Shown here: positions 1 to 64,000 of the stretch, one piece after another
Position numbering within the stretch: the first letter of the stretch is position 1
How the letters are laid out: every line of letters starts with the position of its first letter
Source: Prochlorococcus marinus CUG1433
GTDB taxonomy: Bacteria; Cyanobacteriota; Cyanobacteriia; PCC-6307; Cyanobiaceae
NCBI GenBank assembly: GCA_017644425.1
Contig: JAEPLN010000001.1
Span: 372,001 to 436,000, forward strand
Length of the DNA stretch: 64,000 nt
Direction: 5' to 3'
Translations under genes and position numbers: made by a program
The notes under the pieces: model-generated
What the model was told of the DNA's origin: nothing
Database searches by the model: none
What the model saw: the letters and a program-made list of their open reading frames with translations, nothing else

Positions 1-1168
1 GATCAGTAATATTTCCTTTTAATTCTCCTTTAGCAGTAATGAAACCCCTTATATCATTCTTTCGGAAAATATTTAAATTAGATAATTGAGTTCTATTTAT
101 TTTAAAACTAGAATCTAAATCACCAAAATTAATCCCTCTTCTATCGAACCAATAAGGAATATTGCCAGAAAATTTAATATCTGGATTGAGACTATCAATA
201 TATCCAACACTACCTTTAAGATCAACTTTATAAGAACTTTTATTTAATGGGACATTTAGATTAACATTTGAAGTCAAAGTTCCATAATTTAAGTTTTCTG
301 AATTACCAATTAAATTATTATCTTTACAAAAAAAACTAGTTGAATCTGAATTTATATTCTCTGAAAAAGCTTCTGGTTTTATTTTTAAATTAGAAAAAGA
401 GAATCTTCCTTTGCAAAATGTTTGAGTTGATGATTTATTAAATTTAAAATTAGATTTAAAACTTCCTTTTTTAAAACTAAATTTTCTGTTACCAAAAATA
501 TATTCAGAATTTTCAAGATCTAAACCCCTAGAAAATAAATCTAGACTTAAAAAGTCTTGATTCAACTTTGTATTAAATTTAAATTTTAAAAAACCTTTTT
601 CATCAAAATTTGATTTTAAATTTGCAATAATTTGTCTATTACTTGACTTGTAGATAACATTCCCTTTTATTTTTGTTTTCAATCCTACTTTTTTAAACTT
701 AAGGATTGAATATTTATTTAAGTTAAAGTTCAATTCATATTTTGACTGAGATTTTTTTGTGCTTCGAGCATTTTTATAAGATTCGTTTCTGTTAAAAAAA
801 TCTCTATCTATATTTATAGCGGCTTCCTTAGGAACTATTTTTACAATCCATTTTTGTTTAAAAAAAGATTTAAAAGGCATAATGCCCACATAAACATTTT
901 TGGCTTTAATTTCAGAATCTATATTTTTTTTATCATTAATTTTTGAATTACCTAAAGAAATACCTAAAAATCTAATCCCGACATAATCACCTAAATCAAC
1001 ATTTTTAGCTAAAAGATTCTCAATACTTTTTTCTAGTTCTAATTTCCTAGAACTATAAGTTTCTTTTAAAAAATTATTTAATAAAAAAGAGCCTAAAAAA
1101 CCTAAGGGTAAAAGCATCCCTACTAAAAGAATCTTAGTATTTAAATTTAGAGATCTAATTTTTTTCAA
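1..1168 (-). CDS. TamB/DUF490-like envelope protein, N-terminal part (runs off the window)
   Basis: An open frame on the minus strand begins at a TTG at 1168 and continues past base 1 without a stop, so only about 389 N-terminal residues are visible. The first 35 residues contain one hydrophobic helix (ILLVGMLLPLGFLGSFLL), as expected for an inner-membrane anchor. After it come beta-strand-like repeats rich in K, N, F and S with phrases such as LKGNITD and GDLDSSFKI. This layout (anchor plus long beta-helical tail) is that of the TamB/YtfN (DUF490) family, which bridges inner and outer membranes and helps lipid transport or outer-membrane protein assembly. It is divergent from the Ycf51 gene at 1233, sharing a 64-base promoter region. 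The family call rests on architecture and my recollection that cyanobacteria carry this gene; the C-terminal DUF490 domain is outside the window. Confidence 0.6.
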   Translation of the reverse strand, partial: MKKIRSLNLNTKILLVGMLLPLGFLGSFLLNNFLKETYSSRKLELEKSIENLLAKNVDLGDYVGIRFLGISLGNSKINDKKNIDSEIKAKNVYVGIMPFKSFFKQKWIVKIVPKEAAINIDRDFFNRNESYKNARSTKKSQSKYELNFNLNKYSILKFKKVGLKTKIKGNVIYKSSNRQIIANLKSNFDEKGFLKFKFNTKLNQDFLSLDLFSRGLDLENSEYIFGNRKFSFKKGSFKSNFKFNKSSTQTFCKGRFSFSNLKIKPEAFSENINSDSTSFFCKDNNLIGNSENLNYGTLTSNVNLNVPLNKSSYKVDLKGSVGYIDSLNPDIKFSGNIPYWFDRRGINFGDLDSSFKINRTQLSNLNIFRKNDIRGFITAKGELKGNITD

Positions 1169-1232
1169 GTTAGAGCCCAAAAATAGAGTAGGCTTACAAA
1201 ATATAAGAAATTAATCAGGTCAAAGCCACTAA

Positions 1233-1676
1233 ATGTCTTTTTTTGAACTATTAGAGAACACACCCAAAATTTTTGGATTCTTTGGAATATTTCTTTTCAT
1301 TTGCACCATAGCAGCTTTTATATTTAATTTTGGTTTTAAATTTCGAATAGTTGGAGCAACTATCTTTTCATTATTGCTTTCTCTAAGTAGTTGGGCATTT
1401 ATACAAAGTTACACCGAAAATGTTGTATTAGAAGGAGCAAAATATGTTCCAATTGTTTATGACAATGGGTTCGATTTGATTATTGCTAAAGCAGATGATG
1501 ACTTTCCAGAAGAATCTATCAAACCAACTTTACAACAATTATCGGAAAACCTTAGAAAAGGAAGCAGATCTGGTGCGAATGTAAAAATAAAGATAAGAAA
1601 ACTTGAAAAAATTTCAGATGGTGTAAGTAAACCAGTAGTTATAGGAGTAGTTCAAAAAAATGTCAAAATGAATTAG
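1233..1676 (+). CDS. ycf51: Ycf51 family membrane protein (DUF2518)
   Basis: The 147-residue product has two hydrophobic helices near the N-terminus (residues about 13-35 and 39-57) followed by a soluble domain of about 85 residues. This matches the Ycf51 (DUF2518) family found in cyanobacteria and some plastids, whose role is not known. The ATG at 1233 gives the normal family length. The next gene starts 11 bases after its stop, so the two are probably cotranscribed. The family assignment is from recognition of the overall sequence; function is unassigned. Confidence 0.7.
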   Translation: MSFFELLENTPKIFGFFGIFLFICTIAAFIFNFGFKFRIVGATIFSLLLSLSSWAFIQSYTENVVLEGAKYVPIVYDNGFDLIIAKADDDFPEESIKPTLQQLSENLRKGSRSGANVKIKIRKLEKISDGVSKPVVIGVVQKNVKMN

Positions 1677-1686
1677 TCTTTTAAAA

Positions 1687-2094
1687 ATGAAAAGTAAAAC
1701 CTTTTTAGATTTTTTACCATCTAATTTTAGGCATGAGAAATCTTTTTTTATTCAAAACAATCTGACTGACTTTGAAAAATTAAGTAATCTTTCGGATTTA
1801 GATATAAATGAGATTCAAAGAAAATCTTCACTATGCACACTTAATAATCTAAAGAAAATTAGAGCTATAGCTATTTTTAAAAAAGAAATTGGAATTTCTC
1901 CACCGCAAGCATATCTACTTTTACATTGCGGTATATCTTCTCTTAAATCATTATCACAATCTACTCCTTACGAAATAGAATGTAAAATTGGGAGATTAAA
2001 AAGAAATCTTAGAGTTAAAACTGAGACAGATACAACTTTTACTCTTTTAAAAGAGTGGATTAAAAAAGCTAGTCAAATCCAAAAATCTATTTGA
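1687..2094 (+). CDS. Conserved protein with DUF4332/helix-hairpin-helix-like repeats
   Basis: A soluble, basic, Leu/Ile-rich protein of 135 residues with no signal peptide or membrane segment. It contains phrases of the type L..L..L.I.EIQ...SLCTLNNLKKIRAI and GISPPQAYLLLHCGISSLKSLSQSTPYEI. The latter resembles the helix-hairpin-helix-like units of the DUF4332 family, which may bind DNA or other proteins. It lies directly behind ycf51 in the same direction. Function is unknown, and the domain call is tentative. Confidence 0.5.
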   Translation: MKSKTFLDFLPSNFRHEKSFFIQNNLTDFEKLSNLSDLDINEIQRKSSLCTLNNLKKIRAIAIFKKEIGISPPQAYLLLHCGISSLKSLSQSTPYEIECKIGRLKRNLRVKTETDTTFTLLKEWIKKASQIQKSI

Positions 2095-2146
2095 AATCTT
2101 GGATAAAAAAATTTTTTAATGTAGAATTTAGAAAAAGCCAGTGATA

Positions 2147-2413
2147 ATGAAACCTTTGTTATTTTTGTTATTTTTGTTTTCCAACTCTTTATACCCAGTT
2201 TTTAGTCAATCTAACCTATTGGAAAGTGTAAAAAAGAATCCAAACGAAGCTAGGAATTTATGTAATAAGTTTAGAGAGTTTAATTCAAAAGGTATTTCAG
2301 CTAGTTCAGATAAAGCTATAGAGTATGTATCAAACAAACAAAAGTTAACTCCTGTTAACGCAGAGATCTTTTCTATTTACGTCATTGGGCTTCACTGTCC
2401 AGACATTATCTAA
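2147..2413 (+). CDS. Small secreted hypothetical protein
   Basis: An 88-residue product starting at ATG 2147; an in-frame GTG six bases earlier is an alternative start. The N-terminus is a clear signal peptide with a run of Leu and Phe and a likely cleavage site after FSQS at about residue 22, so the mature protein of about 65 residues would be periplasmic or exported. It has two Cys residues (in NLCNKF and GLHCPD) that could form a disulfide. I do not recognise a family. It is followed 7 bases later by the hydrolase gene, suggesting cotranscription. Confidence 0.55.
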   Translation: MKPLLFLLFLFSNSLYPVFSQSNLLESVKKNPNEARNLCNKFREFNSKGISASSDKAIEYVSNKQKLTPVNAEIFSIYVIGLHCPDII

Positions 2414-2420
2414 AGTTTAA

Positions 2421-4001
2421 ATGTCTGGTTCAAGATGGTTTGATAAATCTCTAGTACTTAGAGATGGAGTAAAGCTTATATCAAGGATTTGGACACCTAA
2501 TAATAAGGGGCCATGGCCTGCATTATTAATGAGACAACCTTATGGCAGGGAAATAGCTTCAACTATCACCTATTCTCACCCTGAATGGTGGGCTTCTAAA
2601 GGGTATATGGTCATAATTCAAGATGTTAGAGGCATGGGTTCTTCTGAAGGATTTTTTAATGGTTTTTCTCAAGAAGCCAGCGATACTTCAGAAACACATC
2701 AATGGGTTAGGTCTCTAAAAGAATGTAATGGGAAACTTGGCTTATATGGTTTTTCGTATCAAGGATTTACTCAATTAACTGGTGAATTAAATTCAAAACC
2801 GCCCGATTGCTTATCTCCTGCAATGACTGGGATGAATATTAAGGATCATTGGTGCTCAGATGGAGGAGCATATTGGTGGCATAACAATATTGCATGGGGA
2901 CTTCAAATCGCAGCACTAAAAATGAAAAGAGAAAATAAATTTTATGAGTGGGAAAAGATAAGATTAGCTTTAGAAAATAATAGTTATTTAAGAGAAGGAA
3001 TTGATAATTTAAAAAAATATGATCCTAATAGTTTTGTTTTGGAATGGTTTAAAAATTTGAATAATGCAAGCCCTTTTGAAGAATTTAAACCAATTTCAAC
3101 ATGGATTAAACAGCCTATGTTGATTATTGGAGGACTTTGGGATCCACATTTAAAAGGTGCCTTTGATCTTTATAAAAAATCTAAAGAGGTTGGCGGAAGC
3201 CCAGAGATTATTATTGGGGATGCGACGCATTTAAATTGGTGGGAGGGCTCACAAGAATCTTTATTAAAATTTTTTGATAAACATTTAAAATTAAATGAAA
3301 AATTTAATTCTAAGAATTTACAAGGCGAGAAAAAAATATGGAATATTTCATTAAATAAATGGGAAGAATTAGATAATAAATTCCACCCTGAATTTATTTT
3401 TGGGCTCAAAAGCGATGGCACAGCAAATGTAGAGGTTCAAGATGGAAGTATGACCATAAATCAAAAAGGCTCAGGATGGTTTACAATTGTTAGTGATCCA
3501 TGGAGACCTACTCCATCTGAAGGTGGTCATTTAGGTCCAAATCCAGGAAAGTTTAATAGAAATGTTATTGATGAACGCCTGGATGTAGGTGTTTTTCAAA
3601 CAAATTATTTTGAAGAAGATCAATATTTCAGAGGAATTCCCTCACTAGACATCTCTGTAAAAAGTGATCAGCCCAATTTCGATATCTGCCTTGCTTTATC
3701 TCTAGTTGAAGAAGGTAATGAGAAGGTGAATCAATTTTCAACTGGATTCTTAAGGGTTAAAAACTCCAAAATAAGTGAAGAATCCATTTATCAAATAACT
3801 ATGCAGCCAACAAATATTTGTTTAATTAAAGGTAGCAAGCTTCGCTTATCTATATCTGCAACAGCTTATCCCGCTATTGGAGTTAATCCTGGATACGGGG
3901 AGGGCAATGTTGGAGCCCCTTCAGCAAATCATAGAGTTATTACTCTAAGTTTTAGCCTTAATAAAACATTTATGAAAATGACCCCTTTTTTTAATAAATA
4001 A
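2421..4001 (+). CDS. CocE/NonD family hydrolase (S15 X-Pro dipeptidyl-peptidase type)
   Basis: The 526-residue protein is an alpha/beta hydrolase of the CocE/NonD, S15 group. The N-terminal domain has the family's VIIQDVRGMGSSEG segment (about residues 64-77) and the nucleophile elbow GFSYQG with Ser at about 112. The acid is probably Asp in GGLWDP and the base His in GDATHLNWW. A C-terminal jelly-roll domain with GWFTIVSDPWRPTPSEGGH and FDICLALSLVEEG completes the family layout. Relatives cleave acyl esters, acyl-Pro bonds or beta-lactam side chains; the substrate here cannot be read from sequence. There is no signal peptide, so it is cytoplasmic. Confidence 0.8.
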   Translation: MSGSRWFDKSLVLRDGVKLISRIWTPNNKGPWPALLMRQPYGREIASTITYSHPEWWASKGYMVIIQDVRGMGSSEGFFNGFSQEASDTSETHQWVRSLKECNGKLGLYGFSYQGFTQLTGELNSKPPDCLSPAMTGMNIKDHWCSDGGAYWWHNNIAWGLQIAALKMKRENKFYEWEKIRLALENNSYLREGIDNLKKYDPNSFVLEWFKNLNNASPFEEFKPISTWIKQPMLIIGGLWDPHLKGAFDLYKKSKEVGGSPEIIIGDATHLNWWEGSQESLLKFFDKHLKLNEKFNSKNLQGEKKIWNISLNKWEELDNKFHPEFIFGLKSDGTANVEVQDGSMTINQKGSGWFTIVSDPWRPTPSEGGHLGPNPGKFNRNVIDERLDVGVFQTNYFEEDQYFRGIPSLDISVKSDQPNFDICLALSLVEEGNEKVNQFSTGFLRVKNSKISEESIYQITMQPTNICLIKGSKLRLSISATAYPAIGVNPGYGEGNVGAPSANHRVITLSFSLNKTFMKMTPFFNK

Positions 4002-4011
4002 TTATTTTTTT

Positions 4012-4037
4012 GGTTAATAATTTGATATTATTAATCC
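4012..4037. other. Inverted repeat in the glgB leader
   Basis: GGTTAATAAT and ATTATTAATCC form two arms of about 10 pairs with one bulged T and a 5-base loop. The repeat ends 16 bases before the glgB start codon. It has no following T-run on either strand, so it is not a classical terminator. It could be an RNA hairpin in the glgB leader or an operator. The nearly all A+T arms mean it may be fortuitous. Confidence 0.25.
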
Positions 4038-4053
4038 TTAATATCTACCAGTC

Positions 4054-6318
4054 ATGATCGAGACAATTCAAGCAGACTGGATTAAATCAGAAGCTATCAA
4101 CCTAGAAAATTGTTGCAATGATAATCCATTAAAAATATTAGGTCCCCACTTTTATAAAGAACAATGGGTAATAAGAGTATGGATGCCTGAAGCCGAGGAA
4201 GTAAAAATAAATTTTAAAAATAATTCCTACAAGGCCGAAAATATAAACCATAAATGGCTTTTTGAAGCGATTATGCCTGAAAATCCAAATTCTGATTACG
4301 AAATAAATATTTCACGAGGTGGAATCACACATACACAACATGACCCTTGGTCATATAGAGAGGAGTGGATGGGAGAAGTTGATAGGCATCTGTTTGCAGA
4401 AGGTAATCATCATCATATTTGGGAAAAAATGGGAGCGCATCTCATTGAAGAAAATAATCAAAATGGTGTTATGTTTTGCATATGGGCTCCAAATGCAAAA
4501 TCAATTTCGATAATTGGAGATATAAATTCTTGGGATGGAAGACATCATCCAATGCAAAAAAGATTAGGGGGAATTTGGGAACTATTCATGCCAATAATGA
4601 AAGAGGGAGACACATATAAATATGAAATAAGAACACAACAAGGTCACATTTATGAGAAAGCTGATCCATATGGTTTCCAACATGAAATCAGACCTCAAAA
4701 TGGTTCAATTGTTTCAAAATTGAAAAACTTTAATTGGAATGATAGTTCTTGGATTTCAAATAGAGATTCTTCAAGTCAAATTAACAAGCCAATTTCAGTT
4801 TATGAAATGCATTTAGGAAGCTGGCTCCATGAATCAACCGAAAATAAATATCTTGAAGACAATGGCGAACCAAGAGACCCAGTGCCTGCAGCCGATTTAA
4901 AACCTGGAACAAGATTATTAACTTATCCAGAATTAACCGAAAAACTCATCCCTTATGTAAAGGAGAGAGGATTTACTCATATTGAACTAATGCCAATATC
5001 TGAACATCCTTTCGATGGTTCATGGGGATACCAGGTTACAGGCTGGTACGCACCAACAAGTAGATTTGGGACGCCAAATGAATTTAGAGAGTTCGTCAAT
5101 AAATGTCATGATGAGGGCATAGGAGTAATTCTTGATTGGGTACCTGGTCATTTTCCAAAAGATAAGCATGGTTTAGCATTTTTTGATGGTTGTCATCTTT
5201 ATGAACATGGAGATTCACGCATTGGTGAACATAAAGAATGGGGAACCCTAATATTTAATTACAGCAGAAACGAAGTGAGGAATTTCTTAGTAGCTAACCT
5301 CGTTTATTGGTTTGAAGAGTTTCATATCGATGGCATAAGAGTAGATGCTGTAGCTTCAATGCTTTATAGAGATTATCTACGTCCAGATGGAGAATGGATA
5401 CCCAATGAAAATGGTGGTAATGAAAATATAGAAGCCGTTAAATTTCTTCAACAGGCTAATCATGTACTCTTCCAACATTTTCCAGGTGCACTTTCTATCG
5501 CTGAAGAATCAACAACCTGGCCAATGGTAACCAAACCAACCGACATGGGAGGGTTAGGGTTTAACTTAAAATGGAATATGGGATGGATGCACGATATGCT
5601 TGATTATTTTGAAATAGATCCTTGGTTTAGGCAATTCCATCAAAATAGTGTAACTTTCTCAATTACATATAACTATACAGAGAACTTCATGCTTGCACTT
5701 AGTCATGATGAGGTTGTCCATGGGAAAAGTCATCTTTTGCATAAAATGCCTGGCGATGACTGGAAGAAATATGCAAATACTCGAGCATTACTAACTTATA
5801 TGTGGACCCACCCTGGTAAAAAAACGATATTTATGGGAATGGAATTTGGGCAAAGACAAGAATGGAATGTTTGGGATGATCTGCAATGGGAGTTACTAGA
5901 ATTTGAGCCTCATAAAGGTATCAGAAACTTGATTGATGACCTAAACGTTCTTTATAAAAATGAACCTGCATTATGGAAAAATGACTTTGATCCTTATGGA
6001 TTTCAATGGATTGATTGTAATGACAAATCTAATTCGGTTATAAGTTTCATGAGAAGAGAAAACGATACCAATGAGTGGCTAGTTGTTGTTGCTAACTTTA
6101 CACCTAATACTCATGGGTCATACAAAGTAGGTGTTCCTTTGGAAGGATTCTATAAAGAAATATTTAATTCAGATGGCTCTAGATACGGGGGCAGTAACAA
6201 AGGAAATATGGGGGGTAAAGAAACTATAAATTACAATATTCATGATTATCAAAATGCTCTAGAACTTGCTTTGCCCCCATTAAGCGTGAGTATCTTCAAA
6301 CATCAATCAAAGAAATAA
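4054..6318 (+). CDS. glgB: 1,4-alpha-glucan branching enzyme (GlgB)
   Basis: The 754-residue product makes alpha-1,6 branches in glycogen. Two N-terminal CBM48-like segments ([10 protein letters not shown] near residue 25 and [26 protein letters not shown] near 138) precede the GH13 barrel. The barrel carries the four conserved blocks: [19 protein letters not shown] (Asp nucleophile), AEESTTWP (Glu acid/base) and [10 protein letters not shown] (transition-state Asp). The C-terminal beta domain ends in LPPLSVSIF. The length is normal for cyanobacterial GlgB. Glycogen is the main carbon and energy store used at night, which fits a phototroph. The start ATG at 4054 sits just after an A+T-rich inverted repeat. 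Confidence 0.97.
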
Positions 6319-6436
6319 GAAGGCTCATTTAACTTAGTGCTTCATATAAATGTTCATATAACGCTTTTGCTCTGCTTTACATTGTAAGATTTTTAAGTTG
6401 GATTTTAATTTTTTTTTAAAAATATCGAATTGAAAA

Positions 6437-7477
6437 ATGGGTCAAGATTTACCACTACTACTTTCTGCCGCATTAGGTAAAAAAGTAAATAGGCCTCCAG
6501 TATGGATGATGAGGCAAGCAGGAAGATATATGAAAATCTATAGAGATTTAAGGGAGCGGTACCCAAGCTTTAGAGAGAGGTCTGAAAATCCAGAACTATC
6601 ATATGAGATTTCAATGCAACCTTTTCATGCTTTCAAACCGGATGGTGTGATCCTTTTTTCAGATATTCTCACCCCTCTTCCAGGGATGGGCATAAATTTT
6701 GAAATAATAGAAAGTAAGGGTCCAATAATTGAGGACCCAATAAGAACTCTTAACCAAATAGAAAATTTAAAAGAATTAAATCCAAGTGAGAGTTTAAGTT
6801 TTGTTGGGCAAGTTCTTTCTTCACTAAAAAAAGATGTGAATAATGAGGCAACAGTTTTAGGTTTTGTTGGCGCGCCTTGGACTCTAGCCGCATATGTAGT
6901 TGAAGGTAAAAGCAGTAAAAATTATTCTTTAATAAAATCAATGGCTTTTAAAGAACCAGATTTACTTCATAAACTTCTTGATCATTTTGCAAAATGCATT
7001 GGTGAATATCTTAAATATCAAATAAAATCTGGAGCGCAAGTAGTACAAATTTTTGATTCATGGGCTGGTCAACTAAGTCCACAAGATTACGATATCTTTG
7101 CTGGGCCGTATCAAAAAAAGGTTGTTGACATTGTAAAAGCGGAATACCCAGAAACACCAGTAATTCTCTACATTTCAGGAAGTGCTGGTGTCATAGAAAG
7201 AATGGCAAAAACTGGAGTCGATATTATCTCATTAGACTGGACAGTAGATATTGAAGAGGCTTGTAAGAGAATCCCTAGCGGGATAGGAATTCAAGGTAAT
7301 GTTGACCCCGGAATTTTATTCGGGAATAAAGAATCAATAAAAGAAAGGATAGATAATACTTTCAATAAAATTAAAGACAGAAAATATATTCTTAATTTGG
7401 GTCACGGGATTTTACCTGGAACTCCAGAAGAAAATGCTCAAACATTTTTTGAACATGGAAAAAAACTCACTTACTAG
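6437..7477 (+). CDS. hemE: Uroporphyrinogen decarboxylase (HemE)
   Basis: The 346-residue protein removes four carboxyl groups from uroporphyrinogen III to give coproporphyrinogen III, the shared step to heme and chlorophyll. Both family signatures are present: [13 protein letters not shown] (substrate Arg, about residues 20-32) and [20 protein letters not shown] (about 141-160). The length is normal. It stands downstream of glgB with a 118-base spacer containing no other gene, and 8 bases ahead of an epimerase gene that is likely cotranscribed. Other tetrapyrrole genes in the window are hemH, chlNBL and por. Confidence 0.97.
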
Positions 7478-7485
7478 TCAAAGTC

Positions 7486-8469
7486 TTGGCATATAAAAAC
7501 TTATTAATCACAGGTGCGAATGGATGTGTTGGCCAATATTTAGTTGATTGGTTTTTAAAAAACACAAAATTCAGGCTTTATCTAATGGTAAGAGACAAAA
7601 GTAAGTTGCCAATTTCTGTTCAAGAAAATAAAAAAGTCAAGTTAATGGTGTGTGATATTAGGGAAGCATATAGGTACAAAAAGGAAATGAGTCAAATTAA
7701 TTACCTAATACATACTGCTACAGCTTGGGGAGATCCAAGAAGAGCCTATGAAGTAAACATAAAAGCTTTTGAAGAATTACTTGAAATGCTTGATATTGAT
7801 AAGTTAGAAAAGATTATTTATTTTTCAACAGCTAGCATTCTTGATACCCAAACAGAATTAATGAGGGAATCATTGATTTATGGAACAGAGTACATTCAAA
7901 CAAAATATGAATGTTTCCAGAGACTTAGAGAAAGCTCATTTGCAGAAAAAACATTCGCTGTTTTCCCTACCTTGGTTTTTGGAGGGAATCTTGGAAAAAA
8001 AAGTAAATTTCCTGTGAGTTATTTAACTAGTGGATTGAAAGAAATTAGAAAATGGCTTTGGTTAGCAAGATTTTTAAAACTTGATTCTAAATTTCACTTT
8101 ATACACGCAAATGATATCGCCCAGATTTGCGGGTTTCTAATTAAAAATCATAAAGAAGAGCAATACAAAGGCTTTAGAAAATTTGTGCTAGGTCAAAAAT
8201 TCATTTCAATTGATGATGCCATAATTACACTTTTAAAGAAAAATAATATGAGGAGATTTGTTGCGATACCGCTTACAAAAAAAATTCTAAAAATATTATT
8301 AAGAATTCTCCCCATCCAAACTACTCCTTGGGATAGCTTCAGTATCAAAAAATATGACTTTAATCATGTCCCCATCACTAATCCTGAGACTTTTAAACTT
8401 AAAAGTTATGCCAAGTCATTGAATGATATTTTAAGGTTATCAAAGTTACCAAGCTGTAATAACAATTAA
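7486..8469 (+). CDS. NAD-dependent epimerase/dehydratase (extended SDR)
   Basis: The 327-residue protein starts at a TTG eight bases after hemE. It has the extended SDR Rossmann motif TGANGCVGQYL at the N-terminus and a downstream IYFSTASIL strand. A YIQTKYE segment supplies the YxxxK catalytic pair. The substrate-binding C-terminal half is poorly conserved, so the substrate (nucleotide sugar, flavonoid-like or lipid) cannot be named. The close spacing to hemE suggests one transcript. A link to tetrapyrrole metabolism is possible but not shown. Confidence 0.75.
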   Translation: MAYKNLLITGANGCVGQYLVDWFLKNTKFRLYLMVRDKSKLPISVQENKKVKLMVCDIREAYRYKKEMSQINYLIHTATAWGDPRRAYEVNIKAFEELLEMLDIDKLEKIIYFSTASILDTQTELMRESLIYGTEYIQTKYECFQRLRESSFAEKTFAVFPTLVFGGNLGKKSKFPVSYLTSGLKEIRKWLWLARFLKLDSKFHFIHANDIAQICGFLIKNHKEEQYKGFRKFVLGQKFISIDDAIITLLKKNNMRRFVAIPLTKKILKILLRILPIQTTPWDSFSIKKYDFNHVPITNPETFKLKSYAKSLNDILRLSKLPSCNNN

Positions 8470-8529
8470 AATTCTCACAGTTAGGTTACCAAAGACTTGT
8501 AATATGTATAAATAAGCAAATTTTTTATT

Positions 8530-8880
8530 ATGTTACGTTCAATCTTTGCAGGGTTATTTGCAATAGTTTTAACTCTAGGTTTAGGTATTTCATCAGTTTC
8601 AGCTAAGACTGTTGAAGTAAAACTTGGAACAGATGCTGGAATGCTTGCATTTGAACCAAGTACAGTAACCATTAGTGCTGGTGATACAGTTAAATTCGTC
8701 AATAATAAACTTGCCCCTCACAATGCTGTTTTTGATGGTCATGAGGAATTAAGTCATGCGGACCTAGCTTTTGCTCCAGGAGAGTCTTGGGAAGAAACAT
8801 TTGATACTGCTGGAACTTATGATTACTATTGCGAGCCACACAGAGGAGCTGGAATGGTAGGTAAAGTTATTGTTGAATAA
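8530..8880 (+). CDS. petE: Plastocyanin precursor (PetE)
   Basis: The 116-residue precursor has a signal peptide ending near VSA (about residue 24), so the mature protein of about 92 residues is in the thylakoid lumen, where it carries electrons from cytochrome b6f to photosystem I. The type 1 copper ligands are visible: His in LAPHNAVF and the Cys-His-Met set in [11 protein letters not shown]. The upstream 60 bases contain a plausible -10 (TATAAAT at 8507). The gene is monocistronic by context, flanked by spacers of about 60 bases on each side. Confidence 0.97.
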
Positions 8881-8947
8881 ATCTTCTAAATAGTTATACA
8901 CCCTTTTTGACTTAATATTTATTACAGTCATACCCAAATTTTAATTG

Positions 8948-11530
8948 ATGAAAATAGTTCCAAGCGAATTCTCAAATTCTGCTTGGAACTGTTTTATTTT
9001 TTCCAAAGAAATTGCTTTTAAAAATTATCAACAAAATGTAGACTCTGATAATTTATTATTAGCTCTTATAAAAAATGACAATATTACAAAAAAGATTTTA
9101 AAAAAAAATAATGTAAATTTAAAAGATCTTGAGAGGGAAATAATTTCTTCATTAAATGCGAAGGCAAAAATGAAAGATAAGCAAGATAATTTATATATCG
9201 GTGAGACTCTGCACAAAATATTTTTGAAAGCAAATGATATTAAAAATACTTTAAATGATGTAGTGATATCAACAGAACACTTAGTTTACGGTTTCACTTA
9301 TGATAATAAATATGGATTTCAAATTTTAAATCAAAAAGGCATTCCAGAATTTCTTGAAACTATAAAGAAAATGAAGTCAGATCCAGCAGTAAAAAACGAA
9401 TTTGATACTTCTAATGAGTCTTTGGGAAAATATGGTATTGATCTTACTCAATCTGCACGAGATGGAATTTTAGACCCAGTTATTGGTAGGGATGAAGAGA
9501 TTAGAAGAACAATTCAAATATTGAGTAGAAGAACAAAAAACAATCCGGTTCTTATTGGAGAACCTGGGGTTGGGAAAACGGCCATTGTTGAAGGGTTGGC
9601 TCAAAGAATTATTAATGGCGATGTACCTTCTGCCCTACAAGATAGGCAACTAATTTCATTAGATATGGGATCACTTATAGCTGGAGCAAAATATCGTGGA
9701 GAATTTGAAGAAAGAATAAAAAATGTCCTGAAGAAAGTTAAGGAATCAGACGGTAAGATCATTCTTTTTATTGATGAAATTCATACAGTTGTTGGAGCTG
9801 GTGCTAGTGGAGGTTCTTTAGATGCAAGCAACCTATTAAAACCAATGCTTGCAAGAGGAGAACTAAGATGTATTGGTGCCACAACTATTATTGAACACAA
9901 ACAAAATATAGAAAAAGATCCTGCTTTAGAACGAAGATTTCAAAAAATAAAAATTGATGCTCCTTCAATAGATGATACTGTATCAATATTAAGAGGATTA
10001 CGAGAAAGATATGAAGTTCATCATAGTGTAAGAATTTCTGATAATGCTTTGGTTGCAGCAGCCACCCTTAGCGAAAGATACATTAACGATAGATTTCTTC
10101 CAGACAAAGCAATAGATCTAATCGATGAAGCAGCCTCAAGATTGAATATGGTCATAACTTCCAAACCTGAAGAAATTGATGAGATCGATCGAAAAGTCCT
10201 TCAGTTTGAGATGGAAAAGTTATCTTTAAAAAGAGAAACAGATGATTTTTCAATAGAAAGATTAAAAAAAATCAATAATGAACTTATTTTACTTAAAGAT
10301 AAACAAGAAGAATTAGGTGCTCAATGGAAAAAAGAAAAAGATGAAATTAATGAGATTAGCTCCATAAAAGAAGAGATTGAATCCATCCAATTAAAAATAG
10401 ATCAAGCCAAAAGGAGTTTTGACCTCAATAAAGCAGCAGAATTGGAATTTGGGACTTTAAATTCTTTACAAAAAAAATTAAAAGAAAAAAGTGATTCCCT
10501 GGTAAATTCTCAAAAAAATGGGGAGACAAGTCTTTTAAGGCAAGAGGTGACATTTGATGATATTGCAGAAGTTGTCTCAAAGTGGACTTCAATTCCAGTT
10601 CAAAACTTAAACCAGTCAGAAAAAGATAAGCTTTTAAGTCTAGAGTCGATCCTTAAAGAAAAAATCATTGGTCAAGATAGTGCCATTAGAGCTGTTGCAG
10701 ATTCCATTAAGAGATCAAGGACTGATCTAAATGATCCAAACAAGCCATTAGCCAGTTTCCTTTTTTTAGGTCCAACTGGTGTTGGGAAAACAGAGCTGAG
10801 TAAAGTGACTGCAAAAATTATATTCGATTCAAATTCTTCAATTACAAGACTGGATATGTCTGAATATATGGAAAAGCATTCAGTTAGCAAAATCATAGGA
10901 GCGCCACCTGGATATTTAGGTTTCGAATCAGGCGGTCAACTAACTGAAGCTGTACGCAAAAATCCTTATTCATTAATACTCCTAGATGAAATAGAGAAAG
11001 CTCACAAAGATATCTTAGATATTCTCTTACAGGTTCTTGATGATGGAAACATTACAGATGGTCAAGGTCGTACAATAAATTTCAAAAATTCAATCATTGT
11101 TCTCACAAGTAATTTAGGAAGTCAATCAATAAATGATTTATCAGTAAGAAAAGAAGATAGAAGTGAAATTAAAAAAGTTGTAGATTATGAACTGAAAAAA
11201 TTTTTCAAGCCTGAGTTTTTAAATCGACTTGATGAAATAGTTATTTTTAATAATCTAGAATTAAATGACATAAAAGAAATTGCAAAAATCCAGCTTCAAA
11301 ATTTAGAAAAAAGACTTAACAAAAAAAACTTAAAATTCAAAATTACGGACGAGGCAATTAACCAACTTGTCGAAAATAGTTTCGATCATGCCTTTGGTGC
11401 AAGGCCTTTAAAAAGAATTATTCAAAAACAAATTGAGACAAAAATTTCAAACAACATATTGAATAATCATTACCTTAATAAAGACGAGATTAATATTTAT
11501 CTGGTTAATGGAGAGATAATTGTTGATTAA
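8948..11530 (+). CDS. clpB: ClpB-type Hsp100 disaggregase
   Basis: About 860 residues; ATG 8948 is preferred over the adjacent TTG at 8945. A divergent Clp N-domain (about residues 1-145) is followed by AAA+ module 1 with Walker A GEPGVGKT (about 204-211), pore loop [10 protein letters not shown], Walker [10 protein letters not shown] and Arg finger ALERRF. A coiled-coil middle domain (about 410-525, rich in K and E) is what separates ClpB from ClpC. AAA+ module 2 has Walker A GPTGVGKT and Walker [12 protein letters not shown]. No ClpP-binding IGF-type loop was noticed. The protein reactivates aggregates together with DnaK. The weakly conserved N-domain hints at a lineage-specific paralogue. 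Confidence 0.92.
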
Positions 11531-11579
11531 AGATCTAAATTGAAGAATCCTATATTTCTTGAACTTTAGCAACTTTAAT

Positions 11580-12050
11580 CTAAGATTTGAACCAATCGGG
11601 AATTTCCTCATAACTTGCTTTATTAGATTTATTTTCTTTTGATTCTGTTTTCCAACAACATGTTCTGCCCTTATCCTTATCCTGTAAGTATTCATTAGCC
11701 CATCTCCAAATCAATTCAGAAGTGAACTCCATTCCCACATTATCCATAATTCTCAGATCTAAAGCATCTAAGTCATGTAATTTTTCCCAGTAATTCAACA
11801 AAGGGTCATCTTTATTTATCAAAAAAGTATGATCAAATTGCTGCTTTAGTTTAATTTCTAGGGGCTTTAGACTTGAAAAATCGACAACAAAACCATTTAA
11901 GTCTAATTTTTTTGCAGTAAACCAAAAGGTGAATGATCTTGAATATCCATGCACAAATCGGCAGTGGCCTTCATGACGCCATTGCCTATGTGAACAGGGA
12001 AAATCCTCGTAACTTTTACTGCATGAAAATTTTAGAGAATGAAGATACAT
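11580..12050 (-). CDS. 6-pyruvoyltetrahydropterin synthase / QueD family protein
   Basis: The 156-residue protein belongs to the PTPS/6-carboxytetrahydropterin synthase family. Zinc ligands are supplied by His in SHRQW-type and CRFVHGYS segments, followed by the LNGFVVDFSSLKP core and FDHTFLIN. The TSELIWRWANEYL helix carries the family Glu. The ATG at 12050 was chosen over a TTG one codon earlier. QueD makes the 7-deazaguanine precursor for queuosine. Whether this copy acts in queuosine synthesis or in pterin metabolism is uncertain; folE, the enzyme that makes its usual substrate, is elsewhere in this window (47151-47891). Convergent with clpB. Confidence 0.8.
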   Translation of the reverse strand: MYLHSLKFSCSKSYEDFPCSHRQWRHEGHCRFVHGYSRSFTFWFTAKKLDLNGFVVDFSSLKPLEIKLKQQFDHTFLINKDDPLLNYWEKLHDLDALDLRIMDNVGMEFTSELIWRWANEYLQDKDKGRTCCWKTESKENKSNKASYEEIPDWFKS

Positions 12051-12113
12051 CAATTAACTGTTAGGATAATTTTGATTAAGACACAATGAATAGGATTTAA
12101 CATAACAAACATA

Positions 12114-12773
12114 ATGACTTATTCAACTAATTTTTCGATAGAAGATCTACGCTTTGATAATTATGGTTTAATCCCTGCAATAGCACAAGATTGGCTTGAC
12201 GGATCAATTCTTATGCTTGCTTGGATGAATAAAGAATCATTGACAATGACACTTGAAACAAAAAACGTTCATTACTGGAGTAGATCTAGATCCGAAATCT
12301 GGAGAAAAGGAGCTACTAGTGGAAGTACTCAAATACTTAAGGAGATAAGATTCGACTGCGATAATGATGCACTAATCCTTTTGATTGAACAAAATGGCTC
12401 AGGTGCATGTCACACTGGTGAAAAAAGTTGTTTTTTCAACGAAATCCAAATTAATCAAAGTGATAAAAAAGAGAAAAAAACAACTCCCTTCTCAAATATT
12501 TGCTCTGAATTATTCAATACAATTAACGATAGATCAATAAATCCATCAGAAAAAAGTTACACAAATCATCTGTTAACAAAAGGCAGTAATACTATTTTAA
12601 AAAAAATAGGAGAGGAATCTGCAGAATTTATAATGGCTTGCAAAGATAATGATAAAAATTCAATCTCAAATGAAGCTGCTGATTTAATTTATCATTTGCA
12701 AGTAGCCCTTAAGCATAAAGGCGTTGAGTGGAGAGATGTACTGGCTGTTTTAGAATCAAGAAGAAAAAATTAA
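12114..12773 (+). CDS. hisI: Bifunctional phosphoribosyl-AMP cyclohydrolase / phosphoribosyl-ATP pyrophosphatase
   Basis: The 219-residue protein catalyses steps 2 and 3 of histidine synthesis. The N-terminal HisI domain (about residues 1-115) has MLAWMNKESL, HYWSRSRSEIWRKGATSG and the metal-binding Cys/Asp cluster DCDNDALI and GACHTGEKSCF. The C-terminal HisE domain (about 125-219) has the MazG-like EESAEFIMACK and EAADLIYHLQVAL helices. HisI-HisE fusion is usual in cyanobacteria. It is divergent from the QueD-like gene, with about 60 bases between the start codons. hisG is also present in this window, but unlinked. Confidence 0.95.
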   Translation: MTYSTNFSIEDLRFDNYGLIPAIAQDWLDGSILMLAWMNKESLTMTLETKNVHYWSRSRSEIWRKGATSGSTQILKEIRFDCDNDALILLIEQNGSGACHTGEKSCFFNEIQINQSDKKEKKTTPFSNICSELFNTINDRSINPSEKSYTNHLLTKGSNTILKKIGEESAEFIMACKDNDKNSISNEAADLIYHLQVALKHKGVEWRDVLAVLESRRKN

Positions 12774-12840
12774 TTAATAAAAATTTATAATTTATGATTG
12801 TTTGACCTAAAAATTTGAAATAATGTTAATTAACTAATTA

Positions 12841-12877
12841 ATAATTAATTATTAATTAATTATTAATTAATTATTAC
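12841..12877. repeat. 11-bp A+T tandem repeat upstream of the sigma factor gene
   Basis: The unit TTAATTAATTA recurs about 3.3 times with a strict 11-base period (for example 12852-12862 and 12863-12873), preceded by similar TTAATTAACTAATTA sequence from about 12826. The period is close to one helical turn, so each copy would face the same side of the DNA. It ends about 60 bases before the GTG start of the sigma gene. It could act as an UP element or curved DNA; chance expansion in A+T-rich DNA is also possible. Confidence 0.6.
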
Positions 12878-12935
12878 ATGTATGGCTTATTAATGAATTG
12901 ACTATAAGTTAAATATATCAACAAAGAGGTAAATC

Positions 12936-13859
12936 GTGAGTTCATTAAGCGATTTTCTTGGTGAAATAGGACGTCATCAACTTTTGACTCCAGAAAGAGA
13001 ACTCACAATGGGCCGAAAAGTCCAAGAAATGGTTGTGCTTGTTAATAGATGTCAAGAGGCAGGAGGGAAAGGCCCTGCTTGTGAATATTCCGAAGCTGAG
13101 AGAAAAAAGATAAAAATTGGTGAAAAAGCTAAAAACGAGATGATAACAGCTAACCTACGACTTGTTGTCAACCTCGCCAAGAGATACCAAGGGAAAGGAT
13201 TAGAATTACTGGACTTGATTCAGGAGGGTACATTAGGTCTTACAAGGGCCGTAGAAAAATATGATCCGTCTAGAGGACATAGATTTTCCACCTATGCTTA
13301 TTGGTGGATCAGGCAAGGTTTAAATAGAGCATTGTCAACTCAAAGTAGAACGATAAGGATTCCTGTTAACATTAATGAAAAACTTACAAAACTAAGATCA
13401 GCAAAATCAAAGCTTATGCAACTTAAGGGTATTCCACCTACTAGTGATGAGCTAGCTGAAGAAATGAAAATAACCAAAGAGGAAATTGACGAACTCCTTT
13501 CTTGTGAATTGAGAAGCATCACTGTTAGTCTACAAGGTACTGTTAAGTCAAAATCAGATCCTTCCGAGTTAGTTGATATTCTTCCAAGTGATCAAACTCC
13601 CCCAATGGAATTAGCCGAATTAGCCGAAAGGACAGCCTCGGCTTGGAAGTTATTAGATAAAGCAAATTTAACTGAGAAAGAAAGAAAGATAGTAAGCTTA
13701 AGATTTGGTTTAGACGGCTCAAATGAATGGAGAACTTTAGCTGAAGTTGCAAGACATATGAGTTGTAGCAGGGAATATTGCCGACAAGTTGTTCAACGTG
13801 CTTTAAGAAAACTTAGAAAAGCAGGAATACAGAATGGATTAGTTGATAGTATTAGCTAA
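12936..13859 (+). CDS. Group 2 sigma-70 family RNA polymerase sigma factor
   Basis: The 307-residue protein starts at GTG 12936, supported by AGAGG 7 bases upstream. Region 1.2 (LSDFLGEIGRHQLLTPERE) leads directly into region 2 (RLVVNLAKRYQGKGLELLDLIQEG and YAYWWIRQGLNRAL). Region 3 and region 4 (LTEKERKIVSLRFGLDG plus the SCSREYCRQVVQRALRKLRKAG helix-turn-helix) follow. There is no long region 1.1, so this is a non-essential SigB/C/D-like factor rather than the housekeeping RpoD. Such factors in cyanobacteria respond to light, stress or circadian cues. The upstream 160 bases hold an 11-bp A+T repeat and no other gene. Confidence 0.93.
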   Translation: MSSLSDFLGEIGRHQLLTPERELTMGRKVQEMVVLVNRCQEAGGKGPACEYSEAERKKIKIGEKAKNEMITANLRLVVNLAKRYQGKGLELLDLIQEGTLGLTRAVEKYDPSRGHRFSTYAYWWIRQGLNRALSTQSRTIRIPVNINEKLTKLRSAKSKLMQLKGIPPTSDELAEEMKITKEEIDELLSCELRSITVSLQGTVKSKSDPSELVDILPSDQTPPMELAELAERTASAWKLLDKANLTEKERKIVSLRFGLDGSNEWRTLAEVARHMSCSREYCRQVVQRALRKLRKAGIQNGLVDSIS

Positions 13860-13896
13860 AAATTTCATTAAAAATATTTAAATTTTATTTATAAGG

Positions 13897-14265
13897 ATGA
13901 AAGAGAATTACAAAACTCAAGAAAAAATCTATGATGCTGAAGTTTTAGAAAGTTCAACATTTGACGAAAATATCATTATCAAGATTCTTATTAAAGCGGG
14001 AAGAACAATTGCCAAGCCTGCCTTAGAAGTTTTGGAGATGGCCTTAGATCCTTATACTCCTGCACAAGTGAGAGTTTCATTAATGGCTGCTCTAGCATAT
14101 TTGATTATGCCATTTGATCTTTTCCCTGACTTTATGCCTTTAGTTGGTTTTAGTGATGATTTTGTAGCCCTCACAGCAGTACTCAGTATATGGAGCAAAT
14201 ACATGACTCCTTCAATAAGAGCAAGAGCAGAGAATAAGCTTAATAAGTTATTTCCTTTTTATTGA
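13897..14265 (+). CDS. DUF1232 (YkvA-like) membrane-associated protein
   Basis: The 122-residue protein has an acidic N-terminus and a C-terminal DUF1232 core with AALAYLIMPFDLFPDFMPLVGFSDDFVALTA (the P-x-D-x-x-P-D loop between two hydrophobic helices, about residues 66-100). A ribosome-binding site (AAGGA) precedes the ATG directly. The family is widespread and of unknown role, probably associated with the membrane. The stop codon abuts the start of the next gene, so the two are translationally linked. Confidence 0.75.
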   Translation: MKENYKTQEKIYDAEVLESSTFDENIIIKILIKAGRTIAKPALEVLEMALDPYTPAQVRVSLMAALAYLIMPFDLFPDFMPLVGFSDDFVALTAVLSIWSKYMTPSIRARAENKLNKLFPFY

Positions 14266-14586
14266 ATGAGTAAATTATCTATACAGGAAGAAAAAGAACT
14301 CGTCTCCTTCATTAAAGATTGGTTAAAAACGCATGGATTTACCCAAAAAGACTTAGCAAATGAATTAAATATTAAATCGAGTAGAACCTCCGAGATTATT
14401 ATCAAAATGAAAGAATTATATAAAAAAGGCGGCATGTTCAATATTGCAAAAAATCTTATAAAGATTGAGCAAAAATGGTTAAACAATATCAAGAACGATT
14501 ATCTAGAAACAAAACAAACACCACCATATAATCAATTAGATATCGACTCATTAGTAAACCAGATAAATCAAGATACTAGTAAATAA
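14266..14586 (+). CDS. Small helix-turn-helix protein
   Basis: A 106-residue soluble protein. The segment WLKTHGFTQKDLANELNIKSSRTSEIIIKMKELY (about residues 18-52) reads as an HTH resembling Xre-type domains, suggesting DNA binding. The rest is helical, basic and without recognisable domains. Its ATG follows the DUF1232 stop with no gap, implying coupled translation. It may be a regulator of its own short operon. Target and function are unknown. Confidence 0.55.
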   Translation: MSKLSIQEEKELVSFIKDWLKTHGFTQKDLANELNIKSSRTSEIIIKMKELYKKGGMFNIAKNLIKIEQKWLNNIKNDYLETKQTPPYNQLDIDSLVNQINQDTSK

Positions 14587-14780
14587 ATATTATTTAAAAT
14601 AATATATTTTTAATTAAAAATGATTTAACCTCTTAAACTAACGTTTAAATATATATCGTTTTAACTCCTAGATAAGATAAATAATTGGATTATTAAAGAA
14701 AAAATAATATGTATTTTTAAGGTTTAATTAATCCTTTTAATAAATAGTTAATAATTACTAAATTTTTTCGTTAGTCATAT
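14587..14780. other. Noncoding A+T-rich spacer with two inverted repeats
   Basis: No gene is visible. A perfect inverted repeat TATTATTT-A-AAATAATA lies at 14588-14604, right after the HTH gene stop and followed by TATATTTTTAATT; it may help 3' end formation, although it lacks G+C pairs. A second perfect repeat TTAAAC-TAAC-GTTTAA lies at 14633-14648. The spacer separates convergent genes. Confidence 0.35.
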
Positions 14781-15050
14781 TTAAAATGCTTGAATCCAGG
14801 GATAAATATCATAATTAATCCATATACCTTTTTTCCAATATATATCCTCCTCAATAAGATCTTTCAACTCGTTTACATCATTTGCATTAAAAATTCCAAA
14901 CAAATATTTGGTACATTTTGTTGGCCCTAATGTAACTAAAATATCGCTATCTTTTAAGTTTTTAAGTCTCTTAAGATGTTCTTCTCGAAATGGTTTCCTT
15001 TTAATAATTGCATCTTCACAATACCGTCCAAAAACTACAAACTTTTCCAT
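14781..15050 (-). CDS. YciI-like (YCII-related) domain protein
   Basis: An 89-residue protein with a YciI-type ferredoxin-like fold: a KFVVFGRYCEDA first strand, an FREEHLKRLKNLKDSDILVTLGP middle with the conserved HLxxL, and a LFGIFNANDVNELKDLIEEDIY C-terminal half. YciI relatives are small dimeric enzymes or binding proteins, some with dehydrochlorinase-like activity. The function here is unknown. The promoter region (about 100 bases) is shared with the divergent AbrB-like gene. Confidence 0.65.
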   Translation of the reverse strand: MEKFVVFGRYCEDAIIKRKPFREEHLKRLKNLKDSDILVTLGPTKCTKYLFGIFNANDVNELKDLIEEDIYWKKGIWINYDIYPWIQAF

Positions 15051-15148
15051 TTTTAAATATAAATAATAGAAATGAATAGATACTTAATAATTGCATATAT
15101 TACACGCAGATTGCTATGTTATTTAATACAACTTTCTTTTAATTAATT

Positions 15149-15505
15149 ATGCTAACTGGTAGCGATCTCCTTGCAAAAGTTAAAGAACTTGGTGATGTTA
15201 GCAAATCTGACCTAGTTCGCGCCTGTGGATATGTTTCCACTAAAAAAAACGGAGGTGAACGCTTAAACTTTACAGCATTTTATGAAGCACTTTTAGAAGC
15301 AAAAGGGGTTAATCTTGGTGATTCTGGGGTTGCAGGTATTGGGAAAGGTGGAAGAAAACTTAGTTATATTGCGACAGTTCAAGGCAATGGAAATCTTCTG
15401 ATTGGGAAAGCATATACAGCACTTCTTGATTTAAAAGCAGGTGATGAATTCGAAATTAAGCTCGGAAGAAAACAAATCAGATTATTACCTACAGAAGATT
15501 CTTAA
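15149..15505 (+). CDS. AbrB-like transcriptional regulator (cyAbrB type)
   Basis: The 118-residue protein fits the cyanobacterial cyAbrB family: an N-terminal conserved region (LTGSDLLAKVKELGDVSKSDLVRACGYVS) and a C-terminal AbrB/SpoVT-like DNA-binding swapped-hairpin (LLIGKAYTALLDLKAGDEFEIKLGRKQIRLL). cyAbrB proteins control carbon and nitrogen balance, and repress or activate carbon-uptake and hydrogenase genes in other cyanobacteria. That makes it a candidate regulator of carbon genes in this window, but no target site is demonstrable. Confidence 0.85.
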   Translation: MLTGSDLLAKVKELGDVSKSDLVRACGYVSTKKNGGERLNFTAFYEALLEAKGVNLGDSGVAGIGKGGRKLSYIATVQGNGNLLIGKAYTALLDLKAGDEFEIKLGRKQIRLLPTEDS

Positions 15506-15587
15506 AGACAAAAGCAAAAAATTGGTAATAACATTTTTAATTAATTTTCTATAAATAATTCTTTTAATTAATAAATTATCTTTGTAT

Positions 15588-16430
15588 TTATTTTTTTTGA
15601 TCAGCAGCTAAACGCATTTCTTTACAAAACTCGCCAACATGATCGACAACATCTTTTTCACTTGAGCTCGAGATTCGTTTTACAAATGCACTCCCAATAA
15701 TTACTCCATCTGCTCCCCACTCACGAACTTTATTAACATGTTCTGGAGTTGATATTCCAAAACCAACAGCAATTGGATTGCTATTAACATCTTTTAATTT
15801 AGCAATAAGATTTTCTACTCTATTTTCCATTTTGTTTCTCTCACCAGTGACACCTGTAACACTCACTAAATAAGTAAAGCCTTTTGTATGATTTGATATT
15901 TGTTTCATTCTTTCAAAAGGAGTAGTTGGCGCTACCAATAAAATTAAGTCCATAGAATGGTTACTAACTATTTTAGAAAATTTATAAGCTTCCTCCAAAG
16001 GGAGGTCAGGAACTATTAGTCCAGAAACTCCGGCATCAGATGCCATCTCACAAAACCTTTCAAAGCCAAAACATAGTAATGGATTTAAGTAAGAAAAAAG
16101 GATGATGGGGATATTTAATTTATCTTTTAAAGACTCTAAAAGTTTAATTACTTTTCTTAAGCTAGTACCTGACTTTAAGGCGCGAGAGGCCGCCACTTGG
16201 ATAACAGGTCCATCTGCAAGTGGGTCACTATACGGGATACCTAATTCAATAAGGTCAGCTCCATTTTCTTGTAACTTTAATAAGATCTCAGACGTTATTT
16301 CAATATTGGGATCCCCAGCCATTATAAAAGGCATTAAAGCAAATTTTTTTTTATTTTTTAACTCACAAAACATCTTATCCACCTTAGATAAAGATTCATT
16401 TTTAGTAATTTGCATTTTGCTATCTTTCAT
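15588..16430 (-). CDS. trpA: Tryptophan synthase alpha subunit
   Basis: The 280-residue product cleaves indole-3-glycerol phosphate to indole for TrpB. The TIM-barrel signature is clear: the catalytic Glu in LIELGIPYSDPLADGPVIQ and Asp in GLIVPDLPLEEA, then FGISTPEHV and GVIIGSAFVKRI for phosphate binding. A basic N-terminal extension of about 18 residues precedes FCELKNKKKFALMPF; initiation at an internal Met (residue 6 or 20) is possible. It is the last gene of an ndhL-DUF3007-trpA run, an order familiar from other cyanobacteria. Confidence 0.96.
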   Translation of the reverse strand: MKDSKMQITKNESLSKVDKMFCELKNKKKFALMPFIMAGDPNIEITSEILLKLQENGADLIELGIPYSDPLADGPVIQVAASRALKSGTSLRKVIKLLESLKDKLNIPIILFSYLNPLLCFGFERFCEMASDAGVSGLIVPDLPLEEAYKFSKIVSNHSMDLILLVAPTTPFERMKQISNHTKGFTYLVSVTGVTGERNKMENRVENLIAKLKDVNSNPIAVGFGISTPEHVNKVREWGADGVIIGSAFVKRISSSSEKDVVDHVGEFCKEMRLAADQKK

Positions 16431-16458
16431 AATTTTTAGATATTTTTCTATGAAAAAT

Positions 16459-16779
16459 TCATGGATTTTTCTCTAAATCTTCCATAAGTTTTTGCTGCTC
16501 TTCCTTTGATAATGAATTGAATTTGGTTTCTAGTTTATCATTAACAACTTTTTCATACTCTTTTCTATAACGCTTCCTTTGTTCCATAAAAGTCATTTTT
16601 CCATTTACAACTCTATAAACATAAGATGTTACCCAAGTAATAACAATCAAAATCAAGATACAACTTGATAGAGTAGTGGCTGTAAAATTATCGATACCAA
16701 TTTGCGGTGCAAATTTATAACTAATTAATCCTATTAATGAAATAAATAAACCTATTTGTATAACTTTTCCTTTAGTCAA
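16459..16779 (-). CDS. DUF3007 family membrane protein
   Basis: The 106-residue protein has two membrane helices (about residues 7-25 and 36-54) and a charged C-terminal tail with coiled-coil potential (EQRKRYRKEYEKVVNDKLETK). It matches the small cyanobacterial/plastid DUF3007 family usually found between ndhL and trpA, and here it sits 4 bases after ndhL. A thylakoid role, perhaps with the NDH-1 complex, is suggested only by neighbourhood. Confidence 0.7.
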   Translation of the reverse strand: MTKGKVIQIGLFISLIGLISYKFAPQIGIDNFTATTLSSCILILIVITWVTSYVYRVVNGKMTFMEQRKRYRKEYEKVVNDKLETKFNSLSKEEQQKLMEDLEKNP

Positions 16780-16783
16780 TTAT

Positions 16784-17017
16784 TTACCCTTTACCACTTC
16801 CTTTTAGTCTGAGATTTAAAAATGGAGAAAATAAAATTAAACCAGGAAAGAAAAGAAATACAAGGCCATAAATTCCTAATCTTTCAAATTTGCCCATAAT
16901 ATTCCATCTATTATTCATCCAGTAAAATAGTAACAATGGGATTACCAATAAATAGGTAGAAATAATTCCAATATAAGCAATTAAAGTAGCGAATGAATTA
17001 TTGAAAAAACTTTCCAT
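16784..17017 (-). CDS. ndhL: NAD(P)H-quinone oxidoreductase subunit L
   Basis: A 77-residue membrane protein with two or three hydrophobic helices and the conserved [19 protein letters not shown] segment (about residues 28-46), which marks NdhL. It is a cyanobacteria/plant-specific subunit of the NDH-1 complex in thylakoids, used in cyclic electron flow, respiration and CO2 uptake. It is the first gene of the run leading to trpA and lies next to the tRNA-Leu gene. Confidence 0.92.
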
Positions 17018-17095
17018 TTTAATTTATGGTTGCTTAGTTAAAACATAACAACTATTGGGAGTTATCGTCAGAACTAAAATAAATAATTAAATAAT

Positions 17096-17180
17096 GGGAG
17101 TGGGGGGACTTGAACCCCCACGAGCTAAATCGCTCGACGGATTTTAAGTCCGGCGCGTCTACCAATTCCGCCACACTCCC
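17096..17180 (-). tRNA. tRNA-Leu (anticodon UAA), no intron
   Basis: The minus strand reads GGGAGTG at the 5' end and CACTCCC at the 3' end, a perfect 7-bp acceptor stem. The anticodon loop is CTTAAAA with TAA anticodon. A long variable arm (GTCGAGCGATTTAGCTCG) gives the class II shape, and the T arm contains GGTTCAAGTCC. No CCA is encoded. The 85-base length leaves no room for the group I intron that interrupts this gene, in the anticodon loop, in many other cyanobacteria and plastids. Confidence 0.97.
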
Positions 17181-17279
17181 AAAGGAATTTGCGCTTTCTA
17201 ATCGTAGCTGAAAGTAACCCATTTAACCAAGAAAAATTGGAATATTTACACTTTTAATTGTCAGATTAAATCTAATTTT

Positions 17280-18329
17280 TTAATTTGCTATTCCTTCCAC
17301 TTGCCATTGTAAAGTTTCACCTGCATGAAATGGTTTTATTTGTCCGACAATATTTTTTTCTTCAACAACGTCAATAAATTCTTTAATTTTATTAGGTCTA
17401 GAAACTATTTTTAATTTTTCTTTATTTGGGGCCACATTATAAAAATTAGGGCCATTCAAACTTGCAAACTTTTCAAAATTATCTAGAGCATCTTCCTCTT
17501 CGAATACCGTTAAATAGCTTTCCAATGCTACAGGCGAATTAAAAATACCTGCACATCCGCAAAAAGCCTTCCACTTCCTAAGATGTGGAGCAGAGTCAGT
17601 TCCCAAGAAAAAACATTTTTCCCCACTTGTTGCAGCTTTCCTCAAAGCGAGCCTATTATTTTCCCTCTTAGCAACTGGTAAGCAGTAAAAATCACTATTT
17701 AAGCCTCCAAAAAACATCGCATTTCTATTTATATGTAAATGATGCGGAGTGATAGTAGCTCCAATATTATTTTCTTTAACAAAATTCACTGCATAAGAGG
17801 TAGTTATATGTTCTAAAACGATTTTTAATTTTGGAAATCTTTTAATTATTTGAGAGAGTTCTTTATCTATAAAAACCTCTTCTCTATCGAATACATCTAC
17901 TTCAGAATCAGTCACTTCCCCATGAATCAAAAGAGGCATCCCACTATCTTGCATTAATTCAAAGATCTTGTATAGATTTTCTATTTTCCTAACTCCATGA
18001 CTAGAATTTGTCGTGGCATTAGCAGGATATAATTTTGCTGCGAAAAAGACATTATTTTTAAAACCATTTATTAGTTCACCTTTATCAGTCTCATCTGTAA
18101 GATAAATTGTCATTAGTGGTTCAAAATTAGAACTTTCTGGTAACGCTTCAACAATAGATTTCTTATAAGAAATAGCACTATTGATTGATGTTATGGGAAT
18201 TTTAGTATTTGGCATAACAATGGCTCTTCCAAAAAATTCTGAAGTAAAATGAATAATATTTTTTAATACAAGACCTTCTCTTAAATGTAAATGCCAATCA
18301 TCAGGTTTTATTATGGTTAAAGTCTTCAA
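17280..18329 (-). CDS. pyrC: Dihydroorotase
   Basis: The 349-residue protein closes carbamoyl-aspartate to dihydroorotate in pyrimidine synthesis. It is the class II (E. coli PyrC-like) form, seen by DDWHLHLREG with the metal-binding HxH near residue 13-15, the carboxylated Lys region AAKLYPANATTNSSHGV, VLEHITT, ATITPHHLHINRN and GTDSAPH with the catalytic Asp. The length is normal. It is divergent from the cation exchanger gene, with about 117 bases between the starts. pyrH lies elsewhere in this window. Confidence 0.96.
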   Translation of the reverse strand: MKTLTIIKPDDWHLHLREGLVLKNIIHFTSEFFGRAIVMPNTKIPITSINSAISYKKSIVEALPESSNFEPLMTIYLTDETDKGELINGFKNNVFFAAKLYPANATTNSSHGVRKIENLYKIFELMQDSGMPLLIHGEVTDSEVDVFDREEVFIDKELSQIIKRFPKLKIVLEHITTSYAVNFVKENNIGATITPHHLHINRNAMFFGGLNSDFYCLPVAKRENNRLALRKAATSGEKCFFLGTDSAPHLRKWKAFCGCAGIFNSPVALESYLTVFEEEDALDNFEKFASLNGPNFYNVAPNKEKLKIVSRPNKIKEFIDVVEEKNIVGQIKPFHAGETLQWQVEGIAN

Positions 18330-18446
18330 AATTTTTTCTATTTAATCAATTTTAACAGCAAATTAAAATTGACAATAAATTATAGATATTCGAGGATAGT
18401 TATTAAACAATTAAGAAAAAATTTTTTTTCTAAATAAAGACTAAAT

Positions 18447-19526
18447 ATGAGTAATTTTTTATTTCCAATAATAGAAATAGTTTTAGGTATAGTTCTACTT
18501 TTTGCTGGAGGAGAATTTTTTATTCAAGGCGCCATATTTTTATCTTTAATTTTAGGAATACCTCAAATAGTAATTGGTTTAACAGTTGTTTCTCTTGGAA
18601 CAAGCTCTCCTGAGTTGTTGGTAAGTTTAAGTTCAATTTTAAAAGGCAGTGATTCGCTTGCGGCGAGCAATGTAATAGGAAGCAATATTTTTAATGTTCT
18701 GGTTGTTTTGGGTATAAGCTCATTGATAACACCACTCAAGGTAAAAAGCAGAATAGTCAGAAGAGATGTACCTCTTTTAATGGCAATTTCTTGTGCAGTT
18801 TGGGCTATGTCATCAACAGGCCTATTAACATTTCAAGCAGGGATATTTCTAATATTTTGTTTAATCTTGAATACAGTATGGGAAATCAATACCATCAATG
18901 AGAAAGGAGAGGAGACAAAAGATGCTGAACCAGAGATAGAAGAATTTAAAGATAGCAATAAAGGGAAGCTTAATATTTTAATAAAGTTAATATTGGGTAT
19001 ATTTCTTTTAAGCTTTGGTTCAAATATTTTAGTAAATGGTTCTCAAACTCTTGCTACTCTTTTGGGGGTGAATGAAATTGTTATTGGTTTAACTATCGTC
19101 GCCACTGGAACATCTTTACCGGAATTAGTGACTTCGATAATTGCTGCATTTAAAGGCAAAACAGATCTTGCCATTGGTAATGTAATAGGAAGTAATTTGC
19201 TCAATCAACTTCTAATCCTTGGAAGTTGTAGTATTTTTTCAGGATTTAATGGATTAGTAATTGAACAAAGTCTAATAAAATATGACTTGCCCTTTATGGT
19301 TTTAACTACCTTTGCATGCTTACCAATTTTCTGGAGCAAAGGGAAAATAACAAGAATTGAAGGATTTATTTTGCTTAATCTTTATATTTCCTACATTCTC
19401 GATAAGATACTTTTCCTTAATGGATTTAACTTCCTTTATGAATTAAGAATAGGTTTGTTTATTTACTTTGCGTTACTTATAGGATTTCTAATTGTTCAAG
19501 AAAAATTAAAATTTTCTAATTCATAA
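18447..19526 (+). CDS. CaCA family Ca2+(or Na+,K+)/cation antiporter (YrbG-like)
   Basis: The 359-residue protein has about ten membrane helices in two homologous halves. Each half carries an alpha-repeat: GTSSPELLVSLSSILKGSD...SNVIGSNIFN and GTSLPELVTSIIAAFKGKTD...GNVIGSNLLN. The Glu and Asn residues in these form the ion site. A hydrophilic acidic loop of about 30 residues (NEKGEETKDAEPEIEEF) separates the halves. Such exchangers extrude Ca2+ in exchange for Na+ or H+; direction and ion cannot be told from sequence. It is at the plasma membrane. Confidence 0.88.
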   Translation: MSNFLFPIIEIVLGIVLLFAGGEFFIQGAIFLSLILGIPQIVIGLTVVSLGTSSPELLVSLSSILKGSDSLAASNVIGSNIFNVLVVLGISSLITPLKVKSRIVRRDVPLLMAISCAVWAMSSTGLLTFQAGIFLIFCLILNTVWEINTINEKGEETKDAEPEIEEFKDSNKGKLNILIKLILGIFLLSFGSNILVNGSQTLATLLGVNEIVIGLTIVATGTSLPELVTSIIAAFKGKTDLAIGNVIGSNLLNQLLILGSCSIFSGFNGLVIEQSLIKYDLPFMVLTTFACLPIFWSKGKITRIEGFILLNLYISYILDKILFLNGFNFLYELRIGLFIYFALLIGFLIVQEKLKFSNS

Positions 19527-19531
19527 TTTTA

Positions 19532-20893
19532 TCAATACATAGTCACAAATTCTTCTGAGATAGTTGGGTGCAAAGCCATAGTAATATCAAAGTCTTTTTT
19601 TGTTATCCCTGCATTCAATGAAATTGATACCATTTGAATAATCTCAGATGATGTTTCTCCAAACATATGACATCCCAGGACTTTGTCAGTGAGCTTATGA
19701 ACTACAATCTTCAACATGCATTTTGATTTGTTCTTTTTAAAGGTATTAGACATAGGGGTAAATTTGCATTTGAAAATTTTTATATTTTTTTCAGCATAAA
19801 TCTCTTTAGCCCTTTTCTCACTTAAGCCAACTGTTGAAATTTCTGGAATAGTAAAAACGGCCTTAGGGATATATTCATAATTTACTTTTCTTTTTTGATC
19901 ATTAAAAAAATTATCCGAAAAAACTCTCCCTTGTTCTATTGCGACTGGAGTTAAGTTTGGTTTATTTATGATATCGCCAACTGCAAAAATATTTGCGTTG
20001 CTTGTTTGATTAAGTTCATCGACATCTAAATATGGGCCATCCATCTTTAGATTTAAAAAATGTAAATTTAATGGCAAAAGATTTGGATCTCTTCCTGTAG
20101 CAATAAGGATATTATTAGTTATGAGTTTATACCCCGAGTCTAGGGTAGATTCCAAATTGCCATTTACTCTATTGATAGACTTTAATTGAGTATTGGAGAT
20201 TATATTGATTTCACTGAAAGTAGGTGATTCCTCTAGGCATGAAGAAAGATCCTCATCAAAACCATTAAGTAAATGTTGACCTCTAATTAATTGAGTTACT
20301 TCAGTACCTAAATTTCTGAAAATAGAAGCAAATTCACAAGCAATATATCCACCTCCTACTATTAATATTGATTTGGGAAACTTTTCTAATTCAAAAATAT
20401 CATCACTAGTCCATGCCAAATCTACCCCAGGAATATTTAATCTCTTGGGTTTACCTCCAACTGAAATAAGAATTTTTTTTGAACTTATTTTGTTTTTAAT
20501 TTTCTTCGTTTTTGGACAAATAATTTCTAATTCATTTTGAGTAATAAATCTTCCTAAGCCTTCAAAAATAGTTATATTCAACTTTTTTAAAGAATTTCTA
20601 TGTAAATTACTTAATCTAGAAACCTCCTCTCTAACATTCTTCAACAAAATATTTGATTCAAAATTAATACCTTCATTTTTTAATCCATATCCTTCAGAAG
20701 AATCCATATTTTTTTTACTTTTAGCTGCATAAACCATTAATTTCTTAGGCACACATCCCCTTATCACACAAGTTCCTCCTATTTGATTTGCTTCTATGAT
20801 TGCGACTTTTGCTCCATAACTAGCCGCACGTTTAGCCGCCGCGAGTCCTCCAGATCCAGCGCCAACAACAATTAAATCAAATTCAAATTCCAA
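19532..20893 (-). CDS. gor: Glutathione reductase (NADPH)
   Basis: The 453-residue flavoprotein belongs to the pyridine nucleotide-disulfide oxidoreductase family. It has the FAD motif VVGAGSGGLAAAKRAASYG, the redox disulfide GGTCVIRGCVPKK, the NADPH Rossmann GGGYIACEFASIFRNLG and the C-terminal ALHPTISEEFVTMY with the catalytic His-Glu pair. The spacing between redox Cys residues and the tail support glutathione over lipoamide or mercuric substrates. Its start faces that of a glutathione S-transferase gene across 52 bases, suggesting common control of glutathione metabolism. Confidence 0.92.
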   Translation of the reverse strand: MEFEFDLIVVGAGSGGLAAAKRAASYGAKVAIIEANQIGGTCVIRGCVPKKLMVYAAKSKKNMDSSEGYGLKNEGINFESNILLKNVREEVSRLSNLHRNSLKKLNITIFEGLGRFITQNELEIICPKTKKIKNKISSKKILISVGGKPKRLNIPGVDLAWTSDDIFELEKFPKSILIVGGGYIACEFASIFRNLGTEVTQLIRGQHLLNGFDEDLSSCLEESPTFSEINIISNTQLKSINRVNGNLESTLDSGYKLITNNILIATGRDPNLLPLNLHFLNLKMDGPYLDVDELNQTSNANIFAVGDIINKPNLTPVAIEQGRVFSDNFFNDQKRKVNYEYIPKAVFTIPEISTVGLSEKRAKEIYAEKNIKIFKCKFTPMSNTFKKNKSKCMLKIVVHKLTDKVLGCHMFGETSSEIIQMVSISLNAGITKKDFDITMALHPTISEEFVTMY

Positions 20894-20945
20894 GACTTTT
20901 TTTAATCAATTATTATAACGTTAGTTTATAGCTTAAATTCAAATA

Positions 20946-22175
20946 ATGAATGAGATTTTGTCATGGGATGATTTAAATAAATTTGAAGTTGACAATTTTG
21001 ATAGAGTCCATGGTATAAATAATTCCTACGCAAATTTAAGATTATTTGGACATAGTGAAAATGATGTATTAGTTACCCTCTTTAGGGATAGGCATTCTTG
21101 GTGTCCTTACTGTCAGAAGATATGGTTATGGCTTGAATTTAAGAAAATTCCATACAGAGTCAAGAAAGTAAATATGTTTTGCTACGGCCAAAAAGAAAAT
21201 TGGTTCCTTGAAAAAGTCAGATCAGGGAAATTACCTGCAATTGAATTTAAAGGGCAAGTTATAACTGAAAGCGACGATATCATAGCTTTTTTAGAAAATG
21301 AATTTGGAGCACTTGGATCTTTTATAACATCTAGTCACCTTATCAAAATTCGAGAGTTAGAAAGAGAAATTTTCAGATCCTGGTGTAATTGGCTCTGCCG
21401 AGAAAGCTTTAATTTTATAGATAACTCTTTTAGAAAAAAAAGATTTAAAGAATCAATTTCTAAACTCGATGAAATCTTAAGTAGCTCAAAATCAGGGTTT
21501 GTTGATCCATCAGTTTCTAACACGGGTGATATAGAACCTGGTGTTGGAGATATAATTTTTATTCCCTACATGGAGAGAATGAATGCATCACTTACTTATT
21601 ACAAAGGGTTTAATTTAAGATCTAATTACCGTCATGTAGATAACTGGCTTACCCTTTTTGAAGGGACAAGTGCTTATAGAGGCACTCAAGGAGATTTTCA
21701 TACTCATTCTCATGATTTACCCCCACAAATGGGAGGATGCTATAAAGAAAGCAATGATCAACAGATTACTTTCTCTAAGTTAATAGATACTGGGGAGGGT
21801 TTAGGTAATTATGAATTAAACCAAAATTATGAGTCAAAATATTACGCAACAATTGCTCTTAAAAGAGTGATAAAGCATAAAGACAATTTACTAAATGTAA
21901 ACCCATACAATAAAGAATCCTTTGACGAATCATTGAGATCAGCTTTGAGCCATATGATCACAGGTGAAGTATTAATCCCTAAAAAACTTTCAGGAATCTC
22001 TCTAAGATACTTAAAAAATCGAATCTCAGTTCCAAGAGATATGCCAATTATTTCGGCAAGGTTATTAAGACAATCATTAAATAAAATTGAATCGCTTAGT
22101 GATATCAAGGAGATAGATAAGATACCTTTCAGGCATAGATATGATCAAGATCCTAGAAATTTTGTTTCTATTTAA
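20946..22175 (+). CDS. Glutathione S-transferase family protein
   Basis: The 409-residue protein has an N-terminal thioredoxin-like domain (about residues 40-120) with DRHSWCPYCQKIWLWLEFKKIPY, keeping a CPYC redox motif, and LPAIEFKGQVITESDDIIAFLE. A helical C-terminal GST domain and a further region of about 150 residues (EGTSAYRGTQGDFHTHSHDLPPQMGG) make it much longer than a usual GST. The CPYC motif suggests glutaredoxin-like or omega-type thiol transfer. Its substrate is unknown. It is divergent from gor and convergent with dnaA, 8 bases away. Confidence 0.8.
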   Translation: MNEILSWDDLNKFEVDNFDRVHGINNSYANLRLFGHSENDVLVTLFRDRHSWCPYCQKIWLWLEFKKIPYRVKKVNMFCYGQKENWFLEKVRSGKLPAIEFKGQVITESDDIIAFLENEFGALGSFITSSHLIKIRELEREIFRSWCNWLCRESFNFIDNSFRKKRFKESISKLDEILSSSKSGFVDPSVSNTGDIEPGVGDIIFIPYMERMNASLTYYKGFNLRSNYRHVDNWLTLFEGTSAYRGTQGDFHTHSHDLPPQMGGCYKESNDQQITFSKLIDTGEGLGNYELNQNYESKYYATIALKRVIKHKDNLLNVNPYNKESFDESLRSALSHMITGEVLIPKKLSGISLRYLKNRISVPRDMPIISARLLRQSLNKIESLSDIKEIDKIPFRHRYDQDPRNFVSI

Positions 22176-22183
22176 TATTAAAA

Positions 22184-23578
22184 CTATAAATTTTTTCTTG
22201 AATCTATTTGAAGTAAATCCCTTATTTTTTGCACTTGACTTGCAATGTTGGGATCAATAGATAATTTTTTTTCAACTTGTTCAATAGCATACATAACTGT
22301 TGTATGGTCTTTACCTCCAAATTCATCTCCAATTCTTGGAAGGCTTAAATCCGTTCCATGTCGCATAAGATACATGCCTATTTGCCTTGCTTGACTCACT
22401 GGTTTTCTCCTGCTTGAACTAATCAATTCATCAGTAGAAACTTTGAAGAAATCTGACACTTTATTAATAACTTGTTTTGGAGTAACAACTACCCCAACAC
22501 TATTCGGATCAAGCATTGGAGCAATTGATTGGACTGTCATTGGCAAGCCTGTTATTGATGCAAATGCTACAGCTCTAGTGAACGCTCCTTCCAATTCTCG
22601 AATATTCGAAGTGAATCTTCCAGCAATAAATTGAATTAAATCTCTTGGAAGATTCATCCTCTCTTGTTCTGCCTTTTTTTGAAGGATGGCTGTCCTCGTC
22701 TCAAGGTCAGGTGGTTGAATATCTGCAGTCATGCCCATTGAGAATCTAGAAATTAATCTCTCTTGAATTCCAGACAATTGATTTGGAGGTCTATCACTAG
22801 CAATAACTATTTGACTTCCTGATTCGTGAAGAGCATTAAAAGTATGAAAGAATTCTTCCTGTGTATACTCTTTGCCTTCTAAGAACTGTATATCGTCTAT
22901 TAAAATCAAATCTACATTTCTATATTTATCTCGAATAGCTGTCATCCCATCTCTCCGAATACCACTAATAACATCGTTAGTAAAAGTCTCTGTAGATACA
23001 TATTTAACTTTTGCTTCTGGATCTATTTCTACTCGATAATGACCTATTGCTTGCATTAAATGAGTCTTACCAAGACCTACTCCACCACAAATAAATAATG
23101 GATTGAATTCTCTTCCTGGAGATTCAGCAACGGCTAAAGCTGCGGCATGAGCCAACCTACTATTTGGACCTACTACAAATCTTTTAAATACATAGCGTAA
23201 ATTTAAACCATTAGGATTTTTGAATTGATTTTTTGAAGAATGATTTTGGTTATTACTAGAAAAAGAACTCGTTTTATGATTAATGTTTTGTTCAATAGGG
23301 TTCTCTTCATTTGTTAAATCGCTGCTGGTATTTGTTTCAGATTTAAAAACAACTTTTACATCATGGCCACAGATTTCTTTTGCAGCTTTTTCAATAGTTT
23401 CACAATAATTCTTTCTTAACCAGTCACTGGAAAATGTATTTGGAGCGATCAAGGTCAATAGACCATTCTCAAAACAGTTAAATTTAGCAGGCCTTATCCA
23501 TGTCTCAAATGAAGGCTTACTTAAAGTTTTTTGGAGTGATTGTTGAACTTCCGCCCAAATAGGATCTGTTACTTGCAA
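22184..23578 (-). CDS. dnaA: Chromosomal replication initiator DnaA
   Basis: The 464-residue AAA+ ATPase starts at TTG 23578. Domain I (about residues 1-80, with WIRPAKF) is followed by a low-complexity Asn/Ser linker (about 85-125). The AAA+ domain has Walker A GGVGLGKT (165-172), Walker [14 protein letters not shown] and sensor [10 protein letters not shown]. The domain IV DNA-binding helix-turn-helix ends in [17 protein letters not shown] 17-bp perfect palindrome (23590-23606) sits just upstream of the start. I saw no consensus DnaA boxes around the gene, so nothing here marks an origin. Confidence 0.97.
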
Positions 23579-23589
23579 AGTTTTATTCT

Positions 23590-23606
23590 CTAGATTATTA
23601 ATCTAG
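23590..23606. promoter_or_regulatory. 17-bp perfect palindrome in the dnaA leader
   Basis: CTAGATTA-T-TAATCTAG is a perfect 8-1-8 inverted repeat that ends 11 bases before the dnaA start codon. A dimeric repressor could bind it, or the arms could form a weak RNA hairpin close to the ribosome site. It is not a DnaA box. No function is established. Confidence 0.5.
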
Positions 23607-23748
23607 TTGGAATTTAATAATTGGCCATTATCAAATCACAAGATCTTGACAAATTTAAAATTACTTAACAAAGTATCAACTAAATTAATAAAAATAATTT
23701 TTATATTTTTTTAATAGGCATATAATTATTTTAAATCTCACAAAAGTA

Positions 23749-24384
23749 TTGGATAAAGCATTACTTGTAATCATGACAAAATGGCATGGTTTTGGAAGAT
23801 GCAAATCAAGATTATCAAAGGATATAGGTAAAAGTAATTCTGCAAAGGTACAAAGTGTGATGACTAAACACACTATTTCAGTCGCGAAATTTCTCCAAGA
23901 AAATATGCTAATTGATATTTCTATGGCTATATCTGGTTTGGGAGTGGGGAATTGTCTAAGATGGTCCAGAGAATTAGGCATCAAAAAATTTAATTTACAG
24001 GGGAAAGGCTGCTTGGGAGAAAAAATGAAAAGGCAAATAATTATCAATAAAAAATTTTGTGCTAGACATAAGATCAAAAATATTATTTTTATTGGTACTG
24101 ACCTTCCAGATTTATGCCATCAAGATTTATTGAATACTCTAAAAGAGCTTCAACAAAATGATCTTATTTTAGGACCATCTAATGATGGAGGATATTGGCT
24201 TATTGGTTTATCAGAAAAAATAATTTCATCACATATGTATTTACCTTTTGTCAACGTCGAGTGGGGGACGGAAAATGTTCTTCAAAATACAATTGATAAT
24301 TTTGCTTCTACAAAATTGAAATATAAGTTATTAGATAAAAAGATAGATATAGATACAGTTATTGATATCGAAAATAGAAAGTAA
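23749..24384 (+). CDS. TIGR04282-type glycosyltransferase (DUF2064, arsenosugar-associated)
   Basis: The 211-residue protein starts at TTG 23749. The GT-A-like fold is read from LVIMTKWHGFGRCKSRLSKDIG at the N-terminus (nucleotide-sugar loop), IFIGTDLPDLC (the DxD-like strand) and LGPSNDGGYWLIGLSEK. These are the signatures of the DUF2064/TIGR04282 family, whose members occur next to TIGR04283 glycosyltransferases and arsenosugar genes. The next gene is exactly such a TIGR04283 protein, 5 bases downstream. The arsenosugar link is inferred from this pairing; no radical SAM ArsS or ArsM is in the window. Confidence 0.78.
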   Translation: MDKALLVIMTKWHGFGRCKSRLSKDIGKSNSAKVQSVMTKHTISVAKFLQENMLIDISMAISGLGVGNCLRWSRELGIKKFNLQGKGCLGEKMKRQIIINKKFCARHKIKNIIFIGTDLPDLCHQDLLNTLKELQQNDLILGPSNDGGYWLIGLSEKIISSHMYLPFVNVEWGTENVLQNTIDNFASTKLKYKLLDKKIDIDTVIDIENRK

Positions 24385-24389
24385 TCAAC

Positions 24390-25073
24390 TTGTCTAAAAT
24401 CTCAATTATCATTCCAACTATCAACGAAGCTAATAATTTGCCATTATTGCTTTCAGACTTGTCAAGTATTCAGAAAGAGCGCGAAATCATAATTGTTGAT
24501 TGTGGAAGTGAAGATAAAACTATTGATATAGCAAATATTTATGGAGCGAAAGTATTTATATCCAAAGAAAGGAATCGAGGTTTACAATTAGATATTGGTG
24601 CTAAGAATTCAAAAGGAGAGTGGCTCATATTTTTGCATGCGGATACAAGATTAAATCATGATTGGTTTAGAAAAATTAATTCATATTTAGAGGGAAACAA
24701 AAATAGTATTTACTATTTTGAGTTCAAAATTAATCACAAAAAGATAATTTACAGAGTCCTCGAAATTCTCGTAAATTTTAGAAGTAAATTTTTTAAACAA
24801 CCCTATGGTGATCAAGGTTTAATAATTCATAGAACTACCTATTTTAAAAATAATGGCTTTAGAAAAATACCTTTGATGGAAGATGTAGATTTTTTAAGGA
24901 GATTAAACCAAAAAAAAGATTTAAAACAATTAAATTTACCTATTTTTATAAGTTCAAGGAAATGGGAAAGAACTAATATTTTTCTCCAAGCAATTAAGAA
25001 CTGGCACTTTAGAAGGAGATGGTTAAAAGGCGAATCTTTAAAATCTATATATTCTGACTACTACAAAAAATGA
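24390..25073 (+). CDS. TIGR04283-type family 2 glycosyltransferase (arsenosugar-associated)
   Basis: The 227-residue GT2 enzyme starts at TTG 24390. ISIIIPTINEANNLPLLLSDL gives the N-terminal strand and nucleotide contact, followed by IIVDCGSEDKTIDIA, WLIFLHADTRLNHDW (the DxD-type metal motif), KQPYGDQGLIIHRTTY and PLMEDVDFLRRL (the catalytic ED pair). All are hallmarks of TIGR04283. It directly follows the DUF2064-type gene, and its 3' end abuts the convergent acetyltransferase gene. The pair probably adds or modifies a sugar on a small metabolite such as an arsenical; the substrate is an inference. Confidence 0.82.
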   Translation: MSKISIIIPTINEANNLPLLLSDLSSIQKEREIIIVDCGSEDKTIDIANIYGAKVFISKERNRGLQLDIGAKNSKGEWLIFLHADTRLNHDWFRKINSYLEGNKNSIYYFEFKINHKKIIYRVLEILVNFRSKFFKQPYGDQGLIIHRTTYFKNNGFRKIPLMEDVDFLRRLNQKKDLKQLNLPIFISSRKWERTNIFLQAIKNWHFRRRWLKGESLKSIYSDYYKK

Positions 25074-25604
25074 TTAATTTGCATACCAAAAAGCACATTT
25101 AGAGCCTCTAGGCTCTAATATCCAACCTTGTCTTTTGTAAAATGAAACCACTTCAGCATCAGCAAAAAGGGTTACTTTAGAAATTCCAATATTTTTCAAT
25201 TCTTTTAGGACATATTTCATTAACTCTTTACCCAATCCAAGTCCTTGATAGACAGGGTTAATAGCCACATCCCAAACTGTTGCTTCTAGAATTCCATCGC
25301 CAGTGCATCTTGCAAATCCTACTAGTCTGGGGAATTTATCATCATGACGCCATAACCCAACCACCAAAATACTGAAATCCAAAGCTCTTTTCACTCTTCT
25401 TACAGGTCTTCTACTCCAACCAACAGTTTGCAAAAGTTGATCTAGTTCTATTAGATCTAAATCTTTATTTTTGCTACATACAAATATTTCTTCTTTATTT
25501 TTTTGAGTGAACTCATAAGAATTTAAACCATAAAGATCTATCAGCTCGTTCCTCGATATACTGTTTGATTTTTTTATTAAAGATCCTTGGTTTCTAAAAA
25601 TCAT
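25074..25604 (-). CDS. GNAT family N-acetyltransferase (Ycf52-like)
   Basis: The 176-residue protein has a GNAT core: LVGFARCTGDGILEATVWDVAINPVYQGLGLGKELMKYVLKEL contains strands 4-5 and the acetyl-CoA loop QGLGLGKEL, and KVTLFADAEVVSFYKRQGW forms motif B. The sequence resembles the plastid/cyanobacterial Ycf52 (NSI-like) proteins, which acetylate protein N-termini or Lys and in plants affect light-state transitions. The start overlaps the ABC transporter stop by one base, so the two are coupled. The substrate is unknown. Confidence 0.8.
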   Translation of the reverse strand: MIFRNQGSLIKKSNSISRNELIDLYGLNSYEFTQKNKEEIFVCSKNKDLDLIELDQLLQTVGWSRRPVRRVKRALDFSILVVGLWRHDDKFPRLVGFARCTGDGILEATVWDVAINPVYQGLGLGKELMKYVLKELKNIGISKVTLFADAEVVSFYKRQGWILEPRGSKCAFWYAN

Positions 25605-27400
25605 TAAAAATTAGCGAATCCTTTTTGTTGAAGCTCAGAGAGCTGAAAATATAAACCCTTTTTCATTCTCAATTCACTATGAGTTCCTTCTTCGACTAAT
25701 GATCCTCCTTTTAAGACTAAAATCTTATCAGAACTTTCAATAGTTGCTAATCTATGAGCTATTACTAATGCTGTTCTTTTTGACAGAATTCTCTCTAAAT
25801 CTTTCTGCAAAGTAGCCTCTGTAGAGGGATCCATAAACGCTGTTGCTTCGTCCATTATCAAAACAACGGGATTTCTAATCGCTACTCTAGCTACTGAAAG
25901 AAGTTGTCTCTCTCCAGAAGAGAGATTTCCTCCTCTTTCTCTTAGTAAGGTGTTCAAGCCTTGTGGTAATTTTTGTAATAAATTATCTAACCCTAATTCG
26001 TTACAAAGATTTTCTAATTCAAGATTGTCTACATTGGAATTTAGTTTTAAATTATCTGCGACATTCCCACTAAAGATAAAGGTATCTTGCAAAACTACTC
26101 CCAACATATTTCTAAGAGTTGCAATAGGAATATCTTTTATATCTATATCATCGATTAAAATTTGTCCTGACTGAGGCTCATACAATCTACATAATAGTCT
26201 TATTATGGTGGTTTTACCTGAACCAGTTGGCCCTACAAAAGCCACATGCTCTCCTGGATTGATCGTGAAAGATAAATTCTTTAAAATATGTTCTCCTTCG
26301 TTGTAGAAAAAATTAACATTCTTGAACACAATTTTGCCCTTAAATTTTTTATTTACATTTTCAGCACTTTCTAAAAAATATTTTGCGGAAGTAGAGTCCT
26401 TAATTTGTATTTCTTCATCCAATAGTTCGTTTATTCTTTCAACAGCTGTTAAACCTCCCTGTATTTGAGTAAATCTTTCTGCAAGTTGCCTAAGAGGTTC
26501 AAAAAGTCTTTGGGAATATAAAATAAAGGTTGTTAATGTTCCTAAACCAATATTTCCAGAAGTAACAAGATAACCTCCAACTGCTAAAACCAAGGAAACT
26601 GCGGCAAGAGAAATCCACTCTATAAATGCCGAAATACTACTGTCATAAAATATTGTTCCATTAACTGCTTTCTTATAAGCAACTCCAGTTTTGGAAAATT
26701 TCTTGCTGTTAAAAGCCTCTCTTCTAAACATCTGAACGACTTCTAAACCTTGAAGATTCTCTTGAAAATCAGAGTTAAGTTGAGACAATTCTTCCCTTAC
26801 TTGATAATTGGCTCTTCTATAACGTTTTTGAAGCCAAATAATAAAATATGAAACTGGAATTTGAGTCAAAAGTAATAAAATAGCAAGCCCTCTATCAATT
26901 GAGAGCATTGTCAATGAAATTACTATCAGACTGACGAAGTCAGCAATGACTCCAACTGCCCCGCTACCAAAAACCTCGGCTAAAGCATCAACATCATTTG
27001 TTAATCTCGTTAATAATTTTCCTACAGGCATTTTATCGTGATACTTAAGAGATAAAGATATTGAATGATCAAAAAGTTCTCTTCTTATTCTTGCTGTCAA
27101 ACGTTGTCCTACTGCTTGGATATTATAAGTTTGGTATCCCTGCAGAACTAATCTGAATAATACAGTTATTAATAAAGTTAGGATTATGGCATTTATTGAC
27201 TGCCCAAAGAAAGTTTTACTTAGCCAAACATCTGTAGTTTCGTTCTTTAGAATAGTAATGGCTTGACCAACTAATAATGGTTGAATTGCTCCAGAGAAAG
27301 AAACCGGTAACAAAACTATCAAAATTAGATAGATTGTTTTTTTATCTTTAGTTAAATATTTACCTAACTTTTTAATCCTTCTAAAATCTTTAAAAAACAT
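25604..27400 (-). CDS. ABC exporter, fused permease and ATPase (MsbA/MdlB type)
   Basis: The 598-residue half-transporter has six membrane helices in its first 330 residues and a nucleotide-binding domain from about 355. Walker A is GPTGSGKTT, the Q loop follows GVVLQDTF, the signature is LSSGERQ, Walker B is PVVLIMDEATAF and the switch His is in VIAHRL. It would work as a homodimer exporting lipids or drugs across the inner membrane; the substrate cannot be told. It lies between hisG and the acetyltransferase on one probable transcript. Confidence 0.92.
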   Translation of the reverse strand: MFFKDFRRIKKLGKYLTKDKKTIYLILIVLLPVSFSGAIQPLLVGQAITILKNETTDVWLSKTFFGQSINAIILTLLITVLFRLVLQGYQTYNIQAVGQRLTARIRRELFDHSISLSLKYHDKMPVGKLLTRLTNDVDALAEVFGSGAVGVIADFVSLIVISLTMLSIDRGLAILLLLTQIPVSYFIIWLQKRYRRANYQVREELSQLNSDFQENLQGLEVVQMFRREAFNSKKFSKTGVAYKKAVNGTIFYDSSISAFIEWISLAAVSLVLAVGGYLVTSGNIGLGTLTTFILYSQRLFEPLRQLAERFTQIQGGLTAVERINELLDEEIQIKDSTSAKYFLESAENVNKKFKGKIVFKNVNFFYNEGEHILKNLSFTINPGEHVAFVGPTGSGKTTIIRLLCRLYEPQSGQILIDDIDIKDIPIATLRNMLGVVLQDTFIFSGNVADNLKLNSNVDNLELENLCNELGLDNLLQKLPQGLNTLLRERGGNLSSGERQLLSVARVAIRNPVVLIMDEATAFMDPSTEATLQKDLERILSKRTALVIAHRLATIESSDKILVLKGGSLVEEGTHSELRMKKGLYFQLSELQQKGFANF

Positions 27401-27412
27401 TTAGCTAATCTT

Positions 27413-28051
27413 CTATAAAGCATTAGTTGATTCTATTGATAAAATAGTATCTCTGAGATGATTATCATCTAACCTCATAGATAAAGGATTTCCAATTAGT
27501 CTTGCAGTCGAGTAATAAAGATCATCTATTTTAATTAAACCATTCTCCTTAAGAGTCTTTCCGGTTGCAACTAAATCAACTATTGCCTCTGCCATACCTG
27601 TAATAGGACCAAGCTCGACTGATCCTGTCAAATGAACTATTTCTACAGGAATATTTAATTCTTCAAAATAAGATCTTGCTGTTTTAATAAATTTACTTGC
27701 TACTTTACAATTCGCTGGAAGATCAGTTGGTTTAGAATAATTGCTATTTTTCTTAACCGCCAACGACATATGACAACCACCAAATCCTAAATCTAATAAC
27801 TTTGCGACTTTTAATTCAGACTCTCGTAAAACGTCATACCCAACAATACCCAAATCAGCCTGACCATAACTTACATAAACAGGAACATCTCCATTTCTTA
27901 CTAATAAAGCTTTTGCCCGTTTGCAATTTGATTCAAAGGTTAATGATCTATTATTTTCGTCCAATGCATCTGAGAAATCTAACCCAGCTCTTTTAAAAGT
28001 TGAAATTGAATCTTTTAACAGAGCTCCTTTTGGTAAAGCTATAGTAAACAT
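27413..28051 (-). CDS. hisG: ATP phosphoribosyltransferase, short form (HisG-S)
   Basis: The 212-residue protein catalyses the first step of histidine synthesis. The family signature is seen in [44 protein letters not shown] and [25 protein letters not shown]. It lacks the C-terminal regulatory ACT-like domain of the long form, so it should need a HisZ partner, which is not in this window. It is the first gene of a minus-strand run with the ABC transporter, and its start faces that of the glyoxalase II gene. Confidence 0.94.
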
Positions 28052-28091
28052 AGATCAATTTCTTCCAAGGATTCTTCATTCTAAGTTAACA

Positions 28092-28832
28092 ATGGAATTT
28101 AATAAAGCTCGAAATATAATCGGACTTAGAGTTTTAAGTGATAACGTCATTTGGTTGTTGGTAAAAAATAAATCCGTTGTGGTTGTAGATCCATCTGTTC
28201 ACGAACCAGTTATTAAATATATAAATGAAAACAATTTTCACTTAGAAGCTATTTTGCAAACTCATCATCATTCAGACCATATTGGAGGGACGAAGAGTCT
28301 TATTGAAAGATGGCCAAATGTAAAAGTGATTGCTTCTTCCAAAGAAAAAAAGCGAATACCTTTTCAAAATATATCTGTAGAGGATGGAGAAACTTTTAGT
28401 CTTTTAGGTGAAGAAGTAAAAATAATTGAAGTATTAGGACATACAAGCTCTCATATTGCCTTCTTTTTGAATGGAGAAAATCCTGTTCTTTTTATTGGTG
28501 ACACATTATTTTCTGGAGGCTGTGGAAGGATTTTTGAGGGAACTTATCAACAAATGTATTCTTCACTAGAAAGAGTCAAATCTTTACCAAAAAATACCCT
28601 CATATATTGTGCACATGAATATACAAAGGAAAATATATTGTGGGCATTGAATCTCAGGCCAGAAGATAAGGATATAAAAAATAAACTTTCGGAAGTTGAA
28701 AAAAAACTTTCTCTTAATGAATTGACAATTCCATTTTTACTTGATGAAGAGATGAAAATAAACCTTTTCTTAAGAGCAAAAAATTTAGAAGAATTTACTT
28801 TTTTAAGAGCAAATAAAGATTTATGGGTTTAA
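28092..28832 (+). CDS. gloB: Hydroxyacylglutathione hydrolase (glyoxalase II)
   Basis: The metallo-beta-lactamase-fold protein of 246 residues splits S-lactoylglutathione to lactate and glutathione. Metal ligands are in [12 protein letters not shown] (the HxHxDH motif), [26 protein letters not shown] (bridging Asp) and YCAHEYT. The open frame extends upstream to 27921 inside hisG, but ATG 28092 gives the family length and avoids overlap with hisG on the other strand. Together with gor and GST elsewhere, it belongs to the glutathione-based detoxification set in this window. Confidence 0.9.
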
Positions 28833-28856
28833 ATAGATAGGTATCTTCTTAAACAA

Positions 28857-29249
28857 ATGTCCCCCAAACAAGTAATTAAAACATCAAATGCTCCAGATCC
28901 AGTAGGACCTTATAATCAAGCAATAAAAGCTGGGGATTTCATCTATTGTTCTGGTCAAATTGCTATAGACCCGACTTTAAATGAAATAACATGTTTAGGT
29001 GATATAGAGAAGGAAACTATTCAAGTTTTAAAAAATCTCGCAGAAGTTCTTAAAGCTGGTGGAGCCAAAATAGAGGATGTAATAAAAACAACTATTTACT
29101 TAACGGACTTAAGTAATTTTCAAATTGTCAATAAAATTTATAGTGATTTTTTTAATATTGAGAATCCTCCAGCAAGGGCCTGTGTGGAAGTTTCATCTCT
29201 ACCAAAAGGAGTTTTAGTTGAAATAGATTGCGTTGCATTTCTAGATTAA
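28857..29249 (+). CDS. ridA: RidA/YjgF family reactive imine deaminase
   Basis: A 130-residue RidA (TIGR00004) protein. The core is seen in APDPVGPYNQAIKAGDFIYCSGQIAIDP, KAGGAKIEDVIKTTIYLTDL and the ligand-binding NPPARACVEVSSLPKGVLVEIDCVAF (Arg and Glu positions conserved). RidA hydrolyses reactive 2-aminoacrylate/enamine intermediates released by PLP enzymes, protecting amino-acid metabolism. It follows gloB by 24 bases and is probably cotranscribed. Confidence 0.93.
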   Translation: MSPKQVIKTSNAPDPVGPYNQAIKAGDFIYCSGQIAIDPTLNEITCLGDIEKETIQVLKNLAEVLKAGGAKIEDVIKTTIYLTDLSNFQIVNKIYSDFFNIENPPARACVEVSSLPKGVLVEIDCVAFLD

Positions 29250-29334
29250 TTTCTAATTATTGAGAAATTTGAAATATGAACCAATTGTGCACCATATTTG
29301 TATAGATTATTAGGTGATAATTCATCTTTGTTCT

Positions 29335-29562
29335 ATGTCAGCAGCAAAGCTTAATATAGATGAACTAGAAGCAGGTTATCCTTTATTTTGCAAAGCTCTT
29401 AGACTATTAATTTTAAAAGGAAACTCAGTTAAAGATATAGAAAAGACAGTGTGTTGGAGTCATCTTGAAACTTTAAATAGATGTCTACCTGGTAGATATA
29501 AAGCCCCAACATATTTAATGGCTTTAATCAAAAGAGATATTGCAAAGCCAAATAATTATTAA
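29335..29562 (+). CDS. DUF3136-like small cyanobacterial protein
   Basis: A 75-residue soluble protein, taking ATG 29335 over a GTG seven codons upstream because the protein then begins with the typical MSAAKLNIDELEAGYPL. It has two Cys residues and a helical LETLNRCLPGRYKAPTYLMALIKRD C-terminal part. It resembles DUF3136, a family restricted to marine picocyanobacteria. Function unknown. It converges on the carboxysome cluster, only 6 bases from the acRAF-like gene. Confidence 0.6.
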   Translation: MSAAKLNIDELEAGYPLFCKALRLLILKGNSVKDIEKTVCWSHLETLNRCLPGRYKAPTYLMALIKRDIAKPNNY

Positions 29563-29568
29563 AAAAAA

Positions 29569-29808
29569 CTAATCTTCTAAATAAAATTTATCAATATCCA
29601 TTGAAAAGTCTTTTTCTTTGTCTGATATTTCTTTATTGTCTAAAAATATTGAAAGACTTACAAAATTCTTACCGAAGCTGATATTTGGATAGATATCCCT
29701 TTCTTTACATAATTTCTCAATTTCCCCCATGAATTTACTAATTCTTGAGTATTGCTCAAATTCAAATCTTTTTTCAATCCTCAAAGGTGATTCTCTTTCA
29801 TTCCACAT
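29569..29808 (-). CDS. acRAF-like pterin carbinolamine dehydratase-fold protein (Rubisco assembly factor)
   Basis: A 79-residue protein with the pterin-4a-carbinolamine dehydratase fold in reduced form: RIEKRFEFEQYSRISKFMGEIEKLCKERDIYPNISFGKNFVSLSIFL follows the dehydratase pattern, but the catalytic His-His segment of true dehydratases is replaced (YPNISFG). In alpha-cyanobacteria a degenerate protein of this type (acRAF) stands at the end of the cso operon and assists form IA Rubisco assembly. The position here, just downstream of csoS4B on the same strand, fits. Gene identity relies on position plus motif. Confidence 0.75.
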   Translation of the reverse strand: MWNERESPLRIEKRFEFEQYSRISKFMGEIEKLCKERDIYPNISFGKNFVSLSIFLDNKEISDKEKDFSMDIDKFYLED

Positions 29809-29880
29809 TTAATTCTTTATTCAAGACTAATTACACTATACCTTCAACTAAGTTTCTAAATAAATTTTTATTTGAAGTCC

Positions 29881-30129
29881 TTAATCAGTTTCCCAATAAT
29901 CAATAATACCGCCAATGGTTAAATCGGTTTGAACTTCAGGATTAGGGCAAGCAAATCTCGCAGCAGAGCCACTAGAAGTAAAAACCCAGTTACCTTCTCT
30001 CGCTCCTACAGGATCAACCGCAACTAATTTCTTGCCCTTATTATTTTCCAAAATTCGTAAATTCATATGACCTAAGCCAGCGACTCTTTGAGTACATACC
30101 ATCCTTCCTAATACCTTCATAATTTCCAC
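29881..30129 (-). CDS. csoS4B: Carboxysome vertex pentamer protein CsoS4B
   Basis: An 82-residue BMV (EutN/CcmL) protein. RMVCTQRVAGLGHMNLRIL and KLVAVDPVGAREGNWVFTSSGSAARFA are the pentamer-forming core, and the end is GGIIDYW. Pentamers cap the vertices of the icosahedral alpha-carboxysome shell. It lies 18 bases downstream of csoS4A and, like its paralogue, ends the operon. Confidence 0.95.
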   Translation of the reverse strand: MEIMKVLGRMVCTQRVAGLGHMNLRILENNKGKKLVAVDPVGAREGNWVFTSSGSAARFACPNPEVQTDLTIGGIIDYWETD

Positions 30130-30147
30130 AATTACTATCCTCCTTTT

Positions 30148-30399
30148 TTATGACTTATCAGGGTCCCAATGATCAATTATTCCAACAATCGTTAAATCGC
30201 TTGGATAAGATTTGCTTCCCGCTGCTTCTCTAGCAGCAGAACTTCCAACACAAATAACCCAATCTCCGGGCTTACAGCCAACAGCATCAACTGCAACCTT
30301 ATTAGAAGAACCATCTAATACAACCTGCAGATGTTTATGTTCAAAGCCAGGAATCCTGTTGGTTGATACAAGTGGTTTTACAACCTTACAAATTAACAT
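30148..30399 (-). CDS. csoS4A: Carboxysome vertex pentamer protein CsoS4A
   Basis: An 83-residue paralogue of CsoS4B in the EutN/CcmL family (PLVSTNRIPGFEHKHLQVV, VAVDAVGCKPGDWVICVGSSAARE, VGIIDHW). It forms vertex pentamers of the alpha-carboxysome. It begins only 2 bases after the csoSCA stop, so it is translationally linked to the carbonic anhydrase gene. Confidence 0.95.
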   Translation of the reverse strand: MLICKVVKPLVSTNRIPGFEHKHLQVVLDGSSNKVAVDAVGCKPGDWVICVGSSAAREAAGSKSYPSDLTIVGIIDHWDPDKS

Positions 30400-30401
30400 A
30401 A

Positions 30402-31931
30402 TTAGTGAGCCTCCTCTGTTTTTTTATCTAAAGACATTCCAATAATTTGAGCGGAATGGATTTTGTCCCTATCTCTAATAGTAGAGCAAGTATGTAACAA
30501 ACCTTGATCAACTAAATTTTTATATCTAATTGATATCGCATTATTAACTCTTTCACAATCATTTATTGCCCTCTCTTTTGCGCCGGGTACTTTACCAGAG
30601 TAATCAAATCTTATTACTACTGGAATAGGTAGATCTTGAGAAACATTTAATCCAGTAAAAATCTTCACTCCTACATCTAAATCAGGAGCCCCTTCTTCGA
30701 CTGTATCTAAATGAGCAAAATAAGTTAAATTCCTGAGATGTACTTCTTTGAAACCTATACCTACTCCAATAAACCTCTCTGCATGTCCAATATCTTTATA
30801 AGAACCATTATGAAAACTCTTAACATAATCAATTTGAGAAATATTATTAACGATTAATTTAAAAATAAATTTTTCCAGTCCACTGAGTTTATCTTTTGAA
30901 GATTGCTTAGAAATTGTCTGGCAAATTTCTCTTTCTGCATCCTCTCTTGAGAAATTTATTGTTGAATTATAAATTTCTAATGTAGAAATAGTTTTTTCTA
31001 AATCTATAGCGCCATCGCTAGTTGATAAATGTATTTTTAATGAATCAGTGTCTGTATCAAGTCCAATTAACATTAAATCCACAGAAGCTCCGCAGCAAAA
31101 GCTATTCTCTACAGCCTCTTTGAAAGCATATAATTTATTTCTACCTTCTGCTGCAGCTAACTCGTCATTACTCCCATGAGCTGCGCATCCCTGATGCAAA
31201 GGATCTACTGAACTAAAGTGATAAGTTACAACTTTTAAGTACCTGGTATCTTTATGAGCTTCATTAGGAACATTCTCTCTATATCTTTTATGTTCAGTTT
31301 TTACCCATCGATTAACGGTATTTTCAATATCAAACAGTGCTCCAGCATGGGATCTTCTTCTTACTGAACTAAAAGGTATTCTCATTACATAAGCAACTGA
31401 ATGAGCTAATCTTCCATCTGAACAAGGAGTTATATCAAGTAAATGTATTCCACAATCTAAGAGGAATTTTTCAAAGTCTTCCGCATCCCTACTTCCAGCG
31501 GCACCTTCAAGTGGATCATTGTTAAAAAAATTGTCGCTTAGTTTCTCATGCTGTTTGAAAGCACACCATGCATATAAAGCTCTCATATCAAGAGGTTTAA
31601 CCCAAGATTTATCTAATACATGTAGGGGTAAATCTATTCCCAAATTTTTTCTTGATATTTTCTGTGCCTTATTTATAAAATCTTCGTGATGTTGAATTCG
31701 AGCAATTTCCTTGAGAGTTGGAACAATTTCATCAAAATCACTTTTTATTTTGCTTTCATACCTAAATAGATTTTCATTTTGGATATTATTGGTTAATTTA
31801 TGAGACTTTCCAGAATTTCGGAAATTATTTGATTCTTTACTTTGTGTATGGACATTTTCAGTAAAAGTTTTCATTGGAGCTGTTGGCCCCAATGTGAAGT
31901 TCTTGGCTTTAGCCAGTCCTCTTAAAGGCAT
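30402..31931 (-). CDS. csoSCA: Carboxysomal beta-class-like carbonic anhydrase CsoSCA (CsoS3)
   Basis: The 509-residue shell-associated carbonic anhydrase turns bicarbonate into CO2 for encapsulated Rubisco. The N-terminal 95 residues are basic and probably disordered (Rubisco- or shell-binding). The helical domain and catalytic domain follow, with zinc ligands in LDITPCSDGRLAHSVAY (Cys, Asp-Arg pair) and VDPLHQGCAAHGSND (His, Cys). The length is normal for marine cyanobacteria. It sits 7 bases downstream of csoS2. Confidence 0.95.
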   Translation of the reverse strand: MPLRGLAKAKNFTLGPTAPMKTFTENVHTQSKESNNFRNSGKSHKLTNNIQNENLFRYESKIKSDFDEIVPTLKEIARIQHHEDFINKAQKISRKNLGIDLPLHVLDKSWVKPLDMRALYAWCAFKQHEKLSDNFFNNDPLEGAAGSRDAEDFEKFLLDCGIHLLDITPCSDGRLAHSVAYVMRIPFSSVRRRSHAGALFDIENTVNRWVKTEHKRYRENVPNEAHKDTRYLKVVTYHFSSVDPLHQGCAAHGSNDELAAAEGRNKLYAFKEAVENSFCCGASVDLMLIGLDTDTDSLKIHLSTSDGAIDLEKTISTLEIYNSTINFSREDAEREICQTISKQSSKDKLSGLEKFIFKLIVNNISQIDYVKSFHNGSYKDIGHAERFIGVGIGFKEVHLRNLTYFAHLDTVEEGAPDLDVGVKIFTGLNVSQDLPIPVVIRFDYSGKVPGAKERAINDCERVNNAISIRYKNLVDQGLLHTCSTIRDRDKIHSAQIIGMSLDKKTEEAH

Positions 31932-31938
31932 TATTTAC

Positions 31939-34227
31939 TTAACCTCTTGCACCACCTGAAAAGGTAACAAGTTGTCCTTCACGAGTATTTCCACTAGATC
32001 CAGTTATCAAGAAATCTGGTTTTTCTGTTTCCTCATTTCTTTTAACATCCATAGGGGGCATTGCGCTCATAAATCCTGCTCTTGATGGATTTCTCTTTCT
32101 AGAAGAAGCTCCCTCTGTACCTGTTACCTTATCGCCGCGATCCCAATCATCACCAGTTACGTTTCCTACTGATTGACCTTCACCAGTAATCCTTGATGCG
32201 ACTCTTTTTTCTGGTGTTTTTGCAGCACGGTCTGCCTCTTCAATTTCCATTTTTTGTTTATAAGTAATATTTTTATTCGGTTCAAATCTAAATTTTTCAG
32301 TGCCAGTGACCTTATCAACTGCCATATCAAAAGGCCCTGTTACCTTTGAACCATTTTCATATTCATTACCTGTAACTCCTTGAGTATTTTTTTCAGAATA
32401 TTTATCTCTTGATGGAGATTTAACAGAGAATTCGTTCCAAGAGTTAGCTGCCGACTTTTCCGGATTCGCATAAGCCGCATCATGTGGAGGATTATCACAA
32501 GCTTGTGAGAGCTGATCTCCACCAACATAGGGAGTACCTGTTAGATTTTTACAAGCACCTTTCTTAGCACCTGTCATTACTCCGCCAATTCCTGGTTGCT
32601 GTCCTGTAAGTCTGGCATTTGAATTATTTCCAGAATTAACTGTTGCTCGGGATTTCATATCTTCTGAAATCTCAGTACTACAATTTTCATTAATCTGATC
32701 TAAGCCTGCGTATGGTGTTCCTGTTAACACTTTGCATGAACCTGGTTCATCTCCAGTTACTATTTCTGATCTTCCTGTCATAGTGCCGCTTATTAAATTT
32801 GACTTTGAAGAAAGGCTTAAACCTACTTTTCTGGCTTCTGGTTTTGGTTTTGAACCGCAAAACTTCTCATATTGTTGAGATCCTATGTACTCATCGCCAG
32901 TTACATTCCTACAACTCCCATGTTCATTACCTGTCATATGGTCTGATCTTCCAACCCCTGTACCAGTTACATTATTCCCATTAAGAGTGTTGTAACTGCC
33001 TACTTTTTCAAATGCTTTACCTTTTGGATTTGGCTCAGAGCCAAGATATTGATCTCCAGTTAATTGTTGTCCAGAACCTGATTCATCTCCAGTAACTAGG
33101 GTTGACCTACCAGGAAGTGATCCAGATACTTTTAATCCATCGGTTGTAGTGCTGTGTTTAACCTTTGAAGGATTTTTTGGGACATCACCACAATACTTCT
33201 GCGACTGATTAGAAGATACATATTCAGTACCTGTAAGGTTTTTACAAGTTCCTGGCTCATCGCCTGTAACCCTATCAGATCTACCAACTTCATTTCCAGT
33301 TACTTTATTACCTGATGTTGTAGAGGTAACAGAAGATCTAAGTGGTTGTTTATAACTTGGTCTATCTTGACAAAATTGATCAATAACTTCTGATCCCATA
33401 TATTGGGTACCAGTTACAGTTCTGCATGTACTTGCTTCATTACCTGTAGTTTTTACAGATCTATTAGCTTGAGTTCCAGTAACTATTTGACCTGAATCAG
33501 TTTCACTTTTACCAACTTTCCAGCTAGCATCTGCAATATTTTGTTTGGCACCATTTTTATTTGGACCACATGGTCTACATTTACCATTACCTTTTTTGCC
33601 TGTGGCACCAGTTTTACTTCTTAGCTCTCTCACTCTCTGAGAAATTTCTCTACTACTTAAATCTGGGTCTCCCCTTCTAGCTAAAGAAGCTGCACTAGTA
33701 TTTTGTTTAGTTGCTGATTTACCATGTTTAGATTGAGCTTCTCTTCTCGCTAAAACAATATCTCTACTTGTATTAGTAATAGGCTTTCTCTTCTGATTAA
33801 TTCTTCTTTTAACGTTTGGTTTTGATGTTTTAATTTCTGTATTATGTGAATTTTGAACTTCTTGATTTTCGCTTGTGGTAGTTTTAACTGTGTTTACAGG
33901 ACTTTCTTTTTTAACATCAGTACGGGTTCTATCAGATGAAGTTATAGCTGATTTCCCATGGGTAGACATTGCTTTTCTTCTCTCTATTACTAACTCTTTA
34001 CTAGATAAAGTTGTTGAAGAATTTCTGTTTACTTGAGTTTTTGGAATATGTTTTGTAGCTGGTTTAGAAATATTATTATGAGAAGACTGAGTCCCAGAAA
34101 TCTGTATATCTTGAGAAGATCTAACTCTATCTTTGGTAGTTGAAGAATAAGCAGCGGCTTTTTTACCGCTATCACTCATCGCCTTTCTTCTTTCTAGTGC
34201 AATCTCTCTACTGGTTTTTTTTGACAT
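31939..34227 (-). CDS. csoS2: Carboxysome scaffold protein CsoS2
   Basis: A 762-residue intrinsically disordered scaffold linking Rubisco to the shell. ATG 34227 (MSKKTSREIALERRKAMS) is the likely start; an upstream ATG at 34272 lies inside a hairpin. Four N-repeats of the form SREIxLxRRxAxSxxGKxA lie in about the first 215 residues and bind Rubisco. Six M-repeats of about 50-60 residues follow, with V/L-T/S-G-x-x-x-G-R-S, TGDEPGSC and LTGTxYxGxxxxxxxC, so Cys occurs at regular spacing. The C-terminal region ends in QLVTFSGGARG, the shell anchor. I saw no AAAAAAG-type slippery site, so only the full-length form is predicted. Confidence 0.96.
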   Translation of the reverse strand: MSKKTSREIALERRKAMSDSGKKAAAYSSTTKDRVRSSQDIQISGTQSSHNNISKPATKHIPKTQVNRNSSTTLSSKELVIERRKAMSTHGKSAITSSDRTRTDVKKESPVNTVKTTTSENQEVQNSHNTEIKTSKPNVKRRINQKRKPITNTSRDIVLARREAQSKHGKSATKQNTSAASLARRGDPDLSSREISQRVRELRSKTGATGKKGNGKCRPCGPNKNGAKQNIADASWKVGKSETDSGQIVTGTQANRSVKTTGNEASTCRTVTGTQYMGSEVIDQFCQDRPSYKQPLRSSVTSTTSGNKVTGNEVGRSDRVTGDEPGTCKNLTGTEYVSSNQSQKYCGDVPKNPSKVKHSTTTDGLKVSGSLPGRSTLVTGDESGSGQQLTGDQYLGSEPNPKGKAFEKVGSYNTLNGNNVTGTGVGRSDHMTGNEHGSCRNVTGDEYIGSQQYEKFCGSKPKPEARKVGLSLSSKSNLISGTMTGRSEIVTGDEPGSCKVLTGTPYAGLDQINENCSTEISEDMKSRATVNSGNNSNARLTGQQPGIGGVMTGAKKGACKNLTGTPYVGGDQLSQACDNPPHDAAYANPEKSAANSWNEFSVKSPSRDKYSEKNTQGVTGNEYENGSKVTGPFDMAVDKVTGTEKFRFEPNKNITYKQKMEIEEADRAAKTPEKRVASRITGEGQSVGNVTGDDWDRGDKVTGTEGASSRKRNPSRAGFMSAMPPMDVKRNEETEKPDFLITGSSGNTREGQLVTFSGGARG

Positions 34228-34257
34228 AATCTTCAAATGTGAAACTCTTTTGAAAAA

Positions 34258-34286
34258 CTTTCTCCAAAACATTTTTTTGGAGAAAG
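34258..34286 (-). terminator. Terminator-like hairpin between cbbS and csoS2
   Basis: On the coding (minus) strand CTTTCTCCAAA and TTTGGAGAAAG form a perfect 11-bp stem with a 7-base loop, extendable by one A-T pair. The stem is immediately followed by TTTTTC. It lies 22 bases downstream of the cbbS stop and about 30 bases before the csoS2 start. The T-run is short, so partial termination (attenuation) is more likely than a full stop, given that csoS2 follows. It may also protect the upstream csoS1-cbbL-cbbS message from decay. Confidence 0.65.
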
Positions 34287-34308
34287 ATATTAACTACGAT
34301 AAGTAGCT

Positions 34309-34650
34309 TTAACGTCCTTGGAAAACTACAAAAGCTGTTCCTTGACTTTGAGTGTAAGCATCGTATCCGATGATTCTTACATGATGATCAGGGTATGCTC
34401 TATGGCATGCCTCTAATTCGCTCACGATCAAGTTAAGATCTTTTTCCCCAAAAAATGGGAGTTTCCAATAAGACCAATAAGTTTGCATACATCCACTAGG
34501 ATGAACATGCTCAATAACAGGACTCCAACCTTGAGCAATTATGTATGCAATTTGGTCATATATTTCTTCCTGGGTCATCGGTGGTAAAAAACCGAATGTT
34601 TCCAGGGTTGCAACTGTTTGATAGTCGCTTACTGTGCTCTGGAAAGGCAT
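34309..34650 (-). CDS. cbbS: Rubisco small subunit, form IA (CbbS/RbcS)
   Basis: A 113-residue small subunit with ETFGFLPPMTQEEIYDQIAYII, the HPSGCMQTYWSYWKLPFFG segment and HVRIIGYDAYTQSQGTAFVVFQ. These fit form IA, found with alpha-carboxysomes. Eight copies cap the L8S8 holoenzyme. It follows cbbL with an 89-base spacer holding two hairpins. Confidence 0.97.
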   Translation of the reverse strand: MPFQSTVSDYQTVATLETFGFLPPMTQEEIYDQIAYIIAQGWSPVIEHVHPSGCMQTYWSYWKLPFFGEKDLNLIVSELEACHRAYPDHHVRIIGYDAYTQSQGTAFVVFQGR

Positions 34651-34676
34651 AATTAATCAAAATGTGAATGAAATTA

Positions 34677-34690
34677 CTCGTAAAAACGAG
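34677..34690. other. Small stem-loop in the cbbL-cbbS spacer
   Basis: On the coding strand CTCGT-TTTT-ACGAG is a perfect 5-bp stem with a 4-base loop. It lies 27 bases upstream of the cbbS ATG at 34650, and together with the larger hairpin beside it could influence processing or cbbS translation. Confidence 0.5.
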
Positions 34691-34702
34691 ATTTTAATAA
34701 GT

Positions 34703-34725
34703 TTGAGGAGAATAAATCTCCTCAA
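34703..34725. other. Stem-loop downstream of cbbL
   Basis: On the coding strand TTGAGGAG-ATTTATT-CTCCTCAA is a perfect 8-bp stem with a 7-base loop, starting 14 bases after the cbbL stop codon. No T-run follows directly (ACTTATT), so it is probably a 3' stabiliser or processing signal rather than a terminator. Confidence 0.55.
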
Positions 34726-34739
34726 TTTCGAAACTTGAG

Positions 34740-36155
34740 TTAACCCTGAACATCAAGCTTGTCGACAGTGTCAAACTCAAACTTAATTTCCTTCCAAGTT
34801 TCTAGAGCAATAGCTAATTCAGGGCTATGCTTAGCAGCTTCCATAAGAATGTCTCTACTCTCTTTTTCGATTTCGCGACCAGCATTACGTGCTTTTACAC
34901 AAGCTTCTAAAGCAACTCTGTTAGCTGCAGCTCCAGCGGCTGAACCCCATGGATGACCGTGTGTTCCTCCACCGAACTGAAGACAAGAATCATCTCCAAA
35001 AATCGCTAGGAGTGCAGGCATATGCCATACGTGAATACCACCTGATGCGACAGCAAATACTCCTGGCATTGAACCCCAATCTTGATCAAAGAAGTTACCT
35101 CTTGATCTATCTTCAGGAACGAATGACTCTCTTAAGTTATCAATGTAACCAAGGGTTGTTTGACGATCACCTTCCAGTTTTCCAACAACAGTTCCAGTAT
35201 GTAATTGATCTCCTCCGGAGAGTCTCAAACATTTTGCTAGAACCCTGAAATGGATACCGTGTTTTGGATGTCTATCAATAACAGCATGCATCGCTCTATG
35301 AATATGAAGAAGCATGCCATTTTTACGACACCAGTTTGCTAATCCAGTATTTGCAGTAAAACCACCAGTTATATAATCATGCATGATGATTGGCATATCT
35401 AGCTCTTTTGCAAATTCAGCTCTTTCGTAGAGTTCTTCAGGAGTGTTAGCAGTACAGTTTAGATAGTGACCTTTAACTTCTCCAGTTTCTCGTTGAGCAA
35501 GTTTAACTGCTTCTGCAACAAACTCAAATCTTTCTCTCCAACGTTGGAATGGCTGAGAGTTTATATTCTCGTCATCCTTCGTTAAATCAAGACCACCTCT
35601 AAGGCACTCATATACAACTCGACCATAGTTTTTACCAGATAATCCTAATTTAGGTTTAATGGTACAACCAAGAAGAGGTCTTCCGTATTTATTAAGTCGA
35701 TCTCTTTCAACTACGATTCCATTTGGTGGACCGCCGCAAGTTTTGATGAAAGCGATTGGAAATCTAATATCTTCTAGACGTAAGTGTCTTAGAGCTTTAA
35801 ATCCAAAAACGTTTCCTACTAGAGATGTTAATACGTTTGTAATAGAACCTTCTTCAAAAAGATCTAAAGGATATGCAATAAAAGCATAAAAAGCTTCAGG
35901 ATCTCCAGGAACGTCCTCGATTCGATAACAACGTCCTTTATAAAATTCTAAATCTGTAAGTAACTCGGACCAAACTGTTGACCAAGTACCTGTTGAAGAT
36001 TCAGCGGCAACAGCTGCTGCAACTTCTTCTCTGGGAACACCTTCTTGACCTGTACATTTGAAACAGGCTAATAAATCGGTGTCTAGGGGTACATATTCAG
36101 GAGTCCAGTAGGTATCTCTGTACTCCTTTACCCCTGCATCATACTTCTTACTCAT
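34740..36155 (-). CDS. cbbL: Rubisco large subunit, form IA (CbbL/RbcL)
   Basis: The 471-residue large subunit fixes CO2 onto ribulose-1,5-bisphosphate. [21 protein letters not shown] holds catalytic Lys, [11 protein letters not shown] contains the carbamylated Lys and metal-binding Asp/Glu, and [12 protein letters not shown] and [19 protein letters not shown] give later active-site residues. The sequence and the csoS1/csoS2 setting mark the form IA (proteobacterial) type of Prochlorococcus and marine Synechococcus. A spacer of 69 bases with a palindrome separates it from csoS1. Confidence 0.98.
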
Positions 36156-36195
36156 AAGGATAAATTTAGGTCTGTGTAGGGAAAATAATTATTGT

Positions 36196-36215
36196 GCAAA
36201 ATTTACAAATTTTGC
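36196..36215. other. Perfect 9-2-9 inverted repeat between csoS1 and cbbL
   Basis: GCAAAATTT-AC-AAATTTTGC reads as a near-continuous palindrome beginning 10 bases after the csoS1 stop. As RNA it would fold to an 8-bp hairpin with a 4-base loop. There is no strong T-run after it on the coding strand. It could be a processing or stabilising element, or a regulator site for an internal cbbL promoter. Confidence 0.5.
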
Positions 36216-36224
36216 TTTACTTAA

Positions 36225-36536
36225 TTAGTCCTTTTGACCAAGAAATTCACCGTTACCAAGAGCAGGTTCAACTTCTCTATGAGGACGAGCAATAATGTGA
36301 GCTGCGACTAAACCGTCACCAACTCTTTCACAAGCATCAGCACCAGCTCTTACAGCTGCGTTAACTGCGCCTGTTTCGCCTCTAACTAATACTGTGACAT
36401 AACCGCCACCTACGAATTCACGACCAATAAGGCGAACTTCTGCTGCCTTTGTCATTGCGTCTGCTGCTTCGATTGCAGGTACAAGTCCGCGTGTCTCGAT
36501 CATGCCGAGAGCGATACCCATTGTTTCTGTAGCCAT
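36225..36536 (-). CDS. csoS1: Carboxysome shell hexamer protein CsoS1
   Basis: A 103-residue BMC-H shell protein. IALGMIETRGLVPAIEAADAMTKAAEVRLIG and GYVTVLVRGETGAVNAAVRAG are the hexamer core, and AHIIARPHREVEPAL is the C-terminal strand. It forms the facets and pores of the alpha-carboxysome. A single copy is present, first in the operon, as in Prochlorococcus. Its leader carries the 14-base sequence repeated at 36786-36799. Confidence 0.97.
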   Translation of the reverse strand: MATETMGIALGMIETRGLVPAIEAADAMTKAAEVRLIGREFVGGGYVTVLVRGETGAVNAAVRAGADACERVGDGLVAAHIIARPHREVEPALGNGEFLGQKD

Positions 36537-36554
36537 TGTCTACTAAATACTAAA

Positions 36555-36568
36555 TGTGGAATGTTCAA
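36555..36568. repeat. 14-bp direct repeat, copy 1 (csoS1 leader)
   Basis: TGTGGAATGTTCAA occurs here and identically at 36786-36799. Here it lies 19 bases upstream of the csoS1 ATG, so on csoS1 mRNA it would read TTGAACAUUCCACA close to the ribosome-binding region. Confidence 0.75.
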
Positions 36569-36759
36569 TTCGAAGAATGCTTCATTAAGTACTTATAAGT
36601 CAAGCGTTTTCGACAAAATCTCCATTAATGTTTTTTCTATCATTCATAAGTTAAACTTATCACCCTTGGTACTATTGATATGTCAATACTTATGCAAATT
36701 AGTTAGTGCATCAAAACATACTGTTGTGTTAAGAAAAAATTTACATTATGTTATTTCCG

Positions 36760-36816
36760 TACGAGGCAGGCCCTGTCTACACAGGTGTGGAATGTTCAAC
36801 CTTTCCTGTCTCCGTA
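36760..36816 (+). ncRNA. Candidate structured small RNA or rdgB leader, with csoS1-complementary loop
   Basis: The outer stem pairs TACG and AGGCAGG (36760-36770) with CCTGTCT and CGTA (36805-36816), 11 pairs with one bulge and one G-U. An inner hairpin CCTGT-CTAC-ACAGG is at 36772-36785. The segment between (36786-36804) is unpaired and contains TGTGGAATGTTCAA, which is complementary to the predicted csoS1 leader (17 pairs counting two G-U at the edge). A plausible promoter ends about 8 bases upstream. The G+C content is well above its surroundings. No terminator is evident, so it could also be just the rdgB 5' leader. Confidence 0.4.
36786..36799. repeat. 14-bp direct repeat, copy 2 (in structured element)
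   Basis: This is the second exact copy of TGTGGAATGTTCAA. It falls in the predicted single-stranded part of the structure at 36760-36816. The two copies start 231 bases apart. An alternative reading is a duplicated protein-binding site. Confidence 0.75.
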
Positions 36817-36863
36817 TCAAGCTTTGAAGTAAGATAATATTCACAATAAATTTATTTGTTATT

Positions 36864-37448
36864 TTGAACCTTCCAGTTCTAACTATTGCTAGTGGCAATC
36901 AAAGAAAAGTATCTGAAATTTCAGAGATGCTGGATGTTTTGTCTTTAAAGGTTCAGAAGCAACCAGAATATTTAAATGTCGAAGAGACTGGAAACACATA
37001 TTTTGAGAATGCACTTCTAAAAGCAAAAGCAGCTGCTTTAGAGACTAAAACTTGGGCATTAGCTGATGACTCGGGTCTTGAAGTAGATGTTTTAGATGGT
37101 CGGCCAGGAATTTATTCTGCTCGATATGCCAAAAATAATGATGAGAAAATTAAAAAATTAATCAATGAACTTTCTGATAGTCCTTACAGAAGTGCAAGAT
37201 TTATAAGTTGTATGGTTTTGTGCGATCCCTCAGGAAACTTAGTTAAAGATACAACAGGAATATGCTGGGGAGAAATTCTTAAGAACCCCAAATACCCAAA
37301 TGGGGAGTTCGAATCTATTTTTTGGGTTAAAGAAGCTAATTGTGTTTACGGTGAACTCACACAATCGCAACTAAATAAATTAGGTAGTAGAGGTAAAGCT
37401 GCAAAAATTATGTCACCTTTTTTAAAAAAAGAGATGGGTTTAAGTTAA
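36864..37448 (+). CDS. rdgB: XTP/dITP pyrophosphatase (RdgB/HAM1 family)
   Basis: The 194-residue protein starts at TTG 36864. TIASGNQRKVSEISEML, the family Glu in NVEETGNTYFENALLKA, and ALADDSGLEVDVLDGRPGIYSARYA with the metal Asp pair identify it. It hydrolyses noncanonical purine triphosphates to keep the nucleotide pool clean. The C-terminal FLKKEMG is typical. In marine picocyanobacteria it commonly separates csoS1 from csoS1D, as here. Confidence 0.92.
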   Translation: MNLPVLTIASGNQRKVSEISEMLDVLSLKVQKQPEYLNVEETGNTYFENALLKAKAAALETKTWALADDSGLEVDVLDGRPGIYSARYAKNNDEKIKKLINELSDSPYRSARFISCMVLCDPSGNLVKDTTGICWGEILKNPKYPNGEFESIFWVKEANCVYGELTQSQLNKLGSRGKAAKIMSPFLKKEMGLS

Positions 37449-37457
37449 AAAAAATTC

Positions 37458-38228
37458 TCAATAATTTGAAATTTCATCAATTGCTCTAATAGCAGCTGCT
37501 GCTGCCTCTTCTACATCTCCTTCTTTCCCTGCGAGAGTTAATCTACCAAAAGCTCCAACTGCCTTAACATCAACAACAGTAATATTTGAGGCTTTTTCTG
37601 CTTCATTTGCTGCTTTTAAAACATAACCAGCTGGTTCAGTTTCTAGTATAAACATGCTCATTCCGGATTGAATCATTGATCCGCTTCTGTTTTGTCTATT
37701 TATTAAAACTGCATGATCAGGAGTAATTGCTCTAATAACTTCAGTCCAACTCGTTGAAGGTTTTGTTCTTTTTCTAACTTCACTCCCAATAGCATCTAGA
37801 ACAACATCTCCAGAATGTAAAACCGTGCTTTGATCTTTATGGTAAAGAGCAAGAGATCCAAATGCTCTTTCAACAATCATCTGACCTAGTCTCACATTAC
37901 TAGCCTTTAAGGCAATATCAGTCACTCTATGAACGGCCATTCCAGGTGAAACTTCCATCCAAAGACATGAATCTCCAGGAATTGGTAAAAAACCTCTACT
38001 AACGGTTCCCATATATGCCGCCAATTGGGGCTGTAGAGAATCCAAAAAAACATATGTTCTCAACTCAATTTGTTCAACTTGACTTGCTTGTCTGGATACC
38101 AAAGATTTTTCTGAATCAGTTGTAATAAAACAGCTTGCACCACTGGCCTGAGATTGCACCTCAGATCCTGTGACAAGAGAACTGCCTTTTTTTCGTTCCC
38201 CTCTGTTTAAACTAGAAGTTGGTTCCAT
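37458..38228 (-). CDS. csoS1D: Tandem-BMC carboxysome shell protein CsoS1D
   Basis: The 256-residue protein has a basic, disordered N-terminus of about 50 residues and then two BMC domains: [56 protein letters not shown] and [62 protein letters not shown]. Double-BMC trimers of this kind stack face to face and have large gated pores. It is part of the carboxysome shell though separated from csoS1 by rdgB, which is on the opposite strand. No direct linkage to the main operon. Confidence 0.94.
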
Positions 38229-38325
38229 TCACGCGACTATAACGGATAATGGTTCATTTTTTCTATTAAATTTACTTGCATGCTTCCAACAAAACGATAA
38301 CTTCAAGTAAAAGATATGCATTTTT

Positions 38326-38694
38326 ATGGGAACTTCTCAAAAAAAAGAACCAAATGTTTCTGGTACTGAAAAGGAATTAACTCCTGATCAAACTCTTGGC
38401 TTAGTTAGTCTTAGCTTAATGCAAAAACTATCTCAGAAAGACCCATCTTTTAGTTGGTTAGAAGAAGATAAAATTGAAAAAGTAAATCTTAAGAACCTTA
38501 GAGATAGATTGGAGTTAACGCAATTAGCTATAAATACTGGAGCACCTTTAACCACTTCAGAAGTAACAGCTTTAATTGGGGCAAAACCCGGGAAATCCAA
38601 GTTAGAAAGAGCAGGATTATTAGCAACTAAAATAGCTAGAAATGTGTGGAAGATTTCAAAAATAAGTCAAGGAAATTCCTTCTACAGAAATTAA
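38326..38694 (+). CDS. Conserved cyanobacterial protein of unknown function
   Basis: A 122-residue soluble protein with an acidic N-terminus and a C-terminal half rich in short helices: LELTQLAINTGAPLTTSEVTALIGAKPGKSKLERAGLLATKIARNVWKISK. The TTSEVTALIGAKPG segment resembles a winged-helix or HTH, but I do not recognise a named family. It sits between csoS1D (divergent) and chlN (same strand, 158 bases further). A role in regulating either cluster is only a guess. Confidence 0.5.
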   Translation: MGTSQKKEPNVSGTEKELTPDQTLGLVSLSLMQKLSQKDPSFSWLEEDKIEKVNLKNLRDRLELTQLAINTGAPLTTSEVTALIGAKPGKSKLERAGLLATKIARNVWKISKISQGNSFYRN

Positions 38695-38843
38695 AATATG
38701 CCCCAAAAGTTTTTTTTCATAATTCCCATTTAAGTATTTAAACATTCATATAAGTTTTTTAAATGTGTTCATTTTGTAAGAGAACTTATTAATTACTTTC
38801 TTAAATTAAAAATTGTATGCAAGCTTGAACTATAAGCTCTTGA

Positions 38844-40109
<1,266 letters not shown>

Positions 40110-40115
40110 AAGAAT

Positions 40116-41687
40116 ATGGAATTAACTCTATGGACATATGAAGGACCGCCACATGTTGGTGCGATGAGAATTGCCTCTTCAATGAAAGATATTCATTATG
40201 TTCTTCATGCCCCTCAAGGAGATACATATGCAGATCTTCTTTTTACAATGATTGAAAGGAGGGGGCAAAGACCTCCTGTAACTTATACAACTTTCCAAGC
40301 TAGAGACCTTGGAGGCGATACAGCTGAATTAGTAAAGAAAAATATTAAGGAAGCTGTCGAACGATTTAAACCCAAAACTCTTTTAGTTGGAGAAAGTTGT
40401 ACTGCAGAATTAATCCAAGACCAGCCTGGGGCTCTTGCAAAAGGAATGGGGTTTGATATGCCAATTGTTAATCTTGAATTACCTGCCTATAGCAAGAAAG
40501 AAAATTGGGGAGCTTCAGAAACTTTTTATCAATTAACAAGAACTCTTTTGAAAGAGAAAGTAAGTTCTTCAGAAAAAATAAGTCCTCTAAGATGGAAGGA
40601 GTTAGGTCGCAGACCAAAAGTCAATATACTGGGCCCTTCACTACTGGGATTTAGATGCAGAGATGATGTAATTGAAATCCAACGCATACTTTCAGAGCAA
40701 GGAATAGATACAAACGTAGTTGCTCCATTAGGTGCTAGCCCAGATGATATTGAGAGACTAATTGATGCTGAAATAAATATTTGTCTTTATCCAGAAATTG
40801 CGGAAGCATCATGCGAATGGCTTAAACGGAACTTTGGAATGGAATATACAAACACTATTCCAATTGGAATAAAAAATACAATTGAATTTATAAATGAAGT
40901 TCATAACAAGTTGAACCTCCCCTTGACTAATAAAGAAGAATTAGAAAATAAATCAAAACTTCCTTGGTACTCAAAATCAGTTGACTCTAATTACTTAACT
41001 GGCAAAAGGGTTTTTATTTTTGGTGATGGAACACATGCAATCGCGGCTGCAAAAATTGCCAAAGAGGAATTAGGTTTCGAAGTAGTTGGTCTTGGTACAT
41101 ACAGTAGGGAAATGGCAAGACAGGTAAGAGCAACTGCAAAAGATCTAAACTTAGAAGCTTTAATTACTAATAATTATTTAGAAGTAGAAGATGCAATGAA
41201 AAAAGCCGCACCTGAACTAGTTTTAGGGACTCAAATGGAAAGGCATAGCGCCAAGAGACTTGGCATTCCATGTTCAGTAATAAGTACACCAATGCATGTT
41301 CAAGATGTTCCTGCAAGGTATAGTCCACAAATGGGATGGGAAGGAGCAAATGTGATTTTTGATGATTGGGTACATCCCTTAATGATGGGATTAGAAGAGC
41401 ATCTTATCGATATGTTTAAACATGACTTTGAGTTTGTCGACGGTCATCAAAGCCATTTAGGACATACAGCGACAAACACAAAGGACATTTTAAATTCTGA
41501 CGAAAAAAAAGAGAATAATCCTAAAGAGGGCATTATTTGGACTGAATCAGGTAGAGCTGAATTAACAAAAGTTCCATTTTTTGTAAGAGGTAAAGTTAAA
41601 ACAAATACTGAAAAATACGCAATCTTGAGAGGAATTCCAGAGATAAACGATGAAACTCTTTACGATGCCAAAGCATATTTTAGTTAA
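40116..41687 (+). CDS. chlB: Dark-operative protochlorophyllide reductase subunit B
   Basis: The 523-residue NifK-like subunit supplies the cluster-ligating Asp and the protochlorophyllide site with Chl[24 protein letters not shown] opens the protein, and [15 protein letters not shown] and [30 protein letters not shown]-like segments follow (residue order [11 protein letters not shown]). The C-terminal 45 residues ([21 protein letters not shown]) form the light-independent reductase-specific domain. Six bases separate it from chlN. Confidence 0.97.
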
Positions 41688-41708
41688 TTTTTTACTAATA
41701 AATTTTAA

Positions 41709-41740
41709 TTAAGTCATGAGTATTTTCACTCATAACTTGA
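41709..41740. other. Hairpin in the chlB-chlL spacer
   Basis: TTAAGT-C-ATGAGT and ACTCAT-A-ACTTGA pair to give 12 base pairs (one G-U) with a single C/A mismatch and a 6-base loop. It starts 21 bases after the chlB stop. No T-run follows on the coding strand, so it is likely an mRNA processing or stabilising element rather than a terminator. Confidence 0.5.
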
Positions 41741-41771
41741 TAAATTAAATCCAAAAAATGTAGTTATAAGA

Positions 41772-41825
41772 ACATATTTCCCGCTTTTAATACAATTAAA
41801 TACATATTTGTTTAGAAACATATTT
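41772..41825. repeat. Three ACATATTT repeats upstream of chlL
   Basis: ACATATTT occurs at 41772-41779, 41802-41809 and 41818-41825 (spacings of 30 and 16 bases), all on the plus strand and 54 to 107 bases upstream of the chlL start. A possible -10 (TATAAA, 41849-41854) follows. They may be regulator sites for a separate chlL promoter. Short and A+T-rich, so chance is possible. Confidence 0.35.
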
Positions 41826-41878
41826 CATGTGTATTTACGCTGCAAGAATATAAATAATAATGTGTTTTAAAGCTTTAA

Positions 41879-42766
<888 letters not shown>

Positions 42767-42772
42767 TCTGAG

Positions 42773-43783
42773 TTAATCTAATCCAACCAATTGGCTTGTT
42801 AAATCAAAAGTTTGTTGAGAGGTCTTCGAATCAATTATTCTTTTTGACAATTTTTGAGAAAAAGCTTTTCTGCCAGTTTTCTGACGATTTCCCCAGCTCC
42901 AATGGACTGATGGTTTAGCAAATTCTTTATAAGTTGCCACTTGAGCAACCCTCTCTCCTGCCAGTCTTTGTGAAACATATCCTTTTGTTATAAATTTTTG
43001 AAATATCGGGAAAAGGAATCTAAATAACCAAGGTGTATCTCTAAAAAGTTTTGTATCAGCAACACATCCAGGATATAGAGAATTTACAATAATCTTCTCT
43101 GCAGGATATCTTTTTGATAATTCCTGAACGGTCACCATATTGCAAAGTTTACTATCCTTATAAGCCTTACCAGGTTTAAATTTCTTTCCATTAGCCATAC
43201 TTATGGGAGATAAAAAACCATTTTTGAAACCTGCTAAATCTCCCAAATCAGCTGGTGCAGGGATGGGGATCCTTCCTCCTAGTTCTGAATAATTAGCAGT
43301 AACAGTCCCTAATACTGTAATTCTTGGCTTGAATACAGTTGATTTGCCATTTAAAACAATTTCTCTTTCAGAAGATAAAATATTTTCCATAAGTAGGTTT
43401 ATCATGAGAAAATGCCCAAAATGATTTACTGCCATAGAGTTTTCAAACCCTTGAGCAGACCTTTCAGGTCTCTTTAGTCGCGGTTTATAAACTGCTGCAT
43501 TACAAATAAGAGAATTTATTGGTTTATTAAATTTTTCTAATATTTCATCGCAACCTTTTCTCACATCCTCCAAGTTAGAAAGATCTATTTCTATAAAGTG
43601 AACATGTTTAACTTCCTCTTTTGTCAAGAATTCATCAGCTATTTTTATAGCTCGTTTATTTGATCGATTAACAGCAATAACCTCCCATCCAAACCTTAAA
43701 AGAGGTTTTAGCGTATTTAATCCAACTCCTGAAGTTGTTCCTGTTATTAGGACTAAACCCTTAATGTTCTTACTCACTAGCAA
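42773..43783 (-). CDS. por: Light-dependent protochlorophyllide oxidoreductase (POR)
   Basis: The 336-residue SDR enzyme reduces protochlorophyllide using NADPH and light. The NADP motif is TGTTSGVGLNT, the NxxAVYKP-like ICNAAVYKPRL follows, and the catalytic Tyr-Lys pair is in AYKDSKLCNM. The family-specific insertion with Cys-containing segments and the C-terminal HWSWGNRQKTGRKAF are present. Having POR next to the DPOR genes gives two routes for the same chlorophyll step; DPOR works in darkness and POR with oxygen and light. Confidence 0.96.
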   Translation of the reverse strand: MLVSKNIKGLVLITGTTSGVGLNTLKPLLRFGWEVIAVNRSNKRAIKIADEFLTKEEVKHVHFIEIDLSNLEDVRKGCDEILEKFNKPINSLICNAAVYKPRLKRPERSAQGFENSMAVNHFGHFLMINLLMENILSSEREIVLNGKSTVFKPRITVLGTVTANYSELGGRIPIPAPADLGDLAGFKNGFLSPISMANGKKFKPGKAYKDSKLCNMVTVQELSKRYPAEKIIVNSLYPGCVADTKLFRDTPWLFRFLFPIFQKFITKGYVSQRLAGERVAQVATYKEFAKPSVHWSWGNRQKTGRKAFSQKLSKRIIDSKTSQQTFDLTSQLVGLD

Positions 43784-43831
43784 AAAAGTTAATTGAAAAA
43801 TGAAAAGTATGATGATTCAAGATCATCCTTA

Positions 43832-44179
43832 TCAACGCCATATTACTCTGATAATGTCCCTAGAAATTATTTGATCCTGATCCTTCATAAATCTTTGCTC
43901 ACCTTCAGCAGAAAGTAAATCATCAAACCTGCTTGTTAAATCATTAAATCGATATTTTTCGTATAAAAATGAGTCTTGAATTTCCCTAAGTCTGGTTAAT
44001 CTAACCTTCGAACTATAACCAAGTTTAACTAAGCTTATAATTGCTAAAAGTGAAAAGCAAAATTTTAAAATCAAAAAAACTAAAGATACAAAATGTTCCT
44101 GTTTCTGTTGCTTTTCTAAAAATGCAGAACAAAGATATTTTTTGTAAAAATTACTTTTTTTATAGAAAGATTTTGACAA
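43832..44179 (-). CDS. Single-pass membrane protein of unknown function
   Basis: The 115-residue protein has a basic N-terminus, one strong membrane helix at about residues 31-50 (LVFLILKFCFSLLAIISLVKLG) and a charged C-terminal tail with coiled-coil potential ending in ISRDIIRVIWR. It seems a lineage-specific cyanobacterial protein; I do not recognise a family. It lies between por and psaM on the same strand, so a thylakoid role is possible but unsupported. Confidence 0.5.
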   Translation of the reverse strand: MSKSFYKKSNFYKKYLCSAFLEKQQKQEHFVSLVFLILKFCFSLLAIISLVKLGYSSKVRLTRLREIQDSFLYEKYRFNDLTSRFDDLLSAEGEQRFMKDQDQIISRDIIRVIWR

Positions 44180-44261
44180 TTTTAATTATTGGTAAATTGC
44201 TGAATAAGTAAATTCAGACTATTCATATTATTACCTAAAAAAATTTATTTTCTAATAAATT

Positions 44262-44366
44262 TTAGTTTCTACCTAAACTAATGCCTAACCTAAGTGCTAA
44301 GACTCCAGCATGCATAACCACTATTAGACTTAGTGCAATTAAATTTATTGTTTGAGTTGGCTCCAT
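44262..44366 (-). CDS. psaM: Photosystem I subunit XII (PsaM)
   Basis: A 34-residue open frame beginning ATG GAG CCA and ending GGT AGA AAC TAA. The product starts [20 protein letters not shown] and ends [12 protein letters not shown], one membrane helix followed by the LAxRLxxxL motif of PsaM, a small subunit at the PSI monomer interface. It is too short for many gene finders. An inverted repeat CTGAAT-AAGTAA-ATTCAG at 44200-44217 lies downstream. Confidence 0.9.
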
Positions 44367-44466
44367 AGTAAAAAAATATTTTCTATATTCTCCACCCAAA
44401 AGAGAAAAATTTAAACACTATTACAAAATGATGTTACGTAATTAATAAATTGTAAGAAAAAATTTT

Positions 44467-45222
44467 TTGAAAATTATTATAAAAAGACCTGCAAAATTAA
44501 TTTTGGGGAAAGAAAATCAAGCTTTAATTTTTTCGACAAATAATTTACCTGGATTTAATCAAATGGCTTTTGATTTAAATTCTTTGGATAAGACTATTTC
44601 GAACCCTGAAATAATTCTTACATTGAGGTTCTATTATTGGACTGGAGATTGGCTTTCAATTGGCTATCACCAAAAGGAAATTCCTAATCATTGGAAAAAA
44701 TTATTATCAAATGGGGAAATTAACATTGTTAGACGTCCCACTGGAGGGGGAGCTGTTTTGCATTCAGGGGGCATAACATATGCAATAACATTTAAAAAAA
44801 CTTACTATAAAATCCTTAGTTATGAAATGGTTAATAATTGGTTAATAAAGAGTTTCAGAAAATTAGGTCTCAACTTACAAAATGGTAATTTACCAAAATC
44901 ACCCATTAAAACAAATTGTTTTGGGACTTCATTAATTTCTGATTTAGTTGATCAAGATGGCTTCAAGAGGATAGGAAGTGCACAATATCGTAAAAAAGGT
45001 GCATTTCTTCAACATGGAGAAATCCAAACAAATCCTTCTCAAGATTTGTGGTTCAAACTATTTAAAGAAGAAGCCCCACCGAAATTTAATTTAGGATTAA
45101 CCAATGATGAAATAGTGGAACATTTAAGAAATTCATTCCTAGAGAATAAATCAAATCTAAGGATCAATAATGTTTTCCTAGATAATAAAGATATTGAAAA
45201 ATTTCATAAGGCTAATTTTTAA
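44467..45222 (+). CDS. Lipoate-protein ligase A family protein
   Basis: The 251-residue protein starts at TTG 44467. The biotin/lipoate ligase fold is seen in IVRRPTGGGAVLHSGGITYA (the lipoyl-AMP loop), KTNCFGTSLIS and RIGSAQYRKKGAFLQHGEI with the catalytic Lys. In cyanobacteria, proteins of this group are thought to attach lipoate or octanoate to E2 or GcvH. It converges with the M50 protease gene, overlapping by 4 bases. The exact substrate is not clear. Confidence 0.82.
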   Translation: MKIIIKRPAKLILGKENQALIFSTNNLPGFNQMAFDLNSLDKTISNPEIILTLRFYYWTGDWLSIGYHQKEIPNHWKKLLSNGEINIVRRPTGGGAVLHSGGITYAITFKKTYYKILSYEMVNNWLIKSFRKLGLNLQNGNLPKSPIKTNCFGTSLISDLVDQDGFKRIGSAQYRKKGAFLQHGEIQTNPSQDLWFKLFKEEAPPKFNLGLTNDEIVEHLRNSFLENKSNLRINNVFLDNKDIEKFHKANF

Positions 45223-46442
45223 AGATCCCCTCTCTGCTTCATTGAATTGACTATTCTTGGTAAATCAATACCTAATGGATACTGATTTTTGTTAATTAAT
45301 TTATTAAAAATCTCTGAAGGTAAATTAAAACCTAATTTGTTCAATATGTGATTTCCAATTTTAGACCTATCAATTATTCCTAAAGGAATATCTGCTGCAT
45401 TTAGTACTAATATAAAACCTTCACTTGTTTCTTCTATTATTTCTATAGTTCTCCATAATTTGTTAGTAATATATATGTTTGCAAAACTTTTTATTGGTTT
45501 CTTGAAGTCTCCAACTAAGGTCCTTTCCCATTTTTTTATCGAAACAGATTTTAAGATATCTTCATCTACAAAACCTATCCATCTGCCATTATTTACGACA
45601 AACAAATATTTGTCGGTTGCATCCTTTTTATTTTTTATTAATGTATTAAATTTTAAAAAATTAGAATCGGACTCAATTTTTCTCAATGGCTTTAATTTCA
45701 GGTCTGAAACCTTATCAAATTTAAGTATGTTTTCAATTTTAAAAAATTGACTTTCTGATTTTGAAGAATTAACTCCAAATAAACCTAAAAAAGAAAGAAT
45801 AAAACCATAGTAAAAATTAAATCGAACTAAGCAAACTATTCCAAATATCAAAACTAAAAAAGATAAAGATAAATTAACTTTATTTAGAAAATTTCTTCCC
45901 TTATTTTTACTCCCTGAAAAATGCCAAATAATACTTTTTAATAAATTCCCTCCATCTAAAGAACCAATTGGAATCAAATTTAAGAAGCCTAAGAATAAAT
46001 TAAATATACCTACTCTTGAAATTACATTAACTGCTATTTGTTCCTGAGATGCACTGTTATTACTAATTAAAAGTAAGATAGATGCTGTAGCAAAACATAA
46101 AAGAGGTCTTACAATTGCAATTTTTATATTACCTAAAGCAGTTTGACAATACTTATCTATTTGTAAAATTGCTCCTAAAAAATAAAAAGTAATTTTTTTT
46201 ATTTTTACACCCTGATTAAGTGAAACAAAAGTATGAAAAACCTCGTGAAAAATAATTGAAGATAATAAGAAAAAAGAAGTTAAAAACCCTATAATCCAAG
46301 CTTCTTTATTATCATAAATATCGCCAGAAGATAAATTGACCTGATTACTTATACTCCATGAGAATAAAAAGAGAATAACAAACCAATAGGGATGCACTTT
46401 AAAGGGAATTCCCCATATTTTAAAAATTTGCCAACTTCTCAA
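45219..46442 (-). CDS. Site-2 type intramembrane metalloprotease (M50) with CBS domains
   Basis: The 407-residue protein has about six membrane helices. The zinc motif is IIFHEVFHTFVS (HExxH, with Phe), and the third ligand region is NLIPIGSLDGGNLLKSI. A cytoplasmic pair of CBS domains occupies about residues 235-385. This is the SpoIVFB-like branch of S2P, used to release membrane-bound regulators; CBS domains may sense adenine nucleotides. The target is unknown. It is divergent from trpF. Confidence 0.88.
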   Translation of the reverse strand: MRSWQIFKIWGIPFKVHPYWFVILFLFSWSISNQVNLSSGDIYDNKEAWIIGFLTSFFLLSSIIFHEVFHTFVSLNQGVKIKKITFYFLGAILQIDKYCQTALGNIKIAIVRPLLCFATASILLLISNNSASQEQIAVNVISRVGIFNLFLGFLNLIPIGSLDGGNLLKSIIWHFSGSKNKGRNFLNKVNLSLSFLVLIFGIVCLVRFNFYYGFILSFLGLFGVNSSKSESQFFKIENILKFDKVSDLKLKPLRKIESDSNFLKFNTLIKNKKDATDKYLFVVNNGRWIGFVDEDILKSVSIKKWERTLVGDFKKPIKSFANIYITNKLWRTIEIIEETSEGFILVLNAADIPLGIIDRSKIGNHILNKLGFNLPSEIFNKLINKNQYPLGIDLPRIVNSMKQRGDL

Positions 46443-46482
46443 AAATAATCTCCGCTATATTTAGCAATAATATTAATCTTAC

Positions 46483-47154
46483 ATGCAGGATAATGATATG
46501 CCCAAGACTAATCCTTTAGTTAAAATTTGTGGACTAACTTCTGAAGAACAAGCTCTTCAAGTCGCTAAATTAGGAGCGAATGCTATTGGCATTATTTCTG
46601 TTGAAGAGTCGCCAAGGTATGTATCAGCTGAAATTAAGAAAAAAATATTTAAAACCCTAGAAAACTTTTATCCAAAAATCGATAGAGTAAATGTTGTGCA
46701 AAATTGTCCTATAGATTTAATTATCAAAAACTTCTTAGGCAACCCAAGTGAAACTATCATTCAATTACATGGAGATGAAGATATTGATTATTGTAAAGAA
46801 ATAAGGAAAAAAATTCCCTATATTGGCCTATGGAAGGCTTTCAGAATAAAAACGGAAAAGGACATAGATAAAATAAAACCTTTTGAAGATTTTGTAGATG
46901 CGATACTACTTGATTCTTGGAATAAAGAAACTTATGGAGGTTCAGGTAAAAAAATAAATTCTATTTATTTAAAGAATTTGCAATTTAGCAAACCATGGTT
47001 GTTAGCAGGTGGAATATCAATCGAATGGATTGATGAAATCCTTACTGACTTCAAACCAGATGGCCTGGATATTTCAAGTAGTATTGAAATATCTCCAGGT
47101 TTAAAAGATATAAAAAAAACAGAGGATCTCTTTAAGTTGTTAAAAAGATTTTAG
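46483..47154 (+). CDS. trpF: Phosphoribosylanthranilate isomerase
   Basis: The 223-residue TIM-barrel enzyme of tryptophan synthesis. KICGLTSEEQALQVAKLGA carries the catalytic Cys, AILLDSWNKETYGGSGKKI the catalytic Asp, and PWLLAGGISIEWI with GLDISSSIEISPGLKD the phosphate-binding loops. The family's usual DSA is DSW here. It overlaps the convergent folE gene by 4 bases. trpA is about 30 kb away, so the pathway is dispersed. Confidence 0.94.
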   Translation: MQDNDMPKTNPLVKICGLTSEEQALQVAKLGANAIGIISVEESPRYVSAEIKKKIFKTLENFYPKIDRVNVVQNCPIDLIIKNFLGNPSETIIQLHGDEDIDYCKEIRKKIPYIGLWKAFRIKTEKDIDKIKPFEDFVDAILLDSWNKETYGGSGKKINSIYLKNLQFSKPWLLAGGISIEWIDEILTDFKPDGLDISSSIEISPGLKDIKKTEDLFKLLKRF

Positions 47155-47891
47155 TAATTATTAGTAGCGGACTGCTGTTTTACAAGCTCAAAAAATTCTT
47201 GTTTTAAACTTAAATCGTGTCTAAAATCGCCTCTCACAACAGAATTAATCATGCTTGTATTTGGTTCTTTGACTCCCCTCCACTTCATACAATAATGTTG
47301 GGCCTTTACAATAATTCCTAAACCTTTGGGTTCGCAAAGTTTTTCAATTTCATCTGCAAGGATCATTACAGCTTCTTCCTGAATATGAGGTCTTGAAAAA
47401 ACCCAGTCAGCAACTCTCGCAAATTTTGAAAGTCCTATGACTTTATTTCCAGGTTTAATACCAATCCAACACTCTCCTAGAATTGGTACTAAGTGATGTG
47501 AACATGCAGATCTGACAGAAATTGGACCGACTGTATAAATTTCATCAAGATTCTTGTCATTAGGAAAACTTGTAACTTTAGGTTGTTCATGATATCTGCC
47601 TTTAAAAACTTCGTTTAGATACATTTTTGAAACTCTCTCAGCAGTTTCTTGAGTATTATGATCATTCTCAACATCAATTACGAGGGACTTTAGTAGGTCT
47701 TTAACTCTTGAGGCTACTTCTTTTTCTAAAATTTCTAATTCACCAGGATTTATAAAATCAGAAATATTATCGTTTGCACTAAATCTTGTACCAGAATTCT
47801 TAATTCTGTCTCTTATAATTTCAGAAATTAGTTTATTAGTAATCTGGTCGTCAAAGTTTCTAATATTATCGTTGGGTAATGTAGAGGTCAT
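47151..47891 (-). CDS. folE: GTP cyclohydrolase I
   Basis: The 246-residue protein converts GTP to dihydroneopterin triphosphate, precursor of folate and, in some organisms, of queuosine or pterins. The zinc/active-site residues are in VRSACSHHLVPILGECWIGI and AQHYCMKWRGVKEPNTSM. A long N-terminal extension (about 60 residues) precedes the fold. A probable promoter lies at 47955-47983. It may feed the QueD-like protein encoded at 11580-12050. Confidence 0.94.
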   Translation of the reverse strand: MTSTLPNDNIRNFDDQITNKLISEIIRDRIKNSGTRFSANDNISDFINPGELEILEKEVASRVKDLLKSLVIDVENDHNTQETAERVSKMYLNEVFKGRYHEQPKVTSFPNDKNLDEIYTVGPISVRSACSHHLVPILGECWIGIKPGNKVIGLSKFARVADWVFSRPHIQEEAVMILADEIEKLCEPKGLGIIVKAQHYCMKWRGVKEPNTSMINSVVRGDFRHDLSLKQEFFELVKQQSATNNY

Positions 47892-47954
47892 AAAATTCTA
47901 AACAGAAAATTGTATGCAACTTAATTAACTGTATCTTCCAAAAGCTTAATTGCT

Positions 47955-47983
47955 CATATACTATATCACATTCTCTTGTTCAA
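47955..47983 (-). promoter_or_regulatory. Candidate folE promoter
   Basis: On the minus strand TTGAAC is followed after 17 bases by TATATG, in sigma-70 arrangement, with about 60 bases to the folE start. It is based only on consensus spacing. Confidence 0.4.
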
Positions 47984-48044
47984 TCGGGTTCTAGTAGTAC
48001 TAAAAAAAATCACTGTTTTAAGATTAATTAGATAAACAAAATGT

Positions 48045-48752
48045 TTAAAAGGCTCCGCCAGAAGGCATCAAAGTCAAGTCTTCGATCAATTGAGATTGAG
48101 GTTTATTAGCCATGTAGAGAATAGTTTCTGATACCTCTTTTGAGGAGAGCATAGAAGTTCTATCAAAATCAGAATTGATTGATTCGGAGTCCCAAAGAGG
48201 AGTATTGACTGAACCAAGAGTTATTGTGCAAGCTCTTATTGAATTAGATCTCTCCTCCTCCCTCAAGCATTTAGTAAACATAGCTAATGCAGATTTTGAA
48301 ACACAATAAGCTCCCCATTGGGGGAATGCATTATACGAAGCATGACTACTAACATTAATAACTAAACCGCCATTTTTTCTCATTTGAGGAATTATTGAAC
48401 TACAAATTTGAAAAACACTTGTCAGGTTTATTTGAATAGTTTGTTCCCATTGACCTAATTCCATTTCGACTAAAGGGCTATTAAATGCGCAACCGGCATT
48501 ATTTATCAATACTGAAGGGCATCCATATTTCTCAATTGCCTCTTTAACACAATGCTCTATTTCTAGGGGATTAGATAAATCACACTTTACAAGGTTAATT
48601 TTTGATTTAGTGGTCAACAGTTCGCTTTTTAGTTTCTCCATTAAATGCATATTCCTGGAGAGTAAAATTAAATCCCAGCCAGCATTAGCAAAAGTAATTG
48701 CGGTAGATTTACCAATACCTTTCGTAGCACCAGTTATAAAAGCTAGTTTCAA
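48045..48752 (-). CDS. Short-chain dehydrogenase/reductase
   Basis: The 235-residue classical SDR has the cofactor motif TGATKGIGKST, the NNAG segment and the catalytic Ser-Tyr-Lys (VINVSSHASY, YCVSKSALA). TTG 48752 is chosen as the start because it lies right after the accA stop and gives LKLAFITGATKGIG at the N-terminus; the open frame extends 14 codons into accA. Its substrate is unknown. Being directly behind accA and the hydrocarbon genes suggests a fatty acid or aldehyde role, by context only. Confidence 0.8.
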   Translation of the reverse strand: MKLAFITGATKGIGKSTAITFANAGWDLILLSRNMHLMEKLKSELLTTKSKINLVKCDLSNPLEIEHCVKEAIEKYGCPSVLINNAGCAFNSPLVEMELGQWEQTIQINLTSVFQICSSIIPQMRKNGGLVINVSSHASYNAFPQWGAYCVSKSALAMFTKCLREEERSNSIRACTITLGSVNTPLWDSESINSDFDRTSMLSSKEVSETILYMANKPQSQLIEDLTLMPSGGAF

Positions 48753-48753
48753 G

Positions 48754-49761
48754 TTATTCAGTTTTTTGAGGGATTTCACTATAAATCTCTTCAATATTAT
48801 TTGCTTCGATAAATTTACCTAAAACCCTGAACTTTTTGTATCTTTCCTCAATTAATTGGTCTTCAGGCATTTGAAGTAGAGCATTCAGGTGTTTCTCAAT
48901 AGCCTCTTTTAGTGTATTACCAGCATCTAAAGGAGCCCAATTATTCCCACCAGAGGGTTCTGGTAAAACCTCATCTATAATACCTAATTTAAGTAAATCT
49001 TTGCCTGTAATTTTAAGTGCTGATGCCGCTTCTGGTGCCTTCGCAGCATCTCTCCACAAAATTGATGCACATGCTTCTGGACTAGCAACCGTGTAAACAC
49101 TGTGTTCAAACATTAGTAACCTATCGGCAACACCTATTCCAAGTGCGCCACCTGAACCTCCTTCTCCAATAACGGTAGCAACAATTGGAACTTTCAATCC
49201 AAACATCTCTCGAAGGTTTCTGGCAATTGCTTCACCTTGACCTTGTTCTTCAGCTTTTAAACCAGCATAAGCTCCAGGAGTATCAATAAATGTAAGAATT
49301 GGCAAAGCGAATCTATTTGCATGCTGCATTAATCTAAGAGCTTTTCTGTAACCTCCTGGTTTTGCCATTCCAAAGTTTCTTACTACATTTTCTTTTGTAT
49401 CCCTTCCTTTTTGATGACCTAACATCAATACTGGTCTATTATTTATCGAACCTATCCCCCCAATTAATGCCATATCATCGCCACCATTTCTGTCTCCATG
49501 TAATTCGATCCAGTCATCACAAAACATTTGAACAAAGTCCAAAGTACTTGGTCTTTGAGGATGTCTAGCTACCTGAATCTTTTGAGCAGGGGTGAGAGAT
49601 TTAAATATTTCTTCTCTTCTTCTAGCAGCCAAGGTTTCAAGCTGTAGAAGCTGTTGACTAACATCTACCTCTGAATCTCGAGCTAATTCTTTAATTTGCT
49701 CTATCTGCTTCTCAAGTTCAACAAGAGGCTTTTCAAAATCAAGAAGGTAACGTTTAGCCAT
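48754..49761 (-). CDS. accA: Acetyl-CoA carboxylase carboxyltransferase alpha subunit
   Basis: The 335-residue subunit transfers carboxyl groups from biotin to acetyl-CoA for malonyl-CoA. An N-terminal helical part (about residues 1-60) is followed by the crotonase-like core with [28 protein letters not shown]-like and [26 protein letters not shown] segments and [16 protein letters not shown]. The length fits. It lies 3 bases after the acyl-ACP reductase gene, so the fatty-acid supply and alkane steps are cotranscribed. Confidence 0.96.
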
Positions 49762-49764
49762 GAT

Positions 49765-50805
49765 TTAGACAGTTAATACTTTAGGCTGCTTATCAAGTCC
49801 AATGGCGGAAAAACCATGCTTTAAAGAAGCTGCTCCAATAAATTCCATCTTTTCAAGGGAAATGTTATTTCTTCCCCAACTAAAGTTTGTATGACACTTT
49901 TCAAATTCTAAAATCATAGCTTCTGCAAAGCAAGCAAACATCTCTCGCTGAGGGTTTTGCATTTCCGCAAGTTCCATCATATTCCAACCAATATCATTGA
50001 AAAACTCTACTATACCTCCTTTTAAAACATAAATATTTTCACCCTGAAATTTCTCATCAAGATTTTTGGGGTATCCGCCATCAATCATTAAACATGGTTT
50101 TTTTAAGTTGTCAGTATCAATTTCAATAGTTTTAGGCATACTTGCAACCCACACAACAATGTCCGCCTGAGGCAATGCCTCATCCAAACTTGTTATGGTG
50201 CCACCATCTAATTCTTTTTGTAACAGCAAAAGAGGTTCTTGTTGTCTTGCTACCATAAGAAGTTCTGAAATTCCAGTTTTATTGATAAGCCACCTACAAA
50301 CAGCGCTACCAATATCACCTGTAGCACCAATTACAGCGACAGTTGCTTTTTTAAGGTCTATCCCGATGCGAGGAGCATTTATTTCTAGTTGCTTACAAAT
50401 AACCCAGGCGGTATGAGTATTGCCAGTAGTAAACCTTTCCCACTCTAATGAAGTATTTCTAATTTGTTTATGCTGTAAAAGATTAAAATTCTCAAAAATA
50501 ATAGAAGTAAATCCTCCTAAAGCAGTAATATTAATTCCTTTTTTCTGAGCTAGTTCCATAGCATTTAGTACTTTTCTTCTAGCGGTTTTAAACCTAGAAA
50601 GCATTTCAGGAACAAAGCACGAATCTATATAAGAACCTTCAATAGATATTCCAGTTGCACTCTTAACTTCTACATTTTCAACAAGCTGAGGAGGAGCAGT
50701 ACACCAAACATCCAAGTCACCATCAGCAATATGATCAAAGCCTAGCATCGAAGCTTTTCTTTTTGCATCTTCAAAACTGGTTGAGTGGCCTATTAACCCA
50801 AACAT
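49765..50805 (-). CDS. Long-chain acyl-[acyl-carrier-protein] reductase (AAR)
   Basis: The 346-residue enzyme reduces fatty acyl-ACP to fatty aldehyde, the first step of cyanobacterial alkane synthesis. [25 protein letters not shown] opens the protein; [19 protein letters not shown] is the NADPH-binding motif; the acyl-binding Cys is expected in the HGFS-rich C-terminal half. The deformylating oxygenase gene lies upstream, separated by about 108 bases, and accA is downstream. This gene order (ADO, AAR, accA) is common among cyanobacteria. Confidence 0.95.
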
Positions 50806-50913
50806 TTAAAATTTATAAATGGTTTCTATACAATGTTATGAACAATAGCACAGAGGTAACTACTTAAATAGGTTTGATTAATTATTAAAAGCCTTAATTA
50901 ATTAGAAATGTTA

Positions 50914-51642
50914 TTAGACGATGGCTGCCATAGCCATTCTTGCAATTTCTCTATTATCTAGACCTATTTCCATCAATGTATCTTGATAAGCAATCATAAA
51001 TTCTTCCATTAATTCTTCTCTGTCCATAGCTAAAACTGATGCGTCATCTGCTACTTCGTCTAACATCTTTTTAATTAACGGAAGATTAACCTTATTAGCT
51101 TCCATTAATTCCTCTTTACAAGTTGATAGATTCTCTTTGAGCCATTCTTGACCGTAATTTAAATGAAGATATTCATCTTTAACCACTCCCTCTGTTATTT
51201 TTTTTGCGAAAGGATCCGCAACTCTTATGTAGACGTTATAAGCAGAAATTGCGAATGCTTCAATTAAGATGGCTTGTATTAAAAGACATGTTGTTAAATT
51301 TCCTTTTTCAAGAGCAACTTGAAAATTACCATGTAATTTAGAAAAGAATTTTTTAGCAAAATCCATATCAGCTACTACACCTAAATTTCTTCCACATGCA
51401 GTGAAGCCTTTTTTATGCTTCATTTCCATTCTCGCCAATTTAGTTAATTCCTCTAACTCATTTGGAATTAAAGTTGCTATTGAAATGTAATTATCATGAG
51501 CCTCTTGCTCTCCCTCTATAACAATTGCATTTATTCTGCTGTATGCATCCTTATAGGAATCTGTAGTGAAGTCGGGTAAATCTAAAGAAATCGGATTAAT
51601 CGATTCTTCAATAGTTTTTTTATTTGATTCTAGAGTTTGCAT
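50914..51642 (-). CDS. Aldehyde deformylating oxygenase (alkane synthase, ADO)
   Basis: The 242-residue ferritin-like di-iron enzyme turns C16/C18 aldehydes into C15/C17 alkanes and formate. The metal ligands are Glu in IVIEGEQEAHDNY, Glu/His in ARMEMKHKKGF, Glu in QAILIEAFAIS and Glu/His in VVKDEYLHLNYG. The end is EIARMAMAAIV. ATG 51642 (MQTLESNKK) is preferred over 51669 because it matches the start familiar from other Prochlorococcus sequences. Products are thought to sit in thylakoid membranes. Confidence 0.96.
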   Translation of the reverse strand: MQTLESNKKTIEESINPISLDLPDFTTDSYKDAYSRINAIVIEGEQEAHDNYISIATLIPNELEELTKLARMEMKHKKGFTACGRNLGVVADMDFAKKFFSKLHGNFQVALEKGNLTTCLLIQAILIEAFAISAYNVYIRVADPFAKKITEGVVKDEYLHLNYGQEWLKENLSTCKEELMEANKVNLPLIKKMLDEVADDASVLAMDREELMEEFMIAYQDTLMEIGLDNREIARMAMAAIV

Positions 51643-51753
51643 GTCAGTAATCTTTAGCTCATTATGCATGAATATTACACGATTATAGAAAGTTTATTTA
51701 AATATCATGAAAATAGTTTCAATTGTTAAGTCACATTTTTTACTTAAACTTGT

Positions 51754-52548
51754 TTAAGAATTGTTTGGCCAATCTGATTGCATCAGATTCATAATCAATT
51801 TGAACCAATGATTAATTAATAATTCTTTTAAATTTTTTCCTAAAGACTCATTTGCTCCTCTGCTATCTCCAATAACACCTGATTTACTGAAGTCGTCAGT
51901 AAGCCAAGCAGTAGGGGCATTCCCCTCTAGACTCCAGCCTTCTGGGATTTGTCCTTTAATGCCCTCATTTGGGCGTTCATCACCTACTAATTCTGGTTTC
52001 AAAGCGAGCATCAAACTTGTTTCTGCTAAAGAGGCATGAAGCCCATCCTCAATTTCAGTTTTTGTTAACAATTCACTTAATCCATTAACACCACTCCATA
52101 GAAAACAAGGGAAAACTGCCATTTCTGGTGAGAAACTTCTTAGCTCTCTTGCCGCAGTATTTAGAAGTGAGATTTGACCTCCATGTCCATTTATTAATAT
52201 CAATCTTTTAAAACCCATTTCAGATAATTGACCTCCGACTTCCTTAATCATTGAGGTTATTAAATTTGAGGAAAGTGAAATTGTCCCAGCAAAACCTTTA
52301 TGTTCTGGCGAAAAACCAATATATTGAGTTGGAAATTTTTTTAATGGAATATCGGCAGGTAATAATTTAAAAACTTCCCTAATGATGTCATCAACAAAAA
52401 TACTATCTGTAGCAAGAGGCAAATGAGGTCCATGTTGCTCAACAGCACCAAAGGGCCAAATCACTGTTGATCTTTTTTCTTTTGCAATACTCTCAATTTC
52501 TTGCCAATTTAAATATTCAAATTTATTAGATATTGGTTTAAAGTTCAT
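51754..52548 (-). CDS. Creatininase family amidohydrolase
   Basis: The 264-residue protein is in the creatininase/ArfB/MftE superfamily. The metal motif is VIWPFGAVEQHGPHLPLATDSIF (Glu-x-His and Asp), followed by KRLILINGHGGQISLLNTAAREL and DGLHASLAETSLMLAL (Glu). It hydrolyses a cyclic or ring amide, but the substrate is unknown; relatives act on creatinine, 3-dehydro-scyllo-inosose precursors, FAPy intermediates or riboflavin/mycofactocin compounds. It is upstream of the ADO gene on the same strand and divergent from the S1-like gene. Confidence 0.85.
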   Translation of the reverse strand: MNFKPISNKFEYLNWQEIESIAKEKRSTVIWPFGAVEQHGPHLPLATDSIFVDDIIREVFKLLPADIPLKKFPTQYIGFSPEHKGFAGTISLSSNLITSMIKEVGGQLSEMGFKRLILINGHGGQISLLNTAARELRSFSPEMAVFPCFLWSGVNGLSELLTKTEIEDGLHASLAETSLMLALKPELVGDERPNEGIKGQIPEGWSLEGNAPTAWLTDDFSKSGVIGDSRGANESLGKNLKELLINHWFKLIMNLMQSDWPNNS

Positions 52549-52614
52549 TAATTTTAATTTTGAGTATTAACATTTAGAGTATGTTAATAATTAATTATTC
52601 TTATTTTACCTACG

Positions 52615-53820
52615 ATGGGAGCAAGTAATAAAAATGCCCAAAATAATATCCAACAAAAGGGCAATAAAAAACCTCTTCAGGTACTTCACATAAGCAAGAA
52701 AGATTCTCAAGAAATAAATAATGAGCAAAACAATTCGCAAGAAGATATAAAAAAAGAAAAAATTGTAATTAAACCTCGAATCACTAAAGATAATTCAGTA
52801 AAAGAAATTGAGGACAGTAATGAAAAGACTGAGGATTTTGATATTTCTAAACAAGATTTAACTCAACAAGACTTAAATAGACCGCTTAACTTTTCTGAGC
52901 AAAATACAGATTTTCAATTAGAAAGAACCGTTGATGAATTTGATTTTGATGAAAGTGCTTTTTTGGAGGCTTTAAATTCAAATGAGCCAATTGGGGCTAC
53001 TGGAGAAACAATTTCAGGTAAGGTTATAGCAATCGAAAGTGATGGATTATATGTTGACATTGGTGGAAAAGCACCTGGTTATATGCCAAAAAAAGAATGT
53101 GGTTTGGGTGTCATAACTAACTTTAAAGAAAAGTTTTCTATAGGCCTTGAAATGGAAGTTTTGGTTATCAAAGAACAAAATGCTGATGGTATGGTAACAG
53201 TGAGCGCTCGGGCATTAATTCTCAGGCAAAGTTGGGAGAAAGTATCAAGTTCCGCAAAAAATGGAGAATTAATTAACGTTTTAATTAATGGATTTAATAG
53301 AGGTGGTCTTACGTGTGATGTAGATGGATTAAGAGGATTCATCCCAAGATCCCAACTTGAAGATGGTCAAGATTATCAATCTTTTGTTGGCAAGACTCTA
53401 AAAGTAGCGTTTCTTGAAGTGAATCCAGAATCCAGAAAATTAGTTCTCTCTGAAAAGAAAGCATCATTAGTCTCTAAACTTACAAGTTTAGAATTAGGTC
53501 AATTAATTGAAGGAGAAGTTTTAGCAGTAAAACCATATGGCTTCTTTATAGATTTAGGTGGAGCTAGTGGACTTCTTCATCAATCCTCACTAACAAATGG
53601 ATCGATTCGTTCTTTAAGAGAAGTTTTTAGAGAAGGGGAAACAATAAAAGCTTTAATATCTGAAATAGACCTCGAAAAAGGTCGTATTGGTCTCAATACA
53701 GCACTCCTAGAAAACTCTGCGGGAGAATTAATTATTGATAAGCAAAAAGTTATGCAAGAAGCCACAGAGAGAGCACTAAAAACTAAAGCACTCTTCGATA
53801 AAAAAGAACAAGATAAATGA
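52615..53820 (+). CDS. Ribosomal protein S1-like RNA-binding protein (short, S1b/Nbp1 type)
   Basis: The 401-residue protein has an acidic, low-complexity N-terminus of about 120 residues (K, E, D, N, Q-rich) and three S1 domains: GETISGKVIAIESDGLYVDIG (about residue 129), NGELINVLINGFNRGGLTCDVDG (about 212) and LGQLIEGEVLAVKPYGFFIDLG (about 296). Cyanobacteria have two S1-like proteins; the disordered acidic head and unusual neighbours suggest the secondary S1b/Nbp1 form rather than the canonical rpsA. It may help ribosomes engage mRNAs lacking Shine-Dalgarno sites. The tail overlaps the Tab2-like start by 4 bases (ATGA). Confidence 0.85.
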   Translation: MGASNKNAQNNIQQKGNKKPLQVLHISKKDSQEINNEQNNSQEDIKKEKIVIKPRITKDNSVKEIEDSNEKTEDFDISKQDLTQQDLNRPLNFSEQNTDFQLERTVDEFDFDESAFLEALNSNEPIGATGETISGKVIAIESDGLYVDIGGKAPGYMPKKECGLGVITNFKEKFSIGLEMEVLVIKEQNADGMVTVSARALILRQSWEKVSSSAKNGELINVLINGFNRGGLTCDVDGLRGFIPRSQLEDGQDYQSFVGKTLKVAFLEVNPESRKLVLSEKKASLVSKLTSLELGQLIEGEVLAVKPYGFFIDLGGASGLLHQSSLTNGSIRSLREVFREGETIKALISEIDLEKGRIGLNTALLENSAGELIIDKQKVMQEATERALKTKALFDKKEQDK

Positions 53821-54719
53821 ACATCAATAAAAAAATGGAGTCAAATATTAAATTAAAAATTTCAGATTGGGAATTAGACTTTTACTCAAGACCAATTATT
53901 GAATCAAATGGAAAAAAAAGGTGGGAATTAATTATCTGCTCTACAAGAAGTTATAAGACAGAAGATGTTTTTCTGTGGAATAAAAAGTGCCCCGCGAATG
54001 AAGTTAATTCAGTCTGGCTTACAAAGGCGCTAAATGAAGCAATAAGTGATGCAAAAAAACAAGGGTGGGAGAAACCTTCCATGGTTCGATTCTGGAGGTC
54101 TTCAATGAAATCGATCATTAAGAAATCTCTGGAGGCCGTAAGTATTGAGGCTATCGTAAGTAGGAGAACTTACAATTTATTAGATCGAATAGAATTTCTT
54201 GAAAAAGAGATTTATCCAAAGGAAAAAGGTTATGTAAGAGGTGTATTAGCTCCTACTTTTACATCTAAAATGGAAAACTCTCCTACACCTCTACCAGAAG
54301 CAGTAAGAGGTGATGCTTTAACTATCTCCGAAATATCAATTGGCGAATTAAAATCAGCAGAAAGTTGGCCTATGGAATTTGGAGATATTTTCCCAATTCA
54401 GCAAGATGTAGATGATAGTTACTTAGTTCCAGGATTAAGACTTTTTAGCAAAGATAGATCTTTGGCACTTTCTGCATGGTTCAGTTGTTTAGAACCTATT
54501 AAATTAATAGTAAATAAGAACCAACTCATACTTGAAGCTTCAGAAGATGATAAGTGGCTGGTAACTGATTTACCAGAAAAAGATGCAAGCATTTTGAATA
54601 AAAAGTTTTTAGAGAATAAAAAAAATTCTTTTGGTTATCAATTTATTTCCATACAGTCAACACCGTATATCGAAAAATTTGCAGGATTCTGGATCTTGAG
54701 AGATATTGAATTAATTTAA
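53817..54719 (+). CDS. Tab2/Atab2-like RNA-binding protein (DUF1092)
   Basis: The 300-residue soluble protein carries the DUF1092 core: KISDWELDFYSRPIIESNGKKRWELIICS near the N-terminus and KKQGWEKPSMVRFWRSSMKSIIKKSLEAVSIEAIVSRRTYNLL in the middle, ending with IEKFAGFWILRDIELI. The plant/algal relatives Tab2 and Atab2 bind RNA and are needed for translation of photosystem I and II subunits. It starts inside the last codons of the S1-like gene, so the two proteins are made together. Together they may form a module for photosystem mRNA translation (inference). Confidence 0.88.
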   Translation: MNINKKMESNIKLKISDWELDFYSRPIIESNGKKRWELIICSTRSYKTEDVFLWNKKCPANEVNSVWLTKALNEAISDAKKQGWEKPSMVRFWRSSMKSIIKKSLEAVSIEAIVSRRTYNLLDRIEFLEKEIYPKEKGYVRGVLAPTFTSKMENSPTPLPEAVRGDALTISEISIGELKSAESWPMEFGDIFPIQQDVDDSYLVPGLRLFSKDRSLALSAWFSCLEPIKLIVNKNQLILEASEDDKWLVTDLPEKDASILNKKFLENKKNSFGYQFISIQSTPYIEKFAGFWILRDIELI

Positions 54720-54744
54720 TAAATTCAGTTTAGGAGCAGGAACT

Positions 54745-55527
54745 ATTCCTTACAAAGAAATATATTTCTCAAAAGATGAAATTTATATTCAAAACAAAAA
54801 ATTTGAGTATTATTCATCACCTATTCTTAGTCAAAATAATTTCAAACATGCATACTTCACGAAGTCTTGCTCTGAGAAATTTCTTCAAATATTAGGAAAC
54901 CACTTTAATAAAAATTCCATAAATTGTGTTTCCAATCAGATTCACAGTAATGTGATTGTCTTTGGATCACTTTCGCAAGAGGGGAGTAAGAATGATGCAG
55001 ATGGTCTTTTTGGCAATAAATGCAGTCAAAACTTATGGGTTTACACAGCTGATTGTATGCCAATATTTTTTGCAGATAAAAGGACAAGAAATGTAGCAAC
55101 TTTACATTGTGGAAGAAAAGGTTTAGAAAAAAAAATAATAAAAAATCTGGTAAAAATTTTCGATACTTATGGGACATCTAGAGATGACTTGCTTGTTGCG
55201 ATAGGACCAGCAATTTCTAAGAAACATTATCTAGTTGATAAAATAACACTCAAAGAATTTTATAGAAAAGCCGAAAACAAAAACATAACTAACAAATTGA
55301 CTAAAACCAAAAAAGATCTTTGTTTTAGTGATTCAAATCACTTCAGAGAGCAAAACTTAAATCAACTTGATATAAAAAGATCTGCCTATAGGCAACTTTT
55401 AAATGAGAACATCCCTCATACAAATATAGATATCTCAAATTTATGCACATACAAATTCAATAATGAATTTTATTCCTGGAGAAGGAGCAAAACAATCTCG
55501 AGACAATGGAATCTTATTTGCTCATAA
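54745..55527 (+). CDS. Laccase-domain protein (YfiH/PgeF-like), apparent ATT start
   Basis: The C-terminal 191 residues (from GTG 54952) hold the family core: LWVYTADCMPIFFADKRTRNVATLHCGRKG with zinc-binding Cys and His, and AIGPAISKKHY. But the frame is open without stop back to 54715, and that upstream part contains the family's N-terminal KHAYFTK and QIHSNV segments. No ATG, GTG or TTG occurs in it. ATT 54745 has AGGAG 8 bases upstream and would give 260 residues, the family's usual length. The family includes peptidoglycan-editing and polyphenol-oxidising enzymes; the exact role is unknown. Confidence 0.75.
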   Translation: MPYKEIYFSKDEIYIQNKKFEYYSSPILSQNNFKHAYFTKSCSEKFLQILGNHFNKNSINCVSNQIHSNVIVFGSLSQEGSKNDADGLFGNKCSQNLWVYTADCMPIFFADKRTRNVATLHCGRKGLEKKIIKNLVKIFDTYGTSRDDLLVAIGPAISKKHYLVDKITLKEFYRKAENKNITNKLTKTKKDLCFSDSNHFREQNLNQLDIKRSAYRQLLNENIPHTNIDISNLCTYKFNNEFYSWRRSKTISRQWNLICS

Positions 55528-55533
55528 AGATAA

Positions 55534-55884
55534 TTAACTTGGACAAATTTCACTACTTAAGTTTTTAGCGGCCAATAATTCCGTCATCTCCTTAGTACCT
55601 TTAGTATTAAAAACTTTGGCTAGCAAAACATTCTCTTTGAAACCAAAGGGCTTTATTTTCACTTTGCTCCCCCTTGGGAATTCACTCTTTAGTAGATTAG
55701 TTGCTTCAATCTCATCATTTTCATTTACATCTACACAGAATAATTCTATGGTTAAATTTCTATTTTGATCCCCCACCAAAATAGTATTTGAACTTTTAAT
55801 TTGAAGAATTTCGGCCGAGTTTGCTATTAAAGGATTAAGAACAATCAAGCAGACTATAATTAAAATTTTTGATAATTTTTTCAA
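55534..55884 (-). CDS. Secreted SNase-like small protein
   Basis: A 116-residue precursor with a clear signal peptide (KKLSKILIIVCLIVLNPLIANSA, about 24 residues). The mature part (ILQIKSSNTILVGDQNRNLTIELFCVDVNENDEIEATNLLKSEFPRGSKVKIKPFG) follows the OB-fold order of staphylococcal nuclease: strand, RIxGIDaPE-like turn replaced by ELFCVDVNEND, then a helix with LLKSEFPRGSKV. The catalytic Arg/Glu positions of a true nuclease are not convincing, so it may have lost catalysis. It is periplasmic by signal peptide. Confidence 0.5.
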   Translation of the reverse strand: MKKLSKILIIVCLIVLNPLIANSAEILQIKSSNTILVGDQNRNLTIELFCVDVNENDEIEATNLLKSEFPRGSKVKIKPFGFKENVLLAKVFNTKGTKEMTELLAAKNLSSEICPS

Positions 55885-55952
55885 TTCAGTAATATCTAAG
55901 TTTTTTAAATTTTCTTAAAGTTAATTTTTCAAAATAACGAATCAAGAAAAAA

Positions 55953-57716
55953 TTAGTCTTCACAATTAACATATCCAACCATTTGAGCATTACTTTTACC
56001 AGGAGGAACCATTGGATAACAATTTTCACCTCTTCTGACAAGGATGTTAATCAAGGCAGGGCCGTCATGATCAAGCGCATTTTTTAATTCATTCTGTAAT
56101 TGTTTTCTATCAGAAATTAAATATCCTTTAACTCCAAAAGACTCTGCAAGTTTTACAAAATCAGGTTCACCACAACTCATATCAGATGAGGAATATCTTT
56201 CATCATAGAAACTTTCCTGCCATTGTCTAACCATCCCTTGCCAGCGATTATTGATAATAATCAATTTCACCTTTAGACCATATTGAGATAAGGTTCCTAA
56301 TTCTTGAATATTCATTAAGACACTTGCATCTCCTGCAATACAAATTACATCTGAATTAGGTAAGGCTGCCTTTACTCCAATTGCCGCTGGTAATCCAAAA
56401 CCCATAGTTCCTAAGCCTGCACTACTAATCCATTTTCTTGGAGAATTCCTAAGATACTGAGCAGCCCACATCTGATGTTGTCCTACATCTGTAGTTATAT
56501 AAGCTTCTGGTGAAAGTTCCCTCACTTTTAAAAGAACTTCCTGAGGATAAATTTCTCCTTCTTTAGGCGGTTCATATAAAGGGTGTTTATTTTTCCAAAA
56601 GTCAATTTTTTCTAACCAGTTTTTCGTCTGAGAAGTAAATTTGTTTTTTAGGGAATGTTTATTAATTTTCAGAACAGCTTTTGAAACATCAGAGACAATT
56701 GCAACATCTACACGTCTATTTTTATTAACTTCTGCTGGATCGATATCTATATGAATTACCTTTGCATTAGGTGCAAAAGTATCTAATTTTCCTGTCACCC
56801 TATCATCGAATCTAGCTCCAATAGCAATTAAAAGATCACATTCTGTAACAGCAAAATTTGCATAAGCAGTTCCATGCATTCCTAACATTCCTACTGATAA
56901 ATTGTCTTTTTCATCAAAAGCACCCTTACCCATTAAGGTCGTAGTAACTGGTATTTGATAATTCTTTGCCAAAGTTTTTATTTCATCATGAGCTCCTGAA
57001 GATATTGCCCCACCTCCTACGTATAGAAGAGGTTTTTCAGAATCTTCTATTAATTTAATTGCTTTGTTGACATCGCAATCATTAATTTCTCCATTCCTTT
57101 TAAATCCTTTAGGAATAATCTCACCAGGCAAAACTCTTTGGTAATTAAAGAACTCCTGACCTACATCTTTGGGTATATCAATTAAAACAGGGCCAGGTCT
57201 TCCAGAGGAGGCTATAAAAAAAGCTTCAGAAACCACTTTCGCTATGTCTGAGGGATCTCTTATCACCCATGAATGTTTAACTATTGGGAGGGTTATACCA
57301 AAAATATCAGTTTCCTGAAAAGCATCTGTCCCAATGGCTGGTCTTGGAACTTGACCTGTAACAACTACAAGAGGGACTGAGTCCATTTGAGCAGTTGCAA
57401 TACCTGTTACCAAATTTGTGGCACCTGGACCTGAAGTCCCAAAACATACTCCAACTTCACCAGTAGACCTGGCATAACCATCAGCAGCATGAGAACCTCC
57501 TTGTTCATGTCTCACCATATAATGTTTTAACCAACCATCTTGTTCAGCCTTGTGAACAGCATCATATATTGGAAGTATGGCTCCTCCAGGATATCCAAAT
57601 ATAACCTTTACCCCATGAATTTTTAGAGAATCCATTAGTGCATCAGCACCAGTTATCCAAACTGTATTTTCATTTTTTGAACTACCCTTTGACAAGGATC
57701 TCGAAGTAAGAGTCAC
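55953..57716 (-). CDS. ilvB: Acetolactate synthase large subunit
   Basis: The 587-residue thiamine-diphosphate enzyme makes acetolactate (valine, leucine) or acetohydroxybutyrate (isoleucine). The N-terminal catalytic Glu is in [32 protein letters not shown] and the FAD-binding middle domain follow. The ThDP motif is [36 protein letters not shown] (GD..N pattern). The length is normal for the anabolic biosynthetic form (AHAS large subunit), which needs an IlvH small subunit not in this window. Confidence 0.96.
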
Positions 57717-57850
57717 TAAAGAAATTCAATAATTTATATAAATTTTAAACTTAATTAAAAACTTTTGCCTCATTTAGAAATGTAATGTCAGAAAAGTATT
57801 CAAAAATATTTTTAAATAAAACTAAAATTTTATAGTATCTATATAGATCT

Positions 57851-59026
57851 TTATAAAATTCCTAGCTTATGTAAGGGTCCAGACCCTGAAATAAGTTCAA
57901 TAAAAAGTACCAGAAAAACAATCATCGCAACCCTTCCATTCCAAACCTCAGAGCTATTATTCCAACCCCATTGCCATTTCTCCTGGGGATAAAGTTTAAC
58001 TTTTTCAGGCAACTTAGAAGCCTCTTCAATATTAACTAGAGGCCCTTCCAAACAAGAAATCACTAAATCTGTAAGCCCCTCAATAAAAGTAGGATGAGTG
58101 TTTAAAGCCTTCACTCTTCTAAAGTTTTCAATACCAGCTTTTTCAGCAATTTCTCTATATTCAATATCGATTTCTTGCAATGTTTCAATATGCTCTCCAA
58201 CGAAACTTATAGGCACCACAATCAGATCCTTAACATTCGATTTGCCAAGTTCAGCCAATACTTCTTCTGTGTACGGCTTCAACCACTCCACTGGACCAAC
58301 TCTACTTTGATAAGAAAGTGTATAGGGGTTACTGTGCCCTAAAAATTTTTCCAACTCATTTATTACCAATAAAGAACAATCTTCAATTTGTTGCTTATAA
58401 GGGTCACCAGCTTCATCTACATAACTCTTAGGAACTCCATGCGCAGTAAAAAATATATGGGCATCTGGAGGTGATTCACAATGTGAAATCTGTTCAGAAA
58501 TTAATTCGACCATTGACTTTAAATAACCTGGTTGACTGAACCAACTCCTTACACATCTCATTGGGATTTTCCTAAAATCATCATCAGAATCACGCAATTT
58601 TTTTAATTCCCTAAAGCTTGAACCACTAGTACTTATTGAGAAATGCGGATACAAAGGTAGTACAACGATTTGATCTATACCATCTGCTTTCATATCTGCA
58701 ATTGCTGATTCGGTAAAAGGATGCCAATATCTCATAGCGATATAAGTAGTAGCATTTAAACCTTTATCCCTTAATTTAGATTGCAATTCTCTTGCTTGTT
58801 GTTCAGTTATCCTTCTGATTGGCGATCCTCCGCCTATAGAAAGATATGCCTGTTGAGAAGTAGTACTTCTAAGTGTACTAATTAACCAAGCTAAAGGTTT
58901 TTGAAAAGCAGGGAATGGAGTTCTGATTATTTCTGGATCAGAAAAAAGATTATATAAGAATGGGCCAACATCGGTAATGCGTTCAGGCCCTCCTAAATTC
59001 ATTAGTAAGACGCCTATTTTATCCAT
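57851..59026 (-). CDS. hemH: Ferrochelatase with C-terminal chlorophyll-binding-like (CAB) domain
   Basis: The 391-residue enzyme inserts iron into protoporphyrin [13 protein letters not shown] opens the protein, and [15 protein letters not shown] and [23 protein letters not shown] carry the active-site His and Glu. After about residue 345 comes a tail with [32 protein letters not shown]: one membrane helix with an ExxNGRxAM motif like that of light-harvesting and high-light-inducible proteins. This CAB tail, typical of cyanobacterial ferrochelatase, can bind chlorophyll and may couple heme and chlorophyll supply at the thylakoid. Confidence 0.96.
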
Positions 59027-59091
59027 TTAAAATTTATGGAGATTGAAAATCAACATTAAAAACGTCATCATATAAACAATTATAGAATTAA

Positions 59092-60261
59092 ATGAACGTA
59101 ATTCAGGAAATTAATAAAGTCAATGATAAATTTGCTACTCAAGGCAGTAAGCTTAGAATTGAAAAAAGGGGCGAGAAATTAAATATTAGGGGTTCATTAC
59201 CTTCTAAAAAAAATAAAAACTTTTTTAAAACTCAAAGAATATCTCTTGGTATAAAAGCTGATATTTCTGGATTAGAGGAAGCAAAAAAAAAATTACAATT
59301 AATCAATTTGCAACTGGAATTAGATCAATTTGACTGGACTATTTGGACAAGTAACCTAAATAAGAAGCGAGTAAAAAATGATTCTGAATTTCCAAATAAA
59401 TTAAATCAATTTGAGGAGTTCTTTTTTAAAGAAAGTAAGAGTGTATATCTAAGCAGCACTAGAAAAACAACTTGGAGGAGTTCTTATAAGCCTTATGTGA
59501 AAAGAATTCTTGATATTTATTATTCTTATGAGAATGAGCCTTTAGATAAGATATTTCAAAAAACACTTGAAAGCTACAAGGAAGGTAGTAGAAGTAGGAA
59601 ACAATGCGCTACATCTTTAAATGTCCTGGCTAAGTACTTGGATATTCAACTTCCAGAAGATTGGAAATTGAACTCTAGAGGATATGGTCTTAATAAAGCA
59701 GGATTTAGGGATCTCCCCAAAGACGAGTTAATAGAGAAGCTTTGGGAGAGGATACCAAACGAATCTTGGAAATTTGTTTTTGGATTGATGGCTACATATG
59801 GATTAAGAAATCATGAAGTATTTTTTTGTGATTTAAGTTCTCTTACAAATTTTGGAGATAAAATTATTAGAGTTTTACCTACAACTAAAACAGGAGAACA
59901 TCAAGTCTGGCCATTCCATCCTGAATGGGTAGAAAAGTTCGAATTATCAAAACTTGGTGAAAATCCAGAATTACTACCAAATATCAATAGAGATCTTAAA
60001 ATTACAACCTTACAAAATATTGGAAAAAAAATTACAGATCAGTTTAAGCGTTACTCTTTACAAATAAAACCTTATGATCTTAGACATGCTTGGGCAGTAA
60101 GAACAATTTTTTATGATTTACCTGATACGGTGGCCGCCAGAATGATGGGACATTCAGTTAGTTTACATACTCAAACTTATCATCATTGGATTACTAAAAG
60201 AGATCAACAACAGGCGGTTAATAATGCACTTTTAAAAGTGAAACAAGCTAAAAATACTTAA
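59092..60261 (+). CDS. Tyrosine-type site-specific recombinase (phage integrase family)
   Basis: The 389-residue protein has an N-terminal SAM-like DNA-binding part and a catalytic domain. Catalytic residues can be matched: Arg in MATYGLRNHEVF (Arg I), Lys near RVLPTTKTGEHQV, His-x-x-Arg in PYDLRHAWAVR, His in MMGHSVSLHTQTYHHW and the nucleophile Tyr in the same segment. There are no phage neighbours, no direct repeats or tRNA beside it, and the A+T content is like its neighbours. It therefore seems a resident genomic recombinase rather than a mobile island gene. Confidence 0.85.
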   Translation: MNVIQEINKVNDKFATQGSKLRIEKRGEKLNIRGSLPSKKNKNFFKTQRISLGIKADISGLEEAKKKLQLINLQLELDQFDWTIWTSNLNKKRVKNDSEFPNKLNQFEEFFFKESKSVYLSSTRKTTWRSSYKPYVKRILDIYYSYENEPLDKIFQKTLESYKEGSRSRKQCATSLNVLAKYLDIQLPEDWKLNSRGYGLNKAGFRDLPKDELIEKLWERIPNESWKFVFGLMATYGLRNHEVFFCDLSSLTNFGDKIIRVLPTTKTGEHQVWPFHPEWVEKFELSKLGENPELLPNINRDLKITTLQNIGKKITDQFKRYSLQIKPYDLRHAWAVRTIFYDLPDTVAARMMGHSVSLHTQTYHHWITKRDQQQAVNNALLKVKQAKNT

Positions 60262-60285
60262 AGATTTATAATCACTAAATAAAAT

Positions 60286-60987
60286 TTGAGTCATATGCAA
60301 GAAGAACCTTTATCTGCGGAAAAAATATTCAACCTCGATAATCAAGCTAAAGAACTTGGTATGGGAGGGAAACTATCTCCAGAGGGCAATGAGAACTCAT
60401 ATAAAAAAAGGATGCAGAAAAGAAAAGATATTCAAGCTGAAAGACTGCAAATTAGAAAAACTAAAAAAGGTTTATTAATTGTTTTTACAGGAAATGGTAA
60501 AGGTAAAACAACTGCCTCTTTAGGAATGGCCTTAAGGACAATAGGGCACGGTTACAAAGTAGCAATTATTCAATTCATAAAAGGGGGATGGAGCACTGGA
60601 GAAGAAAAAGCACTAAAAAATTTATCTTCAAATATTTCTTGGCATGCATTAGGAGAAGGATTTACCTGGGAAACGCAGGATAGAATTAGAGATGAAAAAT
60701 TAGTTCAAGAAGCATGGCAACTAGCTAAAAAATATATAAAGAATGAATCTTATAAACTCATAATCCTTGATGAAATCAATATAGCTACAAAACTTGGCTA
60801 TCTTGATTCAGAAGAAATAATCACTTATTTAAAAAGTCTCAATAATAGAAAAAATCATATTGTTTTAACTGGAAGAGGAGCATCAGATTCTATTATCAAT
60901 TACGCAGATTTAGTAACAGAAATGAAACTAATAAAACATCCTTTTAAAGAACAAGGAATAAAAGCACAAAAGTGCGTTGAATTTTAG
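60286..60987 (+). CDS. cobO: Cob(I)alamin adenosyltransferase (CobO)
   Basis: The 233-residue protein adenosylates corrinoids in cobalamin synthesis. IVFTGNGKGKTTASLGMALRTIGHG is the P-loop, and AIIQFIKGGWSTGEE and LIILDEINIATKLGYLDSEE (Walker B-like) match CobO/BtuR. An N-terminal basic extension of about 60 residues is longer than in E. coli BtuR. The start is TTG 60286 or ATG 60295; the choice is unclear. Prochlorococcus makes a pseudocobalamin form, so this fits a full biosynthetic pathway. A 123-base spacer without genes separates it from pyrH. Confidence 0.93.
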   Translation: MSHMQEEPLSAEKIFNLDNQAKELGMGGKLSPEGNENSYKKRMQKRKDIQAERLQIRKTKKGLLIVFTGNGKGKTTASLGMALRTIGHGYKVAIIQFIKGGWSTGEEKALKNLSSNISWHALGEGFTWETQDRIRDEKLVQEAWQLAKKYIKNESYKLIILDEINIATKLGYLDSEEIITYLKSLNNRKNHIVLTGRGASDSIINYADLVTEMKLIKHPFKEQGIKAQKCVEF

Positions 60988-61110
60988 TTAAAGCAAATTA
61001 TTATTTTAATTTTCTTTAGATATAGAAATGTTTAAAGACGCAAGCAATATCAGAACAAATAATAAATTTGGTGCATTTACTTGCTAAGGTCTTAAAAGTA
61101 CAATTATTGA

Positions 61111-61815
61111 ATGACTTACAAAAGAGTTCTCTTAAAACTTAGTGGTGAAGCACTAATGGGTGAAAAACCTTATGGTATTGATCCCGCTATAGTACAGTCA
61201 ATTGCAGAGGATGTTTCAAAAGTAGTCGAAAATAATGTGCAACTTGCAATAGTTGTTGGGGGTGGGAATATTTTTAGGGGTCTCAAAGGGTCTGCAGATG
61301 GTATGGATAGGGCGACGGCTGATTATGTTGGGATGCTAGCTACAGTAATGAATGCGATTTCACTTCAAGATGGTTTAGAGAGAGTTGGAGTGGCAACCAG
61401 AGTTCAAACTGCAATAGAAATGCAGGAAATTGCAGAACCCTATATAAGAAGAAGAGCCATGAGACATCTAGAAAAAGGTAGAGTTGTAGTCTTTGGAGGT
61501 GGATGCGGAAATCCATTTTTTACAACTGATACTACAGCTGCTCTTAGGGCAGCAGAGATAAATGCTGAAGTTGTTATGAAGGCCACCAAAGTTGATGGGG
61601 TTTATAATTGTGATCCTAATAAATATAAAGAAGCAAAAAAATATTCTACTCTTAGTTATCAACAGGTTCTTAGTGATGAAATCGCAGTAATGGATAGTAC
61701 TGCGATAGCACTATGCAAGGACAACAACATCCCTATTATGGTATTTGATATATTCAAAAAAGGGAACATCTCTAAAGCTGTTGCTGGGGAGCCTATAGGT
61801 TCATTAATTAGTTAA
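61111..61815 (+). CDS. pyrH: UMP kinase
   Basis: The 234-residue amino-acid-kinase-fold enzyme makes [17 protein letters not shown] and [12 protein letters not shown] are the phosphate loops, and [29 protein letters not shown] and [17 protein letters not shown] complete the family. It is 21 bases upstream of frr, the classic pyrH-frr pair. Confidence 0.97.
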
Positions 61816-61836
61816 AGCTTATTTAAATTTTTTATT

Positions 61837-62385
61837 ATGAAATATCAAGAAATTCAAGAAAATATGAGTAAAAGTATTGAAGCAACTCAGAGAAACTTTA
61901 ATACAATTAGGACAGGAAGAGCTAACGCTTCATTGTTAGACAGAATAAGCGTCGAGTACTACGGTGCGGAAACACCAATCAAATCACTTGCCACAATAAG
62001 CACTATTGATTCACAAACAATTTCAATACAACCATTTGATATTTCATGTTTACAGGCTATAGAGAAATCTATTTCGATTAGCGATTTAGGTATTACTCCA
62101 AATAATGATGGAAAAGTAATAAGGATAAATGTTCCTCCTTTAACAGAGGAAAGAAGAAAAGAATTTTGTAAATTAGCCTCTAAATATGCAGAGGAAGGAA
62201 AAGTCGCTTTGAGGAATATTAGAAGAGATGCTATTGAGAAAGAAAAAAAAGACGAAAAAGATGGTCTTATTTCTATTGACGAATCAAGAGATAATCAATC
62301 TCAAATTCAGAAAATTACTGATAAAAATATTGCCTTAATAGAAACAAAATTATCTGAGAAAGAGAAGGAAATTCTAAAGGTTTGA
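61837..62385 (+). CDS. frr: Ribosome recycling factor
   Basis: The 182-residue factor splits the post-termination ribosome with EF-G. Domain I helices are read from [26 protein letters not shown] and [29 protein letters not shown], and the domain II core is [25 protein letters not shown]. The stop codon overlaps the next gene's TTG start. Confidence 0.97.
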
Positions 62386-63515
62386 TAAGATTTGATGTCG
62401 TAATAATTGGGGGAGGTTTATCAGGATCTTCCACCGCTCTTAACCTATCAAAGAAAGGATATTCTGTTTTAGTTATTGAAAAAGAAAAATTCCAAACTTA
62501 CAAACCATGTGCTGGTGGGATGGCCTCTTCAATGCAAAGATTTATCCCTTTAGATATTGAAGATGCCATAGAATCAAAAATTAAAAATGTAGAATTTAGA
62601 TGGAAGGCTGCAGATAATGTAACTGCTGATTTAACTGGTGAATCACCTTTTTGGATTATTAAAAGAGAGAAATTTGATCAATTATTACTAGATGAATCCA
62701 TAAGGAATGGAGTTCAGATAATAAGACCGCTATTAGTAGAAAAGATAATAAAAAAAGATGATAAATGGGTAATCAACTGCAATAATAAAGAGCAATATAT
62801 ATCTGAATTTCTTGTTGTTGCAGACGGGTCCCAATCCAAATGGGCTGGATATTTCAACTTGGGGCCAAGAAAACCTAAATTTGCAAACACAATCTCATTA
62901 AGATTGAAAGGCTTAGGTGAAATTCCTAGAGATGCAGTTAGATTTGAATTTGGATTTATAAAATATGGATTTGCATGGGCATTCCCCTTAAAAGAAAGCC
63001 TTAATATTGGTTTAGGTACTTTTATCAATAATGGTTTTTTAGAAAAACAGGCTATAAATAATGAAGTTATTAGAAGTTTTGGATTTGATAATTTTCCTTA
63101 CAAAACAATCAATAAAAAACTGAGAATATGGAATGGTTTTCACCAAATAAATGGTAATAAAGTTTTAGCTGTTGGAGATGCGGCCTCTTTATGTGACCCA
63201 TTTTTAGCTGAAGGTATTAGACCGTCTTTAATCAGCAGTTTTTATGCTGCAGAATGCATAGATCAATGCCTATCGGGAAAAGTAGATGACCTTAATCTTT
63301 ATACGAAAACTATAAATAATAATTGGGGAAAATCTATGGCTTGGGGAAGGAGGATTGCACAGGTGTTTTACAGATTTCCCAAAACTGGATACCAATTAGG
63401 TGTTAAAAGAAAAACCGCGCCTAAACGTATTGCTCAAATATTGTCTGGAGAAATGAGTTATGAGGATATTGCCAAAAGAGTTATCAAAAGACTTTTAATA
63501 AAGAGTAGTATTTAA
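62382..63515 (+). CDS. Geranylgeranyl reductase family FAD-dependent protein
   Basis: The 377-residue flavoprotein starts at TTG 62382, overlapping the frr stop. The FAD motif is [30 protein letters not shown], the KPCAGGMAS region follows, and the [29 protein letters not shown] segment contacts the cofactor. This is the TIGR02032/ChlP-like family. It differs from the classic ChlP, and its substrate (prenyl side chains of chlorophyll, quinone or archaeal-like lipids) is uncertain. A lone gene overlapping frr gives no strong context clue. Confidence 0.8.
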
Positions 63516-63542
63516 CTGTTATTTTTCAATGCAAACTTAAAT

Positions 63543-64000
63543 TTAATTAGCCGAAATTAATTTGTGATTTTTAATTTCAGATAATCTCTTGAGTAATAAC
63601 TCTTCTAATTCTTCTATAGCCTTACTAAATCCTGTGATACCCTCACTAAGTTTTTCACTAGCCATTTGATCTTCTAACATACTCAACCTAAAATCTTTTT
63701 CTTCAAATTTGTAATCAATAGATTTATTTATTGGGGTACTTGCGTCTAATTTTCTAGTTAATACTCCTTTCTCTTTTTTTAGTTCCTCTAAAAACTTTGG
63801 GGCTATTGTTAGAAGATCACAACCAGCTAATTCTTTTATTTCATCAAGATTTCTAAAACTTGCTCCCATTACTTCTGTCTCGAAACCTTTTTCTTTAAAA
63901 TAGTTATAAATCTGTGTAACCGAAACAACGCCGGGATCTTGAGGTCCTGCAAAACTAGTTTTGCCAGTTTTTGCTTTATACCAATCTAATATACGCCCAA
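63543..64000 (-). CDS. tal: Transaldolase, C-terminal part (runs off the window)
   Basis: The minus-strand frame is open to the right edge. The visible C-terminal part, about 152 residues, reads [63 protein letters not shown] and so on, matching class TalB transaldolase (the MGASFRN loop near the active site). Transaldolase acts in the pentose phosphate path, used in night respiration and also targeted by cyanophage homologues. The catalytic Lys is outside the window. Confidence 0.93.

Follow-up and report, generated by a model that had tools for sequence, protein, structure and literature searches.

A conserved structured RNA with a loop complementary to the 5' end of the csoS1 mRNA is a probable base-pairing regulator in alpha-carboxysome cyanobacteria

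The window, i.e., the whole stretch of 64,000 nucleotides of Prochlorococcus marinus DNA that was analyzed, contains a gap of 327 bases between csoS1 and rdgB; csoS1 and rbcL are minus-strand genes, and rdgB is encoded on the plus strand. Two copies of the 14-base sequence TGTGGAATGTTCAA lie in this gap, at 36555-36568 and 36786-36799, both on the plus strand, with 18 bases between the former and the csoS1 ATG. These copies, which had been reported in the initial annotation, are exact and the only ones in the whole window. A direct repeat of at least 14 bases is rarely produced by chance here, as it was found in only 2 of 1,000 dinucleotide shuffles of the 327-base gap. The features of the locus, together with the evidence on which each is based, are the following:

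36225 to 36536, minus strand: csoS1, first gene of the cso/rbc operon and proposed target (NCBIfam BMC_CsoS1, 186.1 bits, cut-off 166)
36552 to 36568, minus strand: target site in the csoS1 mRNA leader, TTGAACATTCCACATTT, with the core GAACATTCC at 36566-36558 (conserved complementarity; 16 pairs predicted)
36574 to 36603, minus strand: csoS1 promoter-like hexamers TTGACT (36603-36598) and CATTCT (36579-36574) (spacing of TTGAC to GAACATTCC)
36724 to 36752, plus strand: probable promoter of the RNA, TTGTGT-17-TATGTT (sequence and by-eye comparison; transcript not shown)
36763 to 36812, plus strand: structured RNA element P1-P2-P3 (full match to covariance model R1, 64.7 bits, model positions 1-54; covariation)
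36763 to 36770, plus strand: 5' strand of P1, GAGGCAGG (alignment and covariation)
36772 to 36785, plus strand: P2 hairpin CCTGT-CTAC-ACAGG (single-sequence fold, alignment and covariation)
36789 to 36801, plus strand: P3, GG-AATGTTCAA-CC, with the seed loop complementary to the csoS1 mRNA 5' end (alignment, complementarity and covariation)
36805 to 36812, plus strand: 3' strand of P1, CCTGTCTC (alignment and covariation)
36864 to 37448, plus strand: rdgB, the next gene downstream of the RNA, with a TTG start (NCBIfam TIGR00042 (RdgB/HAM1), 148.4 bits, cut-off 145.35; Pfam Ham1)

The apparent TTG start of rdgB at 36864 has counterparts in most loci compared, where the start codon that most closely precedes the conserved N-terminus of the protein is likewise TTG. 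Downstream of rdgB, a BMC-domain protein is encoded at 37458-38228 on the minus strand; its sole NCBIfam match, CcmP, remains below the cut-off, and we take the protein to be CsoS1D-like.

In line with the initial annotation, a fold with an outer stem and the hairpin CCTGT-CTAC-ACAGG is predicted for 36755-36820, with the second repeat copy in a loop. The outer stem P1 encloses P2 and P3, the loop of the latter presenting GGAAUGUUCAA. The single-sequence fold reaches -18 kcal/mol, which corresponds to a z-score of only -1.4 and is matched by 18 of 200 shuffles; energy alone is therefore no proof of a structured RNA. The element was extracted from many genera, and 57 distinct copies were aligned with MAFFT to build a covariance model, after one csoS1-leader copy had been taken out of the list and the 5' end of one element had been set by hand. 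With the hand-drawn structure, 92.6% of the cells in this alignment pair, and both this percentage and the covariation score exceeded those of all 500 shuffles, while two-sided changes were found at 6 pairs, a count that was reached by 21 of the 500 shuffles, with one slid version reaching 7. A model-fitted alignment of 69 elements, which includes those of marine Synechococcus-like genomes, showed 94.4% paired cells and two-sided changes at 11 of 16 pairs (0 of 500 shuffles). Its covariation score was 0.239, compared to 0.124 for the shuffles, none of which (0 of 500) reached the observed value, and slid versions scored no higher than 0.088. It should be noted that the 69-element alignment was fitted to the covariance model, and that the unfitted MAFFT result is weaker.

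The compensatory nature of these changes is apparent from P1, for which the consensus in Prochlorococcus-like genomes is GAGACAGG/CCUGUCUC (with P3 being GG-AAUGUUCAA-CC), while marine Synechococcus-like genomes carry very different letters with the pairing kept, for example GGAACGG/CCGUUCC (locus L291) and GCAACACG/CGUGUUGC (L292), with more replacements elsewhere. Furthermore, G-U pairs are frequent in P1 and P2 (22 at one pair of P1) and can form only on the plus strand, which speaks for a plus-strand RNA. A conserved secondary structure with compensatory changes, as expected of a base-pairing regulatory sRNA, is thus present. No Rfam family reached its gathering score for the element, the only match in the window being one tRNA, and the best Rfam score in 36500-36900 was that of JA04, with 18 bits where 81 are needed.

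The initial annotation had asked whether both repeat copies and the stems are conserved in relatives, and this is the case across dozens of genera. When 400 genomes of the family were searched at the DNA level, approximately 30 bases around the second copy were often found to remain where the rest of the gap has diverged. The first covariance model identified the RNA in 263 of the 400 genomes and 44 of 59 genera at an E-value of 0.1 or better, and the second in 269 genomes, again from 44 genera, with one copy in nearly all matching genomes. In a sample of the phylum, the RNA was found in 27 of 291 genomes, all 27 of which belong to the Cyanobiaceae, and a pattern scan of named genomes returned exclusively Prochlorococcus or Synechococcaceae among the matches listed (at least 80). 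The RNA-carrying clade is, as is well established, the one with alpha-carboxysomes (PMC13249358). Viral contigs containing the bare 14-mer were dropped as unspecific (at least 120 matching stretches), and a longer pattern, covering only the loop and the Prochlorococcus-type 3' strand of P1, had no match in viral contigs. One contig (C17 of genome G266) carries two equal-scoring copies of the RNA near both of its ends (1129-1183 and 35678-35732), which perhaps represent an assembly duplication.

On the target side, an alignment of 53 loci gave CTTGAC...gCAttgT for the csoS1 promoter region. In 51 of them, the distance from the start of the first TTGAC to GAACATTCC is exactly 37 nt. This fixed spacing places the motif, which lies 28-34 nt before the csoS1 ATG in these loci, at the inferred 5' end of the csoS1 mRNA. 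The proposal that the target lies beside the ribosome-binding region thus has to be revised, since in the window it occupies the inferred mRNA 5' end, approximately 16-32 nt upstream of the ATG. A transcription start of csoS1 further downstream, which had been raised as a possible refutation, is not indicated, as the start inferred from the conserved promoter with its fixed spacing falls at the motif. The promoter region itself (CTTGAC...CAttgT) is strikingly conserved with fixed spacing throughout the family, and its second hexamer is far from TATAAT. In the leaders of csoS1-like paralogues, the motif was absent in both cases tested (L266 and L268).

The extension of the pairing by one A-U and two G-U pairs, as given in the initial annotation, is correct by sequence, and the isolated 16-pair duplex of RNA and leader in the window has a predicted energy of -22.8 kcal/mol. 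Across relatives, the leader motif GAACATTCC was exact in each of the 137 locus pairs, from 127 genomes, in which the RNA is present as well, and the RNA seed was exact in 136 of these and G-U compatible in the remaining one. The 137 pairs include 10 repeats of genomes, and 81 stem from the genus of the window; the RNA was recognized here by the loop pattern and P1 pairing, not by the covariance model. Excluded from the 150 loci were 13 in which csoS1 or the RNA lies outside the stretch; at least in G094, G122, and G127, where the contig begins there, and in G114, the stretch stops inside the gap and the leader is intact.

In freshwater-type genomes, the bicarbonate transporter gene sbtA lies between csoS1 and the RNA, increasing the distance to 1.6-1.9 kb. 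Despite the intervening gene, the leader motif was intact in 10 of 10 further genomes, 7 of which have an exact RNA seed, and in 6 of 7 genomes of another sbtA-type set, the exception being G583. In the latter genome, the RNA is present and the csoS1 found (L265) has an abnormal start and no motif, possibly owing to a misassembly. sbtA was recognized by Pfam Sbt_1 in L250 and by a short motif in L251, L299, L300, L304, L308, L310, and L519-L528, and the RNA is divergent to sbtA in these loci. Since the RNA is encoded approximately 200 nt from its target site in the window, and 1.6-1.9 kb from it in sbtA-type genomes, it does not meet the definition of a cis-antisense RNA.

Co-evolution of the two partners was analyzed by scoring a 7-nt extension beyond the seed for pairing, with one locus per genus from 29 genera and five draws. 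Matched pairs reached 5.60-5.74 of 7 positions compared to 5.11-5.26 on average for swapped pairs, and the observed values were attained by 0-2 of 20,000 permutations over the five draws (0-26 without the genus of the window). For a stricter measure of contiguous pairing, the corresponding numbers of permutations, again out of 20,000, were 0-20 and 7-178. Mismatches in the extension (6 positions, 40 distinct pairs) were U.G in 26 cases versus C.A in 4, an excess that may in part reflect the G-rich P2 arm. It should also be noted that the extension overlaps P2 and is itself constrained by P2 pairing, and that relatedness inflates the permutation values. Within the 9-nt seed, no compensating double change was identified in any genome examined: G443 has a changed leader without a rescuing RNA, both partners are changed in G360, leaving two mismatches without rescue, and a one-base change of the RNA seed accompanies an intact leader in G399, G311, G408, and G358. 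Thus, a seed complementary to an mRNA leader across species, as is expected of a base-pairing sRNA, is conserved with exceptions, and while this co-evolving complementarity is observed, pairing in the cell remains an inference from it. By eye, no recurring gene that could represent a second target was found among the 30 occurrences of GAACATTCCA in 5 genomes; 10 of these are the csoS1 leader or the RNA itself, and each of the remaining 20 overlaps a mechanically called reading frame in sense or antisense orientation.

We furthermore compared the leaders of genomes with and without the RNA. The RNA-negative sample comprised 15 genomes, mostly chosen for completeness from the listed model-negatives, plus G298; csoS1 was present in 13 of the 15, and since G298 proved RNA-positive with model R2, 12 genomes remained that are RNA-negative by both models. 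The leader motif is changed in 8 of these 12, compared to 3 (G443, G360, and G583) of 156 RNA-positive genomes (127 + 22 + 7, with 153 intact leaders), corresponding to a Fisher p of 6e-9, which is too optimistic owing to relatedness. Counted by genus, an intact leader was found in all 39 RNA-positive genera examined (of 44) but in only 2 of the 8 RNA-less genera examined (of 15; p = 3e-6). Genera g45 and g30 each have an RNA-negative member with a changed leader, while the RNA-positive members examined are intact. Against a strict co-loss, G273 and G313 retain the motif without a detected RNA, and G293 and G282 retain it with a decayed one: the degenerate copy of G293 stands in the usual position (L375, 609-662, 14.1 bits), and decayed remains are visible by eye in G282. 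No convincing compensating seed was found in regions of approximately 8 kb of the 12 RNA-negative genomes. In five loci lacking the RNA (L367-L371, from G288, G296, G299, G301, and G312), the csoS1 start motifs are altered (GAACTTC, GAACCTCC), and no partner RNA for these altered motifs was found within approximately 8 kb.

The existence of a transcript and the position of its 3' end are inferred. The hexamers TTGTGT and TATGTT, separated by 17 bases, are indeed present at 36724-36729 and 36747-36752, as had been claimed; they are missing from the list of a generic promoter scan. In many relatives, TTGC...TATTTT stands at the same place directly before P1, as judged by eye from the upstream regions of 69 elements. 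P1 is, as a rule, not immediately followed by a run of T residues (in L222, one occurs a few bases further along), and no terminator-like site was found on the plus strand in 36200-37500, so that an own terminator or defined 3' end, which would be expected of an independent small RNA, is not apparent. In most loci with a recognized rdgB, this gene starts approximately 45-85 nt after the end of P1 on the same strand, and the RNA could therefore be the 5' part of the rdgB message. It is thus conceivable, although we regard it as unlikely, that the element represents a structured leader acting in cis on rdgB, either like a riboswitch or by stabilization, and that its resemblance to the csoS1 leader has a function for rdgB or is fortuitous. 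The short distance and the lack of an intervening terminator-like site in the window fit such a leader, but rdgB is more distant in some sbtA-type genomes (IASGN codon at +281, +484, and +726 from the seed), and the most conserved part of the element is the exact complement of the 5' end of another mRNA, with co-evolving flanks and co-loss. Moreover, a leader would not exclude a role in trans, as an RNA derived from it could do both. That the element acts as a separate small RNA rather than a processed rdgB leader, and that it controls csoS1, are both inferences.

A DNA function of the repeat, with GGAATGTTC as a twice-present operator for a carbon-responsive regulator at the csoS1 start and the divergent transcription unit, would agree with the same-strand direct repeat and its fixed distance to the csoS1 promoter, and conservation alone cannot separate DNA from RNA function. 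Nevertheless, the second copy forms the loop of an RNA fold supported by covariation, located approximately 26 nt past the start of P1 and not at a promoter, and an operator leaves P1, P2, and P3 unexplained, which makes this reading quite improbable. The pairing data would fit either direction of regulation, so that the abundant cso mRNA could, through its 5' end, titrate or trigger the decay of the RNA or of the rdgB mRNA. To this we give hardly any weight, since several lineages keep the cso operon without the RNA and with a changed motif (although the order of loss has not been reconstructed); a motif that is changed where the RNA is missing is what would be expected if the motif exists for the RNA.

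We therefore consider it likely, with a probability of roughly 80%, that the element is a base-pairing regulatory RNA of alpha-carboxysome cyanobacteria acting on the 5' end of the cso mRNA. A plus-strand transcript, divergent from csoS1, would start at P1 from its own promoter and adopt the fold supported by covariation, with P1 enclosing P2 and the P3 loop. The loop GGAAUGUUC, together with the neighboring 3' arm of P2, could then base-pair in trans with the initial 9 to 16 nt of the cso operon mRNA, and the predicted duplex would cover approximately nucleotides 1-16, i.e., the 5' part of the short leader, ending shortly upstream of the ribosome-binding region. In this position, it should affect how csoS1, the first shell gene, is translated, how stable the operon mRNA is, or both. 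The sign of this regulation is likewise inferred. A relief of masking, in which the leader 5' end would otherwise sequester the Shine-Dalgarno region, was evaluated and rejected as a general mechanism: with the first bases forced unpaired, the openness of this region changed by a mean of 0.02 and at most 0.18 upward in 137 loci. As masking is not generally predicted, a masked start being freed is unlikely, leaving hindered ribosome loading or 5'-end protection, between which we slightly favor a damping of csoS1 translation, at little better than even odds. Only tentatively can the RNA be proposed as a removable cap, i.e., a family-wide RNA dedicated to one operon that shields the first 9-16 nt of the cso mRNA from decay and thereby couples shell supply to light or inorganic carbon. 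A comparable geometry is reportedly found for the FasX sRNA of Streptococcus pyogenes, which is said to pair with the extreme 5' end of the ska mRNA and to stabilize it. Both RNAs would pair with the first nucleotides of their targets, yet no relation between them is known, the sign for the cso RNA is unknown while FasX stabilizes, and the cso RNA differs in being encoded next to its target and in its family-wide conservation.

The name CsoR1, possibly given to an RNA near csoS1 in marine Synechococcus, was not found in a literature search and is only a lead. Yfr10 of strain MED4 pulled down csoS1 and csoS2 mRNA as Yfr10-specific targets (Lambrecht 2019, PMC6778093), and the cso mRNA may accordingly receive more than one RNA input. 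Yfr1, Yfr10, and Yfr2 of picocyanobacteria resemble the RNA described here as small structured RNAs with a conserved unpaired motif (PMC6778093). Yfr10 differs in that its row in Table 1 of Steglich 2008 places it at 346661-346738 in MED4 beside Yfr2 and, as far as this row tells, not beside csoS1; the portion of that paper available describes no ncRNA row beside csoS1 in Table 1 and contains no "csoS" in its text. Cluster 87 of Axmann 2005, listed as "Region upstream of the rbcLS cluster containing conserved promoter" with two sequences and the entry NT (PMC1242208), is, by its wording, probably the same intergenic region, although the row makes no mention of a csoS1-complementary loop. RblR, an antisense RNA to rbcL in Synechocystis, is another RNA regulator of a carbon-fixation gene, but it is a fully complementary cis-antisense RNA (PMC6202907), whereas the cso RNA is encoded at a distance of approximately 200 nt or more and has a complementarity of 9-17 nt to its target. 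Yfr103 is a different RNA, with seven paralogues of 290-328 nt in CC9605 (PMC5069720). In the available text of a 2026 review of cyanobacterial carbon concentration, neither "sRNA" nor "small RNA" occurs at the start of a word (PMC13249358). Our literature search, in which some sources were available only in part, found no published description of an RNA in the csoS1 gap, and a prior report, including one in later Yfr lists, cannot be excluded.

Prochlorococcus and its relatives are responsible for much of the carbon fixed in the ocean and possess few protein regulators, and, to our knowledge, the post-transcriptional regulation of the alpha-carboxysome operon is an open question. If the cap reading is true, we would know of no earlier small RNA devoted to the alpha-carboxysome; alpha-cyanobacteria from both marine and freshwater habitats would have retained it, and its loss would have gone along with that of its target motif. 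The presence of the RNA in 44 of the 59 genera searched, usually as one copy and with one conserved target site at the cso mRNA 5' end, means that this question can be approached by simple mutation in marine Synechococcus or Cyanobium, which are tractable. The RNA and the csoS1 leader also provide a clear example of co-evolution between an RNA and its target, with both partners frequently decaying together, and this small RNA probably tunes the carbon-fixing machinery in Prochlorococcus and many of its relatives.
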